Positions 1 to 32,311 of a DNA stretch of 32,311 bases are shown piece after piece (positions within the stretch are counted from its first letter, which is position 1; each line of letters begins with the position of its first letter). Origin of the DNA: a bacterium (GTDB lineage: Bacteria; CLD3; SB21); the NCBI GenBank assembly GCA_019695335.1, contig JAIBAF010000041.1, positions 1 through 32,311 on the forward strand. The letters are read 5' to 3'. The position numbers and the translations under genes are program-made. The notes under the pieces were generated by a model that was given only the letters and a program-made list of their open reading frames with translations, was not told the origin of the DNA and did no database searches.

Positions 1-486
1 GCTCAATCACAAAAAGACGAAATTCCGACTCTAAAATCCATTCTGCTTGAACAACTCAAAACCACGCATGACCAAAAAGATTGGTTTGTGCCGCTAAATA
101 TCGCTTTGGAAGGATTGACGCCGGATCAGGCCAATTGGACGGATGGCAAAGGCAATCATTCCGTCGCTCAATTGGCGACGCATTTGATTTTCTGGAATGA
201 ACGGTCGCTGAAAAGATTTAATAATGCTTCAGTGCCGGATTTTACAGGAATGAACGATGAAACATTCACAGCCGTGACCAAAGAAACATGGCCGGCAACC
301 ATTGCTAAAGCCGATAGTGTTTTAAAAGCATGGGAAAAGATTGTAGAAACATCCGATGACGCGAAATTACAAAAATGGTACAGCACTATTGCCCATATCG
401 GCGCTCACAACGCTTATCACATCGGCCAGATTATTTATATTCGTAAACAACAAGGTTCGTGGGACGCGAATAAGGGTGTGAAGTAG
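1..486 (+). CDS. DinB-like four-helix protein, 5' end cut by the window
   Basis: The reading frame is open from base 1 to the TAG at 484-486, so the gene starts upstream. The GTG at 88 lies inside the frame and is probably not the start. The first visible residues (AQSQKDEIPTL...) look like the region just after a signal-peptidase site, so the full protein may be exported, but this is inference. The motif HSVAQLATHLIFWNE and the C-terminal HIGAHNAYHIGQI carry the spaced histidines of the DinB/YfiT-like superfamily, whose members bind a metal through three His and often act as thiol-dependent transferases or have no known role. The substrate cannot be told. The cupin gene follows 11 bp downstream and is probably co-transcribed. 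Confidence 0.8.
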   Translation, partial: AQSQKDEIPTLKSILLEQLKTTHDQKDWFVPLNIALEGLTPDQANWTDGKGNHSVAQLATHLIFWNERSLKRFNNASVPDFTGMNDETFTAVTKETWPATIAKADSVLKAWEKIVETSDDAKLQKWYSTIAHIGAHNAYHIGQIIYIRKQQGSWDANKGVK

Positions 487-497
487 GAACGACGTTT

Positions 498-845
498 ATG
501 AAAGCTATTTCCACTAAAACAGCCGAACATTATCAATGGGGCGATCATTGCGATGGTTATCATTTGGTCAAGTCGGACAAATTATCGGTAATCGAAGAAA
601 TCGTTCCGGCCGGCGCATCTGAAAAGAACCATTATCACGATCAGGCAACGCAGTTTTTTTATATTTTAAACGGAACCGGGACTCTGAAAATCAATGACGA
701 CATTGTCCAACTGAGTGCAGGGGAAGGCATTGTGATTGAACCCGGTACACCGCATCAATTTAGAAATGACTCCGATCGGGATGTTCGTTTTCTGGTTGTT
801 TCGACTCCGAAAAGCCATGGGGACCGGCATGAAGTATCGTCGTAA
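498..845 (+). CDS. Small cupin-domain protein
   Basis: A 115-residue single-domain cupin. Motif 1 is seen as HYHDQATQFFYILNGTG (metal ligands His-x-His and a later Glu/Gln position, here Gln) and motif 2 as PGTPHQFRND with its conserved His. The usual motif-1 Glu seems to be replaced by Gln in DQATQFFY, so metal binding may differ. Small cupins of this kind include isomerases, dioxygenases and sugar-binding proteins, so no substrate is assigned. The ATG at 498 is preceded by AGGA about ten bases upstream. It lies 11 bp after the DinB-like gene. The next gene begins 78 bp later. Confidence 0.85.
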   Translation: MKAISTKTAEHYQWGDHCDGYHLVKSDKLSVIEEIVPAGASEKNHYHDQATQFFYILNGTGTLKINDDIVQLSAGEGIVIEPGTPHQFRNDSDRDVRFLVVSTPKSHGDRHEVSS

Positions 846-923
846 AGATTTCTTTTCTTTCATCAAAACCTTTTTATATACTTCGTTCGAAAAAATCAAT
901 TATCCATCAGACTTGATAGCAAA

Positions 924-1727
924 ATGAAAAAAATCCGGAAATTGGAACTGCTTTTAAAACATCTTTTTTCAGTTGTTAATGAAGGCGTTAATGTAATCCA
1001 TGAGCGTCAATTTGAGAAAGAACTACTCGATCGCTATGGTATTAAGCAATTGCCAACCATCGATCTGTTTGAACTCTTTCCGGATTTTGAAGAAGGACTG
1101 TCGACGTATAGTTTCCTTGAAGGAACCTCGCTAGTGACGGATATCATGCTGTTAAAAAAAATTGCAAAAAATTATGAAAGATGTGAATACCTTGAAATCG
1201 GTTCATGGCGTGGCGAAAGTATTGTCAATGTGGCCGAATGTGCGGATCATTGCACGTCGATCACATTATCGCCTGACGAAATGCGTCTTAAAAACATACC
1301 TGCGGCATTCATTGATTTGCATGGTGTTTTTTCAAAGGGCGTCAAAAATGTAACCGAAATACTGCACGATTCGTTCACTTTCGATTTTCTTTCACTTGGA
1401 AAGAAATTTGACCTGATTTTTATCGACGGAGATCATACATACGAAGGCGTGTTGAATGACACGAAAAAGACGTTTGGATTACGGCGGGATATCACATCGG
1501 TTATCGTCTGGCATGATTACGGGTTTACGACTGAAACAGTCCGGCATTCCGTATTAAAAGGAATTTTAGATGGGATCCCTCAGGAGAAGCACAAACATTT
1601 ATACCATGTTTCCAATACAATGAGTGCCGTGTATATCGAAAACAAAAGTTTTGCTTGTACTCAAACTCAATTTCCATCGGCTCCAAACAAGAAATTCTCG
1701 GTAAAAGTAAAAGCCTACCCGATATAA
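924..1727 (+). CDS. Class I SAM-dependent methyltransferase (Methyltransf_24 type)
   Basis: A 267-residue protein. Residues around 90-100 read YLEIGSWRGES, the glycine-rich SAM-binding motif I. FDLIFIDGDHTYEGV is the motif with the metal/substrate-binding Asp residues typical of Methyltransf_24 and cephalosporin-hydroxylase-like enzymes. IVWHDYGF follows as the post-motif. Such enzymes often methylate hydroxyls on sugars or secondary metabolites. The N-terminal ~75 residues precede the fold and were not recognised. No good Shine-Dalgarno is visible before the ATG at 924. The gene is convergent with the DUF1569 gene, with 32 bp between the stops. The acceptor molecule is unknown. Confidence 0.8.
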   Translation: MKKIRKLELLLKHLFSVVNEGVNVIHERQFEKELLDRYGIKQLPTIDLFELFPDFEEGLSTYSFLEGTSLVTDIMLLKKIAKNYERCEYLEIGSWRGESIVNVAECADHCTSITLSPDEMRLKNIPAAFIDLHGVFSKGVKNVTEILHDSFTFDFLSLGKKFDLIFIDGDHTYEGVLNDTKKTFGLRRDITSVIVWHDYGFTTETVRHSVLKGILDGIPQEKHKHLYHVSNTMSAVYIENKSFACTQTQFPSAPNKKFSVKVKAYPI

Positions 1728-1759
1728 TTCATCTTTTAAATAGTCAGATACCGTGTAGT

Positions 1760-2215
1760 TTACGCACCGAATTGGCGTAAGTGATGATCAAGATGTTTAT
1801 ACATTCCGGTTGCCCATTCCATTTCAGTCAGCGGTCCGAAAAACGCATGCGGATGTTTGGTGCATTTGACTTCGCCGCCTTCGGTAAATTGCCGCACAAG
1901 ATTTTTCAAGCGTTCTTTTTCGGCTGCAAAATCGTGTTGACCTGTCATAATAAAAGTAGAATGAGTAGGGTTGTTTTTTTTAAAAGGTTTTTCATCGACA
2001 AAATTTGATTTGAAAAATCGGCCAAGAACTTTGCCTATAAACATCCATGGTAGATATTTCTGATCGGTCGCAACTTCCATTGACACAACGCAGTGGGCGA
2101 GCATCTGAGCAACGTCCATTTTACCCCACTGGCGTTGACTCTGAGGGCTCAGGCGGTCAATGCGGCTCAAAATTTCATTCATCGCTTCACGCTGAAATAA
2201 GTTTTTCATAGTCAT
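1760..2215 (-). CDS. DUF1569 family protein (DinB-like fold)
   Basis: A 151-residue soluble protein. The stretches KMDVAQMLAHC near the N-terminus, then HPHAFFGPLT and TGMYKHLDHHLRQFG at the C-terminus, match the DUF1569 pattern, with the spaced histidines of the DinB superfamily metal site. No signal peptide or membrane segment is seen. Its biochemical role is unknown. It lies 64 bp downstream of the broken histidine kinase on the same strand and could share its transcript. A second DinB-like protein sits at the very start of the window, but the two are not adjacent and need not be related in function. Confidence 0.8.
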   Translation of the reverse strand: MTMKNLFQREAMNEILSRIDRLSPQSQRQWGKMDVAQMLAHCVVSMEVATDQKYLPWMFIGKVLGRFFKSNFVDEKPFKKNNPTHSTFIMTGQHDFAAEKERLKNLVRQFTEGGEVKCTKHPHAFFGPLTEMEWATGMYKHLDHHLRQFGA

Positions 2216-2279
2216 TAGTTAATAAGGTAAAATTTTTTCAAATATTAAATTTATGTACGGGTAATTCAAGGGAAATCAC

Positions 2280-5200
2280 TTACTGTTTTTTTGCAAGATA
2301 TTGATTGAAATATCGAAAAAACTGATCCGTGTCTATTAATTTTTTTTTGCCGTATTGCAAAGAGGGGAGTTGCAGTTCGATTACCGTACCATTCAGATGA
2401 TCAATTGATAAAATGGCTCCTATACTTTCTGCCCGCGCTTTCATATTTCTTGTCCCATGTCCCGTTGATTCTTTTGATATCTTTATGCCAACGCCGTTGT
2501 CTTTTATTTGCATGATAAATGAATCTTTTTTCCATTGTAATTGCGTTTCGACTTTGGTTGCCCCGGAATGTTTAACGATGTTTGTAATGGCCTCTTTAAA
2601 GATCAAATAAATAACTTGCCGTATTTGAGGAGCGCTAGGCATCTGCCGGTCACCTTGAATATTCATTTTGAATTCAATATCAAGCGGCCCAAGCATACGG
2701 TGGGCAAATTCGCTCATCCTATTGACTAAACTTTCAAAATGGTCATTTCTGGCATCAATCGACCATACAACATCGCTCATTGCCTGAACAACTTCACGTG
2801 TCAAGCCCTCAATTTGACTCAACACATTCACTTTATCTGCCATAGGAATGCCTGTTCGCAGTAAACCTGAATAAACTGAAATATTAGTCAATGTCGAGCC
2901 GACGTCGTCATGTAGATCGCTTGCAATCTTTGCTCTTAATCTTTCGATCTCAAGAAATCGTTGGATACGTGAACGGTACATAAGCCAAACGGTTCCTATT
3001 ATAATCGTAAACATCAATCCTTTAAACCATAGTGTCTGCCAAAATGCTGGATGTACCCGGATCATCATGGAAGTTCCCGCTTCATTCCAAATACCGTCGC
3101 TGTTAGATCCCTTTACGTAAAGGGTATAATCACCAGGTTCCAAATTAGTATAAGTGGCAATCCGGTGTCGGGAGTCACTGAAAATCCACTCTTCATCGAA
3201 TCCTTCCAGCTTGTAAGCATATTGATTTACGGACGGAGTTGAATAATCAAGAGATGAAAACTCAAATGAAATGACATATTCTTCGTGAGACAAATCCACT
3301 TGTGCCGGAAATCCGGGTCGAAGCCGTTGAATAGACCTTTCCTTATTGAGGACTTTAAGTGACGTTAGAACAACCGGGGACATTTTGGTTTTATTTCGAA
3401 TGCTATCTGGATGAAAAAACTGTAAAGCCTTCGATGGATCCGAAATAAATTTTTCCATCTGAAGCTCTAAGAAATGCATCGTTATTGAATTCTTTACTGG
3501 ATAAACCGTCTCCCGTACTATATTGATGATACGATCCTGTGAACATATCGAAACACAACACGCCATCTTTTGAACTCAGCCACAATGAATGATGCCCATC
3601 CCAAGCCATTCCCTCAAAGTGATTACTGGATAAATCTCTTCCGGTTAGATAAACCCTAAACGAATTCTGTATCGGATCGAATTTATTTAAGCCCCAATTG
3701 GTTGCTAACCATAGGTATCCGGAGGAATCTTCGAAGATCGCCCTGACAAAATTATTGCTGATAGAAGAAGTGTTATCAGAATGGATGTATTTTTTAAAAG
3801 TTTTAGATGTACGATCAAATAAATTTAATCCTCCACCTTCGGTTCCAATCCATATCGAGCCTTTTCGATCTTCATAGACAAAATGAATAAAATCGGCTCT
3901 GAGGCTGGAACTGTCCGCCAACGTAAATCTTTCAAATTTTTTTTCTTTTCGGTCGAAAATATTCAGCCCGCCTCCGTATGTTCCAACCCAAATCATACCT
4001 GAACGATCCTCATATACTTCCTGAATTTGGTTGAGGCTGATGGAAAAACTATCTGATGGATTAAAGGTATATTGTTCCACATCAAGATTTCCAAGCCAAA
4101 AGGAGCCCTCTGTATCTTTGTATATGGTAAAAATATTTGAGAATCGGCGAAGAAATTGAGGCGCTTTCTGGAAATTTTCGTTTTTAGAATCAAAAATATT
4201 GACGCTCCCACCTAAAGTGCCGATCCAAATAATACCGGACTTGTCTTCACAGAAAGAAGTAATACTATTGCTGTTCAGCCATTGAGATTTTGTAATATCT
4301 TTTTTGAAGGATGTAAACTTTCTGTCCAATACTAATTTATTAACACCGCCGTCGCTACAACCGACCCACACGATATCATCCGCACTGAGCAAGCTGAAGA
4401 CACGATCAGTACTTAAACTCTTTAAATCGTAAGGATTATTTCTGACACGTGTGAAACGTTTGGTCGATAAATCGAATACGTTTAAGCCATCACTATACGT
4501 TCCAATCCAGAGACGATTATCATCCAATATCATAGATCTAATGTTATTATTGCTTAGACTATTGGAATCAGCAGGATCGTTACGGTAGTTATGGAAACGG
4601 TTGTTTTCCGGATCAAACTGGCTAAGTCCGTTCCATGTGGCAATCCAAAGATTGCTGTTACGGTCTTCAGTTATTACTCGAACTCTGTTGCCCGCCAAAC
4701 TGTTAGGATTACTGGGATCGGGAAAGTAATTCTTAAAAGTATGCGTTTGTCGATCAAATTTGCTCAACCCGTTCCAAGTTCCCACCCAAAGCTGCCCTTT
4801 AGAATCCTCACAAAGAGCACGTATTCGTCTACCACCGGAGAAAGTTGTATCTATGCTGTTGGGAGGGTAGTGTGCAAAACGGTTAGTTTCTCTGTCCCAG
4901 ATGTCAAGTCCGCCGTTTTCAGTGCCAATGTACAATTTTCCATCGCGACACTCTTTAATCGTAAGCACACATTGTCACTAATACTGTGTTCGTCGGATGG
5001 ATCGTGCAGATAGCGGGTAAATTTTTCCGTATTTCGATCGAAACTGCACAGGCCATAGTCTGTACAAACCCATATCAAACCGTACTGATCTTCATAAATA
5101 GCGCTAATGTAGTCGTTAGAAATGGATGTAGAATCCGACGGATCCGATAAAAACACACGAAACTGGTATCCATCGTAACGATTGAGGCCATGCTGAGTGC

Positions 5201-5357
5201 CAATCCATATAAAACCCTCACTGTCTTTGAACATGCACAGTATGGTATTTTGTGATAAACCTTCATCTATAGTTAGGTGCTCAAAAAGAAATTGTTGAGA
5301 CCATAAATCTTGAGAAATAAAAATAATGATCATTCCAAAACAAATCAGACGCTTCAT
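2280..5357 (-). pseudogene. Sensor histidine kinase (Reg_prop propeller, Y_Y_Y, HisKA_3), broken by two frameshifts
   Basis: Three overlapping open frames (5357-4851, 4968-3403, 3566-2280) join into one protein of about 1025 residues. Residues 1-20 look like a signal peptide (SQDLWSQ). A long series of repeats of the type S-I/L-S-x-N-x-V-x-x-I-x-E-D...WIGT forms the periplasmic Reg_prop propeller. A Y_Y_Y domain (YKLEGFDEEW) follows, then a membrane helix near residues 780-795, the HisKA_3 box DLHDDVGST (His about 816), and a HATPase with N-box KEAITN (Asn about 926) and DNGVGI. Around 4971 the repeat spacing calls for one base more than is present. At the A run 3414-3419 (T run on the coding strand) there is one base too many, where ...GFTVF should run into HPDSIRN. 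The errors cancel, so first and last parts share a frame. Either a real pseudogene or two sequencing errors. No response regulator gene is adjacent. Confidence 0.85.
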
Positions 5358-5680
5358 ACTTGTCTTTCGAAATTATATCATCCTGTTGGGAAGAATAAGT
5401 GGATGATTTCCCTCTACCTTTTACAACGAATGTAGTGTGTACTGTCTCTTTAATTGCTCTTATTAATTAATTGTAATAAGGTTGTTAGGCGGTCAATTCG
5501 TTGTATATTTTGCTCATGATCACAGGTAGGAATGTATTCTTATAGTAAGAGCGGTATTAAACATATTAATATTCAAATCAATGAGAGCATTTGCAAGAGA
5601 AATTTTGATTTTAAAATTGCAACATTTTCACGACATTTTTGTCTTAAATACGTAACCAATACTACAAGGTGCCTATTCCA
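5358..5680. other. Divergent intergenic region
   Basis: This stretch of 323 bases separates the minus-strand kinase from the plus-strand DUF5686-like gene and must hold both promoters. It is AT-rich. Apart from the extended -10 at 5372-5380, it has a short hairpin at 5459-5480 (arms CTTATTA and TAATAAG, loop of eight), which may be an operator or chance. AAGGTG at 5666-5671 is the ribosome site for the downstream gene. No convincing plus-strand promoter and no small gene were found. Confidence 0.5.
5372..5380 (-). promoter_or_regulatory. Possible extended -10 promoter of the histidine kinase gene
   Basis: Read on the minus strand, the bases form TGATATAAT, a perfect -10 hexamer with the TGn extension. 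The -10 ends 14 bases before the ATG at 5357, which would give a very short leader and fits the absence of a Shine-Dalgarno there. The -35 position (about ACTTAT) is weak. A motif this short in AT-rich DNA can arise by chance. Confidence 0.35.
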
Positions 5681-8053
5681 ATGCTAAAATTTATCTTTAT
5701 CTTACTTTTTGTTTCTTCTGCTTTGGCTCAAACGACGATTACTGGCTACGTACGCGATGCAGCGAACGGTGACGCATTACCGGCAGCTAATCTTCAAATT
5801 GAAGGTACCTATCAGGGTGCGATTACTAACCGGGAAGGTCGTTACATTCTTAAAATTGAACACCTGCCGGCCGTCATTTTGATTCGTTATATCGGTTATG
5901 AATCGAAACGAATTACGATCAACTCCGATTTTTCATCACAGGTGGATATTGAACTCAAACCGTCTCCGATTGAAATGCAAAATGTTGTGATTACCGGCGA
6001 AGATCCAGCCGTTTTTCTGATGCGCAATGTTATAGCCAAGAAACAGCGATGGTTTGGCAAATTAAAGAATTTCAAAGCGGACGTTTATTCCCGTCTTAGT
6101 CTTGAAAATGATTCGGGCATTGTTATGCTCTCCGAATCGCTCGGCGATATGTATTGGGATCGTATCAAAGGTATTCGTGCCGTGATCAAATCAAAACGTG
6201 CTACAAAAAACGTTAATCCCAAAGACTTGGCATTTTCCCTCGAAGACGCAGTGGTTAATTTTTATGATGACGACGTGACCATCCAGAATTCCCGGTTTGT
6301 CGGGCCAACACATCCTGACGCTCTTTCATATTACGATTTCAAACTAATAGGTCAGCGCAACTTAGACGGTCGCATTGTCTATGACATTCGGGTTAATACG
6401 AAAAGTAAATTACAGCCAACCTTTGTTGGAACGGTTTCTGTGCTCGATGCCGATTCAGTGCTGATTGCGGTTGATTTGAAACCGTCCGAATTTGCGATCT
6501 TCCCGATGCCCATCCGCCAATGGGACGTTGCGTATAAACAGCAATTCAGTAATTTTGGTCGTGAATATTGGTTGCCCGTTGATATCCGAATGAATGGTTT
6601 AACCAAGATCGGGTTACCGGGATTGGAATTTCCATTGATCAAGTATGGTCAGGTAAGCGCATTTAATGATTATTTGATCAATCAATCAATGCCGGATTCG
6701 CTTTACAAGCAAAAACGCCGGATGGTCGTTGATTCAGTTGCCTTGCAAAAACCTAATCAATTTGATTCTGCCCGTGTTTTTATTCCGCTTTCCGAGCGTG
6801 AGGATTCGGCTTATGCAGGTATTAAACGCGGCGACTCTTTTGCTAAAGCGTTCAAGCCGACCGGTATGTTGTCTAAGTATGTCAAAATGGAAGACGACTA
6901 TAATGACAGCGTCGCTGCTGAAAATGTTAAACCGAAGAGCGCTTTTAAAAAACTGACCAACGATCTTTCGCCTCAGTTAGGTTTTAACCGTGTCGAAGGA
7001 GGGCGATTGGGATTAAAATATGAACACGAATTTAACCGGACATGGAAAGCTTTTATTCGAGGCGGCTATGCGACTGCGCTCAAAGATCCATTTTACGGTA
7101 CCGGCGCTGAATACCGTTGGGGGCGGCGCTTTGTTCATTTTGTCAAAGTGTCGTTCTATGCCGGCGTAACGCCGCGTTTTGATTCGGATAACTACGCCGT
7201 ATGGATGGGACAAATGCTTCCGTTTACCGGTTATCGCGATTATTTCGATTATTACAAAGCGCGTGAAATTCGTTTGAGCGCCGGGTATTATTTTCGTAGC
7301 GTGGATATGACGATTGAAACCACCTTGATCAATGATCGCCAGGCTTCCGTGAAAAAAAGATCCGATTGGGACATTATTGGCCGATCATACCGGCAACGTA
7401 TCAATCCGGTTATCGATGAAGGTACTTTACGCGCCGTTCAATTCATTGTGCAATATGGTGATGACTATGTTCCGCTCGGCGTGGTCGGTGACCGGAATGC
7501 TAAGATTGTCATTGAGCATAGCCCGGCTTCGCTCAGCGATTTTGATTACACGACTTTTCGAGGTGAAATCAATTGGCGCATTCCTACATTTATGCAAAGG
7601 CGATTTTTGCCCAATGTTTTGGACATCCGTGCCGTAGGCGGAACGTATGCCGGAAATCTGCCCATTCAAAAACGAGCTATTCTGGACGGATCGTTAGGCA
7701 TTTTTACGCCGTTTGGCACATTCAAAACATTGCGGTCACGAGCCTATGAAGGTGAAAAATTCGCAGCCGTTTTCTGGGAACATAATTTCAGAACATTGCT
7801 TTTTGAAATAATCGGTCTGCGCGCATTGGCTAAGCGTAATATCGGCATCGCCGTTTTCGGAGCTCACGGACGTACGTGGATTAAAGAATCGCATCTAGCA
7901 TCGTCGGGATACGCGCCCGTTTACTCTGATAAACTTCACCAGGAAATCGGAGGCTCGATCAACGGTCTGTTTGGTTTGCTTCGTCTCGATGCAGCGAAAA
8001 GGTTGAACCACAAAGGGTTTTATTTCGGCGTAAGCATGGCACGATTGTTTTGA
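5681..8053 (+). CDS. DUF5686-like protein with carboxypeptidase-like regulatory domain
   Basis: An exported protein of 790 residues from the ATG at 5681. An in-frame GTG at 5669 is possible, but 5681 is preferred because AAGGTG lies nine bases before it. Residues 1-17 form a signal peptide (FVSSALAQ). Residues about 18-100 are a beta-sandwich of the CarboxypepD_reg-like type (ITGYVRDAANGDALPAANLQ...REGRYIL). The rest fits the DUF5686 family: MRNVIAKKQRWFGKL, then alternating beta-strand-rich sequence rich in Tyr/Arg/Asp, ending in a Phe (SMARLF), as expected for an outer-membrane barrel. The biochemical function of DUF5686 is unknown. The gene stands alone, followed by a terminator-like hairpin at 8072. 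Confidence 0.85.
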   Translation: MLKFIFILLFVSSALAQTTITGYVRDAANGDALPAANLQIEGTYQGAITNREGRYILKIEHLPAVILIRYIGYESKRITINSDFSSQVDIELKPSPIEMQNVVITGEDPAVFLMRNVIAKKQRWFGKLKNFKADVYSRLSLENDSGIVMLSESLGDMYWDRIKGIRAVIKSKRATKNVNPKDLAFSLEDAVVNFYDDDVTIQNSRFVGPTHPDALSYYDFKLIGQRNLDGRIVYDIRVNTKSKLQPTFVGTVSVLDADSVLIAVDLKPSEFAIFPMPIRQWDVAYKQQFSNFGREYWLPVDIRMNGLTKIGLPGLEFPLIKYGQVSAFNDYLINQSMPDSLYKQKRRMVVDSVALQKPNQFDSARVFIPLSEREDSAYAGIKRGDSFAKAFKPTGMLSKYVKMEDDYNDSVAAENVKPKSAFKKLTNDLSPQLGFNRVEGGRLGLKYEHEFNRTWKAFIRGGYATALKDPFYGTGAEYRWGRRFVHFVKVSFYAGVTPRFDSDNYAVWMGQMLPFTGYRDYFDYYKAREIRLSAGYYFRSVDMTIETTLINDRQASVKKRSDWDIIGRSYRQRINPVIDEGTLRAVQFIVQYGDDYVPLGVVGDRNAKIVIEHSPASLSDFDYTTFRGEINWRIPTFMQRRFLPNVLDIRAVGGTYAGNLPIQKRAILDGSLGIFTPFGTFKTLRSRAYEGEKFAAVFWEHNFRTLLFEIIGLRALAKRNIGIAVFGAHGRTWIKESHLASSGYAPVYSDKLHQEIGGSINGLFGLLRLDAAKRLNHKGFYFGVSMARLF

Positions 8054-8071
8054 GTGATTATATTTAATTAT

Positions 8072-8098
8072 TGCAACGCACTTTCAAAGAGCGTTGCA
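8072..8098. terminator. Likely bidirectional terminator between convergent genes
   Basis: An 8-bp perfect stem (TGCAACGC with GCGTTGCA) encloses an 11-base loop that itself holds CTT/AAG. It sits midway between the stops of the DUF5686-like gene (8053, plus) and the serine hydrolase (8116, minus). T-tracts on either side are short, so the call rests on hairpin strength and position. Confidence 0.6.
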
Positions 8099-8115
8099 CT
8101 TTATACAGCAACTCT

Positions 8116-9171
8116 TTATTTAGTTGTTACAGCCGGTATGATATATTTCTCCATCATTTCATCTACTTGCGGATGCGCGTTACGATAGCGGTATGCGCTT
8201 GCAGTGACCACTATTACCAAAGGTTCATTCGCAAACACAAAAATTTTATTACCACCGGTGCCGGTACAATAATAAACTTCGTATGATTTTCCATTCACTT
8301 TGTAAGTTTTAATCCACCACAAATATCCGTATTCATTACCCTGAACGGTTGTTGGAAGATATTTAGTAAATGATTTTTTAACCCAATCGGCAGGAATAAT
8401 TTGTTTGCCTTTCCATTTACCGCCGTTTTTATACAATTGCCCGTATTTGGCGAAGTCGAGCGCGGATAATTGAAATCCGCCGGCTGTATTAGGAACGTTT
8501 TGTGGCGTATATTGCCAACGATAATTCGTAATACCTAAGGGCTTAAATAATTTTTCATCGGCATATTTTTCCAGACCGCCTGGAACTTTGCTGTTAAGAA
8601 TATCACCCAGCAGAACTACACCGCCAGTGAAGTAATACCATTTATCTCCCGGATTCCGATCCGATGCCATTGGAAGGTTGAGAGCCCATTGTATCCAATT
8701 ATCCTGCGGGTACATATTTTCTTCATTACCGATAGATTTTTCATCAAAATCAAACCCGTCAAATCCCGAACTCATCGTGATCAAATGTTTAAGTTTGACC
8801 TGAGATTTTTTAGCGTCAAAATGATCGTATTGTTTCAGATCGTAGAATTCGGCAAGTGTCTGATCGACATTATTAAGATAACCTTCATGAATAGCAATAC
8901 CGAGGACACTTCCAGCCATCGTTTTGCTGACCGACCTGGGATTATGAAGCGAATCGCGTCCTTCGCCGTTAAAATATTCTTCAATCAGCAATTTTTCGTT
9001 ACGGATCACCACGATACCGTTGATTTGCTTATACGTGTCATCGGCAATTTTTTTCTTCAGTTCACCGATCAATGTCTTGTCATACGATTCGCCACTTATT
9101 TTCCAGCCATTGATTTCCTGGCTGACCACCGACGAAACTACAATCAAAAGTACAAACCCCAAGATTCGCAT
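8116..9171 (-). CDS. Exported serine hydrolase of the beta-lactamase (class C-like) family
   Basis: A 351-residue protein from the ATG at 9171, chosen because AAGGA lies nine bases upstream and the protein then begins with a clean signal peptide (MRILGFVLLIVVSSVVSQ). The frame is open further upstream, to 9228, but that extension lacks a ribosome site. The catalytic S-x-x-K motif is S80-V-S-K83 (PRSVSKT). YYFTGGVVLLG is the equivalent of the Tyr motif. Late in the protein, CTGTGGNKIFV fits the third motif region (H/K-T/S-G) as TGTGG. Family members include esterases, DD-peptidases and aminohydrolases, so true beta-lactam hydrolysis should not be assumed. Expected location is the periplasm. 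Confidence 0.88.
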   Translation of the reverse strand: MRILGFVLLIVVSSVVSQEINGWKISGESYDKTLIGELKKKIADDTYKQINGIVVIRNEKLLIEEYFNGEGRDSLHNPRSVSKTMAGSVLGIAIHEGYLNNVDQTLAEFYDLKQYDHFDAKKSQVKLKHLITMSSGFDGFDFDEKSIGNEENMYPQDNWIQWALNLPMASDRNPGDKWYYFTGGVVLLGDILNSKVPGGLEKYADEKLFKPLGITNYRWQYTPQNVPNTAGGFQLSALDFAKYGQLYKNGGKWKGKQIIPADWVKKSFTKYLPTTVQGNEYGYLWWIKTYKVNGKSYEVYYCTGTGGNKIFVFANEPLVIVVTASAYRYRNAHPQVDEMMEKYIIPAVTTK

Positions 9172-9192
9172 AAGTTTTATTCCTTTTAGAGT

Positions 9193-9222
9193 AAAAAAAA
9201 TCTTTACGGAAAATAAGATTTT
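9193..9222 (-). terminator. Rho-independent terminator downstream of the AraC gene
   Basis: On the minus strand an AT-rich 8-bp stem (AAAATCTT with AAGATTTT) and 10-base loop is followed by an uninterrupted T run. It lies between the AraC-type gene stop (9263) and the hydrolase start (9171), so the two are probably separate transcripts. The stem has only two G:C pairs, so termination may be partial. Confidence 0.45.
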
Positions 9223-9262
9223 ATGCAATCATCGTATAGAACGAAATTAGCATTCGTGAATT

Positions 9263-10063
9263 TTATAGCAATGACCGGTATTGAGCGGGGGTGAAATTCA
9301 TAACCGATTTAAAACATCGGACGAAATGACTTTGATCGGCGAATCCACATTGGTATGCGATATCAGCCAAACTCAAATTAGCGTTTGACATAAGGGCGAG
9401 CGAACGTTGGACTTTTATTTTTCGCAGGTAAGCTCCCAGTGATGTTCGGAAATATTTAGGAAAATCGCGGGATATGTGTACGGGATGCATTCCGGTTTCT
9501 TCAGACAATTCTTTGAGCGTTATTTTTTCATTGCCCCGGTCGTGCAATAACTGATTGATTCTGAAAGCCCATCGGGGCGTCATTCGCTCTCGATCACCCG
9601 GCCATGCCAACTCAGCCAGTACATGAACGGCGAGACTTTCGATCGCAAGGGGGCTGCTTTCGTCGTCGATTTTAGTTTCCGCATACATTTTCGAAATCAG
9701 CGGAGTAATGTGCGGGTTTTTAATCTGAAAACTTCCTTCAAAGTATTTAGTAGCAATCATGAATCGATCCAGCCATTTCTTTTCGAATTCCAGATGAAAT
9801 CCTTGTGCATAACCGGGCAACTTGGTATTGCAGTGTGGCTCTTGCCAATTATGAAATAACAACGTTCCGGGTGGACAGGTCACCGTTTCTTTTTTATTGG
9901 TTTCAGTAATACAGCCTTTGAGAATAAAAGTCAGATAAGCATTTTCATGATAGTGCCATGGCACCTGATCGTGAGTGTACTCCGTATCAGTGATAACAAG
10001 ACCATTCATATCAACAGTCTCTTTATGGATTCCGAAATAGGAACCTTTCTTCAAGTGCTGCAT
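9263..10063 (-). CDS. AraC-family transcriptional regulator with N-terminal cupin sensor domain
   Basis: A 266-residue regulator. Residues about 20-100 resemble an AraC-type cupin effector domain (VPWHYHENAYLTFILKG, then LLFHNWQEPHCN). Residues about 165-266 carry two helix-turn-helix units: ITLKELSEETGMHPVHISRDF and LSLADIAYQCGFADQSHFVRCFK, the second being the well-conserved AraC signature, ending FTPAQYRSLL. The effector is unknown. The cupin part keeps two His in HYHE, so a metal or small aromatic/sugar ligand is possible. It lies upstream of the serine hydrolase on the same strand with an AT-rich terminator between them. It may regulate that gene or its own, but nothing in the sequence proves a target. 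Confidence 0.9.
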   Translation of the reverse strand: MQHLKKGSYFGIHKETVDMNGLVITDTEYTHDQVPWHYHENAYLTFILKGCITETNKKETVTCPPGTLLFHNWQEPHCNTKLPGYAQGFHLEFEKKWLDRFMIATKYFEGSFQIKNPHITPLISKMYAETKIDDESSPLAIESLAVHVLAELAWPGDRERMTPRWAFRINQLLHDRGNEKITLKELSEETGMHPVHISRDFPKYFRTSLGAYLRKIKVQRSLALMSNANLSLADIAYQCGFADQSHFVRCFKSVMNFTPAQYRSLL

Positions 10064-10080
10064 AAGTAAATTCGATAAAT

Positions 10081-10110
10081 AAAAAAGGGTTACCGGTACC
10101 GGTAACCCTT
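10081..10110 (-). terminator. Perfect 26-bp palindrome with T-tract, terminator of the 35-codon gene
   Basis: Bases 10085-10110 are a perfect palindrome built around ACCGGTACCGGT with arms AAGGGTT/AACCCTT. On the minus strand it is followed by six T. It lies 41 bases downstream of the stop of the small membrane protein gene (10151) and just upstream of the AraC start (10063). It therefore most likely ends the small gene's transcript. Because it is perfectly symmetric with no separate loop, an operator role for the AraC gene cannot be ruled out. Confidence 0.75.
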
Positions 10111-10150
10111 GAACGTAAGTTTTATAAAAAAGTTGTAACAGTCAACTGAT

Positions 10151-10258
10151 TTACAAAATTCTGGTGATGAAAAAAAGGTAAAGCAGAACCATAACCCCGA
10201 TAATTGAGAAAAACGTGATCATACCTGAACGGTTATGTGAAAAATTTGAAAATTCCAT
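10151..10258 (-). CDS. Small single-pass membrane protein, 35 residues
   Basis: An ATG at 10258 opens a 35-codon frame ending in TAA at 10151-10153. A very strong ribosome site, GGAGGA, lies five bases upstream. The peptide starts with a short polar part (MEFSNFSHNRSG), followed by a hydrophobic segment from about residue 13 to 31 (MITFFSIIGVMVLLYLFFI) and the end TRIL, as expected for one transmembrane helix. Ribosome site, hydrophobic pattern and a dedicated terminator 41 bases downstream together support a real gene. No family was recognised. It could be a small regulator or subunit of a membrane complex, but nothing adjacent suggests a partner. Confidence 0.65.
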   Translation of the reverse strand: MEFSNFSHNRSGMITFFSIIGVMVLLYLFFITRIL

Positions 10259-10291
10259 AATTGTCCTCCATACAGTTTGAATAGCCTATCG

Positions 10292-10329
10292 CGTTTTCAT
10301 CGACATGTCTATGCATTCCGATGAAAACG
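10292..10329. repeat. Inverted repeat upstream of the 35-codon gene
   Basis: Perfect 11-bp arms (CGTTTTCATCG and CGATGAAAACG) flank a 16-base spacer. The repeat ends 34 bases before the small gene's start codon on the minus strand, so it would lie in that gene's promoter or leader. It could be an operator or an mRNA hairpin. No T-tract follows on the minus strand, so it is unlikely to be a terminator for minus-strand transcription. Confidence 0.55.
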
Positions 10330-10392
10330 GACACATTTACCGTCCTTTTTGATCAGGCCGGCTTTTTTAAGATTGAAAAAATTAAAGGAATT

Positions 10393-10752
10393 TTAGGAAA
10401 AAGTTGGAGGACCTCGGGAAGGCCAGTGATGGAAAAAGATGGATGTATAAGGTAAGAGAGGAAAATCGTTGCAAAGAGTCCAGTAGACAGAAAGAACTAT
10501 TTTAAAATCGATTTGAAGACTCTCAATTGTACTATAATCTGTCATGTACTTGATCGATCCCATGTGTTCCGCCATAGCAACTGGAAAATTCTTTGCCGAA
10601 GGATAGGCCTGATCATTGACGGAATACGCAGGAATGGAATCAACCTGACAGGTGATTTTTTCAGTGTCGAGTATGGCCAGATAACCAATAAAAATATAGG
10701 TTAATAGGACCGCTCTAGAACACAGGATATTGATGTAATTACTGTTAAACAT
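10393..10752 (-). CDS. Hypothetical protein, doubtful
   Basis: A 119-codon open frame with no recognised domain. In its favour, the N-terminus (residues about 13-28, AVLLTYIFIGYLAIL) reads like a signal anchor or signal peptide, and without it the interval 10259-10793 would be unusually empty. Against it, no Shine-Dalgarno precedes the ATG at 10752 and the sequence has unusually many Tyr/Ser/Cys/Trp residues with no repeating or conserved motif. The end (HHWPSRGPPTFS) lies close to the inverted repeat. It may be a small exported protein or a chance open frame. Confidence 0.35.
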   Translation of the reverse strand: MFNSNYINILCSRAVLLTYIFIGYLAILDTEKITCQVDSIPAYSVNDQAYPSAKNFPVAMAEHMGSIKYMTDYSTIESLQIDFKIVLSVYWTLCNDFPLLPYTSIFFHHWPSRGPPTFS

Positions 10753-10793
10753 AACTTATTGTACAATATACATTCCAAAACGTCTAAAAACAA

Positions 10794-11399
10794 TCATGCA
10801 AGAAAAAATTCTTTAAATTTTTCTAACGCGACAGCCCTGTGACTGATTTGATTTTTAACGGCCGGATCGAGTTCAGCCATAGTTTTATCGTGTTCAAGAA
10901 TCAAAAAAATCGGATCATAGCCAAAACCATTCGTACCACGTCTTTCTTCAATGATCCATCCTTCACAGGTTCCGTGAAAAGTCTCTTCGAAATATTGTCC
11001 TGTCACATCGATTCCAACAAATGCAATTACACAATGAAATCGGGCCGCTCTTTTATCGAACGGTACGGATTTTAATTCATCGAGTACTTTTTTAAGATTA
11101 GCTTCATCATCATGTTCTTTACCGGAATAACGGGCAGACAATACGCCGGGGCGGCCTCCGAGGGCGTCGATCTCCAATCCTGAATCGTCGGCAAGCGTCG
11201 GAGTTTTTGTTTTTTGATAAATTTCACGCGCCTTTTTTAATGCATTTTCTTCAAACGTAGTACCGTTTTCTTCAATAGGATGAAAATGCGGTAAATCGGC
11301 AAGTGAGTGCAGAACAACGTCGTGGCCGCTAAGGATTTCTTTGATTTCTCTGATCTTGTTTGGATTAGCGGTTGCCAAAATGATTTTGTCCAGAATCAT
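10794..11399 (-). CDS. rdgB: RdgB/HAM1 non-canonical purine NTP pyrophosphatase
   Basis: A 201-residue protein of the usual family length. It hydrolyses dITP/ITP/XTP to the monophosphate plus pyrophosphate, keeping deaminated purines out of DNA and RNA in the cytoplasm. Conserved elements are all seen: LATANPNKIREIKEIL at the N-terminus (nucleotide binding), LADDSGLEIDALGGRPGVLSARYSG (catalytic acidic cluster), GTNGFGYDPIF, and SHRAVALEKF at the C-terminus. The start at 11399 matches the family N-terminus. It is divergent from the Hpt gene at 11573. The 173-base gap between them must contain both promoters, but none was convincing. Confidence 0.95.
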   Translation of the reverse strand: MILDKIILATANPNKIREIKEILSGHDVVLHSLADLPHFHPIEENGTTFEENALKKAREIYQKTKTPTLADDSGLEIDALGGRPGVLSARYSGKEHDDEANLKKVLDELKSVPFDKRAARFHCVIAFVGIDVTGQYFEETFHGTCEGWIIEERRGTNGFGYDPIFLILEHDKTMAELDPAVKNQISHRAVALEKFKEFFLA

Positions 11400-11572
11400 G
11401 TATTGTTCCCGTTTTGACTAATAGGGTTATTAATAACAATCTATTCAAAATCATGAAATTTGCAAGCAGGGAATCGTTTGGGGCGGTCATACGGTTCGAT
11501 TTTTTCACATTGATGTTTTAGGTTGAAAAGTTTAGATTGAGTGAGTTATCGACCACATGTCTTTGAGGTGTT

Positions 11573-11965
11573 ATGGAACTTTCCAAAGAGGAAATGATCG
11601 AGGTAATGGCCGTTTTCAAAGGCGAAAGCGAGGAACATTTAAAAATTTTGACGGAAAAGGTCGCCGTGCTGGAATCAAATCCTAAAGATACCGGCGCAAT
11701 CGAATTGTTACACCGGACGTCGCACAGTATGAAAGGCGCAGCGAGAATGATGGGTCTCACGCCGATCGAGTCCATCGGCCATGCACTTGAGGACGGTTTC
11801 AAAGCCGTGAAAGACGGAAAACCACTGATCACGACCGACATGATTACCAATATCAAAGCAGCTATTGATGGCGTCCGGCAGCTAATCGATAAGCTTGCTT
11901 CGGAGGGGACGACGGAAGGTTTCGATGTTTCCGGCATTCTCAAAAAACTTGAATATTTTAAATAA
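11573..11965 (+). CDS. Orphan histidine phosphotransfer (Hpt) domain protein
   Basis: A 130-residue protein that is essentially one four-helix Hpt domain, like the P1 domain of CheA. The phosphorylatable residue is His51 in HSMKGAARMMGL, preceded by ELLHRTS. A second helix motif is IESIGHALEDGF. There is no kinase, receiver or chemotaxis gene next to it, so its phospho-donor must lie elsewhere, for instance a hybrid kinase. The alpha/beta hydrolase gene begins at the base after its stop, which points to co-translation. A purine-rich GAGGTG lies very close (two bases) before the ATG at 11573, which is a suboptimal spacing. Confidence 0.9.
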   Translation: MELSKEEMIEVMAVFKGESEEHLKILTEKVAVLESNPKDTGAIELLHRTSHSMKGAARMMGLTPIESIGHALEDGFKAVKDGKPLITTDMITNIKAAIDGVRQLIDKLASEGTTEGFDVSGILKKLEYFK

Positions 11966-12715
11966 GTGAATGATGTCATGAAAGGCGCTGAACCTTTTGA
12001 ACTGTCAGCGCCAGGTGAAAAGGTTGTACTCCTCATTCACGGGTTTACCTCGTCTGCGTATTCGATGCGCGAGTTAGGAGAAAAACTGCAGGCTGCCGGT
12101 TATACGGCAAAAGGCATTCTGCTCCCCGGACACGGGACAACTCCGGACGATCTTGAAAAGACATCATGGCAAGAATGGTATTCGGCTGTCGAATCGGCTT
12201 ATCTCGATCTAACGAAGAATTTCAAAACAATTTTCATTTGCGGACAATCCATGGGCGGTTGCCTGGCAATGTATTTGGCAAGTTTTTATCCTGTCAGCGG
12301 TGTCATTGCTATTTCGTCAGGTTTGAAATTAACCGATAAAAAATTGTGGATGCTTCCGCTGGCAAAGCATTTTATCCGGTTTATTCCCAAACGCAATGGT
12401 CCCGATTTGAAAAATCCGGAAGCTAAACAACAGGAAGTGCATTATTCCGTAATGCCGGTGCGTAGCATTATGCAATTGCAAAAATTTTTGGATCGTCTGA
12501 AATCGCGCATGGCTTCAATTGCTTCACCTGCTCTGTTCATTCACGCGCTTGACGATCATACGTTCGGCTACCAAAACATGGAGACGTTATATAACTTGGT
12601 CGCTTCGTCTGTCAAAAAAAAAATTACATTAAACAATAGTTATCACATTGCGACGCTGGATTACGACAAAACTACTGTCCAAAATGAGATAATTGGGTTC
12701 ATCAGAAATCTATGA
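11966..12715 (+). CDS. Alpha/beta hydrolase, carboxylesterase/monoacylglycerol lipase type
   Basis: A 249-residue cytoplasmic hydrolase. Numbered from the GTG at 11966, the oxyanion region is LLIHGFTSS (24-30), the nucleophile Ser95 sits in GQSMGG, the acid is Asp196 or Asp197 in HALDDHTFG, and the base is His227 in NSYHIATLD. The compact form and PGHGTTPDDL after strand 4 resemble Est30-type carboxylesterases, which cleave short-chain esters or monoglycerides. The start is uncertain: the GTG directly abuts the Hpt stop, while an ATG at 11978 would shorten it by four residues. The DUF971 gene overlaps its 3' end by four bases (ATGA), so the genes are translationally coupled. Confidence 0.88.
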   Translation: MNDVMKGAEPFELSAPGEKVVLLIHGFTSSAYSMRELGEKLQAAGYTAKGILLPGHGTTPDDLEKTSWQEWYSAVESAYLDLTKNFKTIFICGQSMGGCLAMYLASFYPVSGVIAISSGLKLTDKKLWMLPLAKHFIRFIPKRNGPDLKNPEAKQQEVHYSVMPVRSIMQLQKFLDRLKSRMASIASPALFIHALDDHTFGYQNMETLYNLVASSVKKKITLNNSYHIATLDYDKTTVQNEIIGFIRNL

Positions 12716-13011
12716 AAGAAAAAACTCCAATTGATATTACGATTCGCCGTGAAGCAAAAAATATGAACATTGTTTGGGCGGACGATCATCGTAGCGAATA
12801 TACATTTACCTATTTACGTACTATATGTCCGTGCGCTCGGTGCACCGAATCAGTTCATCAGCCGGGATCATTCGATCAGATCGGATTAGCTTCAGCCGAA
12901 GAAGTCGGGCGGTACGCGATTCGTTTTACGTGGTCGGACGGACATGATCTTGGAATTTTTTCGTTCGAGTTCCTACGAGCACAATGTCCCTGCAAAATTT
13001 GCAAAAATTGA
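12712..13011 (+). CDS. DUF971 protein with two CPCxxC clusters
   Basis: A 99-residue DUF971 protein, the fold found at the N-terminus of gamma-butyrobetaine hydroxylases and in stand-alone proteins often near Fe-S or ATPase genes. WADDHRSEYTFTYLRTICPCARC and FTWSDGHDLGIFSFEFLRAQC are its typical halves. Each half ends in Cys-Pro-Cys-x-x-Cys (CPCARC, CPCKIC), giving six cysteines arranged symmetrically, which suggests a zinc or iron-sulphur site. The function is not known. Its ATG overlaps the hydrolase stop by four bases. Confidence 0.88.
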   Translation: MKEKTPIDITIRREAKNMNIVWADDHRSEYTFTYLRTICPCARCTESVHQPGSFDQIGLASAEEVGRYAIRFTWSDGHDLGIFSFEFLRAQCPCKICKN

Positions 13012-13048
13012 AACCTATAACCGATTTGATTTTTAACCAGGAGAGGGT

Positions 13049-13777
13049 ATGATTAAACGTTTAGTTTTTTTTGCAGCGTTAGTTCTATTGGCCGTTGGTT
13101 GTACGACAAAGCAAACTGTAAAATCGGATAAAGAATATCAGCAAGCTCTGGAAGAGTCGGAAAAAAACAAAGATAAAAAATTAGACTTTCTTGCTAATGA
13201 GAAACTGCCTAATGAGGAATACTTACCTTCCGATAGTGCTTCACCGAATAAAGAAATGACTGAATTTCAAGAAGTATTACCTGCCAATTCTGCGAAATAC
13301 CGCATTCAGATTTTTGCGGGATCACCGGTGAATGCATCGAAGAATTTTTCAAAATTTGGAACGGATCATCCGGGAACGGAAGTTTACATGATCAACGATA
13401 AAAATGAAAACCTCTGGAAAATCTGGGTCGGTGGATTTAATACCAAACACGAAGCGGATTCGGCCAAACAAAAACTCATTGAAAGCGGATACCCGGATTC
13501 ATGGGTTAGTGAAATGAAAGCCTCACAAGAAGTCAAAATGACGACGACAAATTTATTTTGGGTTCAAGTCGGTTCATTTCAAAACGATGCGGCAGCTCAA
13601 AAAATAAAAAGTGAACTCGAATCGAAACAAACCGACAAAGTAATTATTAAAAAAACCGACGCAGCATGGAAAGTCTGGGTTGGTGGAATGGCCGATCGCA
13701 CTGGCTGCGAAACTTTAAAAAAGAAAATCGCCGAACTTGGTTATCAAGGCGCTTTTATCGTTCAGGGTGGTGAATAA
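13049..13777 (+). CDS. Lipoprotein with two SPOR (peptidoglycan-binding) domains
   Basis: A 242-residue lipoprotein. The signal peptide ends in a lipobox, LLAVGC, with Cys18 as the lipidated residue. A charged linker (~20-90) follows. Two SPOR repeats come next: YRIQIFAGSPVNASK...LWKIWVGGFNTKHEADSAKQKL (~95-160) and FWVQVGSFQNDAAAQKIKSEL...WKVWVGGMADRTGCETLKKKI (~168-235). SPOR domains bind denuded glycan at the division septum, so a role in septal wall processing is likely. AGGAG lies five bases before the ATG at 13049. It directly precedes ftsE, which supports a division-related operon. Confidence 0.92.
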   Translation: MIKRLVFFAALVLLAVGCTTKQTVKSDKEYQQALEESEKNKDKKLDFLANEKLPNEEYLPSDSASPNKEMTEFQEVLPANSAKYRIQIFAGSPVNASKNFSKFGTDHPGTEVYMINDKNENLWKIWVGGFNTKHEADSAKQKLIESGYPDSWVSEMKASQEVKMTTTNLFWVQVGSFQNDAAAQKIKSELESKQTDKVIIKKTDAAWKVWVGGMADRTGCETLKKKIAELGYQGAFIVQGGE

Positions 13778-13778
13778 G

Positions 13779-14429
13779 ATGATCGAATTTCAAAATGTTA
13801 CTGTCGCATACAATGAAAAAAAGAGTCTGGATGACGTGTCACTGAATATCCAGCCGGGAGAATTCGTCTATCTACTCGGTCCAAGTGGCGCCGGCAAAAG
13901 TACGATTCTCAAACTTTTGTATATGGATATTTTGCCAACCGGGGGCAATATCACTATCGGAGAATTTTCGTCGCGCGATGTTAAAAAACGTGAAATTCCG
14001 TATCTCCGGCGTCAGCTCGGAATTGTTTTTCAGGATTTTCGATTACTCCGCGACCGAAATGTGTACGACAACATTGCATTTGCGCTCATTGTTACGGATA
14101 CACCGAAAAGTGAAATACCAAAAAAAGTCTTGCGTGCGCTGGCCGAAGTCGGGTTGTCCAATAAAAAAAACCGGATGCCGTTCGAACTTTCGGGCGGCGA
14201 ACAACAACGCGTCGTCATCGCGCGAGCTTTGGTGAACGAACCGATGGTGATTCTGGCCGATGAGCCTACCGGCAATCTCGATCCTGAAACATCAATGGAA
14301 ATCATGATGCTGCTGCAAAAAATCAACAGTGAAGGAACGGCTATCATCATGGCAACGCACGATTACGAAATCGTTAAAAAAATTCCGAAACGGATTATTC
14401 GAATTGAAAGAGGAAGATTAGCAAGCTAA
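13779..14429 (+). CDS. ftsE: FtsE-like cell-division ABC ATPase
   Basis: A 216-residue ATPase. FtsE forms a complex with the membrane protein FtsX and drives septal peptidoglycan hydrolase activation. Seen are Walker [10 protein letters not shown] (34-42), Q-loop Gln85, signature LSGGEQQR (137-144), Walker [13 protein letters not shown] (157-168) and switch His194. The residues before Walker A ([16 protein letters not shown]) and YMDILPTGG are typical of FtsE rather than of other MacB-type ATPases. The start at 13779 is preferred over an upstream in-frame one, since GGTGG lies eight bases before it and it follows the SPOR gene stop by one base. No ftsX follows; accC does. Confidence 0.88.
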
Positions 14430-14498
14430 CGGCGATTTCTTCGAAGTAAGCCGGAATAACTCAACACACAAACCATTTTTTTATTAAACAAGTAAATC

Positions 14499-16004
14499 AT
14501 GCAAAAACGATTGATCAAAAAAATCCTGATCGCTAATCGCGGCGAAATTGCACTTAGAATCATCAGGGCATGCCGCGAAATGGGCATTTCTACAGTTGCG
14601 GTATATTCCGAAGCGGATCGAACGGCGGCGCATGTTCGGCTGGCCGATGAAGCTTATTGTGTCGGTGAAGCGCCTTCTTCCAAAAGTTATCTCGTCATGG
14701 AAAATATTCTTGCCGCTGCAAAACAATCGAAAACGGATGCCATTCATCCCGGTTACGGTTTTCTGAGTGAGAATGAAGATTTTGCGCAATTGGCCAAAGA
14801 TAACGGAATTATTTTCATCGGTCCTTCGCCGGAAGCCATGGCAAAAATGGGCAGTAAAACCGAGGCGCGTAAATTAGCCAAAAGCGCCGGCGTGCCGACG
14901 GTTCCCGGAACCGAAGAAGGCATTCGTGACAAAAATGAAGCGAAAACGATTGCCGAGAAAATCGGATTTCCGATTCTGATCAAAGCGGCAGCCGGCGGCG
15001 GCGGTAAAGGCATGCGCGTGGTTGAAAAGGCGTCTGAACTCAGCGACGCGATTGATCGTGCTCAAGGTGAAGCGCGTTCGGCCTTCGGCGACGATACGGT
15101 GTACATCGAAAAATATGTGACAAAACCTCGTCACATTGAAATTCAGATTATGGCGGACGAATACGGCAACGTCGTTTATCTCGGTGAACGTGAATGCTCG
15201 ATCCAGCGCCGGCACCAAAAAGTTGTCGAAGAAGCGCCGTCGGCTATCGTATCGGCAGAACTGCGTAAAAAAATGGGCGAGTCGGCGGTGAAATTGGCAA
15301 AAGCTTGCAGCTACGCGAATGCCGGCACGCTGGAATTTCTCGTTGACGCGGATTTGAATTATTATTTTCTCGAGATGAATACTCGATTGCAAGTGGAACA
15401 TCCGGTGACGGAAATGGTGACCGGCATCGACATCGTCAAACAGCAGATTTTGGTTGCGTCCGGTGAGCCGCTGCCTTTCAAACAAGACGACATCCGAATC
15501 AACGGGCATGCCATCGAATGCAGAATTTACGCGGAGGATGTCGAAAATAATTTTGCTCCATCGATTGGTAAAATCGAACATCTCGAGCCGTCGCTTGGAC
15601 CCGGGATTCGCGAAGACAGCGGTATTTTCGAAGGCGATTCCGTGCAAATTTATTACGATCCGATGATCTCCAAATTAGTTGCATGGGGCAATGACCGTGC
15701 ACAAGCCATCGACCGGATGCGAAGGGCGTTGAGAGAATATGCTGTTGTCGGTGTTGAAACGACAATCCCATTTTGTCTTTTTGTGATGGAAAATGAAAAA
15801 TTTATCAAGGCCGATTTTGATACAAGTTTTGTGGCGCAGGAATTTTCGCCGTCAAAATTGAAATACAAAGAAGAAAAAATTGCCGCCATCGCCGCCGCAC
15901 TTCACGATTATACCAATAAACAATCACAGAAAAGCGCCTTCACTGCGTCACAACAACAAAGCGGTAAAGTAAGTAAGTGGAAATTGGCGGGAAGGAAGGG
16001 CTGA
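14499..16004 (+). CDS. accC: Biotin carboxylase subunit of an acyl-CoA (acetyl/propionyl) carboxylase
   Basis: A 501-residue enzyme that carboxylates the biotin of a carrier protein with ATP and bicarbonate, the first half-reaction of malonyl-CoA or methylmalonyl-CoA formation. The N-terminal domain starts ILIANRGEIALRIIRACREMG. The ATP-grasp glycine loop is AAAGGGGKGMRVVE (~160-173). EMNTRLQVEHPVTEMVTG (~290) carries metal- and bicarbonate-binding Glu/Arg residues, and the C-terminal Biotin_carb_C follows. It is about 50 residues longer than E. coli AccC. The extra tail (KIAAIAAALHDY then Gln/Ser/Lys-rich) resembles propionyl/acyl-CoA carboxylase subunits. No accB or carboxyltransferase gene is next to it. 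No ribosome site is seen at the ATG. Confidence 0.93.
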   Translation: MQKRLIKKILIANRGEIALRIIRACREMGISTVAVYSEADRTAAHVRLADEAYCVGEAPSSKSYLVMENILAAAKQSKTDAIHPGYGFLSENEDFAQLAKDNGIIFIGPSPEAMAKMGSKTEARKLAKSAGVPTVPGTEEGIRDKNEAKTIAEKIGFPILIKAAAGGGGKGMRVVEKASELSDAIDRAQGEARSAFGDDTVYIEKYVTKPRHIEIQIMADEYGNVVYLGERECSIQRRHQKVVEEAPSAIVSAELRKKMGESAVKLAKACSYANAGTLEFLVDADLNYYFLEMNTRLQVEHPVTEMVTGIDIVKQQILVASGEPLPFKQDDIRINGHAIECRIYAEDVENNFAPSIGKIEHLEPSLGPGIREDSGIFEGDSVQIYYDPMISKLVAWGNDRAQAIDRMRRALREYAVVGVETTIPFCLFVMENEKFIKADFDTSFVAQEFSPSKLKYKEEKIAAIAAALHDYTNKQSQKSAFTASQQQSGKVSKWKLAGRKG

Positions 16005-16009
16005 GTTAA

Positions 16010-16915
16010 ATGGACCAGCATTATGTAAATTTATTTGGTTTACAAGTATCAGACGATGCGTTTTTTTCTACGATAACTGCAATAGCTATTTTAGTAGCCG
16101 GATATGCCGCTAATTGGCTTTATGAAAAATATGTTCAAAGCAAACGATTAAATGATGTTGAAAAATACTATTTTACATTGATAGCATTGCTACTTCCAAT
16201 AATTCAGCGACAAATTGATGAATTGCATAGAATCGTAGGGTATCTAGTAAATGATACAGATGACGAGCCTAAACGTACAATAATAAATTTTTATCCGCTT
16301 GAGGAGATTTTGAAATTAAATTCAGAAGATCTCTTTAAAATCTTTGTAAACAGAAAAAAATCTGATAAGAAAACCAATCTTTATGCAGCGTTTTTGCGCG
16401 ATATTTCTACTGCTAACAATGTTATCAATTCGATTGAGCATGTTCATCACGATCTTCTTGAAGCGTTAAACGAATCATCCAAGAAATATACAGATGCATT
16501 CAATCAAATTATGATATTTCATGATAATTTTTTGTTGGATCATAAATCTACAGGGACTAGTCTCGAATCTGATAAGTTTTTGTTAGAATTTGATAGACTG
16601 TACGACAAAATAAAAGTTAATAAAGAACAAATTATTGATTTTCAAAATCAAAAATCGTTTAAATTTAATCATGAGTCGTTTATCCTACCTCTTAAAAAAG
16701 TCGTTAATGATCATTCTTACGATAATCGTTCAAGATTAATTTCGCCATTTATCGAAAACTGTTTAATGTCCTACTATGACATAAACGTAAGAAGAAACGA
16801 TTTTGCTGATTCATTTAAACATATGGCAAAGGTTTTGTTTGATTGCTTAATGAGTATTGATAGTACAAGTATGTCCACAAAGCAATTGGAGAACAAGAAG
16901 TTTTTTTTTGTGTAG
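16010..16915 (+). CDS. Hypothetical membrane-anchored protein, unrecognised
   Basis: A 301-residue protein with no domain I recognise. Residues about 17-36 (FFSTITAIAILVAGYAANWLY) form one membrane helix close to the N-terminus. A second, less hydrophobic stretch occurs at about 53-65. The remainder is polar, Asn/Lys/Asp-rich, largely helical by appearance, and would face the cytoplasm or periplasm. The DNA is clearly more AT-rich than accC, which ends five bases upstream, and codon use looks different (many AAT, AAA, TTT). This suggests a recent arrival inserted between accC and the terminator. The coding region ends in a run of nine T. Restriction or defence function is possible but unsupported. 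Confidence 0.75.
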   Translation: MDQHYVNLFGLQVSDDAFFSTITAIAILVAGYAANWLYEKYVQSKRLNDVEKYYFTLIALLLPIIQRQIDELHRIVGYLVNDTDDEPKRTIINFYPLEEILKLNSEDLFKIFVNRKKSDKKTNLYAAFLRDISTANNVINSIEHVHHDLLEALNESSKKYTDAFNQIMIFHDNFLLDHKSTGTSLESDKFLLEFDRLYDKIKVNKEQIIDFQNQKSFKFNHESFILPLKKVVNDHSYDNRSRLISPFIENCLMSYYDINVRRNDFADSFKHMAKVLFDCLMSIDSTSMSTKQLENKKFFFV

Positions 16916-16934
16916 ATATTTTTTTAAAAATCAA

Positions 16935-16965
16935 AAACCCCGCTCGATCATATCGTGCGGGGTTT
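16935..16965. terminator. Bidirectional rho-independent terminator
   Basis: Nine-base arms AAACCCCGC and GCGGGGTTT, a T-T mismatch, four more pairs (CGAT/ATCG) and a three-base loop make a strong hairpin. It is flanked by T-rich DNA on both strands: TTTATATTTG on plus and TTTTTGATTTTT on minus. It lies between convergent stops at 16915 (plus) and 16995 (minus) and should serve both. Confidence 0.9.
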
Positions 16966-16994
16966 ATATTTGTTAGTGTCTAAGTGTTGAGCAA

Positions 16995-17687
16995 CTACTG
17001 AGCGACAGTCGAATCTTTTTTCATTTCCTGTTTCGCTTCTTCACGGCCTTCTTCTTTGGCTTTATCCAATTGCATTTTACGGATCGCATATTTAAAACGA
17101 TTGGGCGAAATTCTTGCCGTTCCTTGCGTGACAAACGTTCCAAACGCTCCGTCATTGTAATACAGCCACACATTGAAACCGGGAACTAATTCGTCGATCA
17201 ACGCGGTTTCTTCAAGTAGTTGGTTAGCTCTTTCTTTCGTCAAACCTTTTTCTTTTACAAGCCAGTCCAAACAGACTTTGTAATGTGAATCGCCGCCGGT
17301 CACGATGTATGGCTTCGGCAATTTCGCTTTCACGTCTTCCAATTCATTGCTGATCTTGGCAATATGATCGTTTTTCTCAATGATCTGATTGAGCAGACCT
17401 CGGTAAGTCATGTCTTGCTCTTTGTCGATCATGTTCTTGATCAGCGATGTTTGTTCTTTGCTCAGGCCCATTACAGTATCCGGCAGAACGATCTGTTCAT
17501 CGGCTTTACGATTGGCATTAAATTGGCTAACCGCATCGTTGATTTCTTTTTGAATGGAGCCGATTTCTTCGTTTTTATTCTGGATTTTTTTGACGAGGCC
17601 GTTGAATTCCTCGATACTGCCAACTTCTTTGGAGCAGCCGACCGTCCACATCAGGATCAGTACCGCTGCCAATGTTTTTTTTAACAT
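16995..17687 (-). CDS. Lipoprotein with coiled coil and LysM-like segment
   Basis: A 230-residue lipoprotein. The signal peptide ends in lipobox TVGC with Cys18. Residues about 25-125 are Lys/Glu/Gln/Asn-rich heptad-like sequence, probably coiled coil (FNGLVKKIQNKNEEIGSIQKEIND and a second run ISNELEDVKAKL). Then YIVTGGDSHYKVCLDWLV...LVPGFNVWLYYNDGAFGTFV (~127-185) looks like a LysM-type module (GDS...PG..V.L). This may bind peptidoglycan. The C-terminus is charged and Lys/Glu-rich. The start at 17687 has AGGAG nine bases upstream. It is not part of an operon here, and its 3' end shares the bidirectional terminator with the plus-strand hypothetical gene. The precise function is unknown. Confidence 0.82.
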   Translation of the reverse strand: MLKKTLAAVLILMWTVGCSKEVGSIEEFNGLVKKIQNKNEEIGSIQKEINDAVSQFNANRKADEQIVLPDTVMGLSKEQTSLIKNMIDKEQDMTYRGLLNQIIEKNDHIAKISNELEDVKAKLPKPYIVTGGDSHYKVCLDWLVKEKGLTKERANQLLEETALIDELVPGFNVWLYYNDGAFGTFVTQGTARISPNRFKYAIRKMQLDKAKEEGREEAKQEMKKDSTVAQ

Positions 17688-17985
17688 ACTATTTCTCTCC
17701 TTGATAGTTTATATCCTAAATTAGGGTTTAGGGTGCGCGAAAATAACATTCGACCTTCATAAATACAAGGAAAAATATGATTACATGCTAAGTTTGGAAT
17801 TGCTTTTATAGCATTTGTTAATTATTTTTTAAACCAAAAAAAATTCTATCATAGTTAAATATGGGCGACTGCAATTCTCATGAAGTCAGGATGGATAAGG
17901 TTTTTGGGGTGTACGCATTGGTGAAGATGGCGCGGACTCCCGGCTGATGATCAATGCAATTTTGTTTGTCTGATAAAAAATCGAT

Positions 17986-19275
17986 ATGGATGCTATTATT
18001 TCTCCAAGCAATGGATTTCAACTCGATACCCAATTACCCGGCGACAAATCGATTTCACATCGTGCGGCACTGATCGCAGCATTAGCCGAAGGTGAATCGA
18101 CAATAACCAATTATTCCAACGGCCGTGATTGTTTGAGTACGCTGAATTGTCTAAAGCAGCTTGGAATAAAAATCGAAACGTCGCAGAACGAATTAAAAAT
18201 TTCTGGAAAAGGTTTGAAAGGTTTTCAGGCGCCGTCGGAACCTTTGGATTGTGGTAATTCGGGAACGACGGCTCGATTGTTGGCAGGGGTTCTTGCCGGA
18301 CAGAATTTTGATTCAATTTTGACCGGCGATGAATCATTATCCGGAAGGCCGATGCAGCGGATTATCGATCCGCTCTGTCTGATGGGCGCTGACATTCGCG
18401 GCACTTCATCCGGAACTTTGCCGTTGACAATCCGCGGAAAAAAATTAAAGTCCATCGAATTTTCAATGCCGGTTGCCAGCGCACAAGTTAAATCGTGTTT
18501 ATTGCTGGCCGGACTTTTGGCTGAAGGAAAAACAATTATACGCGAGGCTATACCAACGCGCGATCACACGGAACGGATGTTACACAATGTCACGATCGAA
18601 CATCACGAAACATTTGCCGATATTTCAATTCGCGGCGGAGTACCCATCGCGCCAAAAAACATTTCAATTCCGGCTGATTTGTCTTCGGCGGCGTTTTTTA
18701 TCGTTGCCGGCTTATTGACATCCAATTCCGATATTTGTTTGCGTAACGTTACATTAAATCCGACGCGAACGGCGTTTCTTGATGTTTTAGAATCGGCCGG
18801 CGCGCTGATTTCAATTGAAAATAAATCAGAAATGCATTCTGAGCCCGTTGGCGACATTCGGATAATTTCGCAGACCCGACATTTCAAACCTTTACAATTA
18901 TCCGGCAATATTATTCCTCGGATAATTGACGAAATACCCATATTGGCTATTTTTGGAACGCGCGCCGGAATTGAAATAAAAGACGCCAAAGAATTGCGAT
19001 ATAAAGAGACTGATCGCATCCACGCTATAGTGACTAATCTACGCGCTATGAAGTTGCGGGTTGATGAATTTGATGACGGCTTCAAAGTTTTTCCGTCAAT
19101 GCTACACGGAGCTAGCATAGACAGTTACGGCGATCATCGTATTGCTATGAGCTTTGCAGTGGCCGGCTCAATCGCCGACGGAACGACCATGATCAATAAT
19201 TCTGAATGCGTAAACATTTCTTTTCCCAATTTTTTTAATTATTTTCAATCGTCCGTTGCAATGTCGCTACAATGA
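17986..19275 (+). CDS. aroA: 3-phosphoshikimate 1-carboxyvinyltransferase (EPSP synthase)
   Basis: A 429-residue enzyme of the shikimate pathway. It transfers the enolpyruvyl group from phosphoenolpyruvate to shikimate 3-phosphate, releasing phosphate, on the way to chorismate. Seen in order are LPGDKSISHRA (residues 18-28, shikimate-phosphate and PEP binding), GNSGTTARLLAG (~91-102), SGRPMQRIIDPL, PVASAQVKSCLLLAG (~161), LRYKETDRIHAI (catalytic region) and DSYGDHRIAMSFAVAG near the C-terminus. Length and motifs are normal. No other aro gene is nearby. It is followed by the Gfo/Idh/MocA gene after 32 bases, on the same strand. No clear ribosome site precedes the ATG at 17986. Confidence 0.95.
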   Translation: MDAIISPSNGFQLDTQLPGDKSISHRAALIAALAEGESTITNYSNGRDCLSTLNCLKQLGIKIETSQNELKISGKGLKGFQAPSEPLDCGNSGTTARLLAGVLAGQNFDSILTGDESLSGRPMQRIIDPLCLMGADIRGTSSGTLPLTIRGKKLKSIEFSMPVASAQVKSCLLLAGLLAEGKTIIREAIPTRDHTERMLHNVTIEHHETFADISIRGGVPIAPKNISIPADLSSAAFFIVAGLLTSNSDICLRNVTLNPTRTAFLDVLESAGALISIENKSEMHSEPVGDIRIISQTRHFKPLQLSGNIIPRIIDEIPILAIFGTRAGIEIKDAKELRYKETDRIHAIVTNLRAMKLRVDEFDDGFKVFPSMLHGASIDSYGDHRIAMSFAVAGSIADGTTMINNSECVNISFPNFFNYFQSSVAMSLQ

Positions 19276-19307
19276 AATTTCATATATGTTAACCTCCGGA
19301 GGAACTC

Positions 19308-20348
19308 ATGCCTAAAGAAAAAGTTAAAGCGTCAGACGAGAAAGTCAAAATCGGTATTATCGGTTGCGGAGCCATAGCACAGATTATCCATTTTCCCGTG
19401 TTATCAAAGATGGAAGACGTTGAGATTGTTGCAATCGCGGACACAGACAAAACCAAAGTAGAGACATTAGCGGACAAATATAAAATCGGACGCTATTTTA
19501 CCGATCATGAAAAGTTACTCGCGTTAGATGATATTGACGGCGTACATATCTGTACACCGAATAATCTTCACGAACCGCTTACCATTGAAGCGCTCAGTGC
19601 CGGCAAACATGTGATGGTTGAAAAGCCGATCAGTCGTTCCTACGATGAAGCACGCCGGATGGCCGATGAAGCAAAAAAACGTAAAAAAAACTTAATGGTC
19701 GGTATGAATCATCGGTTTCGTCCCGATGCCATGGTGCTGAAAAATTTTGTTAAAGGCAAAGAGCTTGGGAAAATCTTTTATACTAAAGCGGGCTGGTTGC
19801 GCCGCCGGGGAAGTTGGAACGAATCGGAATGGGCTAAGAAAAAACAGATGGCCGGCGGAGGTGTGTTTATGGATCTGGGCATTCCCATGCTGGATCTGTC
19901 GATCTGGTTGATGGATAATCCCAAAGTAAAAAGCGTTTTCAGTACGATGTACAATCATTATCAAAAAGAAGGTATCGAAGATTCAGCCGCGTTAATGATT
20001 CGCTTTGACAATGACGCCATGCTGAATCTGGAAGTCAGTTGGACACTGCTGATGGAAAATGATTTTATGTATACTAATCTTTTCGGAACTTTAGGCGGAG
20101 CCTTGTTGAATCCGCTCCGAATACATAAAGAAATGCACGGCAATCTCGTCAACGTAACTCCTACCAAAATGGAAAAGCCGGAAAACAATTACAGGAAATC
20201 GTATGAATACGAAATAAAGCATTTTGTCGAATGTATTAAGCACAATCGCCCGGTGATGTCCAGTGGCGAAGAGGCTGCCGAAGTGATGCGGGTTGCCGAG
20301 GCTATCTATCAATCGGCGAAAGAGAAAAAAGAGATTGTCTTGAAGTAA
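19308..20348 (+). CDS. Gfo/Idh/MocA family oxidoreductase, altered active-site His
   Basis: A 346-residue NAD(P)-dependent oxidoreductase-like protein. The Rossmann part is IGIIGCGAIAQIIHFPVL (15-32), with CTPNNLHEP and the conserved EKPIS (105-109). The C-terminal domain carries GGGVFMDLGIPMLDLSIWLM (~183-202). In most family members this segment reads D-x-G-x-H-x-x-D. Here the His position is Pro193 (codon CCC at 19884-19886) while both Asp are kept, so the normal acid/base residue may be missing or shifted. The family typically oxidises or reduces sugars and inositols, but the substrate is unknown. GGAGGA precedes the ATG at 19308 at good distance. The patatin gene overlaps its stop by one base. 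Confidence 0.9.
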   Translation: MPKEKVKASDEKVKIGIIGCGAIAQIIHFPVLSKMEDVEIVAIADTDKTKVETLADKYKIGRYFTDHEKLLALDDIDGVHICTPNNLHEPLTIEALSAGKHVMVEKPISRSYDEARRMADEAKKRKKNLMVGMNHRFRPDAMVLKNFVKGKELGKIFYTKAGWLRRRGSWNESEWAKKKQMAGGGVFMDLGIPMLDLSIWLMDNPKVKSVFSTMYNHYQKEGIEDSAALMIRFDNDAMLNLEVSWTLLMENDFMYTNLFGTLGGALLNPLRIHKEMHGNLVNVTPTKMEKPENNYRKSYEYEIKHFVECIKHNRPVMSSGEEAAEVMRVAEAIYQSAKEKKEIVLK

Positions 20349-21265
20349 TGTTCAAAAAACTTAAAATCGGACTCGCACTAGGAAGCGGCGGAGCCCGTGG
20401 TTTGGCGCATATTGGTGTGCTGAAAGTTCTTGAGCGTGAAAAAATTCCGATTCACGTCATTACCGGCAGTAATATCGGGGCCGTTGTCGGCGGCATGTAT
20501 GCACAACAGCCCGACATCCGAAAAGTCGAAAATAAAATACAGGTTTTTTTTTCCGGAGAGGATTTCAAAAAAACCGGACTGCAGTTATTCAAGCAGGAAA
20601 TTCAACCGGAAAATTTTTTCGGACAAATTGCACGCCGCAGCGATGATGGTCTATCGATCCAATGGGACAAAAAACGTGTTTCGCTGATGAAACAGAATCG
20701 TTTGGGTATGATCATTGAACATCTGCTGGGTGATAGGCTGATTGAAAATACAAGAATCAAATTTGCTCCGGTTGCAACGAATTTAGAAACGGGCGAAATC
20801 GTTGTTTTCAGGAGCGGTAGTATGCGTGAAGCCGTAAAAGCCAGCGCGTCTATTCCGGGTTTTCTTCCACCGATGCAGTATCGCGACATGGTGCTGGTTG
20901 ACGGTGCTGTTTCAGCTTCGATCCCAGTTGAACCAGCTTTCAGCCTCGGAGCCGATTTTGTGATCGCCGTAAACGTTGGCCGCTCGCTCGAACATGAGAT
21001 TATGCCTTCCAATGTTATCGACATCCTCTTTCGTACCAATCTCATTACATCATTGCGCAATGATATCATGGCCTGTGAAAAAGCAAATGTAGTCATCAAG
21101 CCTGACGTTGGTCACATTCATTGGGCGGATTTTGAAAAACTTTCGGAGTTAATAGCTGCGGGGGAAAAGTACACTGAAACCGCTGTCGAAATTATTAAGA
21201 TGGGGATTCGGAAAAACAGCGGCAGGTTTGTGAAATATGAGTTTGAAAAGACAGAGGCTAAGTAA
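20348..21265 (+). CDS. Patatin-like phospholipase family protein, nucleophile Ser replaced by Asn
   Basis: A 305-residue protein of the bacterial patatin/RssA type. The oxyanion loop is intact: ALGSGGARGLAHIGVL (10-25). The catalytic Asp motif is LVDGAVSASIPV (Asp185). In the nucleophile elbow the usual G-x-S-x-G reads Gly40-Ser41-Asn42-Ile43-Gly44, so the Ser position is Asn42 (codon AAT at 20471-20473) and a Ser sits one residue earlier. Acyl-hydrolase activity is therefore doubtful, and it may be a pseudoenzyme or an unusual variant. No signal peptide is seen. Translation overlaps the upstream oxidoreductase by one base (TAATG). Its 3' end overlaps the convergent GT4 gene by eight bases. 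Confidence 0.88.
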   Translation: MFKKLKIGLALGSGGARGLAHIGVLKVLEREKIPIHVITGSNIGAVVGGMYAQQPDIRKVENKIQVFFSGEDFKKTGLQLFKQEIQPENFFGQIARRSDDGLSIQWDKKRVSLMKQNRLGMIIEHLLGDRLIENTRIKFAPVATNLETGEIVVFRSGSMREAVKASASIPGFLPPMQYRDMVLVDGAVSASIPVEPAFSLGADFVIAVNVGRSLEHEIMPSNVIDILFRTNLITSLRNDIMACEKANVVIKPDVGHIHWADFEKLSELIAAGEKYTETAVEIIKMGIRKNSGRFVKYEFEKTEAK

Positions 21266-22388
21266 ATAAACTGTTAATGAGTTGGAAATAATTTTTTAAA
21301 TTATTTTCTATTCTAAATTTCTCTTTCGCATATTGAAAGTTAGAGCGGAGCATTTGCAACAACTCTTTTTCCGAGGTTAACTCAATTCGAGTTAACGTTT
21401 CAGTAAGATCGCCTGATTTATTGAGATCAATTAGAAATCCTCTGTTTTCCAACAGATCCCTGTTGGTTGGGATATCGGATGCAATACAGATTTTGCCATA
21501 TTTGAATGATTCTAAAATGACATTGGCACAACCTTCTTCCAAGGAGGGTAATACAACAACGTCAGCATCTTCATAAAGATTATGAATGTTTTTTGTGAAA
21601 TCTATAAACGAAACTCTGCCGCTCATTTGATTGAGTTTCACAAATTGTTTCAATTCATGATAATATCGCACATGCTGTTGTCTTCCAACTAAAACGATCT
21701 CGTATTGGGTCGTATTTTTAAGCGATTCCAGTACATACATTTGATTCTTAAAAGGATGGATACGGGCAATGACATATAATTTTTTTAGTGGTCGAGGCAA
21801 TTGCCATGATGGCTCCCTTTCAATTTCAATACCGTTTGGGATATACCAAATTTTACTTTTTTTAACTCCTATGGTTGTTAAGTATTGATTAGTCAGCAAT
21901 GCATTCGTAGAAATCGCATGAGCACTGTTATAAAACCATGCCAAATATTTCTTTTCTAATAAAACTGGAGTGGCAGTTCTGGACGAAAAAAGCACTTTGG
22001 CTCCGAGCATCTTAAATAATGGAATAAACAAAGACATTGTAAATCCTTGAAAAATAAATAACCGTTTGTTGCATGGCTGTGTATAGTGAAAAAAGATGAA
22101 CTCATACGACAATTTTATGCAATAAAAAAAGTAACGCAATAATTTCGTGACTTCATTACGAATAAGCCAAAAATTAAGACATGTAATTCTATATTCGATA
22201 TTATTTTTTTTCAACATTTCAATATCATCAGGGTCAAGCTGTTGAAAACTCCAGAGACTGACCTTCATCAATTTTGATAAACCTACGGCCAAAAGACGAA
22301 ATTGAGTTTCGGCGCCACCATGTCTAAATACCGGCATAATGATCATAATTTCGGTGTCAGCGTTTTTTAAGGAATCAGAATGTTGCAT
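21258..22388 (-). CDS. Glycosyltransferase family 4-like
   Basis: A 376-residue GT-B-fold glycosyltransferase. The N-terminal half opens with IMPVFRHGGAETQFRLLAVGLSK, the typical acceptor-side glycine motif. The C-terminal half has VIARIHPFKNQMYVLESL, YEIVLVGRQQ and DVVVLPSLEEGCANVILESF with the E-x7-E signature, then ASDIPTNRDLL. It would add a sugar from a nucleotide donor onto a glycan or lipid on the cytoplasmic side. Donor and acceptor cannot be inferred. The ATG at 22388 lacks a ribosome site. An internal ATG at 22346 just before IIMPVF is an alternative. With the first start the gene overlaps the divergent GT2-like gene by nine bases. Noticeably AT-rich. Confidence 0.9.
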   Translation of the reverse strand: MQHSDSLKNADTEIMIIMPVFRHGGAETQFRLLAVGLSKLMKVSLWSFQQLDPDDIEMLKKNNIEYRITCLNFWLIRNEVTKLLRYFFYCIKLSYEFIFFHYTQPCNKRLFIFQGFTMSLFIPLFKMLGAKVLFSSRTATPVLLEKKYLAWFYNSAHAISTNALLTNQYLTTIGVKKSKIWYIPNGIEIEREPSWQLPRPLKKLYVIARIHPFKNQMYVLESLKNTTQYEIVLVGRQQHVRYYHELKQFVKLNQMSGRVSFIDFTKNIHNLYEDADVVVLPSLEEGCANVILESFKYGKICIASDIPTNRDLLENRGFLIDLNKSGDLTETLTRIELTSEKELLQMLRSNFQYAKEKFRIENNLKNYFQLINSLFT

Positions 22389-23327
22389 AAACCAGTTGGT
22401 TTGATTGAACGAGTTTATCTTCGACTCATATATTATTTAATACTAAACCATTTCCGATCGTGGACGGTACTTTTCCGTCGAAATTTTTGGTATTTAATTA
22501 ATTTTTGCTCTCCAATCAAAATAAATTTTCTAAAGAAAAAAATACTGTCACTCAATACATCCTATCAAGTTTGGGATGGCGTATTTACAAAACCAATTGA
22601 AAAATATTTTACTATCTCATTATGTACAGTATGCATGGGAAGACTGGATCATGTCAAACAGACATTAATTAAAAATATTCGTGATAATGAGCATTATCCT
22701 AAATTAGAATTTCTATTGTTAAACTACAACAGTAATGACGGATTGCACGAGTGGGTCTTGTCTGAAATGAAGCAGTTTATGGACAACGGACGACTGAAAT
22801 ATTATCATACGCATTATCCTATTAGTTTTAATGCCTCACACTCAAAAAATATCGCTTTTAAATTTGCTTCGGGAGAAATAGTTTATAACGTCGATGCGGA
22901 CAACTTTATCGGAGTAGGATTTGCAACGCATCTTAATAAATTGGCCAACGAAAACCCGCACAAATCTATTTTTGGGAATGGCTTTAGATTTATCGAGGGA
23001 AGGATTGGTTTCTTTAAACAAGAATTCATTGAGCTATTGGGAGGTTTTGATGAAAGCTTTGAATCGTATGGTCATGAAGATATGGATATTCTTGAACGAG
23101 CATGGCGTCTTGGTTTTAAATTAATGTGGTTTGATAAAGAATATTTTAATGGAATTGACCACAGCGACGCCTTAAGAGTTGCTAATTTCATGAATAAAGA
23201 TTTAAGAGACAGCTCTTTTAAGAACAGGGTTCGATCATTTAATAATATTTGTCATAAAAAATATCAAGCTAACGAGTTCCGTCAGTGGGGAGTTGTAAAA
23301 GACTTGCCAATTGAAAGTCGCCGATAG
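22380..23327 (+). CDS. Glycosyltransferase family 2-like with galactosyltransferase-type C-terminal motif
   Basis: A 315-residue GT-A-fold enzyme. After a 70-residue basic/hydrophobic start of unclear role, the catalytic domain begins FTISLCTVCMGRLDHVKQTL. LLLNYNSNDGLHEWV follows, and the metal-binding DxD is Asp172-Ala-Asp174 in YNVDADNF. LGGFDESFESYGHEDMDILERAWRLGF matches the Glyco_transf_7C motif found in chondroitin polymerase and galactosyltransferases (G-x-E-D-x-D). It probably builds a cell-surface glycan together with the flanking GT4 and flippase. AAGGA lies six bases before the ATG at 22380. The 3' end overlaps the convergent flippase by 46 bases. Strand differs from both neighbours. 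Confidence 0.88.
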   Translation: MLHKPVGLIERVYLRLIYYLILNHFRSWTVLFRRNFWYLINFCSPIKINFLKKKILSLNTSYQVWDGVFTKPIEKYFTISLCTVCMGRLDHVKQTLIKNIRDNEHYPKLEFLLLNYNSNDGLHEWVLSEMKQFMDNGRLKYYHTHYPISFNASHSKNIAFKFASGEIVYNVDADNFIGVGFATHLNKLANENPHKSIFGNGFRFIEGRIGFFKQEFIELLGGFDESFESYGHEDMDILERAWRLGFKLMWFDKEYFNGIDHSDALRVANFMNKDLRDSSFKNRVRSFNNICHKKYQANEFRQWGVVKDLPIESRR

Positions 23328-24535
23328 CCTCTGTTGGTAAAACAATAAAACAGAATCAGCAATAATGTTTCACAAATAAGAGTCGACCAGACAGCGGCTT
23401 TCCATGAATAAATTGGAATAAAAAGTAGATTGAGTATTACGTTAACTACCGTAGCAATGAATTGACCAAAGACTCGCATCCGCTGCAGACCCGATGCCGC
23501 CAACACTTCGCCTAAAACCATGTGCACGCTTTGTAATATTGGTAAAACGGTCAAATACCGAAGAACCTGCGCGCTTTCAGTATATTCCTTTCCTAAAATC
23601 CATGACAAATAGGGGCACGAAATGAAAACTATAATCGCTGCGAATATTCCGATGCCGATTGAATAGGACATCGAGCGATTGCCTAGAATTCTGGCTGTCG
23701 GGAAACCAACTCGAAAAAAATGCGGCGCTTGAGAAGCTACAAAACTTTGAATAGGCATAATGAACATTATTACGATCTTATAGGCTGCGTTATAAATTCC
23801 GTTAACCACCGATGAGTGAATATTTGTAAGTAAGATTTTATCGCTATCGGTGTATAGACTTTGCAGTATTGACCCGATTGCAAACGGGAAACCCAATTTG
23901 ATAGTTGATAAAGGAACAAGAGTTGATTTTTTTGGAAGTCCGAAATGATGAATAAAGAAAAATAGGTCTATTAAAGTCACGACAAGATTGGTTGCTAAAT
24001 AAATGTTCGCCCAAGCTTCTATTGATAAGGGATCAACCAAAAACATGCCGATTAAAACGGCCGCTAATTTACTTGACCCGTAAATGGCATTGGACATTGA
24101 TGTCATTTCTAATTGCTCGAGCGCCTGAAATATGACGCCAACATTCAAATGAATCCTAAATAAAACACATTCACTGAAAACAATTGCAAAAATAATCCAC
24201 CAGCTGCTATTGGATTCGTTAAACAAGAGAAGGCCGGAAATTGTAACAAAGCCGCTGATTGGGATTCCTAAAACGATGATGAGAAAAATTGAATGTCCAA
24301 GCATTGACCTGTGCTGGGACGGATCTTTGGATAAATGAGACATGATGACGCCATTGAGGCCTAAACCAGAAAGTGGAGCAACCACTGATGCTAAGGCCAC
24401 GATTCCCATGAACAGACCAAATCCTGATCGCCCCAAGGTTCTGGCTAAAAAAATTGTAAACACACTTGTAGTAAGGATCCTTACTATGTGACCCGATATC
24501 ATCCACAGTGTATTTTGAACAATTTTCTTCTGCAA
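23282..24535 (-). CDS. Polysaccharide flippase (oligosaccharide/lipopolysaccharide transporter, MATE/Wzx-like)
   Basis: A 417-residue polytopic membrane protein. About twelve hydrophobic segments are visible, among them TTSVFTIFLARTLGRSGFGLFMGIVALASVVAPLSGLG at the start, LIIVLGIPISGFVTISGLLLF, IGIGIFAAIIVFISCPYLSWILG and ILNLLFIPIYSWKAAVWSTLI. The Gly-rich, Arg-Thr-Leu-Gly-Arg pattern after the first helix is typical of the Polysacc_synt family, which flips undecaprenyl-linked glycan units across the inner membrane. The start is TTG at 24535 with only a weak GGATGG upstream. An internal Met at residue 12 is an alternative. Its 3' end overlaps the GT2-like gene by 46 bases, tail to tail. Confidence 0.9.
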   Translation of the reverse strand: MQKKIVQNTLWMISGHIVRILTTSVFTIFLARTLGRSGFGLFMGIVALASVVAPLSGLGLNGVIMSHLSKDPSQHRSMLGHSIFLIIVLGIPISGFVTISGLLLFNESNSSWWIIFAIVFSECVLFRIHLNVGVIFQALEQLEMTSMSNAIYGSSKLAAVLIGMFLVDPLSIEAWANIYLATNLVVTLIDLFFFIHHFGLPKKSTLVPLSTIKLGFPFAIGSILQSLYTDSDKILLTNIHSSVVNGIYNAAYKIVIMFIMPIQSFVASQAPHFFRVGFPTARILGNRSMSYSIGIGIFAAIIVFISCPYLSWILGKEYTESAQVLRYLTVLPILQSVHMVLGEVLAASGLQRMRVFGQFIATVVNVILNLLFIPIYSWKAAVWSTLICETLLLILFYCFTNRGYRRLSIGKSFTTPH

Positions 24536-24652
24536 TCAACCATCCCAACATGGATTAGCGTTTTTAAATCTGTTTCCCAAAAAAATACTGTCTGGGACAA
24601 GTTCAAGGGTCACTTAATTATTAAAACGGAAAGTGAATAGGCAGGCATACGT

Positions 24653-25936
24653 TTACAATTTAATTACTCTCACTTGCTGGATCTGTTTGGGAGTCTTTTT
24701 AAAGACTTTGAAAGATAATTTTTGAAATTCAATGCTTTCGCCAACGGCAGGGATATGACCGAAACGATCATTTAAAAAGCCCGCCAAAGTTTCGTAATCC
24801 GCGTCGTCTGGCAATGTAACCTGGAATTGATGATTGAAATCAGTAATGCGCATCTTTGCATTAACGGTAAAGCTTCCGTCAGGATTGGATTCAAAATCTT
24901 TCTTTTCTTCGTCGTACTCGTCCTGAATTTGTCCCACGATTCTCTCTAAGATATTTTCCATAGTTACAATACCGCTTGTACCGCCGAATTCGTCGATCAC
25001 AATACCCATGTGGACGCGTTGCTGCATAAAATCCTGCATTACACGATTGATGCTGGTCGTCTCCGGGGCAAAATACAAAGGCCGTAAAATTTTTTCGAGA
25101 TCGGTATCTTGCGCACTAAGATCGATCTTAAAAAGATCTTTTACATATAAAATTCCTGCAAGCGTGTCAATAGTATCGCGAAAAACCGGGATTCGCGTGA
25201 AACCGCTTTCAACAGCCAGTTTGAAATTTTCTTGAAATCCGTTTGCCAGGTCTAATGCAAAAACTTCCGTTCGCGGAACCATGATTTCTTTAACAGTCGT
25301 TTCGGTGAAATTAAAAATATTTTCAATCAACTTGTATTCAGTTGCATCGATGACGCCGCTCTTTTTTCCATCCGCAATGAGCAGCCGTATTTCCTCTTCA
25401 GAATGAGTTAATTGCTCGCCGGCAGGATGAATACCGATCAGACGAAGTATTAAATTTGCACTGCCGTTGAGTAAAAAAATGAACGGTTTGAACACAACAT
25501 AAAATAATTTGAGCGGGAAAGCGATGCCAAGCGTAATCGATTGAGGATATTGGATCGCCGCCGATTTAGGAGCTAGTTCACCCAAGGTAATGTGCAAAAA
25601 AGTAATAATGGAAAAGCCGACTGTAAACGATATCGCGTGGATGACATTCGGGTTGGTCACGCCGATGAAATCGATCAACGGTTGTATCATGCGGGAAACA
25701 GCCGGTTCACCGATCCAGCCCAAACCGATGCTGGCGATCGTAATCCCCAATTGCGTGGCCGATAAATAAGCGTCTAAGTGTGTAATCAGATCCTTGGCAA
25801 GTTTGGCGCGGCGGTCGTTAGCCTGGATCAGCGTTTCAATCTGTGTCGAACGCACTTTGACAATGGCAAATTCAGCCGCTACAAAAAAACCGTTGGCGAA
25901 AACGAGCAACAAAACCGCTATAATTTCAAAAAACAC
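24653..25936 (-). CDS. CNNM/CorC-family membrane protein (DUF21, two CBS, CorC_HlyC)
   Basis: A 427-residue protein of the type often named haemolysin-like, in fact related to CNNM/MpfA magnesium or cobalt exporters. The DUF21 domain, residues about 1-190, has at least three membrane segments (EIIAVLLLVFANGFFVAAEFAIVKVR, YLSATQLGITIASIGLGWIG, HITLGELAPK). A tandem CBS pair follows: VKEIMVPRTEVFAL to LAGILYVKDLF, then YFAPETTSINRVMQDF to HMGIVIDEFGGTSGIVTMENIL. A C-terminal CorC_HlyC domain ends near ALVIKL-like QVRVIKL. The start is GTG at 25936 with AGGAG four bases before it. There is no partner gene. A terminator for the upstream AldDH gene lies just ahead of it. Confidence 0.92.
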   Translation of the reverse strand: MFFEIIAVLLLVFANGFFVAAEFAIVKVRSTQIETLIQANDRRAKLAKDLITHLDAYLSATQLGITIASIGLGWIGEPAVSRMIQPLIDFIGVTNPNVIHAISFTVGFSIITFLHITLGELAPKSAAIQYPQSITLGIAFPLKLFYVVFKPFIFLLNGSANLILRLIGIHPAGEQLTHSEEEIRLLIADGKKSGVIDATEYKLIENIFNFTETTVKEIMVPRTEVFALDLANGFQENFKLAVESGFTRIPVFRDTIDTLAGILYVKDLFKIDLSAQDTDLEKILRPLYFAPETTSINRVMQDFMQQRVHMGIVIDEFGGTSGIVTMENILERIVGQIQDEYDEEKKDFESNPDGSFTVNAKMRITDFNHQFQVTLPDDADYETLAGFLNDRFGHIPAVGESIEFQKLSFKVFKKTPKQIQQVRVIKL

Positions 25937-25968
25937 ACATCTCCTGAATTTTAGTTATAAAATACAAA

Positions 25969-25990
25969 AGGTAATCCGTACAGATTACCT
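25969..25990 (-). terminator. Rho-independent terminator after the aldehyde dehydrogenase gene
   Basis: An 8-bp stem (AGGTAATC with GATTACCT) and six-base loop is followed on the minus strand by TTTGTATTTTATAAC. It lies 28 bases past the stop of the aldehyde dehydrogenase (26019) and ahead of the CNNM/CorC gene, so the latter likely has its own promoter. Confidence 0.7.
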
Positions 25991-26018
25991 CTGAAAAATA
26001 ATTCCTGTTTAATTTTTG

Positions 26019-27566
26019 TTATCGCCGGCTTTTGATAAATTCATCAACGATTTTATTAATTTCTTTTTCAGAAAGTCCTTTTGAGCCGAACGTTACAGAT
26101 GTTTCGGTTTTTTTAACGGTAGTTTTTTTAGGCCGGGAATCGAAAGCCGGAATATTTTTTTTCGGCGAGGTTTCGGAATGTGAAGAAGAAACTGAAGCCT
26201 TACCGTGAACGAGCGACGACGTAAACGGGCGAATTTCAAAAGCCAGGCGTTTGATATTGATCAAGTGGTTTGGCATGATATTGTCAGTTGTAATCGATCC
26301 GCCGAGCGTACCCGGGCCTAATGTCATCGATGGCGCTACACCGGTTGTATAACCGACGGCGCCCAGAGTCGCGACCGTATTGACGCAAATCCGGAAAGCC
26401 GGTTTCTCAAGCCCGAATTTCATAATCACATCCTGATTGGTCGAATGAATCGACATCGTGTGGCCGATACCGCCAAAGTTAAGAATTTTGATACACAACT
26501 CGCATCCGGCTTCCCATCCATCGACAAAAAACATGGCTAAAACCGGCGATAATTTTTCAGCCGAAAGCGGATCGGATTTTCCAACTTCTTTACAGGGGAC
26601 GACCAGGATCGTCGTGTTCTCAGGAACAGACAATCCGGCTTTTTGTGCAATTATATGAGCCGGAAGGCCAATTATTTCAGTATTGAGTCGGCCGGTCGGA
26701 AACATGAGCTTTTGCAATTTAGCTTTTTCATCGTCATTGCAGACGTAGGCACGGTTATTTTTTAATTCCGTCAGAACCTGCTCTTTGAGTGACATATCGG
26801 CAACCAATGAATTTTCCGAAGAGCACAATAATCCGTAATCAAAACATTTACCGGCAACAATATCAGCAACGGCCTTTTTTACATTCGCCGTTTTTTCAAT
26901 GAAAGCCGGCACATTGCCGGAACCGACTCCTAGTGCGGGCTTGCCGGAACTGTATGCTTCACGGACAATGTTGGGGCCGCCTGTCGCTAGAATGACGGAA
27001 GTTTCCGGCGCTTTCATTAACGCTTGGGTTCCTTCGAGCGTCGGATGTTCAATATAGGTGATTAATCCGTGAGGCGCGCCATTCCACTCTGCTGCTTTGC
27101 GAAGAATTTCAGCTGCTTCAACCGTGCACTTGGCCGCTCTCGGATGCGGCGCAATGGCAATACCATTACCGGATTTGAGCGTGATCAAAATTTTGTACAT
27201 CACGGTTGACGTCGGATTGGTCGTCGGAATAATTGCCGCGACGACGCCCATCGGTACGGCAATTTCATATAATTTCCGTTTTTCATCGTGATGGATAATC
27301 CCGACAGTTTTCATATCTTTGATGTAATCGTAGACGTCACGTGTTCCGAATTGGTTCTTTACAATTTTGTCTTCATAGCGGCCCATCCGTGTTTCTTCGG
27401 CAGCCATTTTGGCCAATCGGTCTGCTGCCTCAAAACCGGCATCAGCCATAGCTTTGACGATTTTGTCAACCTGTGCTTGCGAAAATTTGGCAAACTCAAG
27501 CTGAGCCGCTTTCGCCTTACGCACGGCATCGCGTGCTTCCTGTATTGCGAGAAGATCCTTGTCCAT
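26019..27566 (-). CDS. CoA-acylating aldehyde dehydrogenase with C-terminal encapsulation-peptide-like tail
   Basis: A 515-residue enzyme converting an aldehyde plus CoA and NAD to acyl-CoA, or the reverse. It closely resembles the dehydrogenase half of Adh[11 protein letters not shown] (112-121), [25 protein letters not shown], catalytic Cys248 in [10 protein letters not shown], and SPVLAMF. The start at 27566 ([10 protein letters not shown]) is chosen over an upstream in-frame TTG at 27623, which would add 19 unlikely residues. After the catalytic fold comes a Ser/Thr/Lys/Pro-rich linker (454-496), then an amphipathic helix, [15 protein letters not shown] (498-512). This linker-helix plan is that of bacterial microcompartment encapsulation peptides. 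No shell protein gene is in the window. It lies after a terminator, so it has its own promoter. Confidence 0.88.
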
Positions 27567-27644
27567 ATTGTTTGGAATGATTAAATAACTCGTCAAAAAA
27601 CTGGGTTCAATATAGAAATTCAAACGGTGAGTATCAATAAAAAT

Positions 27645-27677
27645 AAGGCTGTTCGACCATAAGTGCCGAACAGCCTT
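27645..27677 (-). terminator. Rho-independent terminator of the fadJ-containing operon
   Basis: Perfect 11-bp arms (AAGGCTGTTCG and CGAACAGCCTT) flank an 11-base loop. On the minus strand the hairpin is followed by ATTTTTATT. It begins 17 bases after the stop of the 54-codon gene (27695) and should end the transcript that comes from fadJ and perhaps genes farther upstream. Confidence 0.85.
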
Positions 27678-27694
27678 TGCAAAATTCGCACAGC

Positions 27695-27859
27695 TTAACC
27701 GGCTAAAGCTTTGTCAATTTGAGCTTGCGAACAGTAGCCTTTGGCGACCAGAACTTCACCGATTTTTTTACCGCTGGCTTTTTGTTCGGCCAGTGCTTCA
27801 TCCAACTGGGCTTTGGTAATGACACCTGAGTTAACGAGTGTGTCTCCTAACATTGCCAT
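27695..27859 (-). CDS. 54-residue GspE N-terminal (MshEN)-like small protein
   Basis: An ATG at 27859 opens a 54-codon frame ending with TAA at 27695-27697. AGGAG lies seven bases upstream. The protein reads LGDTLVNSGVITKAQLDEAL near its start and GEVLVAKGYCSQAQIDKALAG at its end. This is the LGE-L-V-G-ITEEQL-AL pattern repeated once, as in the N-terminal domain of type II secretion/pilus ATPases (GspE_N, MshEN), of which some bind cyclic di-GMP. As a stand-alone it is about one half to one copy of that domain. It sits 38 bases downstream of fadJ, and the operon terminator follows. Its role is unknown; a regulatory or ligand-binding role is inference. Confidence 0.8.
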   Translation of the reverse strand: MAMLGDTLVNSGVITKAQLDEALAEQKASGKKIGEVLVAKGYCSQAQIDKALAG

Positions 27860-27897
27860 GGGATTGCTCCTTTTCTTATAGTTATTTAATGAGTGAG

Positions 27898-30036
27898 TTA
27901 ATGGGTATAAAATTTTTTTCCTAATTGTTGCATCTGTCGGAGGTAATCACAGGGTTTGAAACGCTCTCCGAACGTCTGTGATAACCGATCCAACGCGCTG
28001 ACTATTTTATCCAAGCCTTCCGTGTCTGCATATCGTAATAAACCGCCGAAGAATGGAGGAAATCCTGTTCCGAAAATCATTCCAATATCGACGTCTTCCG
28101 GTTTTTCGACAATGCCTTCTGTAAGACACATCGCTGCTTCATTGATCATTGCGTACGTCATTCGTTGAATCATGTTTTCAGACGAAATTCCAGTTGTAGG
28201 TTTGGGCTGGATTAAGGAATAAACTGTCGGATCAATGATTGGTTTTCCGTTATTATGTTTATAAAAGCCCAAACCACCCTTTTTGCCGAGCCGTTTGTCG
28301 TTGTATAATTTCTCGACTGCGTGCGAGCCCTGAACACGATTACCGAAGGCTTCCTGAAAAATATGGCCAACTTTATAAGCGACGTCGATTCCGACTTCAT
28401 CGAGCAATAAGCACGGTCCCATCGGCATACCGAAATCGGTCATGGTTTTATCAAGAGTTTCGATGCTCACGCCTTCTTCAAGCAGAAACCCCGCTTCGTT
28501 AAGATAAGGCATGAGGAGGCGATTGACCAAAAATCCAGGACCGTCTTTAACGACGATCGGCGTTTTGCCGATTTTTTTTGAAAATTGATAAATGGCGGCA
28601 ACGGTTTCATCAGAAGTATGTCGGCCCCGGATAATTTCAACAAGAGGCATTCGATGAACCGGATTAAAAAAATGCATACCGATAAAATTTTCAGGACGTT
28701 TACAGGCCGTAGCCATTTCAGTGATCGAGAGAGACGATGTATTGGAAGCAATGATCGTGTCTGTATTGACATGCGCGTCGAGTTCGGCGATGACTTTTTT
28801 CTTGATATCCATATTTTCAACGATCGCTTCGACCACAAGTTCAGTGCGTTTAAATCCTTCATAATTTAACGAACCCGAAATGAACGACATCTTACGGTCT
28901 AATTCCATTTTCGTGATTCGTTTTCGTTTCAATTGCTTGTCAAACACCTTTCGGGCCGATGACAATCCAAGGCCGATCGCCTGATGGTTAATATCTTTGA
29001 GACGGACATCGACGTCATTAGCCGCAAAAAGTTGTGCAATACCTCCACCCATAACGCCCGCACCGAGAACGCCGGTATATTGAAAATCTTTCGCTTTGAT
29101 GCTGTTTTTTGAAACGCCATTGCTTTTTTTTATGAGCTCGGTCAGATAATAGATCCGGATCAGGTTTTTTGAAATGGGTGTTACGATCATTTCACCGAGA
29201 TACCGGGCTTCGATTTTCAATCCCTCGGATAGCGATTTTGAAAAACCTTCTTTAACGGCCTGCAATGCGCAAAGCGGGGCGGGGTAATGGCCCTTGGTTT
29301 GTTTCAACACACTTTTCCGCGCTTGGCTATAGATCAAACCTTTGCCGGGACCTTCAAGTAAACGGTTGACAAGCCCTTTGACTTTTCGCCGTTCAATGTA
29401 TTTTTGTTTTTTGCCGGATATGATTTCGTTCACAAATTCTTCGGCGTATTTTTCTGGAAACGACGCCGGCACGACTTTGTCTACTAAAGCGTTTTTATAA
29501 GCGCGGCCGGCGTCAAGCGCTTTTCCTGTCAGGATTAATTGTAATGACCGTTGCAATCCGATCAGTCGAGGCATTCGTTGTGTGCCTCCAAAACCCGGAA
29601 CGATGCCGAGCATCACTTCCGGTAAACCGATACGTGTTTTCGGATGATCGGTCGCAAGTCTGTAATGACACGCTAAAGCGAGCTCGGTCCCGCCTCCCAT
29701 ACATGCGCCGTTGATCAGGCAAACAACGGGAAATGGCAATCGTTCGATTTTAGTAAAGATTGCTTGTCCGGCGGAAGCGGCCGCTTCGCCGACTTTTGCA
29801 TCCGTGATGTTTTTGATTTCATCAATATCCGCTCCGACGATAAATATACCATCCTTGGCGCTGGAGATAACGCAAGCTTTGATCGTAGGAGCATTTTGCT
29901 GCAACCAATCGGCCACGCGGTCCAGTGATTGCATGACCGGTGTGGACAGTTTATTAAACTTTTCAGCAGGATAATCAAAAATGAGATGGGCAATCTCATT
30001 TTCGATTTTCAGAGTAATTCCAAATAAGTTTTCCAT
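27898..30036 (-). CDS. fadJ: FadJ-type enoyl-CoA hydratase / 3-hydroxyacyl-CoA dehydrogenase
   Basis: A 712-residue bifunctional beta-oxidation enzyme. The N-terminal hydratase domain (1-~190) has an oxyanion segment with IVGADIDEI, and the two catalytic Glu in CMGGGTELALAC and GLPEVMLGIVPGFGGTQRMPR. The dehydrogenase part starts at about 320 with the NAD Rossmann motif GVLGAGVMGGGIAQLFA. It continues with ASNTSSLSITEMA and GMHFFNPVHRMPLVEI, which carries the catalytic His, and ends with the 3HCDH C-terminal domains (VKDGPGFLVNRLL). GGAG lies seven bases before the ATG at 30036. The thiolase partner FadI is not in the window. FadB and FadJ are hard to tell apart by eye, so fadJ is given for the form. 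Confidence 0.92.
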   Translation of the reverse strand: MENLFGITLKIENEIAHLIFDYPAEKFNKLSTPVMQSLDRVADWLQQNAPTIKACVISSAKDGIFIVGADIDEIKNITDAKVGEAAASAGQAIFTKIERLPFPVVCLINGACMGGGTELALACHYRLATDHPKTRIGLPEVMLGIVPGFGGTQRMPRLIGLQRSLQLILTGKALDAGRAYKNALVDKVVPASFPEKYAEEFVNEIISGKKQKYIERRKVKGLVNRLLEGPGKGLIYSQARKSVLKQTKGHYPAPLCALQAVKEGFSKSLSEGLKIEARYLGEMIVTPISKNLIRIYYLTELIKKSNGVSKNSIKAKDFQYTGVLGAGVMGGGIAQLFAANDVDVRLKDINHQAIGLGLSSARKVFDKQLKRKRITKMELDRKMSFISGSLNYEGFKRTELVVEAIVENMDIKKKVIAELDAHVNTDTIIASNTSSLSITEMATACKRPENFIGMHFFNPVHRMPLVEIIRGRHTSDETVAAIYQFSKKIGKTPIVVKDGPGFLVNRLLMPYLNEAGFLLEEGVSIETLDKTMTDFGMPMGPCLLLDEVGIDVAYKVGHIFQEAFGNRVQGSHAVEKLYNDKRLGKKGGLGFYKHNNGKPIIDPTVYSLIQPKPTTGISSENMIQRMTYAMINEAAMCLTEGIVEKPEDVDIGMIFGTGFPPFFGGLLRYADTEGLDKIVSALDRLSQTFGERFKPCDYLRQMQQLGKKFYTH

Positions 30037-30090
30037 GTCTTACTCCTCTTTTTAGAGGACAGTCAATTTTTAAACTATCATGAGTCATAA

Positions 30091-30810
30091 CTAATTCGAT
30101 TTTTGCGCCACATAGATAATACCGGGATAGGGCACGAAAGATCGGATAAATATTTCATTTTGTACCTGCATTCCTGCGTGAGTGATGAGCCCACGCCACG
30201 ATTCCGGCGAGCGGTAGTTTGGCCGATGACGGTTCTTCAAGCCGTAAACACCCGTCCAGAGTTTCAGGCTCTCTTCGGCGTACGTGTATCGGTATTTCCA
30301 GCGAGGCTTCGTAGTGTTGTCTTTGATAAACAATGCGCCTCCAGGCATCAAAGATTCTGTACACGCCGAGATGATGCGCTTCTGAACATCATCCGAAAAA
30401 AAACACAATACATCAACCAACAAAATCGCCGTGCTCGGCGGTATTTGAATATTCGCAATGTCTCCATGTTCGAAACGGGTTTCCGCCAGTCCACGGCTCA
30501 GTTGCCGCGCAGCATCAAGCCGTGACAAAGATGCCTCCATGCCAATAACCGACAGACGGTACCGCATCGAAAGAAGAATACCGATTAGTCCGTACCCGCA
30601 ACCAAGGTCGACGACAGTACCTTCTCGTTCCGAAATATGTTCTTCGACGGCTTTCATAACAGGCTGCAGGCATATCAGTCGTCCGAAAATTTTTACCAAA
30701 TCCGTACTATGCTGAGACGAGCAGGCGTCGACAATTCTCTGAAAATCGTTCCGGCTGAGCGGTCCTTTGCCGAATAATTGGGAAATCCAATACAATAACC
30801 AACCTGTCAT
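30091..30810 (-). CDS. Class I SAM-dependent methyltransferase
   Basis: A 239-residue protein. The SAM-binding motif I is TVVDLGCGYGLIGILLSMRY (~64-83), with acidic residue M-E-A-S at the end of strand 2 and HGDIANIQIP (motif after strand 3). LMPGGALFIKDN is the motif at strand 5. The substrate is unknown. Its position between a MoxR gene (49 bases upstream) and fadJ (54 bases downstream) suggests lipid- or envelope-related work, for example on a membrane lipid, but that is inference. The N-terminus has a moderately hydrophobic stretch (WLLYWISQLF), possibly a membrane-associated amphipathic helix. Confidence 0.82.
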   Translation of the reverse strand: MTGWLLYWISQLFGKGPLSRNDFQRIVDACSSQHSTDLVKIFGRLICLQPVMKAVEEHISEREGTVVDLGCGYGLIGILLSMRYRLSVIGMEASLSRLDAARQLSRGLAETRFEHGDIANIQIPPSTAILLVDVLCFFSDDVQKRIISACTESLMPGGALFIKDNTTKPRWKYRYTYAEESLKLWTGVYGLKNRHRPNYRSPESWRGLITHAGMQVQNEIFIRSFVPYPGIIYVAQKSN

Positions 30811-30859
30811 ATGCTCAATACCTGCTTGTCTTGCAGAAGAAAGTCAATTTTAAGATAAA

Positions 30860-31852
30860 TTACGGTACTTCGATTTTATTAATGATCTGTGTAATGACTT
30901 CTTCGCTTGTTTTTTCTTCGGCCTCGGCTTCATACGTCAGGATAACTCGGTGACGCAACACATCCATGGCAATCGCACGGACGTCTTCAGGAACAACGTA
31001 ACCGCGACGTTTTAGAAAGGCAAAAGCTTTCGAGGCTAATACAAGATTGATCGAAGCACGCGGCGAAGCGCCGAAAGCAATCAGCGGTTTCAATTCGGGC
31101 AATTGAAATTTGCCAGGATCGCGTGTGGCGAAAACAATATCCAGAATATAATGCTCGATTTTTTCGTCGATATAAATGTCGTTCACGGTTTGACGAGCGC
31201 GCTTGATGTCGTCCGGAGAAATAATCGCTTTGACTTTAGGCGTGTCAACGGTTTTGGCCATTCGCCGGATGATTTCCAGTTCTTCTTCTCTCGACGGATA
31301 ACCGATTTTAAGTTTGAGCATAAAGCGGTCTACCTGTGCTTCGGGTAGCGGATACGTGCCTTCCTGTTCGATCGGGTTTTGTGTGGCGAGAACCAAAAAC
31401 GGTTCGTCCAATTTATGCGTGGTATCGCTGATCGTCACTTGCCGTTCCTGCATCGCCTCGAGTAAGGCGCTTTGAACTTTTGCGGGCGAGCGGTTGATTT
31501 CATCGGCGAGGATTAAATTGGAAAAAATCGGACCTTTTCGTGTGTAAAAATTGCTTTCTTTCTGATTATAGATCAGCGTACCGAGTAAATCGGCCGGCAG
31601 CAGATCCGGTGTGAATTGTATTCGCTGAAATTTGGTTTGTACCGTATCGGCCAATGTTTTAATAGTCAGCGTTTTGGCAAGACCGGGAACGCCCTCGAGT
31701 AAGATATGTCCGTTCGCTAAAAAAGCAACTAACAACCGTTCGATCATGTACTTTTGCCCGACGATGACTTTGCCGACTTCCATCGTGATCATGTCGACGA
31801 AAGCGCTTTCACGATAGATCCGTTCATTTAATTCTTTGATATCCGTAGCCAT
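30860..31852 (-). CDS. MoxR-family AAA+ ATPase
   Basis: A 330-residue MoxR ATPase, a chaperone-type AAA+ that usually helps metal insertion or maturation of partner proteins with VWA domains. Walker A is GVPGLAKT (~54-61), Walker B LILADEINRSPAKVQSALLEAMQE (~113-136), and sensor 1 LATQNPIEQEGTYPLPEAQVDRFML, followed by the lid domain. MoxR genes are normally followed by DUF58 and VWA genes. Here the next gene is a methyltransferase, so either the partners are elsewhere or the operon is rearranged. The SpoIIE-type phosphatase stop lies three bases before its ATG, so the two are co-transcribed. Confidence 0.93.
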   Translation of the reverse strand: MATDIKELNERIYRESAFVDMITMEVGKVIVGQKYMIERLLVAFLANGHILLEGVPGLAKTLTIKTLADTVQTKFQRIQFTPDLLPADLLGTLIYNQKESNFYTRKGPIFSNLILADEINRSPAKVQSALLEAMQERQVTISDTTHKLDEPFLVLATQNPIEQEGTYPLPEAQVDRFMLKLKIGYPSREEELEIIRRMAKTVDTPKVKAIISPDDIKRARQTVNDIYIDEKIEHYILDIVFATRDPGKFQLPELKPLIAFGASPRASINLVLASKAFAFLKRRGYVVPEDVRAIAMDVLRHRVILTYEAEAEEKTSEEVITQIINKIEVP

Positions 31853-31855
31853 ACT

Positions 31856-32311
31856 TTAATGCTCCACTGTTTCAACTTTTATTACAACAATCGTAATATC
31901 GTCCTGTTGCTCCGAACCGGGGGCAAAGGCATCCACCGCTTCGATAATCTTTTTTTCAATTTCTTTGGCCGGTAATAATTTATTGTCTTCAATGATTTTT
32001 CTCAAGCGTTCTTCGCCAAACATTTCATCCATTTCGTTGAATACTTCCGTCACGCCGTCGGTATAAAATACGATGATGTCGCCGTTGTCAATCATTTGAG
32101 TCATCTGGACATATTCCTGATTATTCAGAAAACCCAGAACAATGCCGCCACGGTTAAGGCGAACGAAATCGCCGGTGCGTTTGTAAATCAACGGAGGACA
32201 ATGTCCCGCGTTGGTGTAATACATGATCAACGCTTCGAAATCGATAATGCCGTAAAAAAAAGTAGCATAAGTATTTTCAGCCGTATTGGCACACAGCATG
32301 TTATTGAGAGC
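31856..32311 (-). CDS. SpoIIE/RsbU-type PP2C serine phosphatase, 3' part
   Basis: The C-terminal 151 residues of a serine/threonine phosphatase, with the gene running past the right end of the window. Typical blocks are seen: ALNNMLCANTAENTYATFFYGIID at the edge, TNAGHCPPLIYKRTGDFVRLNRGGIVLGF, NGDIIVFYTDGVTEVFNEMDEMFGEERLRKII, and the metal-binding QQDDITIVVIKV near the end. Such proteins usually dephosphorylate an anti-sigma antagonist (STAS protein) in stress or developmental switches. The sensor part lies outside the window. The stop is three bases from the MoxR start. Confidence 0.92.
   Translation of the reverse strand, partial: ALNNMLCANTAENTYATFFYGIIDFEALIMYYTNAGHCPPLIYKRTGDFVRLNRGGIVLGFLNNQEYVQMTQMIDNGDIIVFYTDGVTEVFNEMDEMFGEERLRKIIEDNKLLPAKEIEKKIIEAVDAFAPGSEQQDDITIVVIKVETVEH

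Follow-up and report, generated by a model that had tools for sequence, protein, structure and literature searches.

An aldehyde dehydrogenase tail that is very probably an address tag for a bacterial protein organelle with unlinked shell and partner genes

The C-terminal tail of the acylating aldehyde dehydrogenase (AldDH) analysed here very probably serves as an address tag and would direct the enzyme into a bacterial protein organelle, a microcompartment whose shell and partner genes lie elsewhere in the genome. Taking the parts together, we hold with good confidence that the gene encodes the core AldDH of a compartment of the fragmented (FRAG) kind, that its tail is an encapsulation peptide, and that the aldehyde would most likely come from helix-bearing aldolases. 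This reading draws on sequences and their conservation, on co-occurrence and gene neighbourhoods in other phyla, and on a predicted linker and helix, from which we infer the targeting, the substrates and the order of the pathway.

FRAG compartments are spread over a wide range of uncultured phyla, and since no operon reveals their cargo, their substrate is obscure. Address tags offer an alternative route: here, starting from the tag of a single enzyme, we reached shell genes and two candidate aldolases at other sites in the genome, and with them a hypothesis open to laboratory testing, namely that the substrate is deoxyribose-phosphate plus a second sugar phosphate. Both aldolases are likely candidates for aldehyde-forming partners, and such partners are absent from the FRAG organelles described in the open-licence literature.

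The window gene encodes an acylating aldehyde dehydrogenase

The window, that is, the whole 32,311-nucleotide stretch that was analysed, is one entire contig (C41) of a draft genome of 3.76 Mb in 130 contigs (G000, here called the source genome). On its minus strand, positions 26019..27566 encode an acylating, CoA-dependent AldDH of 515 residues with a C-terminal linker and helix. The protein matches PF00171 (E 1.3e-27), and its top model in NCBIfam is TIGR02518 (acetylating acetaldehyde dehydrogenase), although the score of 578 bits does not reach the cut-off of 620.1. The nearest solved structure is also that of an acetylating acetaldehyde dehydrogenase (5j78, E 8.8e-146, covering residues 2-450), and the fold ends near residue 445. 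Cys248 (codon 26823..26825, minus strand) is invariant in alignments of 10 and 37 sequences and occupies what we take, from what is generally known of acylating AldDHs, to be the catalytic-cysteine position. The ATG at 27566 (MDKDLL), which is kept in six same-family relatives, is a likelier start than a TTG further upstream at 27623, and the open reading frame is genuine.

Its neighbours are a FadJ-like gene on one side and a CNNM/CBS gene on the other, and both recur in other family members as far as the flanks reach. A terminator-like hairpin (27645..27677, minus strand; 13-pair stem and T-run) separates it from the FadJ-like gene upstream, a second one (25967..25992, minus strand; 11-pair stem and T-run) lies downstream, and a promoter-like site, TTGATA-17-TATATT, sits just 5' of the gene (27609..27637, minus strand), recognised by its consensus match alone (10/12 positions). 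Hairpins on both sides together with the promoter-like site suggest that the AldDH gene is probably transcribed alone, as a solo unit. Elsewhere in the window, three overlapping open reading frames in different frames (2280-5357, minus strand) resemble a single propeller-type sensor histidine kinase with two frameshifts.

The tail is conserved beyond a drifting linker

The fold is followed by a flexible linker of ~52 residues (about 446-497; 26076..26231, minus strand), rich in Ser, Thr, Lys and Pro and containing the motif PAFDSRPKK, and then by the putative encapsulation peptide, which makes up the last 18 residues (498-515; 26022..26075, minus strand). In an AlphaFold2 model based on a 37-sequence alignment the core is confident, residues 461-497 have a pLDDT below 50, and residues 500-514 are predicted to form a helix with a pLDDT of ~86. 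The original prediction, of an acylating AldDH with a Ser/Thr/Lys/Pro-rich linker and a final amphipathic segment, is thereby confirmed, as is its expectation of a helix. Two structural features of encapsulation peptides were found, namely an amphipathic helix of 15-20 residues at the end of the protein and a flexible linker to the enzyme, the latter marked by low pLDDT, fast evolution and indels between family members.

Among seven family genomes, mean identity is 84% in the core, 47% in the linker and 71% in the tail, and the corresponding values of pN/pS are 0.15, 0.57 and 0.24. The helix is therefore retained while the linker drifts, and purifying selection acts on the tail. Tails ending with the consensus YGxGxSExEIxKIIxEF are also found in AldDHs of Ignavibacteria, KSB1 and a genome from another phylum (G059), at an overall identity of 50-56%. 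The hydrophobic moment of the tail, 0.68, is matched by 3.5% of shuffles; amphipathicity by itself is modest evidence, and the case for the tail is carried by conservation.

When 15 genomes were searched with a profile of the tail, the AldDH was the sole match in each (E 1e-11 to 3e-7). No further protein sharing this tail emerged, the next matches having E values of 0.026 or more; among these weaker matches, the two that were read, an FtsZ-linker match on contig C45 and a match on contig C35 of G063, are both internal to other proteins. In the linkers of most Ignavibacteria AldDHs (L068-L078) we observed another conserved motif, IEERLRARAGNP or a close variant, in mid-linker.

Homologous AdhE halves form filaments, and the helix could pack against another subunit. 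The tail would then be a scaffold or oligomerisation element, for instance an AdhE-like filament contact, instead of a shell-targeting one, a possibility that the original prediction had itself raised. However, the preceding 37 residues are predicted to be disordered and, unlike an interface, change rapidly and carry indels; the 5j78 alignment ends at residue 450; and the AldDH family is tied to shell genes, as described below. We consider this alternative highly improbable and, on the predicted disorder and the evolution of the linker, set the oligomer contact aside in favour of an encapsulation peptide.

Shell genes lie on other contigs and accompany the enzyme across genomes

A search of the source genome for PF00936 and PF03319 recovered both families. 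Six shell genes lie on four contigs other than that of the AldDH: a tandem of two BMC-H genes (PF00936) on C56, plus four BMC-P genes (PF03319), of which two form a pair on C9 and the others are on C45 and C26. The genes surrounding them are unrelated. Cargo and shell are thus encoded apart, as the original prediction had proposed, and the scenario that it had named as fatal, a genome devoid of shell proteins, does not apply. All seven family members retain intact shell genes. The shell-family search found no BMC-T gene in the source assembly, which is rated 100% complete. Tandem-domain BMC-T genes were found in G002, G003, G004 and G006, and not in G000, G001 or G005.

In a survey of 60 relatives, which are non-independent samples, a relative of the AldDH was present in 19/19 genomes with BMC-H/T shells versus 1/41 without them (Fisher 1e-14), the more distant AldDHs counted there being ordinary BMC AldDHs at ~30% identity. 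Among homologous AldDH loci from named genomes, 60/80 have shell genes no more than 6 kb away, and in Gemmatimonadetes the genes stand in a row: BMC-H, BMC-H, AldDH. The 20 loci without shell genes inside 6 kb include most of those from Ignavibacteria and KSB1. PF00936 was nevertheless present in each of the 20 genomes checked (19 without a shell gene within 6 kb and one with a Gemmatimonadetes locus with adjacent shells), and the twentieth shell-less locus (L067, from G006) was covered by the survey of relatives. Every genome checked that has an AldDH tail of this kind has shell genes. Conservation of the tail, its co-occurrence with shells, and AldDHs adjoining shell genes in other phyla support the earlier description of the tail as shaped like an encapsulation peptide.

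The scattered genes resemble fragmented microcompartments

FRAG microcompartments, described by Sutter et al. 2021, have shell genes at up to six sites and a BMC-P triplet (PMC8217296). Their hosts are Ignavibacteriae, Gemmatimonadetes, Planctomycetes and candidate phyla, their AldDH is unlinked, and no signature (aldehyde-forming) enzyme is obvious in the types published so far (PMC8217296). The source genome, with shell genes at several unlinked places (four contigs), a BMC-P triplet and an unlinked AldDH, appears from its gene content to fit these microcompartments in their testable defining features. Unlike the published types, it has two proposed partner aldolases with encapsulation-peptide-like (EP-like) ends, and a fourth BMC-P group. 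The BMC-P groups P1, P2 and P3, defined by best hits, are each present in G000, G003, G061, G063, G020, G059 and G067, and the fourth, P4, in G000, G003 and G059; a BMC-P tree of seven genomes is consistent with these groups and has many weak forks.

The scattering could be an artefact of assembly or binning, the source genome being a draft in 130 contigs. However, the GC content of the contigs is uniform (0.41-0.44), and a single contig of G003 holds both the AldDH gene and a BMC-P gene, at a distance of 125 kb. In the closed Ignavibacterium chromosome G061 (CP070637) the AldDH is found at 2.14 Mb, BMC-H at 1.84 Mb, BMC-T at 1.45 Mb and BMC-P at 1.01/1.11 Mb, the exception to this wide spacing being a tandem BMC-P pair ~100 kb from the third BMC-P gene. 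With AldDH and shell genes hundreds of kb apart on a closed chromosome the scattering is therefore biological, and the probability that it reflects draft assembly, which this chromosome rules out, is negligible. Shell genes likewise lie at several unlinked sites in the single-contig genome G020.

The enzyme itself is like the type I BMC AldDHs (IPR013357/TIGR02518) in being an acylating AldDH for which TIGR02518 is the top curated family, in its linker and C-terminal amphipathic helix, and in having homologs in BMC loci (60/80 as above). It is unlike them in that its gene is solitary, outside any BMC operon, and in that it scores below the TIGR02518 cut-off (578 bits against 620). Type I AldDHs have been reported to carry C-terminal encapsulation peptides (PMC8217296), and with respect to these the original claim that linker plus helix follows a known plan holds. 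Its comparison with PduP stands by analogy only, since in PduP/EutE-type enzymes the encapsulation peptide is N-terminal whereas the tail described here is C-terminal.

Two aldolases with additional ends are candidate partners

Partner enzymes were sought family by family, and further ones may exist beyond these searches. The search of the source genome for signature enzymes found a DeoC and a class II aldolase, both with extra ends. DeoC, encoded on C49 (L270:2394-3302), matches TIGR00126 at 283 bits, above the equivalog cut-off of 117.3, and has an 80-residue N-terminal extension that begins with MDQHTEKFINDQVDRILQSLKEV and continues into a Cys-rich segment. The gene is flanked by fbp-like and threonine-aldolase-like genes, and the 6 kb examined on C49 contain no shell gene. 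Across the family, DeoC extensions have 6-8 Cys between the EP-like helix and the enzyme.

The class II aldolase (PF00596, FucA/OtnC-like; C44, L269:1505-2323) has its EP-like helix at the C-terminus, where a segment with four conserved cysteines is followed by SGEEDLIRSVIEKIIRES; none of the curated substrate models scored above cut-off against it. The pattern NPGCxxC...CxGxDC was observed between enzyme and helix in 7/7 family class II aldolases.

Among genomes that have DeoC, extensions alignable to that of the source genome occur in 11/16 shell-bearing versus 0/18 shell-less genomes; the same test by family, which is the fairer of the two, relatives being non-independent, gives 6/10 versus 0/18 (p 0.0006). 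In G059 and in the KSB1 genome G067, a DeoC gene extended in this way lies directly next to a P3-group BMC-P gene. Also in KSB1, the gene of a class II aldolase that ends in a helix overlaps with a BMC-H gene, itself located after a BMC-P triplet, and the AldDH gene is followed by a PduL-like gene both in KSB1 (L081) and in G059. Parts that are scattered in the source genome thus adjoin shell genes or each other in other genomes.

The tail could be an encapsulation peptide and the aldehyde could still come from some other enzyme, the helices of DeoC and the class II aldolase being unrelated decorations. This would accord with the lack of a known signature enzyme in published FRAG types (PMC8217296) and with G061, where the AldDH tail and scattered shell genes occur together with class II aldolases without a C-terminal helix, and where there is no matching DeoC. 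The two aldolases therefore cannot be the FRAG signature everywhere, and the signature enzyme may differ between phyla. The AldDH tail profile, moreover, leaves the aldolase helices indistinguishable from background (E about 0.7-1.9), so that the similarity of the DeoC N-terminus to the AldDH helix, the greatest among 206 protein termini sampled from the source genome, counts as supportive only. Against this, DeoC extensions of this type are confined to shell-bearing genomes in our sample, and KSB1 and G059 have genes for EP-like DeoC and class II aldolase immediately beside shell genes. We regard a different source of the aldehyde as rather unlikely, and keep the two aldolases as the preferred partners.

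Each aldolase has a counterpart in a known system. In sugar phosphate utilization (SPU) microcompartments, as would be the case here, a DeoC-type aldolase supplies acetaldehyde to an acylating AldDH; SPU loci, however, combine DeoC and RpiB with shell genes, whereas DeoC here, on C49, is unlinked to shells. PVM/ACI microcompartments likewise have a class II (PF00596) aldolase, and for ACI an EP-like helix at its C-terminus has been reported. Unlike theirs, the parts described here share no common locus, and the aldolase has a conserved four-cysteine segment ahead of the helix.

A proposed pathway and the question of cofactor recycling

In the pathway that we propose, the tail helix would attach the AldDH to the shell's inner surface, or would drive condensation of the cargo ahead of shell closure. 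The shell would consist of six proteins, two BMC-H and four BMC-P, whose genes lie on the four other contigs. Inside the organelle, DeoC would cleave deoxyribose-5-phosphate into acetaldehyde and glyceraldehyde-3-phosphate, the class II aldolase would produce a second aldehyde, perhaps from a second sugar phosphate, and the AldDH, using NAD+ and CoA, would convert aldehyde to acyl-CoA.

A PduL-like protein (C24:4097-4375; L153:1177-1950; minus strand) matches PF06130 at 31.2 bits against a cut-off of 25 bits. Where its KSB1 homolog has RHIHMN and DFHIDVDEA it reads RTLFLN and YCILSKEEA, and so is without the metal-binding His motifs of PduL (RHIHM, DxHID). Judged by these residues, this phosphotransacylase-like protein looks catalytically dead, and it is possibly a dead enzyme retained as a core protein. 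An Fe-type alcohol dehydrogenase is present in G003, whereas the source genome gave no more than a sub-threshold match. No EutB-type ammonia lyase was matched among the six genomes searched, and no EutB-like or EutG-like enzyme was found in the source genome at 1e-5. With a PduL-like protein without His motifs and no Fe-type alcohol dehydrogenase above threshold, the proposed pathway does not account for the recycling of CoA and NAD+.

Such losses, together with the missing BMC-T in G000, G001 and G005, might indicate that the tail is a relic of a compartment decaying in this lineage. The intact shell genes in 7/7 family members and the purifying selection on the tail argue against it, making a relic quite improbable, and we retain the encapsulation peptide as the preferred reading. 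Only tentatively do we extend this to a joint reading of the FRAG compartments here and in KSB1, G059 and G020, which would be two-aldolase sugar-phosphate organelles with DeoC and the class II aldolase both helix-tagged; the Cys-rich segments seen in the family of the source genome would bind metal or form disulfides controlling loading, and the PduL relative of this family would be a dead core protein.

The C-terminus of the PduL-like protein (LITEAHVWKAIRAKKKIWVPKNARLTPAAKDLGN) aligns to the N-terminal ends of EutT and EutQ from E. coli. A EutT/EutQ-like module, FVCEDDVRxA...GRKxxIGERTIVTPAARDLGE, was also observed at the end of Acidobacteria AldDHs (L082, L104, L107, L109, L122, L137 and L142), in place of a simple helix. 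Judging from its sequence, this module is possibly a second type of targeting tail, and the same AldDH genes have a BMC-H gene immediately upstream.
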